A stretch of 49,994 nucleotides of DNA from Myxococcales bacterium. Lineage in GTDB: Bacteria; Myxococcota_A; Polyangia; Polyangiales; Polyangiaceae. Positions 1 through 49,994 of the stretch are shown here, piece by piece. The notes below the pieces were generated by a model. It searched no databases, was not told the origin of the DNA, and saw only the letters and a program-made list of their open reading frames with translations. A program made the position numbers and the translations under genes. Where the stretch lies: assembly GCA_013297655.1 (NCBI GenBank), contig JAAFHV010000034.1:1-49994 (forward strand). Reading direction: 5' to 3'. The stretch's first letter is position 1, and each line of letters opens with the position of its first letter.

Positions 1-1
1 C

Positions 2-460
2 CTCAAGGTAGGGGCTGCGACGGAGACCGAAATGAAGGAGAAGAAGGCGCGGGTGGAGGACGCCCTCCACGCGACACGCGCAGCCACCCTCGAGGGAATC
101 GTCGCTGGCGGCGGGGTCGCCCTCGTCCGAGCGCAACGAGGCCTCGACGCGCTGAAGGTCTCCGAAGAAGAGCAGTACGGCGTTCGGGTCATTCGCCGTG
201 CGCTCGAAGAGCCCCTACGCCAAATCGTGGCGAACGCAGGGCTAGAGGGGGCTGTCGTCGTGGCCAAGGTTCGCGAAGGGACGGACGACTTCGGGTACGA
301 CGCCGCGACCGAGACGTATGGCAATCTCATCGCGATGGGCATCATCGATCCGGCCAAGGTGGTGCGGGTCGCGCTTCAGAACGCCGCGAGTGTCGCGGGG
401 TTGATGCTAACCACGGAGTGCATCGTGGCGCAGCGTCCGGTCGCGGAGGCCGCGGAGTAG
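2..460 (+). CDS. groL: Chaperonin GroEL, C-terminal part (cut by window edge)
   Basis: This is the last 152 codons of the ATP-dependent 60-kDa chaperonin. The reading frame is open from the first bases of the window, so the upstream part lies outside. Diagnostic GroEL segments are visible in order: '[19 protein letters not shown]', the intermediate/equatorial junction '[10 protein letters not shown]', '[10 protein letters not shown]', 'YGYDAATE'-like '[21 protein letters not shown]', and '[17 protein letters not shown]'. The protein ends in 'PVAEAAE' and lacks the Gly-Gly-Met tail of the main housekeeping GroEL of many bacteria. This suggests an accessory paralogue. The genes that follow are also stress-related. 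Whether the 5' part is intact cannot be seen. Confidence 0.93.
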
Positions 461-579
461 GGAATCGATCGCAGCGCGCCTCCCGACGGCTCGGCGAGCC
501 GGCGACGTGATGGCTTTGCGAGACCGGGTCGAGGGACGACGCCCGGACGTGCGACTAACGAACCGACTGGAGGAATCGA

Positions 580-876
580 ATGAACGTGGACAAGCGAAAA
601 GAATACGTGACCCGTGACACGATCTTGCGGCTGCTCTCCGACGAGGAGATCGCTCGCGTGAGCACCGCCGAGACGGCGACGACGCTCGCCGACGGCGAGG
701 AGTTCATCGACCTGGGTGCCCCTGAGCACGGGGTGCGACGAGCAGGAAGCGCGATGGTGTCGCCCATGGGTCAGGTCCTTCCGCGTAAGGCTCTGCTCCC
801 GCACACGTGGGACCAAGTCGTGGGCCTCCTCGCCGCACACCGCTCCGAGGCCACGACCCGCATGCACCACCACTGA
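580..876 (+). CDS. Small hypothetical protein in the stress island
   Basis: A 98-residue soluble protein of unknown function with no signal peptide or membrane segment. The ATG is preceded by 'ggagg' at good spacing, which supports this start. The N-terminal half is acidic and helical ('TRDTILRLLSDEEIARVSTAE'-like run), followed by 'DGEEFIDLGAPEHGV'. The C-terminal part contains 'PMGQVLPRKALLPHTWDQV' and ends in a run of three His. Codon use matches the neighbours and it sits 119 bases after groEL in the same direction. A small partner of the stress genes around it is plausible but unproven. Confidence 0.7.
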   Translation: MNVDKRKEYVTRDTILRLLSDEEIARVSTAETATTLADGEEFIDLGAPEHGVRRAGSAMVSPMGQVLPRKALLPHTWDQVVGLLAAHRSEATTRMHHH

Positions 877-1019
877 TCGGCGCCCACGGCGCTGTAGTTC
901 CGCTGACGGGGACCCGTGCGGATGGGTCGCTGCGGTGACACTCGCGCGGGCGCCGTCGTCGACGGCGACGCAGGTGAGCCTGAAGCATTTCGACGCTTCG
1001 ATTCGGTCAGAGGACCTCA

Positions 1020-2165
1020 ATGATCAACCGTCGTCGCTTCATCCAGGTGATCTCCGGTGCGTGCGCCGGCGCCGCGGTCGCGGGCTTGGGGAGGGCAGCG
1101 CAGGTCGGGCTCTTGCCGCGCTCCAGCGACCCCCTCGAAGCGTGGAGCGAGCCACGAGCGGGAGGTGGCCTTCGAGCGATCGTCGCGGCGGGGGTGCTCG
1201 CGGCGAACCCCCACGACAGTCAGCCCTGGAAGTTTCGCCTCGGCGAGAGCTCCATCGACGTTCACCTCGATCTCGGGCGCGCGCTCGGTCCCGTCGACCC
1301 GTTTCTTCGGCAAATGCACATCGGAATCGGTTGCGCGCTCGAGAACCTCGTCGTCGGCGCGACGGAGCAGGGGCTCTCGGGTTCTCCCGCTCTCTTCCCG
1401 AATCCGATGGACGCAACACTGGCTGCGCGGCTCGTCCTGTCGAGCAGTGACGGCCCCCCATCGGCGCACGTCGCCACGCTGCGCCGTCGACACACCAACC
1501 GCGGCCCGTACGGCCCCGCTCGCATCTCCGTAGGCGCCGAGGAGGCGTTTCGCAGGCAGCTACGCGACACCAATACCCATCTCGCGGTGTTCGATTCTTC
1601 GTCTGCTCTCGGTCGCGCGTTCTCCGAGGCCATCGATACGAGCACGCATGCGCTCATCGAGGACGAGCTCTTCATGCGCGCAACGGATGGGTGGTTTCGG
1701 TGGACTCCACGCGAGGTGGCCGCGCGCCGCGACGGACCTGCCCTCGATTGCGCGGGACTATCACCGATGATTCGCGTCGCAGCGCAGCTCGGCCCTCGCC
1801 AATCGGACGAGAGCTTTCGTCGCGCCTGGCTCGCGTCGACGCGTGAGGTGCACCTCGCGACGGCGGCAGCGTTCGGAGTAATCTCGGTGCGGGACCCGGC
1901 TCGCCCGGCGCAGCTCGTCGAGGCGGGACGCCTTTGGCAGCGGGTGCACCTCGAGGCGATACGCCACGGCGTAGCCATGCAGCCGCTCGATCAATGGCTC
2001 GAGCTCGTCGACAGAACGCGCGAACGAGGACTTGCGCCGCCGATCGCGACGAGCGTCGCATTCGCGTCGCGTGGATACACACCGGTGTTGATGTTTCGTG
2101 CCGGTCTCCCGCTTCGGGAGGCGTTGCCGAGCGCGCGCAGGGCTCTCGACGACGTTGTCTCGTGA
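1020..2165 (+). CDS. Tat-exported Acg-family FMN nitroreductase-like protein
   Basis: A 381-residue protein beginning with a twin-arginine signal ('NRRRFIQVISGACAGAAVAG', residues 3-22), so probably exported or membrane-attached. The body matches the Acg family of nitroreductase-fold flavoproteins. 'VLAANPHDSQPWKF' (about residues 58-72) is the FMN-contact region and 'RRRHTNRGPYGP' (about 154-166) is the hallmark of Acg-type proteins. The mycobacterial Acg protein (Rv2032) belongs to the hypoxia/dormancy regulon and has a lid covering the FMN, which suggests flavin storage more than catalysis; transfer of that role here is inference. It has 'gagg' 4-8 bases before the ATG. A second nitroreductase follows. 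Confidence 0.82.
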   Translation: MINRRRFIQVISGACAGAAVAGLGRAAQVGLLPRSSDPLEAWSEPRAGGGLRAIVAAGVLAANPHDSQPWKFRLGESSIDVHLDLGRALGPVDPFLRQMHIGIGCALENLVVGATEQGLSGSPALFPNPMDATLAARLVLSSSDGPPSAHVATLRRRHTNRGPYGPARISVGAEEAFRRQLRDTNTHLAVFDSSSALGRAFSEAIDTSTHALIEDELFMRATDGWFRWTPREVAARRDGPALDCAGLSPMIRVAAQLGPRQSDESFRRAWLASTREVHLATAAAFGVISVRDPARPAQLVEAGRLWQRVHLEAIRHGVAMQPLDQWLELVDRTRERGLAPPIATSVAFASRGYTPVLMFRAGLPLREALPSARRALDDVVS

Positions 2166-2280
2166 TCGCTTCGGCGTGAGCGCGCGCATCGATGCGCACA
2201 GATGTGTCAGTGCGCCTCGGCGCGATACGGGTCGGCAGCATCGTTGGATGCAGCGGATGGGATCTTGCAGTTCGGCCCTC

Positions 2281-2391
2281 ATGGCGAAGAAAACGATTCA
2301 CGGCTCGCTCCCGAGGCGCGACGCGCTCAAGCTTCTCGCCGTCGCGGCTGGCGGGCTGCTGGTGCTCCCAGAGGAGATTGGCTGCTCGTAG
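2281..2391 (+). pseudogene. Orphan Tat-signal-like short ORF
   Basis: A 36-codon ORF that reads almost entirely as a twin-arginine signal: 'SLPRRDALKLLAVAAGGLLV', then 'PEEIGCS' and a TAG stop. Nothing of a mature protein follows in the same frame. The nitroreductase frame begins about 60-110 bases downstream in another frame. The simplest reading is that this is the 5' end of the following nitroreductase gene, separated from it by frameshifts. An independent short lipoprotein-like peptide is the alternative. No convincing ribosome binding site is visible. Confidence 0.45.
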
Positions 2392-2446
2392 GAGTAGCCC
2401 CGCTCACCACGGTCGGCGAACTCACCGGGCGGGTACCTTTCTTGCG

Positions 2447-3211
2447 TTGCAACCCAGCCATGGACGGTCAACTTACGCCAGAGTTCGAGGGTTTCGCGCC
2501 GTGGTCGAAGCACGCCGGTCGGCGCGCTCATTTTTGCCCGAGCCGATTCCCGAGTCCGTGCTCACAGCGTGTTTCGACGTCGCGATCCGCGCGCCGAGCT
2601 CGCACAACCTGGAAATCTGGCGCTTCCTCGACGTGCGAAACGCCGAGACGCGCGCGGCGCTCAATCACCTCTGCCTCGATCAACCGCAGGCCCAGCAGGC
2701 GGCGAATCTCATCGTCGCCGTCGCGCGCCCCGATCTCTGGCGGCTCGGCGCCGAGCGCATGCTCGCGCGACTTCGGGCCGACGCGCGCGAGGGAGCTGCC
2801 GACGCCGATTACCGCGTGTGGCTTCCTCGATTGAAGAAGAAGTACGAGCTCATGGTGCCGCTGCTGTTCGCCGACGGGCCGCTCCACGTGCTGGCTCCGG
2901 CCAAAGCCGCGCTGCTTTGGGCGATTGGCCAGTTTCGCCCGATGATGCGCGGTCCAATCGGGAGATCCGAACAGCAGATGTGGGCGGTCAAGACCACCGC
3001 CCTCGCGTGCGAGAATTTCATGCTCGCGCTGGTCGCCGCGGGATACGACAGCTGTCCACTCGAGGGGTTCGACGAACCTAAGGTCAAACGCCTCTTCGCG
3101 CTGCCGAGCGAAGCGCGCGTGGTGATGGTGATCGCAGCGGGACGCCGTGGCCCCCACGCGCTCATTCCCCAGATTCGTCACGAGCGTGGGTTCTACGTCG
3201 AGCGCGTGTGA
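2447..3211 (+). CDS. Nitroreductase family protein, 5' end uncertain
   Basis: A flavin-dependent nitroreductase-fold protein of about 240-254 residues. The family N-terminus is clear at 2490-2560 ('FRAVVEARRSARSFLPEPIP'), followed by 'APSSHNLEIWRF' (FMN-contact loop; the family usually has Gln-Pro where this has Leu-Glu). Near the C-terminus is the 'ENFMLALVAAGYDSCPLEGF' segment that contacts flavin. No ATG lies at a sensible place. The in-frame ATG at 2192 would prepend about 90 residues of non-protein-like Arg/Ser-rich sequence, so I use the TTG at 2447; GTG 2501 is another option. Adjacent frames carry a Tat signal (2281-2391) and an ATG peptide (from 2460) that runs into this frame, so the locus may be frameshifted. 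Confidence 0.7.
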   Translation: MQPSHGRSTYARVRGFRAVVEARRSARSFLPEPIPESVLTACFDVAIRAPSSHNLEIWRFLDVRNAETRAALNHLCLDQPQAQQAANLIVAVARPDLWRLGAERMLARLRADAREGAADADYRVWLPRLKKKYELMVPLLFADGPLHVLAPAKAALLWAIGQFRPMMRGPIGRSEQQMWAVKTTALACENFMLALVAAGYDSCPLEGFDEPKVKRLFALPSEARVVMVIAAGRRGPHALIPQIRHERGFYVERV

Positions 3212-3260
3212 TGCCGTGCGCGAGAGCGCGAAAAACGGGGAGCGTTTCGGTCCAGGTGGA

Positions 3261-3704
3261 TCATTGGAGTCGAGCCGCTGCCCTCGGCGCGCTTCGTGCT
3301 GACTCGCAAGGAAAGATCGTGGCGCTCACGCCATGGCGGAGGTTCGATGTGACCGTCTTTGGGCTCATCCTCGCGAGTCTGCTGTTGGGATACTCGCGCC
3401 TCACGTTGGCCTGCAGCTCGCCGAGGTACGCGTCCGTCTCCTGGCGAGCGATCTCCCATTGCACCGCGTCCGTTGCCTGCCCCGCGTGATTTCGTGCGCC
3501 GGACATCACATAAACGACCGTGATCGAGCCGCCGAGGCACCGCGCGATCGTGACGGCCTGCTTTACGCAAATCTCCGAGTAGGGAGACCTGTCGACACAA
3601 ACCAAGATTTCGCGGAGCGCGCGGAGATCGTGTTGGTGCGGTCGAATGTGGCTCACTCCATGGGTCGTCGCCCGGGGCGTCGAGCCCTCGCTTACGGTGC
3701 TCAT
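3261..3704 (-). pseudogene. Universal stress protein (UspA fold), C-terminal half missing
   Basis: The 147-residue ORF starts with about 30 unrelated residues, then enters a typical UspA domain: 'EILVCVDRSPYSEICVKQAV' (beta-1 with the conserved Asp, then alpha-1) and 'LGGSITVVYVM' (beta-2). The helix before 'RREYPNSRLA' is also normal. After that the sequence becomes 'RMSPKTVTSNLRHGV' and Arg/Ala-rich. The second half of the fold, including the G-x2-G-x9-G-[ST] nucleotide motif, is absent in this frame and in the other two. It is probably a gene truncated by rearrangement. Neighbouring broken stress genes support this. Confidence 0.65.
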
Positions 3705-3953
3705 GCCTACCCTGGAGCACGAGCCGTGCCGTCCGAAGCAAGCTGTCGCCGCGGCGTGACGCGCCCGCGATTGGCAGACTGCAAATCCGATTCGCGAAAT
3801 GCAAAAGCGCGCCCCGTTCGCGAAGTCGGGAATCGAGCGCCCAGCGCGAGCGGCTGACGAGCCGATTCACGGAGCGGGTCGGCCGTCCCCCACCACGCGG
3901 CGCCACGAGCCCGTGCGTCGCGTTCGTGCGATCGCGAGCTCACGCCAGCGGCC

Positions 3954-4391
3954 TCAACGTAAGATCCCGTACGCGGCGATGACGATCCCGCGCTCTTTGT
4001 CCGGGGACGAGAGGCCCACGTTGGTGATCGTCAACCGCACCTTGGTGGAGTCGTAGTTGATGCACGAGTTCGCGACCAACTGGAAGACCCCGCCGCGCAG
4101 CGGCGACCCGAGGAGCACATTGTAGCTCGAGAGGTCAGCGCACTCGACGTCGACCCTGCCGCTCAAGCTGACCGCGAACGGAGAGTCGGACGTCAAGGCG
4201 AACGCGAGGTGCCGTTGGGGCGTGGGAAACATCGCTTTGCACGACTCGCAGCCGTTCTTGTCGAGCACGATGTGCCCGAGCGGCGTCCATCCCGATGGCG
4301 CGTAACCCCCCTGCGCTTCGGTTCGCCCGTGCGAAGAGAGCACGAGAGCCGCGCTCGTCAGGAGGATCGCGGCGAAGCGACGGAGGTGCAT
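3954..4391 (-). CDS. Secreted hypothetical protein
   Basis: A 145-residue exported protein starting at ATG 4391. The first 27 residues form a Sec signal ('MHLRRFAAILLTSAALVL') ending near 'RTEAQ'. The mature part has a Cys pair in 'KNGCESCKAMF' and further Cys in 'DVECADLSS' and 'ANSCINYDS', so disulfides are likely. The rest is beta-rich ('KVRLTITNVGLSSPDKERG'). No known family is recognised. An upstream in-frame start at 4439 would add 16 residues before the signal and is less likely. The stop is a clear TGA. It is divergent from the membrane protein that starts at 4511. Confidence 0.7.
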   Translation of the reverse strand: MHLRRFAAILLTSAALVLSSHGRTEAQGGYAPSGWTPLGHIVLDKNGCESCKAMFPTPQRHLAFALTSDSPFAVSLSGRVDVECADLSSYNVLLGSPLRGGVFQLVANSCINYDSTKVRLTITNVGLSSPDKERGIVIAAYGILR

Positions 4392-4510
4392 GCGCGACTC
4401 CGTGCACCCACCATGCCGCGCGAATCGTGAGCGGTGCACGAGGGCGAGCGAGAGCGCCGAGGGGCGTCGTGGACTTCGGACGGCACCGTTCGTGCTCCGA
4501 AGCGGGCTTC

Positions 4511-5620
4511 ATGCGGTACGCCTTCGTGGGGTTCTTGGTTTTGCACGCACTCATTCACCTTATGGGGTTCGCCAAGGCGTTTGGTTTCGCCACGATGCCG
4601 AACCTCACCGTCCCCATCTCGCGGGCGCTCGGGGTCGTGTGGCTCCTCGCGGCGGTGACGATGCTCGCGGCGGCGGTGCTCTTTCTCGTCGCGCGGCAAG
4701 GGTTTTGGCTCGCTGGAGGCGTAGCGCTCGTGCTGTCGCAGGTCGCCATCGTCTCCTCGTGGCACGACGCCAAGCTCGGCACGCTCGCCAATGTCGTCGT
4801 TTTGGTCGGCGTGGCGCTCGCCTTTGCGTCGCACGGTCCTGCCAGCTTGTGGTCGGAGTACCAGGAGGCCACGAAGGCCTCGTCGGGGCAGACGAGGGAG
4901 CGCTCGGTGGTGCTCGAGGGTGACCTCGCTGCGCTCCCCGCGCCGGTGCAAAGGTACCTCCGCGTGACGGGCACAGTGGGGCAGCCGCGCGTGCACGACT
5001 TCAAGGCCGTGTGGAAGGGGCGAATTCGCGGAGCCGCGGCGGAGGCGTGGATGCCGTTCGACGCCGAGCAGATCAACGTGTTCGGTCCGCAGCCGTCGCG
5101 GCTCTTCTTCATGAGCGCGGCGATGAACGGCCTCCCTGTCAGTGTCTTTCATCGCTTCATAGGCAAAAATGCGACGTTTCGTGTGCGCTTGCTGTCTGCC
5201 TTCACCGTGGTCGACGCGAGAGGCCCGGAGATGGACCGCTCCGAGACGGTGACGCTGTTCAACGACGCGTGCCTGCTCGCGCCGTCGTTGCTGCTCGACC
5301 CTTCCGTAGTTTGGGAGCCGATCGACGCGCACAGCGCTCGCGCGCACTACACACGAGGCGCGGAGACCATCTCCGCCGACCTTCGTTTCGGGGAGAACGG
5401 CGAGCTCGTCGACTTCGTCTCCGACGATCGCTTCGGCGCGTCGGCCGACGGCAAGTCGTTCAAGCGCGCGCGCTGGAGCACACCGGTGAAAGACTACCGC
5501 CCGTTCGGCCCCCGCCGCGTTCCCATCTTCGGCGAAGCACGGTGGGACGACCCCAAAGGCGCGTTCACCTATATCGAGCTCGAGCTCGTCTCGATTGTCT
5601 ACGATTTCGGCTCGCGCTGA
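4511..5620 (+). CDS. DUF6544-like protein with four N-terminal membrane segments
   Basis: A 369-residue protein. About residues 1-110 hold four hydrophobic helices (the first in 'YAFVGFLVLHALIHLMGFAK', the last in 'LANVVVLVGVALAFAS'). The soluble part then starts at 'LPAPVQRYLRVTGTVGQPRV', the typical opening of the DUF6544 family. It continues with 'AEAWMPFDAEQ', 'NDACLLAPSLLLDPSVVWEP' and ends 'IELELVSIVYDFG'. The start at 4511 is chosen because the sequence upstream is Arg-rich and non-protein-like. Function is unknown; the family is common in Actinobacteria and Myxococcota. The gene's last bases overlap an OmpA-like fragment. Confidence 0.8.
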   Translation: MRYAFVGFLVLHALIHLMGFAKAFGFATMPNLTVPISRALGVVWLLAAVTMLAAAVLFLVARQGFWLAGGVALVLSQVAIVSSWHDAKLGTLANVVVLVGVALAFASHGPASLWSEYQEATKASSGQTRERSVVLEGDLAALPAPVQRYLRVTGTVGQPRVHDFKAVWKGRIRGAAAEAWMPFDAEQINVFGPQPSRLFFMSAAMNGLPVSVFHRFIGKNATFRVRLLSAFTVVDARGPEMDRSETVTLFNDACLLAPSLLLDPSVVWEPIDAHSARAHYTRGAETISADLRFGENGELVDFVSDDRFGASADGKSFKRARWSTPVKDYRPFGPRRVPIFGEARWDDPKGAFTYIELELVSIVYDFGSR

Positions 5621-5939
5621 CGTCGTGAGGGGTGGCGTTGATAGCAGCGACGTGGCGACGCAGGATGCGCAAATCCTTTCGCAAATCGCGAAATGCATGA
5701 CGACCGGCCCGCTCGCCGGGCGAACCCTCGAGCTCGTGGGGCGCGCCGATCCGCGCGGCGCCGAGGAGTACAACATGGCCCTCGGTGACCGCCGCGCGAA
5801 CACGATCCGGGACCATCTCTCCGGGCACGGAATGGCGCTCGACAAACTCGCGCCGAGCTCGCGTGGGAAGCTCGACGCGGTCGGTACCGACGAGGATGGT
5901 TGGCAGCGCGACCGTAGGGTCGACATCTCGCTCCGCTGA
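5595..5939 (+). pseudogene. OmpA C-terminal-like domain fragment
   Basis: The frame encodes most of an OmpA/Pal-type peptidoglycan-binding domain: 'LELVGRADPRGAEEYNMALG' and 'RRANTIRDHLSGHGM', ending in '[13 protein letters not shown]'. The expected first strand of the domain and any signal peptide or lipobox are absent. The open frame only begins inside the 3' end of the preceding gene, with TTG 5595 or GTG 5625 as possible starts. Full-length relatives are outer-membrane lipoproteins of roughly 200 residues. The most likely reading is a gene that lost its 5' half when the DUF6544 gene was brought next to it. Translation of the remnant cannot be excluded. Confidence 0.65.
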
Positions 5940-5992
5940 ATCAAGACGAAGCGCGCCCCTGCGACACCGCGAAGCGCTCGCCGCACGCGGCC

Positions 5993-7057
5993 GTGCTCTT
6001 GCAGGTCAGTCTCGTAGGGCGCGCGTCGCTCGTTTGTATCGCGTCATGTCGTGTCGATCCGCCAGCCGAATCCTCGGTCTTGGAGCGAGCCCCGCTCGTC
6101 GACCGGACGATGGAGCCCGTCAAGAAGGCGCTCGCCGACAGCAAGCGTACGATCGAGCAGATCGTCGAGGTCGTGCTCGTCGGCGGATCGACACGCATTC
6201 CCATGGTGCGGGAGCGGGTGAAGGCGTTCTTCGGCCGCGAGCCGCATCAAGGCGTAAACCCGGACGAGGTCGTCGCGGTCGGGGCGGCGGTGCAAGCGGG
6301 CGTGCTCTCCGGCGACGTGAAGGACATGATCCTCCTCGACGTGACTCCACTCTCTCTCGGCATCGAGACGATGGGCGCAGTCATGACGGTCATGATCCCG
6401 CGAAATACGATGCTGCCGACCCAGAAGAAGGAGTCGTTCTCGACTGCGTCCGACAACCAAGGCAGCGTCGAGGTTCACGTCCTGCAGGGCGAACGAGCCG
6501 AATCGAAGGAGAACCGTACCCTCGGCCGCTTCAGCCTCGACGGCATCATGCCTGCTCCGCGCGGGGTCCCGAAGGTCGAGGTGTCGTTCGACATCGACGC
6601 GAATGGCATTCTCTCCGTGAGCGCGAAGGACACCGCGACGGGGAAAGACCAAAGGATTACGATTACGGCGAGCTCGGGGCTAAGCGAGGCCGAAATCCAA
6701 AAGATGGTCCGCGAGGCGGCCGAGCACGAGGTGGACGACAAGGCACGACGAGAGCATGTGCTCCGCAGAAACCAGCTCGACAACCTCTGTTACTCCGTGG
6801 AGCACACCCTCGCCGAGCACAAGGCGAAGCTAGCGCCGGACCACGTCGCGGAGCTCGAGTCCCTCCTTCAGGAGGGTAGGAAAGCGATCGAGCAGCAAGA
6901 CGATGGCGCGGTAACGGCGGGCATCGCGCGACTCGAGAAGGAGGCGCAGCGATTGACGACGTTGGTGCAGGAGAGCACGAGCGCGCAGGCGCCCCCCGTG
7001 GGCAAAGCTCCCCCCGCCGCCGGAAAGCCCGACGTCGTCGACGCCGAGTTCGAATAG
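5993..7057 (+). pseudogene. dnaK: DnaK (Hsp70) lacking most of the ATPase domain
   Basis: DnaK homology begins abruptly at about 6080 ('[18 protein letters not shown]'), equivalent to roughly residue 310 of E. coli DnaK. It continues to the normal C-terminus 'DVVDAEFE'. Present are the last NBD segment ('[13 protein letters not shown]', '[18 protein letters not shown]'), the linker '[12 protein letters not shown]', the substrate-binding beta domain and the helical lid. The phosphate-1 loop and catalytic residues of subdomain I are absent. Upstream of 6080 the frame is unrelated; ATG 6110 is the first plausible start. The remaining 320 codons are undamaged, so the deletion may be recent or the piece may be kept as a substrate-binding protein. 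Confidence 0.82.
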
Positions 7058-7280
7058 GCTCGAGCTTCGCTTCGGGGCCGTTAATCTCGGGTGCGTTGCC
7101 GAGGTCGATTCGCACGACGCAAAGGGACGCGCGGTCGCGGGGGGGGCGGCCATCGGGGCAAAGACGTGAATGGCGCGTCGAAACGTCCCGTCGCCGCTCG
7201 GCACGCGTCGTGCTCTCGGATCGTTGCGCCGGAGCTCACGAAGGTGAGCTTCAGGCGTCAATCCCAGTGAGGAATCTCCA

Positions 7281-7349
7281 CTGTCCAAGACAGACAGTCA
7301 GTTGAAGCAGGATATCGAGCGCGAGCTCCTCTGGGATACGGGTGAGTGA
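7281..7349 (+). pseudogene. BON-domain protein 5' remnant
   Basis: A 22-codon frame reads 'SKTDSQLKQDIERELLWDT' followed by 'GE' and TGA. This is the usual N-terminus of small BON-domain stress/osmotic proteins ('...QLKQDVxxELxWDP'). A good ribosome binding site ('gagga') stands 8 bases before the codon at 7281, but that codon is CTG where ATG is expected. No continuation of the BON domain is visible after the stop. It looks like a gene that lost its start and everything after the first helix. The rest of the 343-base gap (7058-7400) between the convergent neighbours shows nothing else I can name. Confidence 0.5.
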
Positions 7350-7400
7350 CCGAGGGGGTCGACCTCTTGAAGATGCAAGTGCCCAACTGAGCATGACCGG

Positions 7401-8849
7401 TCATGCCGGCTCGCCCGCCACGTCGTCGACGGGCGAGGTAGCGGCGCGTTGCCACCGATAGAGAGTGGAAAGATCGATTCCCAGAATTTCGGCAGAGCGT
7501 CGCTTGTCGCCCCCCGTCGCCGCGAGAACGCGGGCCACGTGCCGCTCGCTGAGCTTCCGAAGGGAAACGAGCCCGCCGTCTTCGCTCGGCGTTTCCGGCG
7601 GCAGCTCCAAAAAGGCCAGGTCGGCCGGACCGATCGTCGCGTCGTCGCCGAACACGACGAGCCGCTCCATGACGGACTCTAGCTCGCGCACGTTGCCCGG
7701 CCAATTGGCCGCGTAGAGGATTCGTCGCGCGTCGTCACCGAGCTCCCGCACGGGCGACTCCGGCATTCGCGCGCGCGCGCTTTCGAGGAAGCCGTCCGCG
7801 AGGATGCCAATGTCGCTCCTCCGCGCTCGCAGCGGGGGGACAAGGAGTGGAAGGACGTGAATGCGGAAGTAGAGATCGTCACGGAAGAGCCCCGCCTTGA
7901 CGAGCGCGGGGAGGTCGCGATGCGTCGCCGTCACGATGCGCACGTCGACGGAGCACTCCGCGTCCGATCCGACGGCGCGAACGCGGCCGGACTGGAGCAC
8001 GCGGAGCAGCTTCGCCTGGAGGCCGATGGGCATGTCGCCAATCTCGTCGAGGAACAACGTGCCGCGGTGCGCTTCGAGTACGAGGCCGCGCCTCGCCACG
8101 TTCGCGCCGGTGAACGCGCCCCTCACGTGCCCGAAGAGCTCGCTCTCGAGGAGGCTCTCCGGGATCGCCGACACGTTCACCGCCACGAAGGGGTGCTCGC
8201 GCCGCGGCCCGCTGGCGTGAATGGCGCGCGCGACCAGGTCCTTGCCGCTCCCGGTCTCGCCCTGGATGAACGCAGGCGCGCTCGAGGCGGCGACGCGCTC
8301 GATACGCCCCTCGAGTGCCAGCATCTCCGGGTGATTGCCCATTTGCGGCGCGCGTGGGGAGAACGCTCTCGCGCGAGGCTCGCTTCGGCGAACGAGGCGC
8401 CTGTCCCCGGTGTCGATCGCGCGGCCGACCCCGCTGCGGCGCTCGCCGATCGCGCTCGCGACGAGCCCCTCGAGGACGCGGACGTCATACGGCTTCTCTA
8501 CATAGCCGTAGGCCCCTCGTTTGGTGGCGTCGACCGCGCCCTTCACGGACGTGAACCCGCTGCAGAGAATAACGGGAAGCGCAGGATGCAGCTCCACCAC
8601 CCGGTCGAGCAGGTCGAGCCCGTTCATCCCGTCCATCTTGATGTCGGACACGACGACCTCGAACGGCTGGCGGGCGAGCGCGATCAATGCCTCGAGCCCA
8701 TTCGCAGCGCTCGTGCACGAATAGCCACTTCCTTCGAGCGTTACGCCTAGCTGCAATGCCACGTCGGGGTCGTCGTCGACGATGAGAATGCTCGCGCCTT
8801 TTGGAGGCAACGCCGGCAAGGGGAGAGAGTACGTACTTCCTAACGTCAT
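7401..8849 (-). CDS. Sigma-54-dependent response regulator (NtrC type)
   Basis: A 482-residue regulator with three parts. The receiver (about 18-130) has the acidic pair in 'ILIVDDDPD', phospho-acceptor Asp69 in 'VVVSDIKMDG' and 'YVEKPYD'. The AAA+ domain (about 165-400) has Walker A 'GETGSGKD', the sigma-54 contact loop 'GAFTGAN', Walker B 'GTLFLDEIGDM' and 'NWPGNVREL'. The C-terminal Fis-type helix-turn-helix is 'RRSAEILGIDLSTLYRWQR'. It should activate RNA polymerase-sigma54 when phosphorylated. ATG 8849 is chosen because it overlaps the stop of the upstream membrane protein (ATGA). No histidine kinase is adjacent. A candidate sigma-54 promoter lies 0.9 kb away before the hemerythrin gene. 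Confidence 0.93.
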   Translation of the reverse strand: MTLGSTYSLPLPALPPKGASILIVDDDPDVALQLGVTLEGSGYSCTSAANGLEALIALARQPFEVVVSDIKMDGMNGLDLLDRVVELHPALPVILCSGFTSVKGAVDATKRGAYGYVEKPYDVRVLEGLVASAIGERRSGVGRAIDTGDRRLVRRSEPRARAFSPRAPQMGNHPEMLALEGRIERVAASSAPAFIQGETGSGKDLVARAIHASGPRREHPFVAVNVSAIPESLLESELFGHVRGAFTGANVARRGLVLEAHRGTLFLDEIGDMPIGLQAKLLRVLQSGRVRAVGSDAECSVDVRIVTATHRDLPALVKAGLFRDDLYFRIHVLPLLVPPLRARRSDIGILADGFLESARARMPESPVRELGDDARRILYAANWPGNVRELESVMERLVVFGDDATIGPADLAFLELPPETPSEDGGLVSLRKLSERHVARVLAATGGDKRRSAEILGIDLSTLYRWQRAATSPVDDVAGEPA

Positions 8850-9331
8850 GAAATTGCTCCTGAACGTGCCGACACGGCCGCTTGCCGCCGGAGAATGGCT
8901 CCGAGCAACACGAGCACCAAACCGAGAACGAAGTAGGAGCCGTGGAGCGGCGCCGAAAATGCACGAAGGAGCAAGACTTGCACACCGATCCATCCGCTCA
9001 GGAGGACGCCCACCGCGACGACCGTCGCCGGAGCGAGCGCGTTTCGGCGCAACACTGCCGCCGCGCTTATGAGCGGGAACAACCCATTCACCACGAAGAG
9101 AATCGCCCCCGGAACGCGGAAGCTCGTAAAGCCGGAATACCGCAGCAGAGAAGTCGGCATTCGCATCGACGTCCCGTCCGGAGAGAGGAACAACATCGTT
9201 CCACAGACGAGGGCCCCGCTCGCGAGCACGATCTCGAGGCCGACGGTGATTTTTGCGGTCGCGCTCAGTGATCGCGTATGAAAAACGAAGGGGTCAGCGT
9301 TCGAGGTGGTGAGAGGGCGAGATTGGCTCAT
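8846..9331 (-). CDS. Four-helix membrane protein coupled to the response regulator
   Basis: A 161-residue integral membrane protein with four hydrophobic segments, in 'LEIVLASGALVCGTMLFL', 'GAILFVVNGLFPLISAAAVL', 'TVVAVGVLLSGWIGVQVLLL' and 'YFVLGLVLVLLGAIL'. The N-terminus is short and hydrophilic and there is no cleavable signal. No catalytic motif is visible and no family is firmly recognised. Its stop overlaps the start of the sigma-54 regulator by four bases, so the two are probably co-translated. It may supply an input or be a target of that regulator; this is inference from position. Confidence 0.75.
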   Translation of the reverse strand: MSQSRPLTTSNADPFVFHTRSLSATAKITVGLEIVLASGALVCGTMLFLSPDGTSMRMPTSLLRYSGFTSFRVPGAILFVVNGLFPLISAAAVLRRNALAPATVVAVGVLLSGWIGVQVLLLRAFSAPLHGSYFVLGLVLVLLGAILRRQAAVSARSGAIS

Positions 9332-9922
9332 AGGTTTTCGCGTCGTCCGATCCCGTGCGCACGTCGGCGGCTCTCGCGTCCTCGCCTCAGCAAAATGGGG
9401 GCCGCCGACGTGGGTGCGCTCGCTCTCCGGCGCGACCCCGTCAGATTGACGTGGACGTCCATCGATGTGATGCGATCCGCCCCCGTCCCCGCCCGCAGGA
9501 TAAGCGCGCGTTCACCATGCGCGAGCTGCGGCTGGCCTCGATTCGGAAGCGGGACGCGCTCCGGGCAGACCCACGGTTCGCCTGGGCACTGGCCGTGCCG
9601 TCGCCACATTTGGCGTGTGCGCGGCGAATTGGCACTTCGAAAGCAAACGCCGTAGCTCGATTGGCCGGGATTCTTCGTGCAAAGCCTCCGATCGCGCCTC
9701 CCTCACCGACGACGCGCCAATACGCAGGCGTGTCCCAATGGGGCATTGTTGCACCCGTGCGCGCCGCGACCGGCCCGTGCGCGCATCGCTCTGGCACGTA
9801 GCCTGCACCCGTTCCGTTCCAGGCCCGGCGCGCCGACGACACTCCGCCGTCACGGCGCGCGGCGGCGGCGGAGGCCCTCGTGCGCCGTTCCGACCCACGT
9901 TCGAAAACGAAGAGGACTCCCC
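9332..9922. other. Long intergenic region between divergent stress genes
   Basis: These 591 bases separate the membrane protein/regulator pair (minus) from the hemerythrin gene (plus). All frames through it give Arg/Ser/Pro-rich, non-protein-like translations, so I see no gene. It holds the candidate sigma-54 promoter at 9792-9807. It also has a short inverted repeat CAATG-ggg-CATTG near 9733-9748 that could be an operator. Confidence 0.5.
9792..9807 (+). promoter_or_regulatory. Candidate sigma-54 promoter for the hemerythrin gene
   Basis: The sequence TGGCAC-GTAGC-CTGCA keeps the invariant GG and GC of the -24/-12 elements with exactly ten bases between them. It differs from the TGGCAC-N5-TTGCA consensus at one position. 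It points toward the hemerythrin start about 115 bases downstream, and a sigma-54 activator is encoded nearby. Chance matches occur in GC-rich DNA, so this is a candidate only. Confidence 0.4.
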
Positions 9923-10471
9923 ATGAAAGCGACCCGCACCCTTACGAACCAACATGACGAAGTCCGAGAGATGTTTCGCCATCTCAAGAAGGGTAATGGT
10001 CATACCGGCGAGCTCGTTCAGCTCATGGCGAGCACCCTCGTCGCGCACATGCTCGTCGAGCAGGAGCTCTTCTATCCCGCGTCGTTGTCCGCGGTGGACG
10101 ACGACCACCCGGAAAAGCCGGCGCGTCGAGAAGAACGCGTGCTCGAGTTTTACGAGGACCACGCGACCGCGCGGTACATGATCGAGCGCCTCGTGAGGAC
10201 CGCCCCCGCCGACCGCACGTTCACGGCGAAGCTCATGACGCTCCAGAAGCTCGTGCTCGATCATTTCGAGGAAGAGGAAGAAAAGCTGTTCTCGAAGGTG
10301 GAGAAGCAGCTCGGCGAGCAATCCGCGGTCCTCGCCGCACAGATGGACACTCTCTTCGAGCGGACGAGGCGAAGTGGCTATGCGGTCGGCCGTGACGGAG
10401 CGGCCAAGACGGCCTCTTCTCCGCTTCGTCCTGCAAAGGGCGTGCGGCGCGTCGCTGCCGTTTTGGAGTGA
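9923..10471 (+). CDS. Hemerythrin HHE-domain protein
   Basis: A 182-residue cytoplasmic protein. The first 130 residues form a hemerythrin-like four-helix bundle. Candidate di-iron ligands are His11 ('NQHDEV'), His43 and Glu47 ('AHMLVEQELFYP'), His81 ('YEDHATA'), and His115 with Glu119 ('LDHFEEEEEKLF'). The last 45 residues are basic and probably disordered. Such proteins bind O2 or handle NO and iron under oxidative or low-oxygen stress. ATG 9923 is chosen because it directly precedes the first helix; the frame extends upstream but that translation is not protein-like. A sigma-54-like promoter sits about 115 bases upstream. Confidence 0.87.
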   Translation: MKATRTLTNQHDEVREMFRHLKKGNGHTGELVQLMASTLVAHMLVEQELFYPASLSAVDDDHPEKPARREERVLEFYEDHATARYMIERLVRTAPADRTFTAKLMTLQKLVLDHFEEEEEKLFSKVEKQLGEQSAVLAAQMDTLFERTRRSGYAVGRDGAAKTASSPLRPAKGVRRVAAVLE

Positions 10472-10515
10472 AGGAGGGGCCCGCGCGCACCTTTCGACTT
10501 CAATCGTCGAAGACG

Positions 10516-10541
10516 CGCGCCGCCCCCGAACGAGCGGCGCG
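10516..10541. terminator. Possible bidirectional hairpin between convergent genes
   Basis: CGCGCCGC (10516-10523) pairs perfectly with GCGGCGCG (10534-10541) across a 10-base loop. It lies between the 3' ends of the hemerythrin gene and the minus-strand lipoprotein. No run of T follows on either strand, so it is only a weak intrinsic terminator candidate. A second short inverted repeat, GTGACT/AGTCAC, follows at about 10555-10578. Confidence 0.35.
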
Positions 10542-10575
10542 TGGGTTATGCGCGAGTGACTTTACGTCACGGCAG

Positions 10576-12048
10576 TCACTTCACTTCGCAGGTCAAATCT
10601 TCGGTCACGAGCTCGAGTCCGGCCGCCCCCGCGTCGCGCAGATAGGCCACGATGAAGCCGCCCCCGCTCTTCGCGAACAGGCGCGACTCGGTCGCTCGCT
10701 CCTCGTTCGTGGTCACGGCGTGGGGCTTTCCGGAGGCGCGGAATCCGGCGGTGACGGGCACGATCTCGAGGTGGCCTTTGCCTTTCTCTGCGTCCTCGAT
10801 GTAGGCGAGCCAGCGCTGGCCCTTCGCGTCACGCAAGAACTCGGGGCGCCCCTCGGTCTTGCTCTCGTCCTCGTCCGTCAGCACCGGGGTGAACGCAGCC
10901 GGCATCGCGTGGGTGTCGCCGGGGATGCGTAGCGCCCGGAGCGCGAGTCCGTCCTTCGATGTCGCGACCGCGGTGGAGAGCACGTCGTCTTTCCCGTCCT
11001 GGGCGAGGTCGGGCATTTGGAACGTGCCGCTGTATTGCGTAATCCCGCCAATCGGCTTTTTGTCGTGGCCGACGATGAGCGCGACGAGCTTGCCCGGCGT
11101 GCGCGCAGCGACGAGGAACGACGTGTCCGAGAGCTCGTGCGACACCGGAATGTCGTAGCCCGCGAGCTTGAACGGCGCGGTCGTGACCGGCATGCTGGTC
11201 GCTGCCGCGCGCGCGCCGCCCTTGCCCTGCTCCACGAACAGATTCGCCGCTGCCTTCGCGCCGTCGCCTTCGACCACGAGCTCCGATCCGACGATCCACT
11301 CGTCGTCGTGGGCGGCGTCGTAGAACGATCGGCAGTCGCGCACTTCCTTGTATTGTGCACCTGCCTTGAGGATCTCGGCGCCCTTGAGGGCGGCGAGGGG
11401 GTCCTTGGCGTGCTTCGGCTCGTCGAGGTAGGCGGGACCCTCCCACGAGACCCACGTCTCGGCGCGGTCGACGGGGCCACATACGACCTTCCGGGTCTTC
11501 GTGACCTCCGGCTTTCCGGCGGCGGCGGTGGTCTTGAGCTCGTCGCGGAAGTCGACGAACGCGCGCACGGTGGTGCCCTCGATCTTCACCGGCGTCACGC
11601 GCCAGACGATGCGCACGCCCTCGCTCGGCTTCGGCGCCTTCGCGAACGCGGAGCCCGGGTCGACCGTCACTTTGGCCATCTTCCCGGTGCCGCCGGGCGA
11701 AACGGTGAGCACGTACGGCGTATTGCCGATCGCGAACCCTAGCGCGGCCTGGCCGCCCGGGAGCGACACCTGGGTGATGCCCGTGGTCGCGTTGATGCCT
11801 TTCGTCCAGACCTTTTGCGCGTCGACCTTGCACACCGGTTCGGCGGTCGGTGCCGGCGGTGCGGGCTCGGCGCTCGGCGTCGCGGGCGTGTCCGCGCCGG
11901 CGCTCGGTGCGCTCGAGGGCGCGCTGCTGGGCGCCTCCTTCGGGGTGTCTTTGCCTGCCTTGTCTTTGCAGCCGGCGATCGCCAATAGAGCCATCGGCCC
12001 GAGCCACCCGAGCCGCCGAACGCGCTTCGCAAACGAGAGTCTCATCAT
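10576..12048 (-). CDS. Large lipoprotein of unknown function
   Basis: A 490-residue predicted lipoprotein. The signal 'WLGPMALLAIAGC' ends in a lipobox with Cys27. A Ser/Pro/Ala-rich linker follows to about residue 70 (repeats of 'APSSAPS' and 'AEPAPPAP'). The globular part starts at 'VCKVDAQKVWTKGINATTGI'. Its beta-rich repeats and short Asp-containing turns ('LAQDGKDDVLSTAV', 'DAEKGKGHLEIVPV') suggest a beta-propeller or repeat-blade fold. The start is at the two adjacent ATG codons 12048/12045; the frame extends far upstream only as antisense of the next gene. It is divergent from the copper monooxygenase-like gene, so the two share a 159-base promoter region. Confidence 0.78.
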   Translation of the reverse strand: MMRLSFAKRVRRLGWLGPMALLAIAGCKDKAGKDTPKEAPSSAPSSAPSAGADTPATPSAEPAPPAPTAEPVCKVDAQKVWTKGINATTGITQVSLPGGQAALGFAIGNTPYVLTVSPGGTGKMAKVTVDPGSAFAKAPKPSEGVRIVWRVTPVKIEGTTVRAFVDFRDELKTTAAAGKPEVTKTRKVVCGPVDRAETWVSWEGPAYLDEPKHAKDPLAALKGAEILKAGAQYKEVRDCRSFYDAAHDDEWIVGSELVVEGDGAKAAANLFVEQGKGGARAAATSMPVTTAPFKLAGYDIPVSHELSDTSFLVAARTPGKLVALIVGHDKKPIGGITQYSGTFQMPDLAQDGKDDVLSTAVATSKDGLALRALRIPGDTHAMPAAFTPVLTDEDESKTEGRPEFLRDAKGQRWLAYIEDAEKGKGHLEIVPVTAGFRASGKPHAVTTNEERATESRLFAKSGGGFIVAYLRDAGAAGLELVTEDLTCEVK

Positions 12049-12207
12049 GGCGGCTAACGTATCCGCGGCGCCACCGAGCCCAAGCAGAAAAACCACGGGC
12101 GCCGCGCGCCTCGGAAATACCGCTCGAGGACGGTGTGGGGAAAGGTCCGCGACGCGATTTTGTGAGGCGCACTTGGCGGAAAGGGGGCTCTCGCGCATGC
12201 TTCGGCC

Positions 12208-13557
12208 ATGCGAGTTTTCCGGGTTCGCGCGTTCATCGTTTTGCTCTCGTCCACGATGTCGGTGGCCGCGTTCGCGTCGTGTGGCACCTCCGCCGGGGTC
12301 GACCCCACCGTCGACGGAAGCACGGTCACGCCGCTCCCCACTGGCACCGCGCCGACGACGAAGAACGGCCTCCCGTGCGACGTGGATTCGGTGCTCGCGA
12401 AGAACTGCCGGAGCTGCCACGGCGACACGCCCTCGTTCGGCGCGCCGATGCCGCTCACCTCCTACGAGACGCTCGTCGCGCCCTCCAAGGCCGACCCGCA
12501 GAAGCGGATGATCGACCTCGTCCTCAAGCGAATCCGTGACGACGCGGCGCCGATGCCACAAGCCCCCAACCCGCGCCTCTCGGCGGCCGATATGGCCACG
12601 ATGGACGCGTGGGCGAACGCCGGCGCGCCGCGCTCGGAGGCCGCGTGCGGCGGTGGAACCGACTCCGGCACCGTCGCTCCGCTCGACTGCAAACCCGATA
12701 TGAAGATCGGTCCCGCGAACGCATGGGCGATGCCTCAAGCGGCGAAGAACGAGTACGTCTGTTACGGCGTGGACGTGACGGCCGACGACGACAAACACGT
12801 GATCGCCCTCGCGCCGCGCATCGAAAACGCGAAGATCGTGCACCACGTGCTCATCTTCAAGAGCGATACGGCTTACCCCACGAAGCCGCAGGAGTGCCCC
12901 TCCGGTGGCTCGCTCCAGTGGCGCCTCATGTACGGTTGGGCGCCGGGCGCGAAGAACATGGTCCTCCCCAAGGAGGCCGGGTTCGCGCTCAAAAAGGGCC
13001 AGTCCACCCACTTCGTCGTGCAGGTCCACTACAACAATGCGCAGGGCCTCCCCGCCGAGACCGACTCGAGCGGCTTCGACCTGTGCACCGCTGCCCCGCG
13101 CGAGTTCGAGGCCGACGTGCTCGCCTTCGGCACCACCCGCATCGACGTCCCGCGCAAGAGCAGCTCCGACCGCACCTGCACGTTCAACATCCCCGCCGCG
13201 CTGACCGACTCGAAGCGCATCTTCGCGGCGATGCCGCACATGCACGAGCTCGGCACTGCGATCGAGACGAAGCTCTACAAGGGCGGCACCGGCGCTCCCA
13301 TCGATCTCGGCACCGTGCCGAATTGGGACTTCAATACGCAGTACTGGCAGCCGCTCGACGCGAACATCAAGTCCGGCGACGTGGTGAAGACCCGCTGCGC
13401 CTGGAAGAACACGACCGACACCGACGTAGGCTTCGGCGAAAATACCGAGGACGAGATGTGTTACTCGTTCACGCTCTATTACCCGCGTATCGAGTCGAAC
13501 CTCTGGAGCTGGACGTTGCCCGCCTACAGCGCCAACTGCGTCGATACTCCCAAGTAG
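12208..13557 (+). CDS. Copper type II monooxygenase-like lipoprotein with a CxxCH motif
   Basis: A 449-residue exported protein with a lipobox-like 'AAFASC' at residue 25. Residues 57-71 carry 'CDVDSVLAKNCRSCH', a c-type haem motif (Cys67, Cys70, His71) typical of small cytochrome domains. The rest matches the two-domain peptidylglycine/dopamine beta-monooxygenase fold. CuH ligands are His212-His213 ('KIVHHVLIF') and His274 ('VQVHYNN'). CuM ligands are His344 and His346 ('MPHMHELG') and Met417 ('EDEMCYSF..YYP'). All six copper ligands of the family are therefore present. The electron donor in animal enzymes is ascorbate; a fused haem donor here is inference. A hairpin terminator follows. Confidence 0.85.
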   Translation: MRVFRVRAFIVLLSSTMSVAAFASCGTSAGVDPTVDGSTVTPLPTGTAPTTKNGLPCDVDSVLAKNCRSCHGDTPSFGAPMPLTSYETLVAPSKADPQKRMIDLVLKRIRDDAAPMPQAPNPRLSAADMATMDAWANAGAPRSEAACGGGTDSGTVAPLDCKPDMKIGPANAWAMPQAAKNEYVCYGVDVTADDDKHVIALAPRIENAKIVHHVLIFKSDTAYPTKPQECPSGGSLQWRLMYGWAPGAKNMVLPKEAGFALKKGQSTHFVVQVHYNNAQGLPAETDSSGFDLCTAAPREFEADVLAFGTTRIDVPRKSSSDRTCTFNIPAALTDSKRIFAAMPHMHELGTAIETKLYKGGTGAPIDLGTVPNWDFNTQYWQPLDANIKSGDVVKTRCAWKNTTDTDVGFGENTEDEMCYSFTLYYPRIESNLWSWTLPAYSANCVDTPK

Positions 13558-13614
13558 GGCGCGCCGCTCGTCTCGGCACCCGCTCGTCTCGTCGCCCTCG
13601 CGCTCCAATGCACG

Positions 13615-13648
13615 AACGCCTTCTCCGAATCGATCGGGAAGGCGTTTT
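13615..13648 (+). terminator. Intrinsic terminator after the copper monooxygenase gene
   Basis: A perfect 9-bp stem, AACGCCTTC (13615-13623) with GAAGGCGTT (13638-13646), has a 14-base loop and runs into TTTT. It lies 58 bases after the stop of the plus-strand gene and before the convergent transporter gene. Confidence 0.7.
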
Positions 13649-13698
13649 GCGTCGGGGGCTCGTGAGGCGTCGCGCCGTTTTGCGCGACCTTCGTAGAC

Positions 13699-14334
13699 TC
13701 AATGGGCGGAGGGGGGCAGCCCGGGGCCGGCTTTGAAGAGGGGGCCGGGAATGGGCATCACCACGCGGCCAGCGGCGGAGTTCACCAAGGTGGCGAGCGC
13801 GAGCCAGAGCGCGATCCCCGCGAGCGCGACCGTGCAGAGCGCGATCGGGAGCGCGAACATCCGCGAGTGGGTGAGCTCGTTGCCAATCCGAAACGCGTAG
13901 AGCAGCACGATGTCGAGCAGGAACGCGAAGAGCAATTTCGAGAAGTAGCCGAACGCGAACATCAGCACGACGAAGATCATGATGAAACACACGTCGACCG
14001 CGAAGACGACGTGGCCATTCGGGAGCCTGCCTTCCGCCAGATTCGTGAGAGACCAGTAGTTCATTCCCCAGTTGAACGCGAACGTGGTGAACAGCGTGCC
14101 GCCGAGCAGGTTCTTGTTCGCGAGGGCCATGAGCCCGGCGACGAGCTGGCACCCCCCGCCGAACAAAAGACAGAACATCGCCGCCGTGCGCAGCGCATCG
14201 GGGGTGACGGCCTGACCGAACGCGACGGGCAGGAGGGCAGCGCAGCCCACCGCGAGGCCGAGGAGACCGAGGGGGCTCGATTCGGCGAACGGCTGGGGCG
14301 CGGGGGCTTGGGGCGTAGTCGCGGGAGTCTCCAT
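13699..14334 (-). CDS. GPR1/FUN34/YaaH (SatP) family acetate/succinate transporter homologue
   Basis: A 211-residue polytopic inner-membrane protein with six predicted helices. The family signature is visible: N-terminal 'SSPLGLLGLAVG' (canonical NPAPLGL), 'MFCLLFGGGCQLVAGLMALA' with the helix-2 Gly-rich face, and 'TTFAFNWGMNYWSL', equivalent to the FxxxGxFW-type segment. Family members carry acetate or succinate with protons. The first position of the NPAPLGL motif is altered (Ser-Ser-Pro), so substrate preference is open. It is read convergently toward the copper monooxygenase gene, with a terminator between. Confidence 0.8.
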   Translation of the reverse strand: METPATTPQAPAPQPFAESSPLGLLGLAVGCAALLPVAFGQAVTPDALRTAAMFCLLFGGGCQLVAGLMALANKNLLGGTLFTTFAFNWGMNYWSLTNLAEGRLPNGHVVFAVDVCFIMIFVVLMFAFGYFSKLLFAFLLDIVLLYAFRIGNELTHSRMFALPIALCTVALAGIALWLALATLVNSAAGRVVMPIPGPLFKAGPGLPPSAH

Positions 14335-14538
14335 GGCGAACCTTCTTCCGAGTCGGCGGGCGTGACGGGCGAGCCGCTCCTTACCTCGGAATTGTTGCGG
14401 CGCAAAATGGTCGCGACGACCCCCGCGATTTTCGTTCCCCCGCCACCTTCAAGCTTCGTGCGGGCCTCGAAAAACACCGCGCTTCTGCCTCGCGTCGCAA
14501 AAAATGCTGCGCTGCACAATCACGCGGTGCGGTCGGTC

Positions 14539-15813
14539 TCAGGGCTGAACGCCGAGCTGGAACGGCGCGTTCATGAGGTCCTTGTCGACGTTCATGGAGA
14601 AGAGGCCGCGGTCGGTGAGGGTGCCTCCCGCGTCGAACTTGAGGGTGCGAATCCCGGAGACCTCGATGACGAACACGGTGCCCTTGAGCGCGCCCTGCGT
14701 CATCACGACGGGGCCGGTGGGCAGCTCCACCTTTCGTGCCGTCGCGATCTTCGTCCCGAGGGTGAGGGGCGCGGCCTTCGTGGGGTCGAAGGTGGCGGGC
14801 ACGTAGGCGTCGACCGTGTCGCTCTGCACGAGCAGCCACGCGTTGCCGAATGGGGACACCACGAAGGCCTCCGGGGACTCCACCTCGATGGTCTGTTTGT
14901 TCGCCATCGTGGTCAGATCGACCACCGCGAGGCGATTGCCCACTTCGATCCCGGTGTCGGTCACGAACGCGTACGCGCCGTCTGCCGTCACGGCCACGCT
15001 CGGAGGCAGCGCCTTCGTGTCGCCGAAGCTCGCCAAGCTCTTGGTCACCTTCGCCTGCGATCCGCTGGCGGGGAGCTCGAGGAGGTGCAGATCACCGGGC
15101 GCACCCGAGGCGGCGCCGAAGTACACCGCGGTGTCGTTCACGAGGCTCAAGTGCCGTGATTTTTCGGACGGGACGACCTCGCCCACGAGCGCCAGCTTGC
15201 CGTCGCAGCCGAGGCGCATCTCGTAGAGGCCACCGCCGTTCGACTCGGTGTTGTCGTCGAGCACGAACACGCGCGAGCCGGTGCGATCGATCGTGACGTG
15301 GTCGGCGGAGAGCTTGCCGAAGCCGGGCTCGACGATCGTCGCCGCGCCGCTCGCGTCGAAGGTCACCGTGGCGAGGCCCGCGCCGCGCCCGAGGGGCACG
15401 ACCGCGATCGCGCCATCGGGGGTGAAGGAGGGAAAGCCGTTCGTGGGGCCGGACATCTCGAGGACCGTGCCCTTGCGTGAGAGCGCGCCGTCGGCGGCGA
15501 CGTCGAGCACCTCGAGCAGCTTTCCGTTCGTGCCGTAGCCGCCGCTCGGCTCCTTCGAGCGCGAGCGCGCGACCAGCATTTTCCGCGGTCCGTCGCCGCG
15601 CGGGGTCGCGTGGCACGTGACGATCGGGAGCCCGGCGTCGGCTCCGGGCGCCGATCCGTCGGCTCCGGGCAGGGGCGCGCCGCCGTCTGGATCGCTGGCG
15701 CCGCCGTCGGCCGTCGCGGCAGGATCGCTCGCGCCGCACGCATACGCAAAAGCCGAGGCCGAGAGGGTGAGCACGAGCGCCGCGAGATTCCCTAGGCGAT
15801 TCATCCGATGCAC
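14539..15813 (-). CDS. Predicted beta-propeller lipoprotein
   Basis: A 424-residue lipoprotein: 'LAALVLTLSASAFAYAC' gives a lipobox Cys near residue 26. A Gly/Asp/Ala linker to residue 60 precedes the globular part. From about residue 75 there are repeated blades with beta strands and Asp turns ('FPSFTPDGAIAVVPLGRGAG', 'VTIDRTGSRVFVLDDNTESN', 'VAVTADGAYAFVTDTGIEVG'), typical of seven-bladed quinoprotein-like propellers. No catalytic residues are recognised. ATG 15804 (the fourth codon) is an alternative start. It is divergent from the next lipoprotein gene, sharing a 144-base upstream region. Confidence 0.75.
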   Translation of the reverse strand: MHRMNRLGNLAALVLTLSASAFAYACGASDPAATADGGASDPDGGAPLPGADGSAPGADAGLPIVTCHATPRGDGPRKMLVARSRSKEPSGGYGTNGKLLEVLDVAADGALSRKGTVLEMSGPTNGFPSFTPDGAIAVVPLGRGAGLATVTFDASGAATIVEPGFGKLSADHVTIDRTGSRVFVLDDNTESNGGGLYEMRLGCDGKLALVGEVVPSEKSRHLSLVNDTAVYFGAASGAPGDLHLLELPASGSQAKVTKSLASFGDTKALPPSVAVTADGAYAFVTDTGIEVGNRLAVVDLTTMANKQTIEVESPEAFVVSPFGNAWLLVQSDTVDAYVPATFDPTKAAPLTLGTKIATARKVELPTGPVVMTQGALKGTVFVIEVSGIRTLKFDAGGTLTDRGLFSMNVDKDLMNAPFQLGVQP

Positions 15814-15957
15814 CTTTTCAGAAACGCGGCCACCGCGAAAGCTCCTCCTTTCGGGCCTCTCGCGCTTCGCTCGGTCGCGGTGGCCTTCGGCTCCGGTGCG
15901 TGTTCCGAGTTTTTTCTGTGCGACTTCGGGCTAGAGAGCGTTCCGACGGGAAACACG

Positions 15958-16761
15958 ATGTCCTCTCTGCCCTCCTCTCGACCGACCGCGCGCCTTGGCT
16001 TCCACCTTCGATCCCTCGTGCTCGGCGCGGCTTCGATTCACCTCTTGGCGTGCGGCGAGATCCAGCTCCCTCCGCCCGCGGCTCCGGCGAAGATGCTCCC
16101 CGCGCCTCCGGAGGTGCCGAGCGATCCCGTCCCCGAAGGCGGCGGTCGCCTCGTGCTCGACGCGAACGGCGAACAGGCCCGCGTCGTGGAGGTAGCGGGA
16201 ACCACCGTGCAGAGCCGCGGATACACCTTCAATTTCATCGCGCAACGTCCGGTCTGCGCGAGCACGCCCTGCGTCGTCGACGTCCCGCGCGGGCCCCATC
16301 ACCTCCTCTTTCTCTCCAAGACCGACGAGAACCGCGGCAGCGACGTGGAGCTCGACGTGGGCGCGCGCCCGCGGGTCATTCGTCACGCGATGGGCGAGCG
16401 GATCGAGCACGGGGCGCTCAAAGCGGGCAGCAACGTGGCGCTCACGCTCGGCATCCTCGGGGCGATCACGGGCGGCAGCGTCATGTTCGCCGGCGCGCTC
16501 TCGAGCGGGGTGAGCAGCGATCCCACCAGCAACGCGGGCAACGGAACCCTCACCGCCGGCGGCGCGGTGCTCGGGATCAGCGCCGGTGTGCTCGCGCTCG
16601 GGATCACCCTCGGGATCTTGGGCCGCACCGAGGTGCGTAAGGGCTCCACCACCGAGTGGCCTCTCGACACGAATGGCAACGAGGGCGCGCCGCGAAACAG
16701 CCCCACCACCACCCACGTACGCCTCACGCCAACCTCGAGCGGGCTCGGTCTCACGTTCTAA
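15958..16761 (+). CDS. Lipoprotein with paired C-terminal membrane helices
   Basis: A 267-residue protein with signal 'LRSLVLGAASIHLLAC' and lipobox Cys near residue 28, then a Pro-rich linker. A soluble beta-rich segment contains a Cys pair ('RPVCASTPCVVDVPRGPHH'). Two Gly/Ala-rich hydrophobic helices follow ('VALTLGILGAITGGSVMFAG' and 'GISAGVLALGITLGILG'). The arrangement resembles PEGA-like surface proteins common in Polyangia, but no family is firmly assigned. ATG 15958 is chosen because it starts a proper signal sequence; the longer upstream frame adds 50 unlikely residues. Confidence 0.72.
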   Translation: MSSLPSSRPTARLGFHLRSLVLGAASIHLLACGEIQLPPPAAPAKMLPAPPEVPSDPVPEGGGRLVLDANGEQARVVEVAGTTVQSRGYTFNFIAQRPVCASTPCVVDVPRGPHHLLFLSKTDENRGSDVELDVGARPRVIRHAMGERIEHGALKAGSNVALTLGILGAITGGSVMFAGALSSGVSSDPTSNAGNGTLTAGGAVLGISAGVLALGITLGILGRTEVRKGSTTEWPLDTNGNEGAPRNSPTTTHVRLTPTSSGLGLTF

Positions 16762-16806
16762 GTTGCGATCTTCGAGGGTTTTTTCCGTAGGATCGTGAGG
16801 CAACCC

Positions 16807-17601
16807 ATGCGCGTCCCGGTTCTCGTCGTCGCCTCTGCGTCACTCGTCGCCAGCCTCGCGGCGTGTGTGCTCTTCGTGCCGGGCCCAGAGGAGACGACGG
16901 GGAGCACCTGTGGCCTCACCAGCGACGAGCGCGGCACCGCCTGCGGGACCTGCCTCGCGTCGAAGTGCCAATCCGCGCTCGACCTCTGTTGCGCGGAGGG
17001 GCGCACGTGCGAGTCGGTCATCCCGGCCGTCGCGCTCTGCGAGGACGACGAGGAAAAATGCGCTGCCGCAGGCGATGGCGCGGCCGAGCGCGGCCTACGC
17101 GCCTGCGCGAGTGGCTCCTGCGCGGACGCCTGCGGCGACGGCGTGCCCGCGAAGGACAGCGGTCCGCCCTTGGAGGTCGTATGCGAGAACGGCAGCGGCC
17201 TCGGGAGGTGCTTTTGTCGCGCCCTCTCCGACGCGGGCTCGTCGAGCGGAACGTGCGTGTCGCGATCGTATTACCGGTGCTGCGCGGAAGAGGGATATCC
17301 CACCGTCGCGGGCAAAGCGTGCGCGTGTTTGCCGCGTTATTGCCTCCGCGACAGGGCGGCTCGCTCGTGCACGTGCAGCTATTTCGAGTCCTCGTCCGGC
17401 GACGCGACGAGCTCCTGCTCCGCGGCCAGCAGCGGCGTGTGCTGCGAGCTCGAAGGTGGCCGTGAGTGCACCTGCTACGACGATCTCGATCGCTGCCCGA
17501 GCGGGACCGAGGTGTCCTCGTGCACCGAGAGCGGGCTCGCATGCTTGAAAGAGAGCGAGGACGGCGGGACGGCAAAGTCCGTCGCGCGGTGCTCTCCGTA
17601 G
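16807..17601 (+). CDS. Cysteine-rich lipoprotein
   Basis: A 264-residue exported protein. The signal 'VLVVASASLVASLAAC' ends in a lipobox Cys at about residue 20. The mature chain is very rich in Cys, about 35 in total, in clusters such as 'CGTCLASKCQSALDLCC', 'CACLPRYC' and 'CTCSYFES'. This implies a disulfide-knitted extracytoplasmic protein. No family is recognised; similar Cys-rich lipoproteins are frequent in Polyangia genomes. An in-frame ATG at 16795 would add four residues. It starts 45 bases after the previous gene and may be co-transcribed with it. Confidence 0.72.
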   Translation: MRVPVLVVASASLVASLAACVLFVPGPEETTGSTCGLTSDERGTACGTCLASKCQSALDLCCAEGRTCESVIPAVALCEDDEEKCAAAGDGAAERGLRACASGSCADACGDGVPAKDSGPPLEVVCENGSGLGRCFCRALSDAGSSSGTCVSRSYYRCCAEEGYPTVAGKACACLPRYCLRDRAARSCTCSYFESSSGDATSSCSAASSGVCCELEGGRECTCYDDLDRCPSGTEVSSCTESGLACLKESEDGGTAKSVARCSP

Positions 17602-17669
17602 GCGTCGATCGGTCGCCGACGCACGGATGCGATTCGTCGAGTGCAGCCGAGTCCGAACGCGACCGGGAC

Positions 17670-17705
17670 AAAAACGAAGCGCCCGGACCTCTCGGCCCGG
17701 GCGCT
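17670..17705 (-). terminator. Intrinsic terminator of the GIDE-like gene (minus strand)
   Basis: On the minus strand AGCGCCCGG (17705-17697) pairs with CCGGGCGCT (17686-17678) over a 10-base loop and is followed within three bases by TTTTT. It sits 24 bases after the stop of the gene that ends at 17729. Confidence 0.72.
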
Positions 17706-17728
17706 CGCCATTTACGTGTAGCTGATCG

Positions 17729-19126
17729 TTACTTCTTCGCGGAGGGAGCCGCGGCGGGCTTGGGAGCGGCGGGAGCGGGGGTCGCGCCCGGCGTCGCGGG
17801 GACGGCAGGTTTCGCCGAGGGAGCGGCCGAAGCGGCGGGTTTTGCGGAGCCAGCGGCGGGAGCAGACGCCGACGGCGAGGCAGGTTTCCCGGAGCCCGCG
17901 GCAGCAGCGGCGGACGCGGACGTTCCCGGCTTCGGGGCGACGCCGGCCTTCGGTGCCGGGCCCTTGGGGGTAGGGGCCGCCTTCGCGCTCGGATCGGCGC
18001 TCGGCGTAGCGGACGTGATCTCGGCGGCGCTCGCCGTCTTCTTGATGTCGAGCTCGAAGCTGAACCCGCCTTGGAACTGCGAGGGCGCGCCCTTCACACC
18101 GTCGTGCAGGTTGAGCTTGTATTTCCCTGCTTCCAGCTCCACTTCGGCCGCGTCGTCGCCTTCGTGGTGGAGCACCTCTTTGCCCTTCGAGTCGGTGAGG
18201 GTCACGATCGGATCGAGCGGGATCTTGATGGTGGAAGGGGCGCGGGCGTGGATCTCGAAGGTGCCGGGCTGGGTGACGGTGAACGTGAAGGTCTTGCCCG
18301 TGTCGTCCGTGATCTTGCCTTTGCAGACTTCGCCGGGCTCGGACTGGTCGGTGATCTCGCAGGGATCTTTGTGTGCGGAGGGCGGGGGATCCTCGCCGAA
18401 GATGGCCATCGGCGCGCCGGACACGACGCACAGACCCGCAAAGACGGCGCCGATGATCGCGTTGCGCTTGGTGGAGCCGACGAGGGCGGTGCGGCCCTTT
18501 CGTGACATGAGGAGGTTGCCGAAGAGGCCCGCTTCCTGGGTAATTCCACCACCGACGAGCTTGCCCATGACGAACGCAGAGCCGTCCGGACGCACGATGG
18601 ACTCGATGCACTCGACGCTGTCGGCGCTCTTGTCGCCGCCGGGGGAGCTGACCGACCATCGGAAGTTTCCGAAGGTGACGTCGCCCCAGGCCACGCCCTG
18701 GACTTGCTTCGCGGACTGCTCGTAGTCGGTGTCGATGCCCTTGGTGGAGTCGATCGCGACGTGACCGGAGCCGTCGTTCAGGTAGAAGACCGAGCCCACT
18801 TTCTGGGTGGTGATGTTCGACGAGCCCGTCTCGCGCTTCATGCCGTTCTCGGTGCGCACGTAGCGGTGCCAGTTCTGGCGGAGCTCCACCTTGTACGCGA
18901 GGCAGGGGCGGTTCGAGACCGGCGAGTAGAGCGGCTGCTGCGGCGCGATGATCGTGCCCTCGCAGCTCACGAGCCCCTTCGCGTCGGCCGACGCGGGGTT
19001 CGCCGCGACCTCCGCGGTCTTCCGGAACGGCGCCGCGAGGATCTTGTTCATCTTCCGGTATTGCAGGAAGGCGATGAGCGCGGGGACGACCGTAAAGAGG
19101 AGTACGAGAATGCCGAACGAGTGCAT
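17729..19126 (-). CDS. GIDE-like membrane protein with Pro/Ala-rich tail
   Basis: A 465-residue protein. Residues 1-25 form a membrane helix ('SFGILVLLFTVVPALIAFL'). About residues 45-200 resemble the GIDE/MUL1-type domain of bacteria: 'CEGTIIAPQQPLYSPVSNRPC', then 'YKVELRQNWHRYVR' and 'VGSVFYLNDGSGHVAIDSTKG'. A second hydrophobic segment lies near 'IIGAVFAGLCVVSGAPMAIF'. A beta-sandwich-like stretch follows ('VCKGKITDDTGKTFTFTV'). The last 100 residues are low-complexity Ala/Pro/Ser/Lys. The start at ATG 19126 directly precedes the first helix. Function is unknown; in eukaryotes GIDE is linked to an E3 ligase, but no RING domain is present here. Confidence 0.68.
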   Translation of the reverse strand: MHSFGILVLLFTVVPALIAFLQYRKMNKILAAPFRKTAEVAANPASADAKGLVSCEGTIIAPQQPLYSPVSNRPCLAYKVELRQNWHRYVRTENGMKRETGSSNITTQKVGSVFYLNDGSGHVAIDSTKGIDTDYEQSAKQVQGVAWGDVTFGNFRWSVSSPGGDKSADSVECIESIVRPDGSAFVMGKLVGGGITQEAGLFGNLLMSRKGRTALVGSTKRNAIIGAVFAGLCVVSGAPMAIFGEDPPPSAHKDPCEITDQSEPGEVCKGKITDDTGKTFTFTVTQPGTFEIHARAPSTIKIPLDPIVTLTDSKGKEVLHHEGDDAAEVELEAGKYKLNLHDGVKGAPSQFQGGFSFELDIKKTASAAEITSATPSADPSAKAAPTPKGPAPKAGVAPKPGTSASAAAAAGSGKPASPSASAPAAGSAKPAASAAPSAKPAVPATPGATPAPAAPKPAAAPSAKK

Positions 19127-19323
19127 GACAGCCCTTCTTGAGGGAGAAGCCGATCTCCCTGCGAGCACGGTCCTACGTCGTCCGTTCGGGGGTCTTCCCT
19201 GACGATCCGTCTACACGGTGTCTCTTTTTCGAGCGTCCGCGAGAGCCCTGAAATCACTGAGAAATACGAGGAAACGCGCGCGCTGGCGGCGTTGACTGCG
19301 TGAGCCTCGGGTGGCCTCGCCGG

Positions 19324-20229
19324 TTAGCGCAAGGCGTCGAGGACGGAGCGCACGGTGGCGACGGGATCGTCGGTCGTCTTGGCGCGGACGAGCCTCCCGC
19401 CGCGCGCGAGGAGGGCTTTTTCCCATACGCCGCGCGAGGCAGCGAGGGCGCCGAGGTAACGCTCGCGCGCGTCGCCGTCGGCGTCGACGACGTAGTTTCC
19501 CTCGAGCGACGAGAGGCGCGTCGTCTCCTCGAACGGAAAGTCGAGCTCGTCCGGATCGAGCACCTCGAGCACCACCACCACCCGCCCTCGCATCGCGATC
19601 GCAGCGACCGTGTCGGCGGCGCGATCGCCGAGATCGAGGAGATCACTGAGGAGCACCACCGCCGAGCCCCGCCGCGCCGCGCGCGCGATCGCGCCGATGC
19701 CCGCGTCGAGAAGGTCCGCGTCGCCCGTCGCGTCGCCTTGCGCGTCGAGCGCCTCCAGCGTGCCGACGAGGCGCTCGAACGACTCCCGCCCGCTCGACAC
19801 GGAGAGCGACGGCGAGGTGCCCCCGATGAACGAGCAACCTACGGGATCTCCTCCGGAAATGGCGACGCGGCCGAGCGCGGCGGCGACGAGGGCGGCGAAC
19901 GCGAGCTTCGCCCCCGGGGCGCGTGAGCCGCGGTAGGCCATGCTCGCCGTCGCGTCGATGCAGAGCCGCATCGCGCGGTCGGTCTCGGTCTCGAACTCGC
20001 GGACGAGGAGGTGCTCGTGACGAAGCATCGAGCGTCGATCGAGCCAGCGGAGGTCGTCGCCGGGGACGTAGGGACGGTGGCCCCCGAACTCCACGCCGGC
20101 GCCGCGGCGCGCGCTTCGATGCGACCCGGCGTACACGCCTTCGGCCACGAGCCGCGCCCGCATTCGGAGCGGCGCGAGGCTGCCCCAGTCGATCGCCTTT
20201 CGGAGGACCGTGCCTTTGCTCGTCGTCAC
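19324..20229 (-). CDS. DUF58 (vWA-like) domain protein
   Basis: A 301-residue protein of the DUF58 family. The family core 'HRPYVPGDDLRWLDRRSMLR' (about residues 47-66) is followed by 'LLVREFETETDRAMRLCIDA' and 'DATASMAYRG', a MIDAS-like metal site. The C-terminal half is an alpha/beta fold ending 'VATVRSVLDALR'. The start is GTG 20229, which overlaps the TGA of the upstream lipoprotein gene (GTGA), indicating translational coupling. DUF58 proteins usually accompany a MoxR ATPase and vWA/TPR Bat proteins; no MoxR gene is seen within this window. Confidence 0.85.
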   Translation of the reverse strand: MTTSKGTVLRKAIDWGSLAPLRMRARLVAEGVYAGSHRSARRGAGVEFGGHRPYVPGDDLRWLDRRSMLRHEHLLVREFETETDRAMRLCIDATASMAYRGSRAPGAKLAFAALVAAALGRVAISGGDPVGCSFIGGTSPSLSVSSGRESFERLVGTLEALDAQGDATGDADLLDAGIGAIARAARRGSAVVLLSDLLDLGDRAADTVAAIAMRGRVVVVLEVLDPDELDFPFEETTRLSSLEGNYVVDADGDARERYLGALAASRGVWEKALLARGGRLVRAKTTDDPVATVRSVLDALR

Positions 20230-22475
20230 GGGAGGCCGACGTTCGGCGCCGGGCCACCGACGACGCCCTGGTCTTGGCGAAGGAGCGCGCGAGCGAGCGC
20301 GACCTCCATCAAGTCGAGGCCGCCCTCGGCGATCGCCTTTCGAAGCTCGCCCTCCGCCGCCCGCGCGTCGCCCGAGAGACGAAGGAAGAGGGCGCCATAA
20401 AAGAGCGCTTCGGTGCGTTGTGCGGGGCTCCGCGCGGCTTGGAGGAGATCGGCGGCGGGCACCTTTCCGAGGCCGAAGGCGGCGATTTTTCCGATCCAAC
20501 GGGGGTCGTCGGCGGCCTGCGCGAGCACCTTCTCGGCGAGGCCTTCGGGGGCATGTTTGGAGGCCGGCTCGCGCTCGAGGATTCGTGTCCACAGCGCGTA
20601 GTAGACGAGATCTTCGCGCGCGAGCTGGGACGAGACGCCGCGCGCGAGGCCGCTCTGGGCCCCTTTCACGTCGCGTCGCAGGAACGCGCGCGCGACTTGT
20701 TGGCCCACCGTCGCGGCGACCTGGTGCTTGTCGCGCGACGAAGCCTCGTAGGCGCGATCGAGGGCGCGCTCGGCGGCCGGGTTGTCGCCGAAACGATCCA
20801 AGAGCTGCGCGAGCAGGCGCTCCACCCGCGCCCGCATCTCGCCTTCGGCCGAGGGGCGTACGCGCGCGAGATCTTCCAGGGTGCGTCGGTAGACTGCGCG
20901 CGCGCCCTCACGATCGCCTTCGTCACGGAGGAGATCTCCCTGGAAGAGCAGCGCCTCGCCGCGGAGGGCCGGATCACGGAACATGTCTTCCCGCGTGAGC
21001 GCCTCGCGGAGCTTGTCCTTCGCGTCCGCGATGCGCTGGCCGTGCGCGGAAATGCGTGAAAGTGCTAGCAAAATGGCGCCCGAGCGCTCGTGCTTCGCGG
21101 CGTCGCCGAGGAGCGCCTCGGCTTCCTTCAGGTGCCCGTGGCGCAGCTCGACCTCGCCCATCGCCGCGCGCACGCGTGCCGAGCTCGGGACCGTTCGCCG
21201 CGCGAGCTTCGGATCGTCGGCCATCGCGAGGAGCGGCAGCGCCCCCTCGAACGTGCGCCGCGCGCCGGCGAGATCCTCGAGCTCCGCGCTGCGCAGGATC
21301 GCGAGCAACGTGAGCGACATCGCGCCGCTCAGCACTTGCGGCTCGGGGTGCGCGCGAACGGCGTCGACGATGATCGAGGGCGCGGCCTCGGGCATGCCGA
21401 GATCGATGAGCCCCTCGGCGACGACGCCGGCCGACTCGGGGATCGAAGGATCGAGGCGGTACGCCTCCATCGCGATGCAGAACGTGACGGTCCGCAGGAG
21501 CTCGAGATCTTGCGGCGCGTCGTCGCCGTCGCGCGAGGGAGCGCGAAGGGCACGAAGGAGCGAGAGCCACGCCGGCGCCTCGGCGCGATCGGCCACGTGC
21601 TCGAGGGCGGCGAGGATGTCCGGGCGGAGCAAATCGCGCGCGTCTGCCTTCTCGATCGCGGCGAGCGCGCCTTGGGCGTCGGCGTCGCGCAGGTGGAGGC
21701 TCGCGAGCACGGTGGGCCCGGTGCCGAGCGCGCGAAGGGCTTCCACCGCCTCGTCGCGTTCGGGTTGAACTCGACGCTCGCGAAACTTCCGGCGCACCTC
21801 GAACGACTGCGCAATCCAAGCGGCGGTGCGCGCGCTCGCCTCCTCGCGGGCCTCGATCGAGGGCTCGAGCATGCGCCGCGCCACGGCGGCGGTCTCGAGG
21901 GCGCCAGACGACTGCATCGCGCTGCCGGTCGCGGTGGCTTGTGTCCACGACTTGACGGCCTCGAGGTGCTCGCGGGGCTCGGCGCGCTCGTTCTCGGGGA
22001 GCACCTTCGTGAGCATCTCGTAGATGGCGCGCGCGCGCCCGTCGTCGCCGCGGCGGGAGAGCTCGAGCGCCGCGCCGCGGAGGGCCTTCGCGCCGTCGGG
22101 GCCGAGGGCGCCCTCGGTGAGCTCGCCGGTGCGCACGAGGGTGAGCGCGCCGCGGACGGCTTGCGTGCCGGCGTCCGGGTTTCGCTCGTCGAAGCGAGCG
22201 GCCGCTCGGGTCATCTGCCGGGCGAGCACACCCGCGAGCCGAGCTTTGCGTTCGCTGCTCCCCGGCTCCGAGAGGAGGAGCTCGCGGACGGCCTTCGGGA
22301 AGCGCGCGTCGGTCACCGGCTCGGACGCGAGGGCGAGGGTATCCGGTGTGCGCGGCGGTCTGCTGGGGTGCGAATCGCACGCGCCGAGGGTGAGGGTGAG
22401 CGCGAGCGAGGTCACGACGGTGGCGGCGGCGAGGCCCGTCTTGCCGAGCGCGGTACGAATGAGCGCGAGCCGCAT
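20226..22475 (-). CDS. TPR-rich lipoprotein
   Basis: A 749-residue predicted lipoprotein with signal 'AAATVVTSLALTLTLGAC' (lipobox Cys near residue 29). The mature protein is almost wholly helical with many TPR-like pairs, e.g. 'ALELSRRGDDGRARAIYEML', 'ASLHLRDADAQGALAAIEKA' and 'VELRHGHLKEAEALLGDAA'. It probably forms a long superhelical scaffold at the outer or inner membrane surface. The start ATG 22475 is chosen because it opens the signal sequence. It is coupled to the DUF58 gene by a four-base overlap, so the pair is likely one functional unit, as in Bat-type operons. Confidence 0.8.
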   Translation of the reverse strand: MRLALIRTALGKTGLAAATVVTSLALTLTLGACDSHPSRPPRTPDTLALASEPVTDARFPKAVRELLLSEPGSSERKARLAGVLARQMTRAAARFDERNPDAGTQAVRGALTLVRTGELTEGALGPDGAKALRGAALELSRRGDDGRARAIYEMLTKVLPENERAEPREHLEAVKSWTQATATGSAMQSSGALETAAVARRMLEPSIEAREEASARTAAWIAQSFEVRRKFRERRVQPERDEAVEALRALGTGPTVLASLHLRDADAQGALAAIEKADARDLLRPDILAALEHVADRAEAPAWLSLLRALRAPSRDGDDAPQDLELLRTVTFCIAMEAYRLDPSIPESAGVVAEGLIDLGMPEAAPSIIVDAVRAHPEPQVLSGAMSLTLLAILRSAELEDLAGARRTFEGALPLLAMADDPKLARRTVPSSARVRAAMGEVELRHGHLKEAEALLGDAAKHERSGAILLALSRISAHGQRIADAKDKLREALTREDMFRDPALRGEALLFQGDLLRDEGDREGARAVYRRTLEDLARVRPSAEGEMRARVERLLAQLLDRFGDNPAAERALDRAYEASSRDKHQVAATVGQQVARAFLRRDVKGAQSGLARGVSSQLAREDLVYYALWTRILEREPASKHAPEGLAEKVLAQAADDPRWIGKIAAFGLGKVPAADLLQAARSPAQRTEALFYGALFLRLSGDARAAEGELRKAIAEGGLDLMEVALARALLRQDQGVVGGPAPNVGLP

Positions 22476-22734
22476 GGGGGAAGTGTACACGAACGGGCTC
22501 TTTTTGTGCCATCGCAGCGCGAAACGTGATTCCCCGGACGGACGGGCCCTCGTACGCCTGGACGAGACCGCTGCCTGCTTCACGCCCGCGGACGCGTGTT
22601 CGTCGTTCGATCGGCGCGCGTCCGGCTCGTCCCCGAGGCAGGCGCGAGTGGCGATTTTCGCGACGCTCGAAGAGGAACATGGCTCCGCGGCGCGTTTCGC
22701 GTACGAGCGAGGTCTCCGCGCGGCGCTCGTCGCC

Positions 22735-23766
22735 TCACGAGCAGAGCCGCGAGAGCTCCTCCGCATCGGCGTCGACGACGAGGGTATCGTCCGCGCCAAT
22801 CTTGCGGTCTGGCGTCGCGCGCTCGTAGACCCGCGCGCGAGACAGACGGAGCACCCGCACGTCGAGCTTCGCTTCGAGCGCTCCTACCGTCGTCCCGTGC
22901 CACGCCGCGAGGGCGGGGAGCTCGCACACCACCCGCGGGCGATCGTCGATTCGATAGGCGCTCTTTACCCCTGCGAGGCGCGCGGAGAGGGCAATCACGG
23001 GGGCCGACAGGGCCGACGTGGAGAAGCTCTGATCGAGCTCGAGGGCGCCGCCCACTTTGGCGGCGAGGCGCTGATCGAACATGCGCATGATGACGCGAAT
23101 CTTTGGATTCATTCGCTTCGCGTCGAGGGCTATCTCGAGGTTCGCGAGGTCGTCGTTCGTGGCGCACACCACCGCCTTCGCGCGCGCGATCCCCGTCTCT
23201 GCCAGGAGCTCGTCTCGCCGCGCGTCGCCGACGATCACCGGCACGCCTTCGGCCTGGAGGGTCTTGACGAAATCGGACGCCTCGCGGTCGATCCCGACGG
23301 CGTCCTCGCCGAGCGCACGGAGCTCCTCCAGCACCCGGTAACCGACGTGCCCGAGCCCGCAGACGACCACGTGATCCTTCATTGCCGACGTCATGATCCT
23401 CACCCAGAGCGCGTGTCGACGCTCCGTATCCAAGAGCTCTCCACCTACCTTGACGATCCCTTCGCCGACGAGCACCGCTCCGAAGATCGGGGTCACGAAG
23501 AACACCGCGCGCGCCAGCGTCGTCGCCGGGAGCGGGTCGGTCGGCTCGAAGAAGAGCTGCGTGTAAATGGCATATACCGTCGCGCCGAAATCCCCCACCG
23601 CTGCGCCGTGGCGAACCACGTCCCACCGCACCAAAAACGACGCGACGACGGTATATGCAGCCATGATCGAGAGGGCGGGGCCGAGGCGCCTCACCACGTA
23701 AGCTGCGATTCGCGCGCGCACCACCGCGCTTCGGGCGAAACGGGCGCGAATCTTCGTCTGCGGCAC
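22735..23766 (-). CDS. RCK/TrkA-N protein with two membrane helices, no K+ filter
   Basis: A 343-residue protein. Two hydrophobic helices flank a short loop: 'ALSIMAAYTVVASFLV' (about 31-46) and 'AVFFVTPIFGAVLVGEGIV' (about 87-105). An RCK Rossmann domain follows, with 'DHVVVCGLGHVGYRV' (GxGxxG at 137-142), Asp at the end of beta-2 ('GIDRE') and 'VPVIVGDARRDELL'. A C-terminal TrkA-C-like part ends the protein. The layout is that of a two-helix potassium channel such as MthK, but the loop reads 'YTQLFFEPTDPLPATTLAR' and contains no TVGYG selectivity filter. It may be a sensor or a regulatory subunit more than a channel. Confidence 0.82.
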   Translation of the reverse strand: MPQTKIRARFARSAVVRARIAAYVVRRLGPALSIMAAYTVVASFLVRWDVVRHGAAVGDFGATVYAIYTQLFFEPTDPLPATTLARAVFFVTPIFGAVLVGEGIVKVGGELLDTERRHALWVRIMTSAMKDHVVVCGLGHVGYRVLEELRALGEDAVGIDREASDFVKTLQAEGVPVIVGDARRDELLAETGIARAKAVVCATNDDLANLEIALDAKRMNPKIRVIMRMFDQRLAAKVGGALELDQSFSTSALSAPVIALSARLAGVKSAYRIDDRPRVVCELPALAAWHGTTVGALEAKLDVRVLRLSRARVYERATPDRKIGADDTLVVDADAEELSRLCS

Positions 23767-23979
23767 AGGTCAGACGTACCACGGTTCGGGTCCGCCGCGT
23801 GACGCGCTCGGATGCCGCATGGGAGGGCGCGACCAGGATCGCGCGAGTCCCATGTTTCGTGCGACCGTTCGGCCGGCATTGCGGTGGGGCCCGGCATTGG
23901 CAATGGGTTCGTGGGGAATCGACTTCGCGCTATGGTAGCCCTGGTCTGGCGCTCGGGTCGGGGGCGCGAGACGGTCCAC

Positions 23980-25026
23980 ATGTACGCCCACGACGCTTTC
24001 ACGCAGGAAGAAACCGACGAAGCTTACGAGCTCGACGAAAGCGGCATTCGCGTCGTCGGCCGAATCGGCACCGGAGCGATGGCCTCCGTCCTGCGCGCGC
24101 TCATGCCGGACGGCCGGCCCACCGCGGTGAAGCTCCTCATGCCTCGCCATATGGCAAACCCGGAGGTGGCGGAGCGCTTCGTGCTCGAGGGCGATCTCAT
24201 GCGCTCCGTGCGTTCGCCCCACGTCCCGGAGATTTACGCGACCGGCACCACCGAGAGCGGTCAGCCGTACTACGCGATGGAGCTCCTTCACGGCGTCGAT
24301 CTCGAGCGCCTCCTCGAGGAGAGCGAAGGGCCTGTCCACGTCCACGACGCCATTCGGTACGGGCTCGAGGCCTGCGCCGCGCTCGTCGCCGTGCACGGCA
24401 CGGGCATTCTCCACCGCGACGTGAAGCCAGCGAACCTCTTCCTCGCGCACCGGCAAGGCGAGCTCCCCACGGTGGTGCTGCTCGACTTCGGGATCGCGAA
24501 GCGACTCGCAGGCGACGGCGCGCGGGAGACCACCGCCGGTCTCGTCGTCGGCACTCCCAGCTACATGTCGCCCGAGCAGGTCCGCGGCGCCGCCGACATC
24601 GACGTCCGGTCCGACGTGTGGGCGATCGGCACGGTGCTCTACGAGCTCGTCACCGGGCGAGCTCCGTTCGAGCGCGATCTTGTCGCCGACACGCTCCACG
24701 CTCTGCTCTATACGCCCGCGCCGCCGCTCCGAAATACCCACGGAGACGTCCCCGAAGGGCTCGAAGAGGTGCTCCTCCGTTGCCTCGAGAAGGAGCCCGC
24801 GCATCGGTTCGCGACCGTGGAAGCGCTCGCGCGCGCCCTCGCTCCCCTCCACGACGCGGCGGTCCGCTCGCGCCGCTACTCGGGGATCGAAGCGCGCCGA
24901 TCGTCACCCGCTTCGGCCCCGCCGCCCGCGCGCGGTACCACCGCGGAGACGATGATCGACGAGACGAGCTTCGGGCCCAGCGACGCCGACGCGGGCGAGG
25001 ACGAGGACGAGCCTCCACCCAGATGA
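23980..25026 (+). CDS. Serine/threonine protein kinase
   Basis: A 348-residue Hanks-type kinase. The Gly loop is 'GRIGTGAMASV' (27-37) and the catalytic Lys51 is in 'TAVKLL'. The catalytic loop is 'LHRDVKPANLFL' and the metal-binding motif 'LLDFGIAK'. The activation segment ends 'GTPSYMSPEQVRG', and subdomain IX is 'DVRSDVWAIGTVLYELVTG'. After the kinase (about residue 280) the tail is Pro/Ser-rich and ends in an acidic run 'DADAGEDEDE'. There is no membrane segment or sensor domain, so it is probably cytoplasmic. ATG 23932 is a possible earlier start; 23980 is preferred because it sits just before the acidic N-terminal helix. Confidence 0.9.
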   Translation: MYAHDAFTQEETDEAYELDESGIRVVGRIGTGAMASVLRALMPDGRPTAVKLLMPRHMANPEVAERFVLEGDLMRSVRSPHVPEIYATGTTESGQPYYAMELLHGVDLERLLEESEGPVHVHDAIRYGLEACAALVAVHGTGILHRDVKPANLFLAHRQGELPTVVLLDFGIAKRLAGDGARETTAGLVVGTPSYMSPEQVRGAADIDVRSDVWAIGTVLYELVTGRAPFERDLVADTLHALLYTPAPPLRNTHGDVPEGLEEVLLRCLEKEPAHRFATVEALARALAPLHDAAVRSRRYSGIEARRSSPASAPPPARGTTAETMIDETSFGPSDADAGEDEDEPPPR

Positions 25027-25059
25027 GCTCCCCGCGATGCGTGGGATCCGGATCTGCCC

Positions 25060-25131
25060 GATCCCCTGATCGTCGCGGCCCCCGAGCGCGCCCGAAGACA
25101 GGGGATCTGTGATATGAAAGTTAGTAATATC
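25060..25131. repeat. Inverted repeats in the AT-rich gap after the kinase
   Basis: GATCCCCTG (25060-25068) is repeated inverted as CAGGGGATC (25099-25107). A second pair, GATAT and ATATC, occupies 25111-25131, with TAATAT inside an unusually AT-rich stretch. No T run follows the first pair. It may be a weak terminator of the kinase gene or a regulatory and -10 region for the small lipoprotein that starts at 25203. Confidence 0.35.
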
Positions 25132-25202
25132 ATGGGCTTGCGTGTGGTCTATGGAGTGGTCCGGTCGTTGCTGAAGGAGTGCTCAACCAAGGAGCCTTCC
25201 TC

Positions 25203-25664
25203 ATGAATCGCATCGTCTTCGTCGTACCTGCCTCGTTTCTTTTCCTCGCCTGCACCGTCGAGACCGAGGTCCCCACGCCCACGCCGGCTCCCTCGTCGTC
25301 GACGGAGGCCACGGTCCCGGCCACCGGCGCGAAGCCCGAGGTCGCGTTCTCCTGCTCGGGCGCGATCTCGAGGCGAACGGCCGGCCTCGGGGGCGTCGGG
25401 CTGCGCTGCATCGGAGGAGGACCGAACGTCGACTGTGGCGGCCCGGCGACCCCCTGCGCGGCGCAGGACGTGGCCTTCTCGTACGCTCCCCCGGCGACCG
25501 ACTGTGACGTCGGTAAGCGCGTCTTCTTTTGGAACGGCGCCGCGTGTGTAGGTCAGACGATCGTCGGCGGCAGCGGCAATCTGGTGTGCAAGGGCAACGA
25601 CTGCGAGAAGCTCTTCGACAGCGAAGCTTCGTGCGTGAGCGCATACTCTGCTTGTCCGAAATGA
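25203..25664 (+). CDS. Small cysteine-containing lipoprotein
   Basis: A 153-residue lipoprotein: 'MNRIVFVVPASFLFLAC' gives a short signal with lipobox Cys17. A Thr/Pro/Ser linker leads to a mature domain with about nine Cys, e.g. 'VAFSCSGAISRRTAG', 'NVDCGGPATPCAAQDV' and 'VCKGNDCEKLF'. It is likely disulfide-stabilised. The start ATG 25203 has 'aaggag' about eight bases upstream, better than the earlier in-frame ATG at 25179. No family is recognised. It lies 28 bases before the next plus-strand gene and may form an operon with it. Confidence 0.75.
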   Translation: MNRIVFVVPASFLFLACTVETEVPTPTPAPSSSTEATVPATGAKPEVAFSCSGAISRRTAGLGGVGLRCIGGGPNVDCGGPATPCAAQDVAFSYAPPATDCDVGKRVFFWNGAACVGQTIVGGSGNLVCKGNDCEKLFDSEASCVSAYSACPK

Positions 25665-25692
25665 GCGTTGGCCCTTTGAAGCGACCCCGCCG

Positions 25693-26958
25693 GTGAAATC
25701 CTCTCCCTCGAATGCAAACGACCGTGCTGCGTCGGCCGTCGCGGTCGCGCGTGGTCGTGCGCATTCCGAGGGCGGACGGCGGCTCGGCCTCGGCGGCTGC
25801 CTCTTCGCGGTGCTCGCCGCGCAATCGCTCGTCCCCGCGTGCCGCGCGCCGACGCAGGTGACGGTCGAGGTGGTCGGCGAGGTCCCGTTTCGCGAGGGAA
25901 TGAGCGTCGCGGTGCAAGTCGCGCGCGCCGGCGACGTGGAGGCCGCGCCGCTGAAGTCGGTCACGAGCGCGAGGTGGGCGTTCGGGCAAACCATCGGGAC
26001 GGTGGTCGTCGCGCCCGGCGAGCAAGTCACTGAGGCCGACGTGAGGATCGTGCTCGCGCTCGGCCGAGCGCCGGAGTCGTGCACGCGCGACGACGCGGCC
26101 GGATGCGTGGTTTACCGGCGTCGGGTCGCGTTCGATGGCGCGAGCGTCGTCCGCGCCGTCCTCCGGTCGTCCTGCTTCGGGGTGTACTGCGACGAAACCA
26201 CGTCGTGCCGCGACGATCGCTCGTGCGGCACGATGACGAGCGACGAGCCGGCCCGCCCGGCCGAGCGAGCGGAGGGAAGCGACACGTACGCGGCGGTCGT
26301 CCTCGCCGACGGACCACGCCACTACTATCGGTTCGGCGAGCCCGAGGGCGCAAAGGTGGCCCGCGACGAAATGAAACACGCCGATGGCACCTACGAGGGC
26401 GTGCGCCTCGGGATCACGGGGGCGATCGCCTCCGCGACAGGAGCGGCGTACTTCGATGGTGTCCGCGCGCGCGTGTTGGTCCCGAGGCTCGAGGAGCTCC
26501 CCGGTGCGCTCACGCTGGAGGCGTGGGTCCGCGTCGACGGCGACGAGCTCGTCGATCCCGTGATCCTCCAGCGCATCGACGCGCGCAGCTCTGGGAGCTT
26601 GTTCGGGTATCGCCTCAGCTTGCCGTCGAAGCGCAGCGTGAAGCTCGAGCTCTTCCGCGAAGCCAAGGTCGACCTCTACGCGGTGCCGAGCGACGCGCCG
26701 TTGCCCAGCGACGGGTTCGGCTTCATGCACGTCGCCGCGATCGCGGATCGAGGGCAAATCAAGGTGTATCTCGACGGCGTGCTTGCGCGCCAGGAGACAT
26801 ATCCGGACGGTCCGTTACCGCCATCGGGCGTTCCGCTCCTGATCGGCGCAGGGACGAGCACGCACTTTCGCGGCGCGATGGACGAGCTCGCGATCTACGA
26901 TCACGCGCTCGACGTTGGCGCCGTTCGTAGGCATGTCGAGGCTGCCAAGCGGCGTTGA
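25693..26958 (+). CDS. LamG / concanavalin A-like exported protein
   Basis: A 421-residue protein starting at GTG 25693. An internal hydrophobic stretch ('GGCLFAVLAAQSLVPAC') gives a lipoprotein-type signal after about 34 hydrophilic residues. Residues 55-170 form a beta-rich domain. From about 200 the chain matches LamG-type jelly rolls: 'HYYRFGEPEGAKVARDEMKH', 'AAYFDGVRARVLVPRLEELP', 'ALTLEAWVRVDG' and 'FRGAMDELAIYDHAL'. These are the standard landmarks of LamG_3 domains, which bind carbohydrate or protein ligands at the cell surface. The gene runs into a tandem repeat at its 3' end. Confidence 0.82.
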   Translation: MKSSPSNANDRAASAVAVARGRAHSEGGRRLGLGGCLFAVLAAQSLVPACRAPTQVTVEVVGEVPFREGMSVAVQVARAGDVEAAPLKSVTSARWAFGQTIGTVVVAPGEQVTEADVRIVLALGRAPESCTRDDAAGCVVYRRRVAFDGASVVRAVLRSSCFGVYCDETTSCRDDRSCGTMTSDEPARPAERAEGSDTYAAVVLADGPRHYYRFGEPEGAKVARDEMKHADGTYEGVRLGITGAIASATGAAYFDGVRARVLVPRLEELPGALTLEAWVRVDGDELVDPVILQRIDARSSGSLFGYRLSLPSKRSVKLELFREAKVDLYAVPSDAPLPSDGFGFMHVAAIADRGQIKVYLDGVLARQETYPDGPLPPSGVPLLIGAGTSTHFRGAMDELAIYDHALDVGAVRRHVEAAKRR

Positions 26959-26969
26959 AAGCCGCGCGT

Positions 26970-27102
26970 CACGTCGCTCCGGAGGCGCGCGCACGTCACT
27001 CCGGAGGCGCGCGCACGTCGCTCCGGAGGCGCACGCACGTGGCTCCGGAGGCGCGCGCACGTGGCTCTTGAAGCGCGCGTCGCATCGCTCTTGAAGCGCG
27101 CG
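26970..27102. repeat. 22-bp GC-rich tandem repeat array
   Basis: Six consecutive units of 22 bp (the last is 23 bp) occupy 26970-27102. The consensus is roughly CACGTSGCTCCGGAGGCGCG plus CG, with the first four units nearly identical and the last two carrying CTCTTGAAG in place of CTCCGGAG. Partial units flank both ends: 'ttgaaagccgcgcg' overlaps the stop codon at 26955-26968 and 'tcgcatcgctccg' follows. Each early unit contains the palindrome CTCCGGAG. It lies between convergent genes. Confidence 0.85.
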
Positions 27103-27136
27103 TCGCATCGCTCCGAGCCTCGACGCGCGCGCTCGG

Positions 27137-27559
27137 TCAGCCCTCGCGGCGGGCGGGCTCGCGGTCGGCGGCGGGCTTCGCCTCCGGCTCGACGGCGGTC
27201 GTCTCCGTGGGGCTGCTCGCGCGCGCCGCGGCCTCGCGACGGGCCTCTTCTTCGCGCTCCTTCTGAAGCCTCTTCTCTTGGAGGTTCGCGGCGCGAGCGG
27301 TGCCGCCTGCGCGCCCGATCTCCGCCATGTGCGAGCGGTTCTGGCTCACGACCTCGCCGCCTTTGCGTCCAGCCTCGCGCGCCTCGGCGGAGTCGAACTG
27401 GTGGGCATTGCCAGACTCGTGAGCTGCGCGACCCCCAACCGACGCGATTTGGCGCTGCTGCTGCGGATCCATGGAGGCGAATCCTCGTTTGCGGGGCTCT
27501 CCTGCGCGCTTGGTGGTCATCTTCGTATTTGTGGTGTTGTTGGTGGCATTGTTGGACAT
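27137..27559 (-). CDS. KGG-repeat stress-induced protein
   Basis: A 140-residue hydrophilic protein of the KGG (Con-10-like) general-stress family. After a Thr/Asn-rich start the family units are visible: 'ASMDPQQQRQIASVGGRAAH', 'EAREAGRKGGEVVSQNRSHM' and 'AEIGRAGGTARAANLQ'. The C-terminal 60 residues are a charged coil of Glu/Arg/Lys followed by a Pro/Ala tail. Such proteins are typically disordered and induced by desiccation, starvation or conidiation. The start ATG 27559 has 'gggag' nine bases upstream on the minus strand. The long GC-rich frame upstream of it is not protein-like. Confidence 0.83.
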   Translation of the reverse strand: MSNNATNNTTNTKMTTKRAGEPRKRGFASMDPQQQRQIASVGGRAAHESGNAHQFDSAEAREAGRKGGEVVSQNRSHMAEIGRAGGTARAANLQEKRLQKEREEEARREAAARASSPTETTAVEPEAKPAADREPARREG

Positions 27560-27967
27560 AAGGATCTCCCTGTTTGCGCACCTGGACCGCGCTTCGACGC
27601 GGCGTTGGTCCGGTCTGTCCACCCTCCACTGCACCCTTCGTGCCCAGGCGCGCGGCGCGGCTCGGACGGCTCTCGCGCTGCGGGCGTCCACGCTCGATCG
27701 CACATTCGAGCCGAGCTCGAGCGCCCTCACTTGCGCAAACGGCATGTCAAAAGTTGGGGGGCGTTGCCACGGATTCCGGGCGATTGGTGCAAAACGCCAC
27801 ACTGACGAGGCCGCTGATTGCCTCCTCCGGTGGATCGCGTGATGCACCTCTTGGCGCGCCATACCCCTGTCCCATCGTGCGTCTCCGTGCGCCTGCGTGC
27901 CTCGCTCGTGCGGCTTCGAGGCATCGATCGTTCGACCCGCGGGCTCGAATTCGGCCCGCGCGCCTCG
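27560..27967. other. 408-base intergenic region
   Basis: No frame here gives a protein-like translation. It contains a near-palindromic block (GCGGGC...GCCCGC around an EcoRI-like core) near 27939-27960, just after the 3' end of the membrane protein gene on the minus strand. No T run follows it. A TTGACA-like hexamer lies on the minus strand at about 27744-27749 upstream of the KGG gene, but no good -10 accompanies it. Confidence 0.4.
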
Positions 27968-29359
27968 CTACGAGGGCGACGTCTCGTTCGGCTTCGCGCG
28001 GTGGCTCACCACGATGGACACGAAGAGCGAAGCGAACCCGAGCACGAGCGCGATACCACCCCACGCGACGAGAGAGTGTGGGGTCGGCACGAGACCCGCG
28101 ACCACGAGCGCGTGTCCCAGGAGCGCCGCGAGGTAAGCGAGCACGACCCTCGCGCCGATGCGAATCACCATCACCGCAGTGACGAGCGCGGCAGCAAGGT
28201 CGAGCGCCCACACGTGTCGCGGGAACGATCCGCCCGTCCAACCGAACGTCCACAGGGCGAGGTGACCCATCACGAGGGCGCCCGTCCACAGGCGTACGCG
28301 CTCGGCGGGGGACACGGGTTCCATCCGCTCGAGCGGCGCGACGATATCGCGAGCGCGCTCCGTCTCGTCATTGGGTACCCGATAGGGCGACCGTTCGTCC
28401 GCAGCCCCGTGCGTCGTCCACGTGCGCGTCGGCACGAGGGAGAGCGCACGAACGATCAGCAGCGCCGTCACGATCGCGGCGACGAACCAGAGCTGGGCTG
28501 GCAGCGCGAACGCCGCGAACGCCACGCTGGCGACCGCGATCACCCACACACGAAGCTCGTGGCGCTGCTTCGCGAGGAGCACCGCCGCGATCGCGGGGAG
28601 CACACGAAAGAGGTCTATCGTTCGTTCGCTCGCCCAGAACGCGACGTGCAGCACGAGGAGGACGGCCCAGATCGCGAAGGTGGCCGCGACCCCGCGCCGG
28701 AGCACCGTCGTCCCCCACGCGTCGAGCGCGTCGCGCGACGTCACGCTCTCGTCGAGCCGCTCCGGGAAGAGGGCCCCGAGCACGAGCGCGAACGCTGCGA
28801 CGAGCGTTCCGGCGCCCTCCGCGCCGAGCCTAGGGAGCAGATACGGGACTATCGCGAGGCCGAGCGCGCCCGTGATCGCGACGGCGAGCGCGCGCCACCC
28901 GAGGCGTAGTCGAAGGGCCCAGCCAAGGGCGAAGAGCTTCCCTACGAAGGCGGCGAGCCAAACCATCGTCGGCGCGACTCCGGTCGTCCCGAGCACGCCG
29001 CACATCTCGGTGTGGAGCGTGAGATCGCCTTGGTAGACCACCGCGAGCAGGGCCATGAGGACCGCAGGTCGTCTCTTTCCTCCTCGGTAGAGGAGCGCGG
29101 CGCCCCCCACGAGCGCGCCCGCGTAGAGCTCCGCGACGACCGCGACACCGAGCGGCCCATAAAGGCTTCCCTCTCGCGCGAGCCCACGCGACAGGAGGTT
29201 CAATCCGGTGAGCACCAACATCGCGCTGACGAGATAAATGGGATTGTACTTTATGAACCAACGATGGAAAAGCGCGCGCCAATAGGCAATCTCGCGGCCG
29301 GGAGGGGAGTCGTCGATGGCGTGGTTGGTCGGGGCATCTTCGCGCGGAGGTGGGAGCAT
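27968..29359 (-). CDS. Polytopic membrane protein
   Basis: A 463-residue integral membrane protein with about eleven to twelve hydrophobic helices, beginning with 'YLVSAMLVLTGLNLLSRGL' and ending with 'LVAWGGIALVLGFASLFVSI'. A hydrophilic loop near residue 330 ('DERSPYRVPNDETERARDIV') separates the first eight or so helices from the rest. No transport, protease or glycosyltransferase signature is recognised. The N-terminus is hydrophilic ('MLPPPREDAPTNHAIDD'), and the segment 'FHRWFIKYNPIYLVSA' resembles the entry to the first helix in other Myxococcota membrane proteins of unknown role. Start ATG 29359 is the only one in front of this N-terminus. Confidence 0.72.
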   Translation of the reverse strand: MLPPPREDAPTNHAIDDSPPGREIAYWRALFHRWFIKYNPIYLVSAMLVLTGLNLLSRGLAREGSLYGPLGVAVVAELYAGALVGGAALLYRGGKRRPAVLMALLAVVYQGDLTLHTEMCGVLGTTGVAPTMVWLAAFVGKLFALGWALRLRLGWRALAVAITGALGLAIVPYLLPRLGAEGAGTLVAAFALVLGALFPERLDESVTSRDALDAWGTTVLRRGVAATFAIWAVLLVLHVAFWASERTIDLFRVLPAIAAVLLAKQRHELRVWVIAVASVAFAAFALPAQLWFVAAIVTALLIVRALSLVPTRTWTTHGAADERSPYRVPNDETERARDIVAPLERMEPVSPAERVRLWTGALVMGHLALWTFGWTGGSFPRHVWALDLAAALVTAVMVIRIGARVVLAYLAALLGHALVVAGLVPTPHSLVAWGGIALVLGFASLFVSIVVSHRAKPNETSPS

Positions 29360-29581
29360 GCGGCGTCATCGAGCAAGACATGTGCCTTCGTGCGCGGCCC
29401 CTCCCGCCCGCGGACGACGCGAAATACACGCTGCCAGCGCGCCCTGACGCATGGTCTTGGGTGCCAAACTGACAATGCGAAACGCCACGGAGTACAACCT
29501 GTCAGCGGCGCACTCGGAAGGACCGACGAGAGGCTTCGGTGGCACTCGGCGCGGAGCGAGGTCGCTCGCGACGGGGCCGAA

Positions 29582-31861
29582 TCAGGATTCGCGCGGCTCG
29601 TCGAACGAGGGGAGGGTGAAACGGAACGTGGCCCCCCGCCCTACGGCGGCCTGCGCCCAAATCCGTCCGCCGTGTTTCGCGACGATGCGCTTCACGGTCG
29701 CGAGCCCTACGCCAGTGCCCTCGAACTCGGCGCGCGTGTGGAGCCGCTCGAAGGCGGAGAAGAGGCGGCTCGCGTGCGCCATCTCGAAGCCGGCGCCGTT
29801 GTCGCGGACGACGTATACCGGGCCTTCCGCGGAAGGCTCGGCGAAGAGCTCGATGACCGCGTGGTCCACGTTGCGGCTGTATTTGTGCGCATTTCCGAGC
29901 AAATTACCGAGCGCGGCGCGGAGGAGGGAGGGGTCGGCGTGCACCTCGAGCCCGTCCGCGATTCGCCACGTCACGACGCGGGTGGGAGCCGACGCGGTGA
30001 GCTCGTCGGCGACGGCGCGGGCGAGCTCGCCCAAGTCGATCGTCTTCCGGACCACCTTCGTGCGCCCGAGGCGCGCGAGCTCGAGCATGTCGTCGATGAG
30101 GATGCCCATCCGCGACACGCCGTTCATGATGCGCTTGAGGTACTCCTGCCCCTCGCCGTCGATCGTGGCGGCGTAGTCCTCGCTCAGAGCGAGCGCGAAG
30201 CCGTGAATGCTTCGGAGCGGGGCGCGGAGATCGTGAGATACGGAGTAGCTGAACGCCTCGAGCTCGCCGTTCATGGCCGCCAAGCTCGTCGCGCGTCGTT
30301 CGAGAGCCTCGTTCAAGCGTAGAATCTTGGCCTGCGTGGTCCGACTCTCGGTCACGTCGGTGAACGTCCACAAATGACCGTGGAAGACCTCGCCGTCGCG
30401 CACGGGCACGTAGTCGCGTTCGAAGACCCGGCCGTCGACCGTGTGGATCACGTCGCGGGTGGCAGCGACGCGAACACGCCCGAGCTCGTCCGAGCGTCGC
30501 AGCACTTCGTCGGCGTTCTCCACGAGGTTGCCGAGGTCGCGGAAGAACTCGGCGCTCTGGCGGCCGACCAGATCGGCCGGGCGCGCGTCGGCGGCGAACA
30601 TGCGACAAAAGGACTCGTTCACGACCACGAAGCGCCTGTTCTCGTCCTCGACGAATACGCCCACCTCGAGGTGTCCTACGAGCGACGAGAGCCGCGCCGC
30701 TTCGCGTGCGAGGGAGCGCTCGTTGGTGCGAATGGCGGTCACGTCCTCGCTCGAGACCACGAAGTCGGCCTGCTCGAGCGGCGATACGACGTGACGAAGG
30801 AGCTTCGTGCCGTTTTTGCCTTGGAATGGGAGCTCGATCGACCTCGTCTCGCGGGTGAACACGGCCTCGGCGGCGAGGCTGCAGACGGCGGCGCCGTGCC
30901 CGGCGGCCAAGAGCGTGTAGAGGCTCTTTCCCTCGAGCTCCTTCGCCGGCACCTCGAAGAGCTTGCTCGCTTGCTCGTTGGCGAGGGCGATGAGCCCGCT
31001 GCCTTTGCACGCCACGATCGACGTCGGAGAGCCGTCCATGACCGCGCGCTTGAGCTCGAGGGTGCGGACGAGGAGCTCGGTTTGGCGCGTGCGCTCCGTC
31101 ACGTCGCGTAGCACGGCGGTCATGAACCGCTTCGCGCCGACCTCGTAGCTCCCGAGGGCGGCCTCGATGTCGACCTCGTGCCCGTTGGCGTGGAGCGCAC
31201 GAAAGGCGATCGCCGACCATTCCATGGTTCGTTTGCCGGTCTTCAGGTATTGCGCAAAGCCCTTTTCGTGGGCCATGCGCAGACGCTGCGGCACGATGTT
31301 GGTGAGCGGTGAGCCGACGAGCGCCTCGGGGGCATGGCCGAGCACCTTGCGCGTGGCGGTGCTCGCGTAGACGACCATCCCCGCCTCGTCGACCGTGAGG
31401 AGCACGTCCGGGGTGCCGCGCGCGAACGCCTCCGTGCGCGAGTCGTTGACCAACCGCGCGAGACGCATTCGCTCGTTCTCGCCGTCGATGCGCGCGGTGA
31501 TGTCGAACACGTATCCCACGAAGTGGGTGACCGCTCCCGCAGCGTCTCGAATCACGTGCGTGAAGTCGTAGATCCACATGACGCGACCGTCTTTGTGGCG
31601 GAGGCGATAGGGCTCGTGCTCGAACGCGGGCGCTCCCGAAGCGCTCCCCGCGGCGACCTCGCTTCCCACCCTCCCGATGTCCTCCTCGTGAACCAGCGCC
31701 GCGTACGCCACGGCGCCGCTGACGAACTCTTCTCCGTCGTATCCGAGCACGTCCGTCACGTTCTTGGAGACGTGCTCGACCGGCCAGCCGTCGACCGCGC
31801 GCCAGCAAAACAGGACGACCGGACCGCGCTCGAAAAGCGCTCTTTCGTCGAAGATACCCAC
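29582..31861 (-). CDS. Four-PAS sensor histidine kinase
   Basis: A 759-residue cytoplasmic histidine kinase without membrane helices. Four PAS domains occupy about residues 15-130 ('VSKNVTDVLGYDGEEFV', with PAC 'HVIRDAAGAVTHFVGYVFDI'), 145-260, 270-385 and 395-505. HisKA follows with phospho-acceptor His543 in 'SYSVSHDLRAPLRS', then the ATPase domain with N box 'LGNLLGNAHKYS', G1 'VRDNGAGFEM', F box 'FSAFERLH' and G2 'GTGVGLATVKRIV'. The C-terminal half resembles cyanobacterial-phytochrome-type kinases. No partner response regulator is adjacent. Start ATG 31861 is the first in the frame that enters PAS-1. Confidence 0.9.
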   Translation of the reverse strand: MGIFDERALFERGPVVLFCWRAVDGWPVEHVSKNVTDVLGYDGEEFVSGAVAYAALVHEEDIGRVGSEVAAGSASGAPAFEHEPYRLRHKDGRVMWIYDFTHVIRDAAGAVTHFVGYVFDITARIDGENERMRLARLVNDSRTEAFARGTPDVLLTVDEAGMVVYASTATRKVLGHAPEALVGSPLTNIVPQRLRMAHEKGFAQYLKTGKRTMEWSAIAFRALHANGHEVDIEAALGSYEVGAKRFMTAVLRDVTERTRQTELLVRTLELKRAVMDGSPTSIVACKGSGLIALANEQASKLFEVPAKELEGKSLYTLLAAGHGAAVCSLAAEAVFTRETRSIELPFQGKNGTKLLRHVVSPLEQADFVVSSEDVTAIRTNERSLAREAARLSSLVGHLEVGVFVEDENRRFVVVNESFCRMFAADARPADLVGRQSAEFFRDLGNLVENADEVLRRSDELGRVRVAATRDVIHTVDGRVFERDYVPVRDGEVFHGHLWTFTDVTESRTTQAKILRLNEALERRATSLAAMNGELEAFSYSVSHDLRAPLRSIHGFALALSEDYAATIDGEGQEYLKRIMNGVSRMGILIDDMLELARLGRTKVVRKTIDLGELARAVADELTASAPTRVVTWRIADGLEVHADPSLLRAALGNLLGNAHKYSRNVDHAVIELFAEPSAEGPVYVVRDNGAGFEMAHASRLFSAFERLHTRAEFEGTGVGLATVKRIVAKHGGRIWAQAAVGRGATFRFTLPSFDEPRES

Positions 31862-31996
31862 CCAGCAACAGGCTCTACGATCGTCGCACGGCCGTCAACC
31901 GCAGCGCTGCGTCGACGGATAGAAACTAGGTTTATCCGGATAGGCTCGTCGCCGTGACACGAGTCGCCGGCGAACGACGCGACGAGGGGCGTCGAG

Positions 31997-32272
31997 CTAC
32001 GGCGCGCTCTTCGTCTCGCGATGCACGGTCGTACCGGCGGGTACGTCGGTCGCCCGCAGCCCAGCGAGGCGAACGAGGGCGAACGGTGGCCGCGGCCCGG
32101 AGACATGGGCGAGCACGAGGTCGGCCTTCGCGCGGGTCGTCGTGCCGTCGGGCCGCACGAGCGTCACGTCGATGGGGCCCTTTTGGTCCTGCGGCGCGAC
32201 GATTTTCGGGGCGAGCTCCACGCCGCCGCGCACGTCGTACGCGTCCGTCACCACGAGGAGAACGTCGCTCAT
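31997..32272 (-). CDS. Small protein of the Hsp70 operon
   Basis: A 91-residue beta-rich protein. The segments 'VTLVRPDGTTTRAKADLVLA' and 'VRLAGLRATDVPAGTTVH' recall a small single-barrel family resembling EF-Tu domain 2 ('RPDGT..RT', 'DVPxGTEV'), of unknown function; this likeness is from memory of the pattern only. It starts two bases after the TAA of the larger Hsp70 gene, so it is almost certainly in the same operon. It is the last member before a 135-base gap. A role as an adaptor or cofactor of the Hsp70 pair is inference from position. Confidence 0.7.
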   Translation of the reverse strand: MSDVLLVVTDAYDVRGGVELAPKIVAPQDQKGPIDVTLVRPDGTTTRAKADLVLAHVSGPRPPFALVRLAGLRATDVPAGTTVHRETKSAP

Positions 32273-32274
32273 GT

Positions 32275-35031
32275 TTACTCTCTCGCCATCGAAAGGCCGG
32301 GGGGAAGATCGTCGTCGAAGAGGCTTGCCTCCGCGAGAGCGTCGTCGGGGAGGACCACGTCGCGCACCATCGCGATCCACGGCACCTCTGGGACGGCGTT
32401 GCTCGTCTCCAGCTTTTGAATCGTGAGCGCGCGCACACGCTCGGACACGTCGCGCGTGCGGTCACCGGTTTTTCTCGCGAGGAGGGCGGCCGCGCGGCCG
32501 AACGTGCGGGAGTCCTTTTTCCAATCGGCCTTCACGAGGCGCTCGAGCCACGCTTCGACGGGGGCGACGGGGAGCACGTCGTGGAAGGGGCCGTAGCTCG
32601 GAATGCGCGCGCCGATCTTTCCGAGCGCGTCCCAGAGCCGCGCGTCGTCTTTGGCGCGTACGCGATCGAAGAGCCACTCCCCGAGGAGAGCGCGCGCGCG
32701 TGGTCCGATTCGCTCGAGGCTCGCCGCGAGGAGCACGAGCTCGTCCTGCGCCTCGGGCATGCGCTTGGGGCGCTTCGGGTTGGTCTCTTTCGGCGCGAGC
32801 ACGCTCGCGGCATAGTCGGCGATCGCGACCTCGACCCGCTCCGAGAGGCCCTGCGCGACGCGCCGAAACGCGACGAAGAACGCAGAAAATCCGCGCGCCT
32901 CGTCGGGGAACGCGAGCTTGCTGTCCCACGTCTTCTCGAAGATCGCGATTCGCGCCGCGTCGCCCGGCATGCCTCGACCGGGGCGGAGGCCGTGACCGGC
33001 GAGCTGAAACCATACCCGTTCGTGGTCGAGGGTTCGTTTTCGTGCGCCCGGGTTCACGAGCAGCTCGTCCGCGATCGCGCGGGAAGTCTCGGCGGGCCAG
33101 GTGCCCTTGTCGCCCAAGATCCTCTCTAGCTCGCGGACCAAGTCCTTCACCGCCCGCGGCTCGCCGTCCGCCTTCTTTCCGAATGCCTGCGCGACGAGCG
33201 CGAGCGCGCGCTCCCTAGAATGTGCAGAGTGCACGCGATCGATCGATCGTGGCGCGAGGCTCGGCGGGGGGAGGCTCGGGAGCGCGACCGACTTGGGCTC
33301 GTCGTCGGAGCGCTCGAGGCGAAACGCGAGCCGGAACGTGCGCGCCTCTTCGGCCACGTGCCGCGCCCCGGCCTCGTCCCTGACGAGGGCCAAATCGAGA
33401 GTGCCCACTTGCGAGAGCTCGCCCCGCAACGTGACCTTCGTTTGGCCCGTCTCGCTCGCCTCGCCCAGCTTCGCGACCAGATCGGGGAGCGGAAAGTGCT
33501 TCCCCTCGTCCAACGCGACGATCGTTCCGGCAGGGCTTTTGTCGAGGTCCGACGCATGGAGGGAGAACTTCGCGCGTGTGCCGAGCGTGAGCAGGAGGGG
33601 CTCGCGCGTCTCGTGAACCGCGCCTTCCTCGGCGAACCGAGGGACCACACAGACGGCCTTCTTCTCGCTCGCGGTGCCGATACCCACGAAGTAGCTGCGC
33701 GAGCTCCCGCCGCGAATCTTGCCACTCTCGCCGCGCGCCAAGAGGCGAGCGTACGTCGCCGCTCCTCGCGCGACGGCGAGGTCCGGATCGGCGCTCGGCA
33801 AGAGCCGCACCGGCCCGTCGAAGCAGTCGGTGAGGGAGCCGAGGAGCGCGTCCGCGAGCCGCGCCGCGCGGAAGACACCGCCGTTGAGCAACACCGCGCG
33901 CACGGCGCCTTCGCCCGCGTGACGCGCCAAGAACGCGGCGACGTGGCGCGTGATCGCCGGGTCGTGCTCGTAGGGGAGGCCGAGACCGCGGAGCGCCCCT
34001 CGTGGCCGGGCAGGGGCTTCGTCACGCGCGACCGCTGGGAAGAACCCTCCCGTGACGATCGTCTCGGCGAGCGCGCGCGGGAGCGTCGCGCGTCGCGTAC
34101 CGCCGACCAGCTTCGCGCCCTTTCCCACGAGCGTCACCGTCGCTTCGGCGACGTCGGTCGAAAACAGGAGCTCCTTTGCGGCGCGGCACGAGGCCGCGAG
34201 CTCGCCGAAGCGGGCAGGGGAGAGCTTGTCGCCCGCTTGCACGAACCTCTCCTCGAGGGCGTGCGCGAGGGCGAGGTCCATGTTGTCGCCGCCGAGGAGC
34301 AGGTGCCTCCCGCTCGCGACGCGGGTGAGGCTCGGGCGTGGTCCGTCGTTCGTGACCCGCACGAGAGAGAGGTCCGTCGTGCCCCCGCCGACGTCGCACA
34401 CGAGCACGAGCGCCTCGGCGCCGAGCGAAACGAGCGCCTCCTCCGAGCCTTCCTGGGCGATGAAATCGTAGAGCGCGGCGACCGGCTCTTCGAGGAGGCG
34501 GAGCGTCCCCCCGAGTCCGGCGCGTTCGGCGGCGAGTCGTGTCAGCTCGCGCGCGTCGTCGTCGAACGACGCGGGCACCGTGAGCGCGACGATGCCTTCG
34601 GAGACGGGAAATTCCGCGTGACTCGCGTTCCATGCACGATGCACGTGGTCGAGCACGCGCAGGCTCGCGTCGAGGGGAGAGAGCCGCGGCCCATCGTGCG
34701 CCAAGTCCTCCGCGAGGCCGAACGGGAGGATCGGCGCTTTTCGGTCGACTGCCGCGTGGCAGAGCCAGCTCTTGTGGCTCGTGATCCCGTGGGTAGGCAC
34801 TTCGCCCGCGCGCGCCTTCGCGAACGCGCCGACCAAAAAATCCGGATCGCCCACGACCTCGCCCGCGAGCGGCGCGTAGAGCGCCGACGGCAAGAGGCTC
34901 CGCGCCTCCTCGGTGTCGCGCGTGACCCGCTGCGGGACCGCGAACACGCGCGGCACGGTCTCGCCCGGGGGCACGTAGCCCACCACCGTGTTGGTCGTCC
35001 CGAGATCGATCCCGAGCGCAATTCCTCTCAC
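32275..35031 (-). CDS. Hsp70 family protein, long form with DUF3731-like C-terminus
   Basis: A 918-residue Hsp70 relative, well above the 600-640 of DnaK. The ATPase signatures are present: phosphate-1 'ALGIDLGTTNTVVGY' at the N-terminus, 'VPASFDDDARELTRLAA', 'LLEEPVAALYDF' and phosphate-2 'LVCDVGGGTTDLSLV', then 'LLLGGDNMDLALAHALEE'. The region after about residue 500 is not a classical substrate-binding domain; it includes a helical C-terminal part of the DUF3731 type found in some Hsp70 proteins. Start GTG 35031 overlaps the TGA of the preceding Hsp70 gene (GTGA). It therefore forms a translationally coupled pair with it. Confidence 0.88.
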   Translation of the reverse strand: MRGIALGIDLGTTNTVVGYVPPGETVPRVFAVPQRVTRDTEEARSLLPSALYAPLAGEVVGDPDFLVGAFAKARAGEVPTHGITSHKSWLCHAAVDRKAPILPFGLAEDLAHDGPRLSPLDASLRVLDHVHRAWNASHAEFPVSEGIVALTVPASFDDDARELTRLAAERAGLGGTLRLLEEPVAALYDFIAQEGSEEALVSLGAEALVLVCDVGGGTTDLSLVRVTNDGPRPSLTRVASGRHLLLGGDNMDLALAHALEERFVQAGDKLSPARFGELAASCRAAKELLFSTDVAEATVTLVGKGAKLVGGTRRATLPRALAETIVTGGFFPAVARDEAPARPRGALRGLGLPYEHDPAITRHVAAFLARHAGEGAVRAVLLNGGVFRAARLADALLGSLTDCFDGPVRLLPSADPDLAVARGAATYARLLARGESGKIRGGSSRSYFVGIGTASEKKAVCVVPRFAEEGAVHETREPLLLTLGTRAKFSLHASDLDKSPAGTIVALDEGKHFPLPDLVAKLGEASETGQTKVTLRGELSQVGTLDLALVRDEAGARHVAEEARTFRLAFRLERSDDEPKSVALPSLPPPSLAPRSIDRVHSAHSRERALALVAQAFGKKADGEPRAVKDLVRELERILGDKGTWPAETSRAIADELLVNPGARKRTLDHERVWFQLAGHGLRPGRGMPGDAARIAIFEKTWDSKLAFPDEARGFSAFFVAFRRVAQGLSERVEVAIADYAASVLAPKETNPKRPKRMPEAQDELVLLAASLERIGPRARALLGEWLFDRVRAKDDARLWDALGKIGARIPSYGPFHDVLPVAPVEAWLERLVKADWKKDSRTFGRAAALLARKTGDRTRDVSERVRALTIQKLETSNAVPEVPWIAMVRDVVLPDDALAEASLFDDDLPPGLSMARE

Positions 35032-36866
35032 GAAGGCTCGCTCTCGCGGACCCCGAGCTCCACCTTCCAGCGCTCGCCCGGCACGCGTGGCGACGTGGGC
35101 ACTGCCTCGACCAACAGCGTCCCCACCTCGGTCACGCTCGCGGCGAGGCGCACCGGGACCACGTCGCCGGCGAGCCTCCCCTCCGCGGGGAGCTCCACCT
35201 CCACGGGGGACAGCTCCTCGAGCGCGGCGCTCGGGGTCACGTCGATCTCGGTGCCGGCCACGTCGTCGCGGCGGGTCGAGGATCCGAAGAAACGGAAGCT
35301 CACCCTCTCGCCCACGACGGCGCCGAGCTCGATCGCAAGCTCGACCGGTGGGCTGCCCTCTTCGAGCCCGAAGGGCGCCACACAAAGCGCGCTGAGGGGC
35401 GGCGCGATCCCGGGCACCGCCGGCGCAGCGCCTTCGATCCCCACGTAATACGCGCGGGCGGTCCCTCCACGAATTCGCAAGCCTTTCCCACGCTTTACGA
35501 GGGCATAAGCCGCCGCTCCGCGCGCCACGGCGAGGTCCAAATCGGCGCCGTCGAGCTCACGGACCGGTGCTCCCCCCGCCTCGGCGCGCCACGCGTCGAG
35601 GCACGCACGAACACGCGCGCGAAGGAGAGGGCTCTTCATCACGCCGCCGTTGAAGAGCACCACCTGCGGCAACAGCATCGTGCTCTCGGACGTCTCCGTG
35701 CGACCCTCGATCGCGTCGAGGGCGCCCCTCTGGCGCGAGAGGAACGCGGCGAGGTGGCGGGTGACCGCTGCGTCTTGGGCGTACGGCAGACCGAGCTGCT
35801 GGAGGCCCACACGCGCACGCACCTGCGGCCGCGCGTTCGACGCGACGACGGGGAAAAACCCCTCGACGAGCGTGGTCTCCACCTCGGCGCGGAGGAGCTC
35901 GGTGCGGAGCGTTCCGCCCACGAGCTTCGAGCCACGCGCGGCGATCGCGATCGGCGCGCTCGCAGGTGCGCCCTCGCCGAGCAAGGTCTCCTTCGCTCCA
36001 CGCGCCGCGTGGGAGAGCTGCGCGTGTTGCTGACGATCGATCTCTTTGCCGGCCGCGGTGAGCTTCTGCGCCGCGACGTGCGCGAGGGCGAGGTCCATGT
36101 TGTCGCCGCCGAGCAGAATGTGGTCGCCGACCGCGACGCGGCGGAGCTCGAGCGCGCCCTCGGATTCGCCCGCGTAAATCGCGGAAAAGTCGGTCGTTCC
36201 GCCCCCCACGTCGCAGACGAGCAGCACGTCGCCGACGTGGATGTCCTTTCGCCATGCGTCGCCACGGGCAGCGAGCCACGCGTAGAGCGCGGCCTGCGGC
36301 TCCTCGAGCAAGGTCACGTTCTCCAGCCCGGCCGCATACGCCGCTTCGACCGTGAGCTCGCGGGCGGCCGCATCGAACGACGCGGGGACGGTGAGCACGA
36401 TCTCTTGTTTGCCGAGCGAAAGCTCCGGATCGCCCTTCGCGACGGCGTGCTCCCACGCGTCGGCGAGGTGCTCCAAATAGCGGAACGAGGCCTCTACCGG
36501 GCTCACCTTTTCTACGTCGTCGGCCGCGCCGAGCGGCAAAATCGCGCTCCTTCGATCGATGCCCGCGTGCGAGAGCCAGCTCTTGGCGCTCGCGATCACG
36601 CGGTTCGGAGCTTCCACTCCGCGCGCCCTCGCGAGCTCGCCCACGACGTGCGCGCGGGTGTCGTCCCACGGGAGCGGCATGCTCCCGTCGGAGGCGTGCG
36701 GCGCGTAGTGGAACGACGGCAAGAGCGCCTTTTCCCCGAGCGTTCCCTTCGCCACGAGCTGCGTGACCGGGAGCACGTCGATCCGCGGCGCTTCGTCCCC
36801 CGCCTCGGCGTACGCGAGGGCGGAGTGGGTGGTTCCGAGGTCGATCCCGACGACGTAGCGGCTCAT
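35028..36866 (-). CDS. Hsp70 family protein, short form
   Basis: A 612-residue Hsp70-like ATPase. Motifs: 'YVVGIDLGTTHSALAYAE' (phosphate-1), 'VLTVPASFDAAARELTVEAA', 'LLEEPQAALYAWLA', 'LLVCDVGGGTTDFSAIYAG' (phosphate-2) and 'LLGGDNMDLALAHVAAQ'. The C-terminal part from about residue 420 is diverged from DnaK's substrate-binding domain and lacks a Gly/Gln-rich or acidic EEVD-like tail. It is more similar in motif spacing to its downstream neighbour than to canonical DnaK, suggesting an old tandem duplication. ATG 36866 overlaps the stop of the DUF2760 gene (ATGA). Confidence 0.88.
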   Translation of the reverse strand: MSRYVVGIDLGTTHSALAYAEAGDEAPRIDVLPVTQLVAKGTLGEKALLPSFHYAPHASDGSMPLPWDDTRAHVVGELARARGVEAPNRVIASAKSWLSHAGIDRRSAILPLGAADDVEKVSPVEASFRYLEHLADAWEHAVAKGDPELSLGKQEIVLTVPASFDAAARELTVEAAYAAGLENVTLLEEPQAALYAWLAARGDAWRKDIHVGDVLLVCDVGGGTTDFSAIYAGESEGALELRRVAVGDHILLGGDNMDLALAHVAAQKLTAAGKEIDRQQHAQLSHAARGAKETLLGEGAPASAPIAIAARGSKLVGGTLRTELLRAEVETTLVEGFFPVVASNARPQVRARVGLQQLGLPYAQDAAVTRHLAAFLSRQRGALDAIEGRTETSESTMLLPQVVLFNGGVMKSPLLRARVRACLDAWRAEAGGAPVRELDGADLDLAVARGAAAYALVKRGKGLRIRGGTARAYYVGIEGAAPAVPGIAPPLSALCVAPFGLEEGSPPVELAIELGAVVGERVSFRFFGSSTRRDDVAGTEIDVTPSAALEELSPVEVELPAEGRLAGDVVPVRLAASVTEVGTLLVEAVPTSPRVPGERWKVELGVRESEPS

Positions 36867-37444
36867 AGCTCCACCTCGCTCTGCGCGATCACGCTCGAAT
36901 CGTGGCCCTCGAGCGGCAGCGGCAGCTTCACGTCCTTCGCGCGCCATCCGCGGTGCTTCAGCGTCCCGCTGTAGGGCCCTTCGCCCGTCACGTTGCCGGT
37001 GAGCTTGGTCGTCGCGGCGTCGAAGCCCTTCGCGAGGGTCACCTTCGCGCCCTCGTCGGAGGCGTGGATCGGCTCGAGGGTCACGTGGTCACGGAGCGCC
37101 TTTTTGCAGCCCGAGTGCACCACCCGCGCCGCCGCGCCGATTTCCGCGTCGTCCGCGCCGTCGAGGTCCTCGAGCAAAAAATCGACGAGGCGGCCCTCGC
37201 GTTGGAGGAGGGCGAGGAGCGTGAGCGCGGCGTCGTTCGAGGGCGGCTTCGGGGCCTCTTTTTTCGGCTCTGGCTTCGGCTCGGTCGCCTTCTCGACTGG
37301 CTTTTCTGCCTTCGGCTCGGGCACGGATGCCGGGAGGGCGGGCAACGACTCCCTGACGAGCTCGGCTCTCGCCGCGAACGCGCCGTCGAACAGCACCTTG
37401 AAGAAGCAGGCGAACGCGAAGAAAAAGCGCGCGCCGAAGGACAT
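36863..37444 (-). CDS. DUF2760 family protein
   Basis: A 193-residue protein. It opens with the family N-terminus 'MSFGARFFFAFACFFKVLF' (a membrane-associated amphipathic or hydrophobic helix), then 'DGAFAARAELV'. A Pro/Lys/Glu-rich linker of about 45 residues ('KPVEKATEPKPEPKKEAPK') leads to the conserved C-terminal domain: 'ALTLLALLQREGRLVDFLLE', 'GAAARVVHSGCKKAL', 'GTLKHRGWRAKDVKLP'. DUF2760 genes are known neighbours of this kind of Hsp70 pair. Start ATG 37444 fits the family; a TTG at 37486 would add 14 residues. It is the first gene of the operon. Confidence 0.85.
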   Translation of the reverse strand: MSFGARFFFAFACFFKVLFDGAFAARAELVRESLPALPASVPEPKAEKPVEKATEPKPEPKKEAPKPPSNDAALTLLALLQREGRLVDFLLEDLDGADDAEIGAAARVVHSGCKKALRDHVTLEPIHASDEGAKVTLAKGFDAATTKLTGNVTGEGPYSGTLKHRGWRAKDVKLPLPLEGHDSSVIAQSEVEL

Positions 37445-37594
37445 TTCGCTCGGGGAATTCGTCACGCGGGCAAGGTAGTCCACCAAAAAGCCCGCGGGAA
37501 GGTGGCGCCGGCCCCCGCTTTCCCGCGGCCGCGGGCCGGTTCGGAGGCAATGGTTGCATAGCTCACGGTTCTTCGACTACCGTACCGCGCCAGA

Positions 37595-37873
37595 ATGGCT
37601 CAAAAGCGTGTGGTTCTCATCGTTCGTGGTCGCGTGCAGGGCGTGTTCTTCCGCGCGGCCGCGCAGCGCGAGGCACGAAGGCTCGGCATCACCGGGTGGG
37701 TGAAGAACCGCAACGACGGCAGCGTCGAGCTCCTCGCCGAGGGCGAAGAGGACTCGATCAAGGAGCTCACCGGCTGGGCCAACCACGGCCCCTCCGCCGC
37801 CCGCGTCGACGGAGTGGACGTGCGTTGGCGGGGCTACACCGGCGAGTTCGCCGAGTTCAGCATCGTCGAATAG
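37595..37873 (+). CDS. acyP: Acylphosphatase
   Basis: A 92-residue enzyme of the usual acylphosphatase length, hydrolysing carboxyl-phosphate bonds. The active-site loop is 'VRGRVQGVFFRAAAQREA' with catalytic Arg20, and the second signature is 'GITGWVKNRNDGSVELLAEG' with catalytic Asn38. The C-terminus 'GEFAEFSIVE' is normal for the family. Start ATG 37595 gives exactly the family N-terminus. It is divergent from the DUF2760-Hsp70 operon, with 150 bases between, and appears to be a single-gene unit. Confidence 0.94.
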   Translation: MAQKRVVLIVRGRVQGVFFRAAAQREARRLGITGWVKNRNDGSVELLAEGEEDSIKELTGWANHGPSAARVDGVDVRWRGYTGEFAEFSIVE

Positions 37874-37954
37874 GAGAAGAAGGGGTGGGCGTCGCGGGGC
37901 TCGCGGTTTCGCACGAGCGTAAGCTCACACGAGCTTTGCCGAGCACGAGCGCGG

Positions 37955-38476
37955 CTACGACGCGGGCGTCGTAGCGAAGAGCTCGAACACGTTGCCGTCC
38001 GGGTCACGAACGAGCACGAAAGCGCCCCCGAGGGACTTCATCGGCGTCTTCGGCGACACCACCGTGCCGCCCGCGCGCACCACCTTCGCCATCGCCGCGT
38101 CGAGGCTCGGCACCTCGACGAGCACGACGGGAGAAGGGAGGCCGATCGCCTTCTTCACGATGCACCCGTTCACGCTCCCGGGGCGCTTCGCGACGAACGC
38201 TTCGTCGCTCGGCGCGTTCACGACGACCCGATAATCGTAGGTCGGATCGTCCTCGTGGGTGGAAGGTCGCACGTCCCACCCGAAGGCGTCGCGGTAGAAC
38301 GAGGCCGCCTTGTCGACGTCGGCCGCGGGCAAGCTGAACCACGTCACCGGCGCTTCCGCCGCGGCCTCGGGCGCGCGCGGCGGGGCGGGTCGCGAGCTGC
38401 ACCCGATGGAGACGAGCGCGACGATCGTGACCGCGACCCGAGCGCGCGGGGCACGGGGCTTCGACGGATCGCTCAC
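37955..38476 (-). CDS. VOC (glyoxalase-like) domain lipoprotein
   Basis: A 173-residue protein. The N-terminal '[13 protein letters not shown]' is a lipoprotein signal (Cys26), unusual for the normally cytoplasmic VOC family. The VOC domain follows: '[20 protein letters not shown]' with 'AFGWDV', '[11 protein letters not shown]', and the second beta-alpha-beta unit ending '[18 protein letters not shown]', which carries the metal-site Glu. Start GTG 38476 overlaps the TGA of the dehydrogenase gene (GTGA), so the two are coupled. An exported or membrane-bound binding protein for a small molecule is likely; the substrate is unknown. Confidence 0.83.
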
Positions 38477-39219
38477 TTAGCGCCTCCCGCCTCGAACGAC
38501 AGGCGTTGCCCGAGACCACCGTCGAGCGCGAGCTTCGCCCCCGTCGTGAAGGTCGCGTCGAACGCGAGGAACATCACCGCGCGCGCGATCTCCTCCTCCG
38601 TCCCGTGACGGCCGAGCGGGGTGATCGCGTCCCCGAGGGCGGAGAAGCGCGCGCGCGATGCGTCGTCGAGGCCCTTCGTGCCCATCGTCTTCGTCGCGAC
38701 GAAGCCAGGGGCGATCACGTTGACCCGCACCCGCCGAGGCACGAGCTCGGCCGCGAGCACCTGCGCGAACGAGACGACCGCCGCCTTGCTGCCCGAGTAC
38801 ACCGCCATCCCTGGCGTGCCCCCGGTGTCGGCCACCGACGAGGTCACCACGATCGCCCCGCCGTCGCGCACGAGCGGCGCGAGCGCTTTGAGCGTGAAAA
38901 ATGCACCCTTCGTGTTCACCGCGAACTGGCGATCGAACGACGCCTCGGTGACCTCCGCGAAGGCGCCGAGCTCGGCGACCCCGGCGTTCACGAAGAGGAG
39001 GTCGAGCCTGCCGAGGTGCTCACGAACGTCGGCGGCGAGCGCTTCGATCGCCGCGAGCGACGTCACGTCGGACCGCACCACGCGCGCGCGCGGACCGAGC
39101 TCGCGCGCCGCCTCCGCGATCGCACCCGGATCGTTTCCCGTCACCACGACCTGGGCACCCCGCGCCACCAGCGCTCGCGCCGTCGCGAGGCCGATGCCGT
39201 GCGAACCTCCCACCACCAC
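38473..39219 (-). CDS. Short-chain dehydrogenase/reductase
   Basis: A classical SDR of about 250 residues. The cofactor motif '[16 protein letters not shown]' (GxxxGxG) is at the extreme N-terminus. '[11 protein letters not shown]' is the NAG motif; the catalytic Ser lies in '[12 protein letters not shown]' and Tyr/Lys in '[13 protein letters not shown]'. The C-terminus '[18 protein letters not shown]' is typical. The frame starts with a run of GTG codons (39219 is the first), and no ATG is available; up to nine more residues ('NARSNENA') are in frame upstream. It is divergent from the LysR gene, which probably regulates it. Confidence 0.88.
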
Positions 39220-39321
39220 CGCGTTCTCGTTCGATCGTGCATTTATCGTCGGCTCCTTTGTGTCGCCGTATGTCTACGCAGCGAGAAGACGAGGCGGTAG
39301 AATGCAAAATGCAGCCGTATC

Positions 39322-39337
39322 GTCCACACTTGTGGAC
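39322..39337. promoter_or_regulatory. 16-bp palindrome, likely operator of the LysR/SDR pair
   Basis: GTCCACA-CT-TGTGGAC is a perfect inverted repeat with 7-bp arms, 35 bases before the LysR start and about 100 bases from the dehydrogenase start. It fits a LysR-type autoregulatory site. The minus strand also contains TTGTCCACA, which matches high-GC DnaA boxes at most positions; a single site gives no support for an origin. Confidence 0.55.
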
Positions 39338-39371
39338 AATCCAAAGGACCGACCGAAGGAGAGTGACGCGC

Positions 39372-40334
39372 TTGAACCTCAACGACGCACGCACCTTCGT
39401 CGTCGCCGTGAACGAAGGCTCGTTTTCGTCGGCGGCGCGGGCCCTCGGCGTTCCGAAGTCCACGGTGAGCAAGCGCGTCGCAGAGCTCGAGCGCGCCCTC
39501 GGGGTCGTCCTCGCGCATCGCAGCACCCGCCGCTTCGTCCCTACCCCCGTCGGCCGCGAGTTCTTCGCCCGCGCGGCGGCGATGGTGGCGCTCGCCGACG
39601 AAGCGGCAGCGGTGGTGCGCGGCTCCCTCGCCGAGCCCTCCGGTCTCGTGCGGGTCACGAGCTCGCTCCCCGTCGCGCAGACGTGGCTCGCCCCGCTCCT
39701 GCCGAAGCTCGCCCTCCGCTACCCCGCGCTACGGGTCGTGCACCACGCGACCGATCGCTTCGTCGACGTGGTGCGCGAAGGGTTCGACGTCGCGATCCGC
39801 TCCCACGTCGAGCCGCTCTCCGACTCGAGCCTCGTCGCACGAAAAATCGCGTTCGAGCCGTTCTGGCTCGTCGCGTCGCCATCGTACCTCGCCGCGCGAG
39901 GGAGCCCGCGCACGCCGGACGAGCTCGCATCGCACGACATGCTGCTCACGTCGCCTTCGATCGAGCGCCTCGTGCTCTCCCGCGTCGACGAGCCGGGCAC
40001 GACGAGCAAGGCACGCGCGACCTCCGCTGCGATCGTCGTGCCGGTGCGCGGGAGGTACTTCGCAGACGAATCGGAGATGCTCCTCGCCGCCGCGCGCGCG
40101 GGCCTCGGCATCACTGGGATCCCCGCGAAGATGGCGCGCGCCGATCTCGCCGCGCGACGGCTACGGCGCGTCCTCCCGAAGCACGACGCCGGGCGCATCA
40201 CCACCACCGTGCTCGTGCCGGAGCGGCGCGCCGAGCTCCCCGCCGTGCGCGTGCTCATCGACGCGTTCGTCGAGGCGAGAAAGGCCGATACGCGCGAGCC
40301 CGACGACACCCCCGCCCGCCCACGCGGTCGGTGA
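39372..40334 (+). CDS. LysR-family transcriptional regulator
   Basis: A 320-residue regulator. The N-terminal winged helix is 'NLNDARTFVVAVNEGSFSSA' with recognition helix 'VPKSTVSKRVAELE', followed by 'RSTRRFVPTPVGREFF'. The effector-binding periplasmic-binding-protein-like domain spans about residues 90-300 ('GLVRVTSSLPVAQTWLAPLL', 'REGFDVAIRSHVEPLSDSSL'). The TTG at 39372 is preferred as start because a strong 'gaaggag' stands 9 bases upstream and it gives the standard LysR N-terminus. The longer upstream frame adds non-conserved residues. It is divergent from the dehydrogenase-VOC pair. Confidence 0.9.
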   Translation: MNLNDARTFVVAVNEGSFSSAARALGVPKSTVSKRVAELERALGVVLAHRSTRRFVPTPVGREFFARAAAMVALADEAAAVVRGSLAEPSGLVRVTSSLPVAQTWLAPLLPKLALRYPALRVVHHATDRFVDVVREGFDVAIRSHVEPLSDSSLVARKIAFEPFWLVASPSYLAARGSPRTPDELASHDMLLTSPSIERLVLSRVDEPGTTSKARATSAAIVVPVRGRYFADESEMLLAAARAGLGITGIPAKMARADLAARRLRRVLPKHDAGRITTTVLVPERRAELPAVRVLIDAFVEARKADTREPDDTPARPRGR

Positions 40335-40335
40335 T

Positions 40336-40425
40336 CCTCGGCGTCGACGCCGTTCCCGCGCTCACGAAGAAGCTCCGCGAGCTCCGAAAGGAGCGTCAGG
40401 GGGCATCTTCGCGGCGGTGAAGCTC
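40336..40425 (+). pseudogene. Partial copy of the HEAT/TPR-type gene at 46 kb
   Basis: About 90 bases here match 46052-46142, inside the HEAT/TPR-like gene, with roughly ten substitutions and one deleted base. The copy translates as 'ILGVDAVPALTKKLRELRKE' followed by 'RQG'; the source has 'RLGQDAVPALAKKLHELRKE' followed by 'RQG'. The deletion after 'RQG' shifts the frame to a stop. It begins directly after the LysR stop codon. Confidence 0.7.
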
Positions 40426-40481
40426 TTTCGTCGCGCGCCAGATCTGTGTAGAGTGCACTGAAATCCGAGGGAGCTCCGCGC

Positions 40482-42062
40482 TCACGCTCCGGGGTCGACC
40501 TTGGGCACCGTGATCACGATCGTCGTCCCGCGGCCGGCGACGGTGCTCACGTTCACCGTGCCGCGTGCGCCTTCGACTGCCCCCTTGACGGCGCCGAGCC
40601 CGATCCCGCGCCCCGAGATGGTGGTCGTGACCTCGGCGGTGGAGATCCCGTCGACGAAAACGAGCCCGAGCGCCTCGTTGCCTTCCGGGGCGCTGATCCC
40701 GCGCTCGTGGGCTTTTGCTCGTACGCGGTCGACGTCGATCCCGCGGCCGTCGTCGGAGAACCGGATCTCGTAGGCGTCGCCGGTCTCCGCGATCGAGAGC
40801 GCGAGCGCGCCTTTGCCCTTGCCCATCCGAAGTTGCGGCGGCTCGATGCCATGGTCGAGCGCGTTGCGGACGAGGTGAGGCACGCCGAGGAGCACCGATC
40901 GCATCGTCGCCGGATCGACGAGGGTCTCGTCGCCGGTGACGGTCAGGGTCACCTCTTTGCCGAGGCGCTCGGCGAGGCGCTCGGTGAAGGTCCGGATCGG
41001 GCCTAGGTAGCGCGACGCCGGGCGCGACAGCACCCGTGTCGTCCACGAGCGGAGCGACGCGGGCGCATCGCGGAGCCCGCTCACGATCGCGCGGAGGTCC
41101 GAGATCTGCGCCGGAGTGACCTCGAACGCACGATCGGCCATCGCGTCGTAGTCGATCTCGAGCACGCTCTCGTTCGACTCGAGGAACGTGCGGAGCGCGT
41201 CCTCGATCCGCGCGAGGGACGCGACGCTCAGGGTGGGCTCTTCTTCCACCGCGTGGCAAGCGTCCGCGGCGTCGACGAGCCCGTACGAGGCGGCGTTGCC
41301 CTTGATCGTGTGGACCACCCGCCTCCGAAGTGCCTCGTCGTCCGGGGCGTCGCGCGCGCTGTCGAGGCCGAAGCGCGCCTCCGACACGAAGGCCTCGAAG
41401 CTCGGTTTCTGCTTCAAGATGCCGACGAGGGTGCGGTGCGCGTGGCTCTCGCGGGTCGCCGTTTCAAGGGCGGTGATGTCCGAAATCGTGACCAGCATCG
41501 AGTCCACCGCGCCGCTCTTGCCGCGAATCACGCTCCCCTCCGCGCGGAGCACCCGCCCGTCCTTCGTGGGGAATCGTTGCTCGAGCTGCCCGAGCGACAC
41601 GTCCTCCGGGAGCAGGTCCTCGAACACCTGATCGATCGCGAGGAGGAGGTGGTCCTTGTCGCGGGGCGCGAGCTGCAAGAGGTCCGGCAGCGAGCGGCCC
41701 TCGACCTCGCCGGTGGCGAATAGCTTCGCGCACGATCGGGTGCTCTCCGGCTCGACGACCGCGTTCCTGTCGATCCGCAAAAACCCGAACGTGACATGGT
41801 CCAAGATCGCCTTGATGGCGTCCGTGCGGCGCGCGACCTCGGCCTCGAGCACGGCGGAGTACTTCGCGAGCTCTGCCGTCCGCACCTCGAGGATTTCCCT
41901 CTTCTTTCGGTTCTCGGCGTCCCGCGCGCGGGCGGCTTGGAGCTTCTCGTGGATGGCAGAGGTGTCGCCGTTGTAGAGCGCGACGACCTTCTTCTTTAGG
42001 ACGTCCACCGTCCGCTCCGCCGCCTCCGCTCTTTCGCGTTCGCTCATGGAATCCGCGCTCAT
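40482..42062 (-). CDS. PAS-Hpt-CheA-like histidine kinase
   Basis: A 526-residue soluble kinase. A coiled coil (about 8-85) precedes a PAS domain (about 85-200; 'DHVTFGFLRIDRNAVVEPES', PAC 'MLVTISDITALETATR'). An Hpt domain follows with phospho-acceptor His251 in 'RRVVHTIKGNAASYGL'. The ATPase domain has the CheA-type N box 'HLVRNALDHGIEPP' (His396, Asn400, His404), G1 'FSDDGRGIDVDRV' and G2 'GRGIGLGAVKGAVE'. It ends without the CheW-like P5 domain, so it should not join a chemoreceptor array as CheA does. Its start (ATGA) overlaps the FIST gene's stop. Divergent CheY and CheX-like genes complete the pathway. Confidence 0.9.
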   Translation of the reverse strand: MSADSMSERERAEAAERTVDVLKKKVVALYNGDTSAIHEKLQAARARDAENRKKREILEVRTAELAKYSAVLEAEVARRTDAIKAILDHVTFGFLRIDRNAVVEPESTRSCAKLFATGEVEGRSLPDLLQLAPRDKDHLLLAIDQVFEDLLPEDVSLGQLEQRFPTKDGRVLRAEGSVIRGKSGAVDSMLVTISDITALETATRESHAHRTLVGILKQKPSFEAFVSEARFGLDSARDAPDDEALRRRVVHTIKGNAASYGLVDAADACHAVEEEPTLSVASLARIEDALRTFLESNESVLEIDYDAMADRAFEVTPAQISDLRAIVSGLRDAPASLRSWTTRVLSRPASRYLGPIRTFTERLAERLGKEVTLTVTGDETLVDPATMRSVLLGVPHLVRNALDHGIEPPQLRMGKGKGALALSIAETGDAYEIRFSDDGRGIDVDRVRAKAHERGISAPEGNEALGLVFVDGISTAEVTTTISGRGIGLGAVKGAVEGARGTVNVSTVAGRGTTIVITVPKVDPGA

Positions 42063-43192
42063 CGTGATCCCCCGAGGGCGATGCCCACGAGCGTCTGGTT
42101 GATGTGGAGGCCGTCGAGCTGCTCGCCGTAGGTGTCGAACCCGATGACGTGCTTCGCCTTCTTTCGCAGGGCGTCGCCGATGGGGCCATGGAGACCGCGT
42201 TTCCGAATCTCGAGCGCGCGGAGGATGCAGTTGAACGCGACGAAGAGCTCGGCCGGCTCACCTCCGTCGGGAGAAAGATCACGCGCGAGCGCTTCGGCCA
42301 TCGGCTCGTGGCCGCCGACCGCGAGCACCATGCCCTCCTCGATTCCGCAGTAAAATACGAGCGAGCCGTCGTCCTCGATTTTCTGGATCGAGCGCACGTA
42401 GAGCTCGCCGCCATACGCGAACGTGAGCGGGTTCATGAAGGTCACGTCGTCCGTGACCTCGCCGCTCGAGAGCCCGAGGGCGGCGGCATAGGCGTGGAGG
42501 GCGGTGCGCCCGTCGATCTCGTACACCCGGCGCTTCTCCACGTCGGCGCGCGTAATCACGAGATCACGCTCCGTGGGTTTGTAATGTTGGTGCTTCACGA
42601 CGTGAAACGGAATCTCGGAGACCGCGAGCAGGAGCACCGCCGCGTTGGTGAGCGCTTCGCCGTTCGCGAAGACGCGCGTCGACTGGAATGCCAAGTCGTC
42701 TCCCGCGCTCCCTCCCACCAGCGGCAGTCCTTCGAGCGCGTCGGCCATCAGCGCGACGACATGCTCTTCTTTCATGCACAAGCCATCCATGAACGTGATG
42801 CAAAAGTGCTTGTTCGGGTCCGCCTGATCGCGCGTGATGCCGAGACGCGCGAAGAGCTCGTCGGCCGTCTTGCGCGCGCTCGCGGCGTCTACTGCTGTCA
42901 TCGACGGCACGACCCCCACCGCCCACCGCACCTCCGGCGACCAAATCGCGGACACGACGAGGGCCCCCGTCGAGAGCTCGCCGTCCACGATTTCGCCCGC
43001 CGTCGTGCAGCCCGCGGTGGGCACTCCCGGGAAGCGCGTCGCGAGCGCGGCCGCTACCTCTCGCGGGTCTTGTTTCGTCGACGCGAAGACCAGCAGCAAG
43101 CTCGGCGCATTTCCATCGCCCATCGCCCGTGTGGCCTCCGCCACCGCCTCGCTCGCCCCCGTCGCCGCGCTCTTCCCCTGAACGACCCGCAT
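42059..43192 (-). CDS. FIST-domain sensor protein
   Basis: A 377-residue protein composed of a FIST N-terminal domain (about 15-215) and a FIST C-terminal domain (about 215-365). Landmarks are 'VFASTKQDPREVAAALATRF', 'GVPTAGCTTAGEIVDGELST', 'LPLVGGSAGDDLAFQSTRVF' and C-terminal 'GFDTYGEQLDGLHINQTLVG'. FIST domains are predicted small-molecule (amino-acid-type) sensors feeding signal transduction. Start ATG 43192 has 'gagagg' upstream and fits the family N-terminus; the 29-residue extension to 43279 is unlikely. Its coupling to the CheA-like kinase makes it the probable input. There is no membrane segment. Confidence 0.9.
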   Translation of the reverse strand: MRVVQGKSAATGASEAVAEATRAMGDGNAPSLLLVFASTKQDPREVAAALATRFPGVPTAGCTTAGEIVDGELSTGALVVSAIWSPEVRWAVGVVPSMTAVDAASARKTADELFARLGITRDQADPNKHFCITFMDGLCMKEEHVVALMADALEGLPLVGGSAGDDLAFQSTRVFANGEALTNAAVLLLAVSEIPFHVVKHQHYKPTERDLVITRADVEKRRVYEIDGRTALHAYAAALGLSSGEVTDDVTFMNPLTFAYGGELYVRSIQKIEDDGSLVFYCGIEEGMVLAVGGHEPMAEALARDLSPDGGEPAELFVAFNCILRALEIRKRGLHGPIGDALRKKAKHVIGFDTYGEQLDGLHINQTLVGIALGGSR

Positions 43193-43249
43193 GGCTGCCT
43201 CTCGGAGGGGCGTTGAAATTCCGCTGCGCGAACGAGACCCCCCTTGTGC

Positions 43250-43279
43250 AAGATTTTCCCGGGTGGAGCTAGGTGTCAA
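43250..43279 (-). promoter_or_regulatory. Candidate sigma-70-type promoter of the FIST-kinase operon
   Basis: On the minus strand an exact TTGACA (43279-43274) is followed, after 18 bases, by AATCTT (43255-43250), a weak -10. A start site near 43243 would leave a leader of about 50 bases before ATG 43192. The region is more AT-rich than its surroundings. Confidence 0.4.
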
Positions 43280-43455
43280 CTACGCCAAAAAATCTTCAAC
43301 GAATACGCACTCCAAGCGACCGCTCCCAGCGCCGAATTCGTATGATCGCCTCGACTCGCGCCCCGCTTGCCGAGCCGCAAAGCGCGCGCGCGAAAGTCGG
43401 ATCGACGGCTTCACCGGGCGAATGAAATCCCGTAGTCTCGAGGTTCGGAGGGACC

Positions 43456-43839
43456 ATGAAAAAGGTCATCGTGGTCGACGACTCGCGCGTTGTTCGTCAG
43501 CAAGTGCGCGCTGCGCTAGCGGAGCTGCCAATCGAGGTCATCGAGGCCGCCGATGGGCAAGAAGGTGAAGCGACCATTCGCGCCGCCGGCAACGCCGCCC
43601 TCGTGATTTGCGACGTGAACATGCCACTCGTCTCCGGCATCATGCTCCTCCGTAACCTTAAGGCAGACCCCGCCACGAAAGACGTGCCGGTCCTCATGCT
43701 CACCACCGAGGGGCACCCCGATCTCGTCCGCGAGGCGCGTCAGCTCGGCGCGGTTGGCTGGCTCGTGAAGCCGTTCAAACCGAACTTGCTCGTCGAAGCA
43801 GTCAAGAAGCTCGCGAAGCTCGGCGAGGTAACACCATGA
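43456..43839 (+). CDS. CheY-like single-domain response regulator
   Basis: A 127-residue receiver-only protein. It has the acidic pair Asp8-Asp9 ('IVVDDSRVV'), phospho-acceptor Asp53 ('VICDVNMPLVSG'), Thr83 ('LMLTTEGHPD') and Lys105 ('WLVKPFKPN'). A ribosome site 'ggaggg' lies six bases before ATG 43456. The stop overlaps the start of the CheX-like gene (ATGA), so the two are coupled. It is probably phosphorylated by the divergent CheA-like kinase and dephosphorylated by the CheX-like protein. No DNA-binding domain is present. Confidence 0.93.
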   Translation: MKKVIVVDDSRVVRQQVRAALAELPIEVIEAADGQEGEATIRAAGNAALVICDVNMPLVSGIMLLRNLKADPATKDVPVLMLTTEGHPDLVREARQLGAVGWLVKPFKPNLLVEAVKKLAKLGEVTP

Positions 43840-44381
43840 AGCCGCTCACGCTCTCCCCCGAGACGCTCGCCGGGTTCGACGCCGCCGTCGTCGAAGCGAC
43901 GGTCCAGGTCTTCGGCAGCTACGGCCTCGTCCTCGAGCCTATCGACCACAGCGGCGAGCCCGATCATGAGCTTGCATGTTGCATCGGTTTCACCAGCGCC
44001 GACGTCCAGGGCGCGTTCCTCATGACGAGCACGAAGACGGTGGTCGTCTCGGCTTGGCCAGAAGAAATCGCGGTGCCGACTGCCTCCGACGTGAACATCG
44101 CGGATTGGTTCGGAGAGCTCTCGAATCAGGTGTTCGGGCGCGCCCGCTCCACCCTGAACCCGCGCGGTTTTGCGGTCAGCCAGGGCACGCCGGCGCTCAT
44201 CTACGGCATCTCGCTCCGTCGCTCGCGGCGGCAGACCACGCTCGCGCGCGAGCTCTCCTTCGTCGCGCCATCGGGCGACTTGCTCCGCGTCTACCTCGAC
44301 GCCGTCTTCGCGAAGCCGTTCGAGCTCTCGGCGACCCCCGACGAAGGACACCTCGGGCCCGGCGAGGTGAGCCTGTTTTGA
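43836..44381 (+). CDS. CheX-like chemotaxis phosphatase
   Basis: A 181-residue protein with a CheX/CheC-type fold. The phosphatase helix reads 'DWFGELSNQVFGRARSTL'; the Glu and Asn four positions apart ('ELxNxxxG') are the catalytic pair of CheX, CheC and CheZ-like enzymes. 'ACCIGFTSADVQGAFLM' forms the preceding beta region and 'RVYLDAVF' a later strand. It should hydrolyse phospho-Asp of the neighbouring CheY-like protein, to whose gene it is fused by an ATGA overlap. The downstream phosphatase gene starts inside its stop codon (TTGA). Confidence 0.8.
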   Translation: MKPLTLSPETLAGFDAAVVEATVQVFGSYGLVLEPIDHSGEPDHELACCIGFTSADVQGAFLMTSTKTVVVSAWPEEIAVPTASDVNIADWFGELSNQVFGRARSTLNPRGFAVSQGTPALIYGISLRRSRRQTTLARELSFVAPSGDLLRVYLDAVFAKPFELSATPDEGHLGPGEVSLF

Positions 44382-45445
44382 GCGCGTCATCGTCCAGCGT
44401 GTGGCACGAGCCCTCGGACTGGCTCGCCGAGGCGAACGGTCTTCGAACGAGCCTATCGACGGTTCGTCGCGCGCTCGGACTGGCGCCAGGGGGGCCGCCA
44501 CGAGACGCGGCCTCGGCGGTCGACGCGCTCGAGAGCTGGCTCGCGCGGGCGAGGCTCGAGTGGCCCACCGGCGAGCACGCGGTGGCCCCGCTCGTCTCGC
44601 CTCTCGCCGAGCTCCTCGTCGTCGCGAGCCTGCCTCCCGTCACTCACGTCCACAACGTCGCGGAGGTGGTCGACCTGGTCGAGCGCGTCGCGCGCAAGCT
44701 TCGCCACCACGCCGAAGAAGACGACCTCCATCGCCGCGATCTGCGCCGCGCAGGGGAGCTCCAAGCGGCGATGCTCGTCGGAAAGGTGCCCGCCGCGCGC
44801 CTCACGTTCGACCATGTCTACCGTCCGCTCGAGGCGATCGGCGGCGACTACTTCGACGTACATCGCCTATCGAACGACAAAACGAGGCTGTTCGTCGCCG
44901 ACATCGCCGGTCATGGCGTGCGCGCGGCGATGTCGACGATGCTGTTGAAGGCCGAGTACGAAGCGGAGAAGCGCAGCACACCTCACGCGCGCGATCTCCT
45001 GTATCGGTTGAACAGCGCGCTCTTGCGTCGGTTCCCTGCGCGCTCGCTCGTGCTCACCGCGGTCTGCGTCGACATCGAAGGCGCGACCGGGCGCTTCGAT
45101 TACGCCACTGCCGCCCACCCTTCGCCGCTGCGTGTCGGCAGCGAGACCGGCGCGCTCGACACGGGCGGCGCGTTCATCGGTATCTCTCGGCGCGCCGATT
45201 TTTTCCATGGATCGGGCACCCTCGCGGAGGGCGACGGCCTCTACTTGCTCACCGATGGTGTCATCGACGCGTGCGATCCGAGCGGCGAAATGTACGGCGA
45301 GGAGCGCGCGCTCGCCGCGCTCTCGGTGTCGGCTACGGCCGGCGCGAACGAGCTCTATGCCGACGTGCTCGCGTTCGTCGCGGGTCGCGCGCCGGCGGAC
45401 GACTTGGCGATCTTGGGCGCCCGCCTCCGCTCTCCCACGGCCTGA
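44378..45445 (+). CDS. SpoIIE/RsbU-type PP2C serine phosphatase
   Basis: A 355-residue protein. An N-terminal helical region of about 130 residues (with a coiled coil around 'VVDLVERVARKLRHHAEEDD') precedes the PP2C-like SpoIIE domain: 'LEAIGGDYFDVHRL' (metal Asp), 'RLFVADIAGHGVRAAMSTML', 'LYLLTDGVIDACDPSGEMYG' and 'ADDLAILGARL' (metal Asp-Asp). Such enzymes act on phosphoserine of anti-anti-sigma factors or similar. The start is TTG 44378, overlapping the CheX-like stop, with 'gcgaggtga' upstream; no ATG is available. It is the output end of this signalling cluster; no STAS-domain substrate gene is seen nearby. Confidence 0.87.
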   Translation: MSASSSSVWHEPSDWLAEANGLRTSLSTVRRALGLAPGGPPRDAASAVDALESWLARARLEWPTGEHAVAPLVSPLAELLVVASLPPVTHVHNVAEVVDLVERVARKLRHHAEEDDLHRRDLRRAGELQAAMLVGKVPAARLTFDHVYRPLEAIGGDYFDVHRLSNDKTRLFVADIAGHGVRAAMSTMLLKAEYEAEKRSTPHARDLLYRLNSALLRRFPARSLVLTAVCVDIEGATGRFDYATAAHPSPLRVGSETGALDTGGAFIGISRRADFFHGSGTLAEGDGLYLLTDGVIDACDPSGEMYGEERALAALSVSATAGANELYADVLAFVAGRAPADDLAILGARLRSPTA

Positions 45446-45486
45446 GCGCGCGCCCGCGGAGACCTGCCCATAGCCGAGATTCGAGG

Positions 45487-45648
45487 TCAGTCCGCGACCG
45501 CGAAGTCGATATACGAGAAGGGGTCCGGATCACCCTTCGAGACGAACCCGTCGAGCAGGCTCTGCAAGGTCGGGGTGCTCGCGCCTCTCGGGCGAAGCGG
45601 CGCCCGGTGGAGACCGAGCGTCGCCTGCCTCGCGGTGCTGCCTGCTCG
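45487..45648 (-). pseudogene. 3' remnant of a minus-strand gene
   Basis: A 53-codon open frame without a start codon ends 'STPTLQSLLDGFVSKGDPDP' then 'FSYIDFAVAD' and TGA. The balanced composition and aromatic/acidic ending look like a genuine protein C-terminus, unlike the Arg-rich antisense frames. An in-frame TGA stands at 45649-45651. It is probably the tail of a decayed gene. The rest of the 361-base gap 45446-45806 shows nothing recognisable. Confidence 0.35.
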
Positions 45649-45806
45649 TCAACTGTCCGAAACGGCAAATGAAACCGCGGGTCGGTGCGTGCCTTGCGAG
45701 GGCGGCCGTCGCGAAGCCCCGCGCGGATCTTGATTCTCGCTCCGAGCGGGTGCACTTACGGCGTGAGGAATCGCTCGGCCAGTCTCGGCCGTTCTCTCGA
45801 CGCACG

Positions 45807-47282
45807 ATGAAGCTCTCTCGTCTCTCTCCGCTCGTCCTCGCTCTCGCTCTCTCCGCACCTTCCGCGTTCGCTCAAGGCGAAAAGGGCGACAAGGGGGCTG
45901 CCGCTGCTGCCGCGTCCGCCGCGTCGGCCGAGCCCGCGCCGGCAAAAGAAGAGCAAGGTGCCCTCTCGTTCGAGGAGGTCGACCGCATGATCGCGGCCGC
46001 CGTCGACTCGAACGGCGAGACGCAAAAGAAGGCGATCGACTCCCTCTCGCGCCTCGGCCAAGACGCGGTTCCCGCCCTCGCGAAGAAGCTCCACGAGCTC
46101 CGCAAGGAGCGTCAAGGTGGCGTGTTCGCGGCGGTGAAGCTCGTCAAAGAAGCGAACGGCGGGAAGACGGCACCCGAGGGCGGCGATCTGGTCGACGGCC
46201 TCCTCAAGGTGCAAAAGACCGACGGCGGCGGATACAAGGCCACCCTCGCGATCGCCCTCGTTTACCGCACCCTCGCGAAGATCGGCACCACCCCCGCGCT
46301 TCGTCCGGTCGTACAATCCGCGAACTACCACGACGGCGCGCTCCGCCCCGAGGTCACTCGGATGGTGAAAGCGCTCGGCGAAAAGGCGGTCCCCGCGCTC
46401 ATCAGCCTGCGTCGCTCGGATCAAGATCTGCGTCGCTGGGCGATGGTCACCTTGGAGAGCATGGGCAAGCGCGTGCCGGGCGACGCCGTGCAGACCCAGA
46501 GCGGCGAGCTCTTGGCCGACGTGCTCCGCGCGTACGCCGAGGTGCACGAGAACGACTCGGTCGGCGTGATCCTGTCGTTCGTGAACACCGATCGGGCGCT
46601 CGTTCGCCAAGCCGCGCGCGAGTCGCTGCTTCAGTTCGGCAACGACGCGGTCTGGAAGACACGTGAGGCCTACACGAACCTCACCGGCAAGGCCCCCGGC
46701 GAGGGCTGGACCGCCGAGCAGACCGCAAAAGAGCTCTTCTCTGCTTACGATCGCGCGCGCCTCGACGAGGTCTACACCGTGCTCGACGAGGGTCTCGCGC
46801 GCTGGAACGAAGGTAAGGTCGACGAGGCCCTCGCCGCGTTCGACAAGGTGCTCGCCCGCCAGCCGCTCATCGATCGCAAGGTCGAGATGGTGCCCGCGTA
46901 CCTGAAGCGCGGGGACGAGCTCGTCGAGAAGAACGACCTCCCCAACGCCCTCGCGTTTTATCGAAAGGCGGCCCGCCTCGAGGGCCAGAACCCGCGCGCC
47001 CCGAAGATCCAAGCCGAGATCGCCTATCTCGAAGGCAAGGAGCTCCAAACACGCGGCATCGCCGACACGGAGCCCTTCCGTCGCGCGCTCACCCTCGATC
47101 CGGGCCATCCCCGCGCCCGTCTCGAGCTCGATCGCCTCGAAGCCGCGAGCGAGGACAAGTCCGACCACACCCGCCGCTACGCCGCCGCTGGCGCCATCCT
47201 CGCCCTCGGCGTCATGGGCATCTTCCTCTTCGGCGGGAAGAGCCCCCGGTCTCGAAAGCGGTCCCTCGAAGGATCCGTATAG
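45807..47282 (+). CDS. Exported HEAT/TPR-type repeat protein with C-terminal membrane anchor
   Basis: A 491-residue protein. Signal peptide 'LSPLVLALALSAPSAFAQ' at residues 6-23. HEAT-like repeats follow ('QKKAIDSLSRLGQDAVPALA', 'MVKALGEKAVPALISLRRSD', 'RWAMVTLESMGKRV'), then TPR-like repeats ('LARWNEGKVDEALAAFDKVL', 'DELVEKNDLPNALAFYRKAA'). A C-terminal hydrophobic helix ('AAAGAILALGVMGIFLFGG') and a basic tail anchor it in the inner membrane. It is probably a periplasmic scaffold; no enzyme motif is present. ATG 45807 is chosen because it opens the signal sequence. Part of its 5' region is duplicated at 40.34-40.43 kb. Confidence 0.8.
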   Translation: MKLSRLSPLVLALALSAPSAFAQGEKGDKGAAAAAASAASAEPAPAKEEQGALSFEEVDRMIAAAVDSNGETQKKAIDSLSRLGQDAVPALAKKLHELRKERQGGVFAAVKLVKEANGGKTAPEGGDLVDGLLKVQKTDGGGYKATLAIALVYRTLAKIGTTPALRPVVQSANYHDGALRPEVTRMVKALGEKAVPALISLRRSDQDLRRWAMVTLESMGKRVPGDAVQTQSGELLADVLRAYAEVHENDSVGVILSFVNTDRALVRQAARESLLQFGNDAVWKTREAYTNLTGKAPGEGWTAEQTAKELFSAYDRARLDEVYTVLDEGLARWNEGKVDEALAAFDKVLARQPLIDRKVEMVPAYLKRGDELVEKNDLPNALAFYRKAARLEGQNPRAPKIQAEIAYLEGKELQTRGIADTEPFRRALTLDPGHPRARLELDRLEAASEDKSDHTRRYAAAGAILALGVMGIFLFGGKSPRSRKRSLEGSV

Positions 47283-47384
47283 CTGACTTATTTCAAGGGG
47301 TTCGGGGCTTCTTTGGGCGACGTCGGGAGGAAAACGGCGGCGCACCTTTGCGGGGTAGGCGATTGTGCGCTAGCTCCATCGGCG

Positions 47385-48074
47385 ATGGGTCTCCGCCACC
47401 TCATGCTCGGGCTCGTGGTCGCGTTCGCTGCGGTGGCGTGTGGCAACCCGCCCGTCGGTGAGCCCCCCATCTCGGGCGAGCTCGAAGAAGACGAGACTAC
47501 GCCGTCCGCGGTCACTCTCGACGGGCGCGGTACGTTTTACGCCGTGCGAACCGACGGCGAGGGCACCCACGTTCGGCGCCTGAACTCCAAGCAGACCCGC
47601 TGCGCCGAGGGCGACGAGCGAACCGAGTGCCGCGTGGCGGTGCTGCACGTCCCGGCCGAGGCGGCCGCGCCCGCGCCGGAGTCCATCTATCGCGGCACCC
47701 TCGCGGTAGAGGGGGGCCAAGCCGTCTTCAACGCGACCGAGGTGTGGAGCCCGGACGTCTCGCTCGCGGCGGTCCCGGCGGGCACGTTCTACCGGGTGGA
47801 GAACCTCGACCTCCTCTGCGCGCGCGCGCCGTGCCCTACGCTGAAACAAGCGAAGCTGAACTCGTCTTCGCCCGCGAAATACCTGCAAACGCTCGCGATC
47901 GCCGATGACCTCGGCACCGCCGTCGAGCGCGAGGCGGCCGTGAACGAGGCGCGTTCGTCGGCGCTCATCGTGGTCGGCGCCAACGTCCCGAAGAAGCAAG
48001 GCCTCGTCCTCGAGGCGACGCAGTACTACCGCCGCGTCGACGCCCCCGCTTCGGCTTCGCTCACCGACCCGTGA
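47385..48074 (+). CDS. Lipoprotein, DUF6748-like
   Basis: A 229-residue lipoprotein: 'LMLGLVVAFAAVAC' gives a lipobox Cys near residue 19. The mature part contains 'YAVRTDGEGTHVRRLNSKQT', 'RCAEGDERTECRVAVLHVP' and 'YRVENLDLLCARAPCPTLKQ', which resemble the DUF6748 family seen in Myxococcota; this assignment is from motif memory. Disulfides between the Cys pairs are likely. ATG 47385 is chosen as it precedes the signal; an upstream ATG at 47313 adds residues that do not look like a signal. The stop overlaps the GTG of the next gene (GTGA). Confidence 0.72.
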   Translation: MGLRHLMLGLVVAFAAVACGNPPVGEPPISGELEEDETTPSAVTLDGRGTFYAVRTDGEGTHVRRLNSKQTRCAEGDERTECRVAVLHVPAEAAAPAPESIYRGTLAVEGGQAVFNATEVWSPDVSLAAVPAGTFYRVENLDLLCARAPCPTLKQAKLNSSSPAKYLQTLAIADDLGTAVEREAAVNEARSSALIVVGANVPKKQGLVLEATQYYRRVDAPASASLTDP

Positions 48075-48904
48075 GCTCGCGGGACGCGCTCCCGGCCACC
48101 CTGGAGGGGCGCCCAGTGAAGGTCGTTCGCGGTCTCGGTTTGGCGACTTTTGCGGCGTTCGCGTGCGCGCAGATGGCCTGCGGCGATGCGGCGCGCGGGT
48201 CCGTGTCGACGGCGCCGGTCGCTCGCGTGGGCCCGTCGGCGGCGCCGGCTCCGGTCGTCCCGCACGTGCCGCTCCCGGTCCCGAGCGACGCGCCCCTGGT
48301 CGCGAAGCTGCTCACGCTGCCCGCGCACCTCGACGACGCGCTGTGCAAACGAAGCTTCGTGGTCGCGGCGCGCGGCACGCTCGAGATCGACGGTCGTACG
48401 TTGCGGCAGGGCGACGTGCTCGTGGTCCTCCACGCCCCCGCGCTCGACGTGGTGGGCAAAGGTGTCGCCGCGTTCGCGTCGGTCGAGCTCCCGGCGGGGA
48501 GCTGCGTGGTGCGCTCGCGACCTGCGCCGCAGTACACCCTCGTTCAGGCGACCGAAGCGCGCGAGCTCTCGTGGGGGCAGGGCACCATGAGCGCACATCT
48601 CGACGTCGAGCGTGAGCGCGCACCGGAGGCCTATCTCGGTCGTCTCGCGGGCACGGCGGCGGTCGCGGAGCACGCCCACGCCGGCTCGTGGGAGGTCCTC
48701 TTCGCCCTCGAAGCATCGGGGATCTTCACGTTGAACGGCGTCGCGTACCGCCTCGCGCCGAACGACGTGCTCTTCGTGCCGGCGGGGGCGAAGCACGCAT
48801 GGACGCCCGATCCGGAGAGCCGACTCGACGCGATTCAGATGTACGTGCCGCCTGGTCCCGAGCAACGGTTTCGCGCGCTCGCCGCCGTCGACGCAGGCCT
48901 CTGA
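48071..48904 (+). CDS. Bicupin-domain lipoprotein
   Basis: A 277-residue protein. After about 20 hydrophilic residues a signal 'LGLATFAAFACAQMAC' gives a lipobox Cys. A degenerate first cupin ('LEIDGRTLRQGDVLVVLHAP') lacks clear metal ligands. The second cupin has the metal set: 'HAHAGSWEVLFALEASGIFT' and 'NGVAYRLAPNDVLFVPAGAK' followed by 'HAW'. A metal-binding sensor or small-molecule binding role at the envelope is likely. GTG 48071 overlaps the upstream stop (GTGA); GTG 48116 is an alternative nearer the signal sequence. A hairpin terminator follows at 48913. Confidence 0.78.
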   Translation: MSSRDALPATLEGRPVKVVRGLGLATFAAFACAQMACGDAARGSVSTAPVARVGPSAAPAPVVPHVPLPVPSDAPLVAKLLTLPAHLDDALCKRSFVVAARGTLEIDGRTLRQGDVLVVLHAPALDVVGKGVAAFASVELPAGSCVVRSRPAPQYTLVQATEARELSWGQGTMSAHLDVERERAPEAYLGRLAGTAAVAEHAHAGSWEVLFALEASGIFTLNGVAYRLAPNDVLFVPAGAKHAWTPDPESRLDAIQMYVPPGPEQRFRALAAVDAGL

Positions 48905-48912
48905 TCGGGCCG

Positions 48913-48940
48913 CTCGCGAGCGACTCGCGAGTCGTTCTTT
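48913..48940 (+). terminator. Hairpin terminator after the cupin gene
   Basis: CTCGCGAG (48913-48920) and CTCGCGAG (48924-48931), each self-complementary, form an 8-bp stem with a three-base loop. TCGTTCTTT follows, an imperfect T tract. It lies nine bases after the stop codon. Confidence 0.5.
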
Positions 48941-49049
48941 GCGCCACGTCTATCGGGGGTCGCGCGGCGGTTGCACGTAGTCCGGTGGCGGTCATGGCGC
49001 CAACGTGTTCGCCCTTCGCGGCGCTCTCCGACGGCGGTACGGTGGGGCC

Positions 49050-49679
49050 ATGAAGCTCTATCACCATCCATTGTCGTCGAATGCTCGTAAGCCCTTGATG
49101 GTCGCGAGCGCGCTCGGCGTCGAGCTCGAGCTCCACAACGTGGCGCTGGAGAAGGGCGAGCAAAAGCGCGCCGAGTTCCTCGCGCTCAACCCGTCGGGCG
49201 CCGTCCCCGTGCTCGTCGACGGCGATCTGGTGCTCCCCGAATCGAACGCCATTATGGTTTATCTGTGCGAAATCGCGGGGGAAAAGGGCGAAGTGCTCTA
49301 TCCCCGCGGGGCGAAGGCGCATGCCCCGATCTTGCGGTGGCTGTTCTGGGCGTCGAACCACATGGGCCCTGCGATCGCGGGTTTGAACTTCGAGAACAAC
49401 TTGAAGAAGCTCTTTGGTCAGGGCGAGGCGGACGCAGGGCAGGTCGCGCGTCACGAGCGCTTCTTCACCCAGTTCGCGAGCGTGCTCGACGGCGTGCTCG
49501 CGGGCTCGAAGTACCTCGTCGCCGACGCGCCGACCCTCGCCGATTATGGGGTATCTGCGCCGTTCATGTACGAGAAGGCGGCGAAGCTCCCCATGGATGG
49601 ATACGAGCACCTTCGCGCGTGGCTCGGTCGTATGCACGAGACCGACGCGTGGAAGAAGACCGACCCGTTCAAGGGGTGA
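49050..49679 (+). CDS. Glutathione S-transferase
   Basis: A 209-residue GST. The thioredoxin-like N-terminal domain has 'LYHHPLSSNARKPLMVASAL' (active-site Ser in 'SSNARK'), 'FLALNPSGAVPVLVDGDLVL' (cis-Pro before the beta strand) and 'PESNAIMVYLCE' (glutathione gamma-Glu contact). The all-helical C-terminal domain carries 'YLVADAPTLADYGVSAPFMY', the GST N-capping box. Start ATG 49050 matches the family N-terminus; the upstream extension to 49005 is not conserved in type. It is a single gene with its own terminator 90 bases downstream. Confidence 0.92.
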   Translation: MKLYHHPLSSNARKPLMVASALGVELELHNVALEKGEQKRAEFLALNPSGAVPVLVDGDLVLPESNAIMVYLCEIAGEKGEVLYPRGAKAHAPILRWLFWASNHMGPAIAGLNFENNLKKLFGQGEADAGQVARHERFFTQFASVLDGVLAGSKYLVADAPTLADYGVSAPFMYEKAAKLPMDGYEHLRAWLGRMHETDAWKKTDPFKG

Positions 49680-49771
49680 CTCCCGCGCGCACGAGCTCCC
49701 GACGCAGCGCGCCGACTGCACTGCCCGCGTCGATCGTGGGGAGTGCGCCGCGCGCGCGAAATAGGCAATCT

Positions 49772-49808
49772 TCGGCCCGAACGCACCGCGCGCCGGGCCG
49801 AGGTTTTT
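49772..49808 (+). terminator. Intrinsic terminator after the GST gene
   Basis: TCGGCCCG (49772-49779) pairs exactly with CGGGCCGA (49794-49801) across 14 bases and is followed by GGTTTTT (49802-49808). Confidence 0.68.
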
Positions 49809-49814
49809 GCAGGT

Positions 49815-49994
49815 TTACGGCAGCACCGTGCCGGTGAGGGCGAGGGCGGTAGGCGGGCCTTGCATGAGGACGAGGATGCTCTTTGCGCCGAGAAGATAGG
49901 GCCCGAGGTAGAAGTATCCCTCTGCTCCGCGCGCGTTCAGCTTCGTGAGCAGGGCGTTCGTGTCGCCGCCCGGCTCGTCCTCGATTGCGTACTT
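49815..49994 (-). CDS. Minus-strand gene, C-terminal 59 codons (cut by window edge)
   Basis: The minus strand is open from the right edge of the window to a TAA at 49815-49817. The 59 residues include 'EDEPGGDTNALLTKLNARGA' and 'GYFYLGPYLLGAKSILVLMQ' and end 'LALTGTVLP'. This is a balanced, protein-like sequence, convergent with the GST gene, with the GST terminator just before its stop. 'LNARGAEGYFYLGPY' resembles the small repeats of secreted proteins that read as one blade or sheet, but I do not recognise a family. The start lies outside the window. Confidence 0.7.
   Translation of the reverse strand, partial: KYAIEDEPGGDTNALLTKLNARGAEGYFYLGPYLLGAKSILVLMQGPPTALALTGTVLP

What the first reader, a model, noticed from the sequence alone, without database searches (positions are those of the whole stretch)
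40482..45445. Compact FIST - CheA-like kinase // CheY - CheX-like - RsbU-type phosphatase pathway
Two divergent, translationally coupled units encode a complete circuit. FIST is the ligand sensor, and the PAS-Hpt kinase has no CheW domain. CheY is a lone receiver, CheX-like its phosphatase, and the SpoIIE-type PP2C a Ser/Thr output. No chemoreceptor, CheW, CheR or CheB is present, so it is not ordinary chemotaxis. It would link small-molecule sensing by FIST to serine dephosphorylation through a His-Asp relay. I know of no named system with exactly this set.
Basis: partly seen in the sequence, partly recalled or inferred. Interest (0 to 1): 0.65.

Follow-up and report, generated by a model that had tools for sequence, protein, structure and literature searches.

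The report
FIST-gated CheA-like kinase signalling cassette
A myxobacterial gene cluster appears to wire a gas-sensor-like protein to a chemotaxis-type kinase, its messenger and reset phosphatase, and a serine phosphatase, forming a signalling cassette related to known nitric-oxide sensing systems but built from different parts.

Summary
The five genes are real and look intact: kinase←FIST, diverging from CheY→CheX→PP2C, with 4-nt overlaps. FIST more likely starts at 43192 than 43279.

All 18 genomes found with this kinase at full length (590 bits or more) have FIST next door, but most were found through FIST; in the kinase-only search it is 11 of 11 (8 helped build the profile). In 8 of 18, CheX and a lone CheY are beside the pair, seven times co-oriented; in 10 they are not. 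One relative fuses FIST to a CheA-like kinase beside CheY and CheX.

The PP2C is the weak link: near the pair in 2 of 18. FIST does meet such phosphatases elsewhere: FIST-PP2C-STAS-RsbW in one genome, REC-PP2C directly before FIST in this genome, and PP2C-REC-FIST-hybrid kinase in a third.

Closest known are NosP-NahK/NosK and the Pseudomonas HptB-HsbR-HsbA partner switch; published papers read together already describe a FIST-to-PP2C relay. New here are the CheW-less CheA-like kinase, CheX, and a kinase N-terminal segment shared with FIST-linked kinases of another type. Ligand, phosphotransfer and PP2C target are inferred. New variant of a known kind.

The parts
40482..42062 (-). CheA-like histidine kinase, 526 aa: N-terminal helical segment, PAS-like region, Hpt, CheA-type P4 ATPase; no CheW/P5 domain
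   Evidence: Pfam Hpt and HATPase_c; family profile A1 finds CheA chains from 6e-53; no CheW match
41823..42062 (-). kinase residues 1-80: candidate FIST-docking segment (..AAERTVDVLKKKVVALYNG..)
   Evidence: shared by CheA-like and hybrid HisKA kinases next to FIST
41190..41366 (-). Hpt domain; candidate phospho-accepting His251 at 41310-41312
   Evidence: Pfam PF01627; H251, T252, K254, G255 invariant in 14 of 14
40500..40877 (-). P4/HATPase domain with N400, H404, D437-D438-G439, G484-R485-G486 invariant
   Evidence: Pfam PF02518; alignment A1 of 14
42059..43192 (-).
   Evidence: Pfam FIST_N and FIST_C; NCBIfam NosP 314 bits, cut-off 450; AlphaFold mean pLDDT 95
43193..43455 (.). divergent intergenic region between the two units
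   Evidence: sequence; no sigma-70 consensus match found
43456..43839 (+). single-domain response regulator (CheY-like), 127 aa; D53 codon at 43612-43614
   Evidence: Pfam PF00072; D9, D53, T83, K105 invariant in 8 of 8 aligned
43836..44381 (+). CheX-like phosphatase, 181 aa; E94 at 44115-44117 and N97 at 44124-44126
   Evidence: profile against PDB CheX; E and N of ExxN in 31 of 31 distinct sequences, window included
44378..45445 (+). SpoIIE/RsbU-type PP2C Ser/Thr phosphatase, 355 aa, TTG start in overlap; no receiver domain
   Evidence: Pfam PF07228; G156 D157, D175, D293, D341 D342 invariant in 13 of 13; SiaA-PP2C Z 27.5, rmsd 2.2, 236 aligned
44414..44776 (+). all-helical N-terminal region of the PP2C (model residues 13-133), candidate CheY contact
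   Evidence: AlphaFold model, pLDDT blocks 56-79 here; no convincing relative in 144 genomes (best other E 6e-4)

Best explanation
It is a cytoplasmic, receptor-free CheA-CheX-CheY cassette in which a NosP-related FIST protein replaces the chemoreceptor array, with a serine phosphatase as the local output. Likely working: FIST (perhaps with haem and nitric oxide, like NosP) binds the kinase's N-terminal helical segment and sets its autophosphorylation; the P4 domain phosphorylates His251 of the Hpt domain; the phosphate passes to Asp53 of CheY; CheX (E94, N97) removes it and resets the signal. CheY or CheY~P then binds the helical N-terminus of the PP2C and switches it, so that it dephosphorylates a STAS-type antagonist encoded elsewhere (candidates on contigs C6 and C261) and shifts a partner switch. 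Shown: genes, conserved family residues, overlaps, recurrence of FIST-kinase and of kinase-CheX-CheY, and a natural FIST-kinase fusion. Inferred: ligand, every protein contact, phosphotransfer, direction of the switch, and the PP2C target.
For: FIST next to this kinase in 18 of 18 genomes at >=590 bits; 11 of 11 in the kinase-only search of 377 genomes, 8 of which had helped build the profile. CheX plus lone CheY beside them in 8 of 18, in three gene arrangements. FIST-Hpt-HATPase fusion of 1092 aa with CheY and CheX beside it. Of 20 loci taken around top CheX hits, 19 have a receiver domain next door and 11 a related CheA-like kinase within 1 kb of the pair. ExxN kept in 31 of 31 distinct sequences. 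FIST-PP2C neighbourhoods: FIST-PP2C-STAS-RsbW-like with 4-nt overlaps of the predicted genes; REC-PP2C directly before FIST in this genome with STAS and RsbW-like genes on the same contig; AAA-GAF-PP2C, REC, FIST, hybrid kinase on one strand. This genome has 4 FIST and 6 SpoIIE matches, two pairs adjacent; random placement gives two or more with P ~1e-4 and one or more with 0.017 (the first pair was given by the finding).
Against: PP2C is within 3 kb in only 2 of 18 kinase loci, and in one of those (L139) it is a REC-PP2C separated by a gene on the other strand. Ten of 18 FIST-kinase pairs have no CheX or CheY beside them. Of the 60 loci taken by FIST score alone, 1 has a PP2C within 3 kb. The window PP2C lacks a receiver domain. 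FIST scores 314 against NosP's cut-off of 450 and lies outside the clade of the two annotated NosPs. No STAS gene is in the cluster. The docking segment was not found in the annotated NahK kinases tested.
Confidence: 0.55

Rival explanations
1. FIST, kinase, CheY and CheX form one pathway, but the PP2C is only co-transcribed and CheY acts on another target, as in the relatives that have no PP2C beside them.
For: 16 of 18 kinase loci lack a PP2C within 3 kb; CheX-receiver pairs occur with other kinases and without a PP2C match.
Against: 4-nt overlap of CheX and PP2C; FIST-PP2C neighbourhoods in other loci with different architectures.
Confidence: 0.28
2. FIST regulates the PP2C directly, and the kinase arm serves another output.
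For: L140 holds FIST-PP2C-STAS-RsbW-like as one overlapping run without a kinase inside it.
Against: Here PP2C overlaps CheX, not FIST; the FIST of L140 belongs to a distant branch; FIST-kinase linkage is far stronger.
Confidence: 0.09
3. Two unrelated divergent units that happen to be neighbours.
For: Divergent orientation; 10 of 18 FIST-kinase pairs lack CheX and CheY nearby, and CheX-receiver pairs occur without FIST.
Against: Seven relatives carry all four genes co-oriented (L127, L129, L130, L010, L133, L138, L139); a FIST-kinase fusion sits beside CheY and CheX; a related kinase diverges from REC-CheX in L280.
Confidence: 0.05

Closest known systems
NosP-NahK / NosP-NosK-NosR (FIST-type nitric oxide sensor with a histidine kinase)
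   Same: FIST protein next to, and predicted to control, a soluble kinase; full-length match to NCBIfam NosP. PMC12570481 (passages and one section read): NosP controls NosK autophosphorylation in an NO-dependent manner.
   Different: Below NosP's cut-off and outside the clade of the annotated NosPs; kinase is CheA-like (Hpt-P4) instead of DHp/HisKA; beside it are a lone CheY, CheX and PP2C instead of a c-di-GMP-type regulator; haem untested.
P. aeruginosa NahK-HptB-HsbR-HsbA relay and partner switch
   Same: FIST-controlled kinase, Hpt step, receiver, PP2C acting on an anti-sigma antagonist (PMC11784011 and PMC6482189, passages read).
   Different: HsbR fuses REC, PP2C and kinase domains; here CheY, CheX and PP2C are separate, Hpt is inside the kinase, and no STAS gene is linked.
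Chemosensory CheA-CheY-CheX
   Same: Hpt, CheA-type P4, CheY and CheX with intact ExxN.
   Different: No CheW/P5 domain in the kinase and no receptor or CheW match on the contig; PMC10782961 (passages read) defines P1, P3, P4 and P5 as the CheA core.
RsbU / SiaA / RssB-type PP2C phosphatases
   Same: SpoIIE-type PP2C; SiaA-PP2C Z 27.5 (rmsd 2.2, 236 aligned), RsbU domain of Rv1364c Z 26.9 (rmsd 2.1, 216 aligned).
   Different: N-terminus is a helical region without a convincing relative in 144 genomes, not a receiver.

Membership tests
NosP (NCBIfam NF041558) | score over the curated cut-off of 450 bits | tested here: not met
   314.3 bits over profile 3-368/368
NosP (NCBIfam NF041558) | inside the clade of annotated NosPs | tested here: not met
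   48-row tree: window in a 33-row clade (100/99); five plasmid FIST rows, of which two (Azospirillum) are annotated NosP, in another of 10 (99/99)
NosP (NCBIfam NF041558) | FIST_N + FIST_C next to a histidine kinase gene | tested here: met
NosP (NCBIfam NF041558) | haem and NO binding | not testable with these tools
   H363 is invariant in 31 of 31 aligned rows, but I know of no proven ligand residue
CheA | P1/Hpt with phospho-His and CheA-type P4 | tested here: met
CheA | P5/CheW domain | tested here: not met
   no Pfam CheW match in the kinase; none of the genome's four CheW matches is on C268
CheA | P3 dimerisation domain | tested here: inconclusive
   no Pfam match; profile aligns to CheA chain 6s1k from its residue 284
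CheX | Pfam PF13690 over its cut-off | tested here: not met
   24.1 bits, cut-off 27; a relative in L272 scores 32.7
CheX | homology to solved CheX and ExxN catalytic pair | tested here: met
   that ExxN is catalytic is recalled
CheX | CheY~P phosphatase activity | not testable with these tools
   needs assay
SpoIIE/RsbU-type PP2C | SpoIIE domain with conserved acidic residues | tested here: met
HsbR/CrsR-type response regulator | receiver fused to PP2C | tested here: not met
   no receiver in the window PP2C; present in L139 and L146
partner switch | linked STAS antagonist and RsbW-type kinase | tested here: not met
   none on C268; STAS matches are on C6, C261, C213 (PF01740) and C6, C522, C213 (PF13466); none of 32 HATPase_c_2 matches is on C268

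The most novel reading that the evidence does not exclude
Myxobacteria and relatives carry a class of CheA-CheX-CheY cassettes that dispense with chemoreceptors and CheW and take plug-in sensors (FIST, NIT-HAMP, HAMP-PAS); in the FIST version a short N-terminal segment shared across two kinase types docks FIST, and in some genomes the output is a partner switch, so a gas-type signal is turned into sigma-factor control with a chemotaxis-style reset.
Probability: 0.3. Interest if true: 0.7.

Novelty: new variant of a known kind. Interest (0 to 1): 0.5.

Why it matters
It would show that the CheA-CheY-CheX core can work without receptor arrays as a plug-in relay, that FIST/NosP-type sensors are not tied to one kinase type, and how an auxiliary sensor finds its kinase (a short transferable segment). 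A CheA survey that takes P5 as core (PMC10782961, passages read) would by that definition not count such kinases. The docking idea is directly testable with purified proteins.

Tried and rejected
Ordinary chemotaxis: rejected, no CheW domain in the kinase and no CheW or MCPsignal match on the contig. Plain NosP: rejected as a membership claim. Docking segment outside its own clade: not detectable in two annotated NahK kinases (Azospirillum), a Salipiger PAS kinase and the Halomonas ORF behind FIST; the Paroceanicella NahK was cut at its N-terminus, so it tests nothing. Another Halomonas kinase ORF, upstream of FIST, gave 9.1 bits (E 7e-4 against nine sequences) at an inner stretch, lost with the widened model (E 0.18). 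Relative of the PP2C N-terminus: none convincing in 144 genomes. FIST with a solved structure by sequence: no hit; by fold it matches FBXO22 (best E 4e-8, TM by query 0.45-0.52) and, more weakly, Toblerone-fold enzymes. Sigma-70 scan: nothing found. The PP2C N-terminus was not fold-searched alone (one search covers mostly 125-354).

Print: whose lists are shown in full, hold no paper on FIST with CheX or RsbU/SpoIIE signalling by title and abstract; PMC5013675 (a c-di-GMP receptor paper, listing only) holds the words CheX and FIST once each and was not read. Searches showed capped or merged lists. The library lacks most subscription journals; the 2007 FIST paper (recalled) and the 2017 and 2023 NosP papers were not read.

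Counting limits: 13 of the 14 kinases of profile A1 came from a FIST search (the other is the window's), so FIST adjacency is built in for them, and G122 was also found through FIST. One search scored only three candidates per genome. The 78 FIST loci are not a random sample: several (L139, L140, L146) were fetched because a PP2C was seen near; of the 60 taken by FIST score (some listed rows were skipped), 1 had a PP2C within 3 kb. CheX loci were the best hits of a profile built from CheX genes beside FIST kinases. Of the 19 receivers next to CheX, that of L269 lies in a longer frame, and starts in L270, L275 and L280 are not settled; of the 11 kinases, that of L276 is a 36-bit piece at a contig end. 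Partial kinases at contig ends (L019, L030, L031, L281, L282) and L137 (459 bits, no FIST in its 7-kb contig, no N-terminal segment, one side cut) are outside the 18.
Full report
The window is a whole contig (C268, 49,994 bases) of a 9.9 Mb draft genome of 546 contigs. The named loci with the closest FIST are Myxococcota. FIST/kinase, CheY/CheX and CheX/PP2C overlap by 4 nt. Domains: Hpt + HATPase_c, FIST_N + FIST_C, receiver, CheX (below cut-off) and SpoIIE.

Catalytic parts look intact. His251 of the Hpt, the N-box (N400, H404) and the G-boxes of P4 are invariant in 14 aligned kinases; the profile's best solved matches are CheA chains (6s1k 6e-53). CheY keeps D9, D53, T83 and K105 in 8 of 8. 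The E and N of CheX's ExxN are kept in 31 of 31 distinct sequences. The PP2C keeps its acidic residues in 13 of 13. That these are the catalytic residues is recalled family knowledge. The kinase has no CheW domain, and no CheW or MCPsignal match lies on the contig.

FIST and kinase belong together. A kinase-only search of 377 genomes of the phylum at E 1e-60 (three candidates scored per genome) gave matches in 32; the 11 that score at least 590 bits all have FIST next door. Eight of the 11 helped to build the profile, so G002, G005 and G182 are the new ones. Adding loci found through FIST gives 18 of 18 genomes; in one, G122, the kinase comes before FIST. The next one down, G009 (459 bits), has no FIST in its 7-kb contig and also lacks the kinase's N-terminal segment. 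In G138 a more distant FIST and an Hpt-HATPase kinase are one 1092-residue protein, tail to tail with a receiver and CheX.

CheX and CheY often go with them. They sit beside FIST-kinase in 8 of 18 genomes: the window (divergent), L138, L139, L129 and L133 (FIST-kinase-CheX-CheY), and L127, L130 and L010 (CheY-CheX-FIST-kinase). In ten they are absent nearby; one of these (L144) ends at a contig edge. Of 144 genomes of the order, 36 have a CheX relative at E 1e-6. Around 20 of the best CheX hits, 19 have a receiver domain next door and 11 a related CheA-like kinase within 1 kb of the pair; those scanned carry HAMP, NIT or PAS-like sensor parts, and one the FIST fusion. A CheW-less kinase-CheX-CheY cassette with exchangeable sensors therefore recurs in this order.

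The PP2C is the open question. Only the window and L139 have one near this kinase, and in L139 it carries its own receiver and is parted by a radical-SAM gene. But FIST meets this phosphatase type elsewhere: L140 holds FIST, PP2C, STAS (21.2 bits, cut-off 22.6) and an RsbW-like ATPase (20.1 bits, cut-off 26.4) with overlapping predicted ends; on contig C6 of this genome a REC-PP2C lies directly before a FIST gene cut by the contig end, with STAS, RsbW-like and hybrid-kinase genes on the same contig; L150 has AAA-GAF-PP2C, receiver, FIST and a HisKA-REC-Hpt kinase on one strand. This genome has 4 FIST and 6 SpoIIE matches; two adjacent pairs would arise by random placement with P about 1e-4, one or more with 0.017, and one pair was given by the finding. 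Of 60 loci chosen by FIST score, only one has a PP2C within 3 kb, so the link is occasional.

The PP2C model has a helical N-terminus (residues 13-133, pLDDT blocks 56-79) and a confident PP2C domain, closest to SiaA-PP2C (Z 27.5, rmsd 2.2, 236 aligned) and the RsbU domain of Rv1364c (Z 26.9, rmsd 2.1, 216 aligned). It has no receiver, so CheY would have to act in trans. STAS candidates in this genome are few: C6, C261 (next to the PP2C most like the window's) and C522; the 652-aa C213 hit may be a transporter, which I did not test.

Sensor side. The FIST matches NCBIfam NosP over its full length but at 314 bits against a cut-off of 450. In a 48-row tree it lies in a clade of 33 FIST proteins (100/99), mostly with CheA-like partners or Mariprofundaceae hybrid kinases, apart from a clade of ten that holds the two annotated NosPs (99/99); in two Azospirillum plasmids NosP stands before a 'NahK/ErcS family' kinase. 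The first ~55 residues of the CheA-like kinases recur in HisKA hybrid kinases next to FIST in Mariprofundaceae and a gammaproteobacterium: eight loci at E 1.5e-6 to 0.012, two more at 0.11 and 0.15; the best reversed-ORF hit has E 0.035, so the last two are no better than that control. All 41 hits among 13,155 ORFs lie next to a FIST, but the ORFs come largely from FIST loci and some loci repeat a genome. A 57-residue free copy lies between two FIST genes in L019. The segment was not found in the NahK proteins tested.

What it works like. In P. aeruginosa NosP acts on the co-cistronic kinase NahK, which passes phosphate to HptB (PMC11784011, passages), and HptB drives HsbR, a REC-PP2C-kinase that sets HsbA (PMC6482189, passages). 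NosP of B. pseudomallei controls NosK autophosphorylation (PMC12570481, passages and one section). Legionella Hnox2 is upstream of a kinase and a CheY-like lone receiver of unknown target (PMC11237717, passages). So a FIST-to-PP2C relay has precedent; for FIST with a CheA-like kinase, separate CheX and lone CheY I found none in the papers searched (some lists capped).

Verdict: a real, recurrent FIST-kinase-CheX-CheY cassette, with a plausible but less certain PP2C output. New variant of a known kind; interest 0.5.

Noticed in passing
L272:6449-9727 (-), 5520-5909 (+), 5819-6433 (+): Natural fusion of FIST with an Hpt-HATPase kinase (1092 aa), tail to tail with a lone receiver and a CheX-like gene; a second CheX-like gene at 4791-5309 (-).
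   Followed up: partly
window:41823-42062 (-); L012, L013, L015, L016, L020, L023, L026, L044; L019:1566-1748: N-terminal segment shared by CheA-like and hybrid HisKA kinases next to FIST, and a free-standing 57-residue copy between two FIST genes.
   Followed up: partly
L140:9368-12349 (+): FIST-PP2C-STAS-RsbW-like run with 4-nt overlaps of the predicted genes and no kinase inside it.
   Followed up: partly
L286:1786-7364 (contig C6 of this genome): RsbW-like, STAS, hybrid kinase, REC-PP2C and FIST genes together, a second possible FIST-to-partner-switch locus in the same genome; FIST is cut by the contig end.
   Followed up: partly
L141:4-3251 (contig C327 of this genome): A further FIST gene followed by a GAF-Hpt-HATPase kinase.
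   Followed up: partly
L150:210-8144 (+): AAA-GAF-SpoIIE protein, lone receiver, FIST and HisKA-REC-Hpt hybrid kinase on one strand.
   Followed up: partly
window:42059-43192 (-), FIST model: The FIST model resembles FBXO22 and, more weakly, Toblerone-fold cyclic amide hydrolases and chorismatase.
   Followed up: no
L165-L184: In 13 of these 20 FIST loci three to four receiver domains lie in a row near FIST, probably hybrid kinases with several receivers.
   Followed up: no
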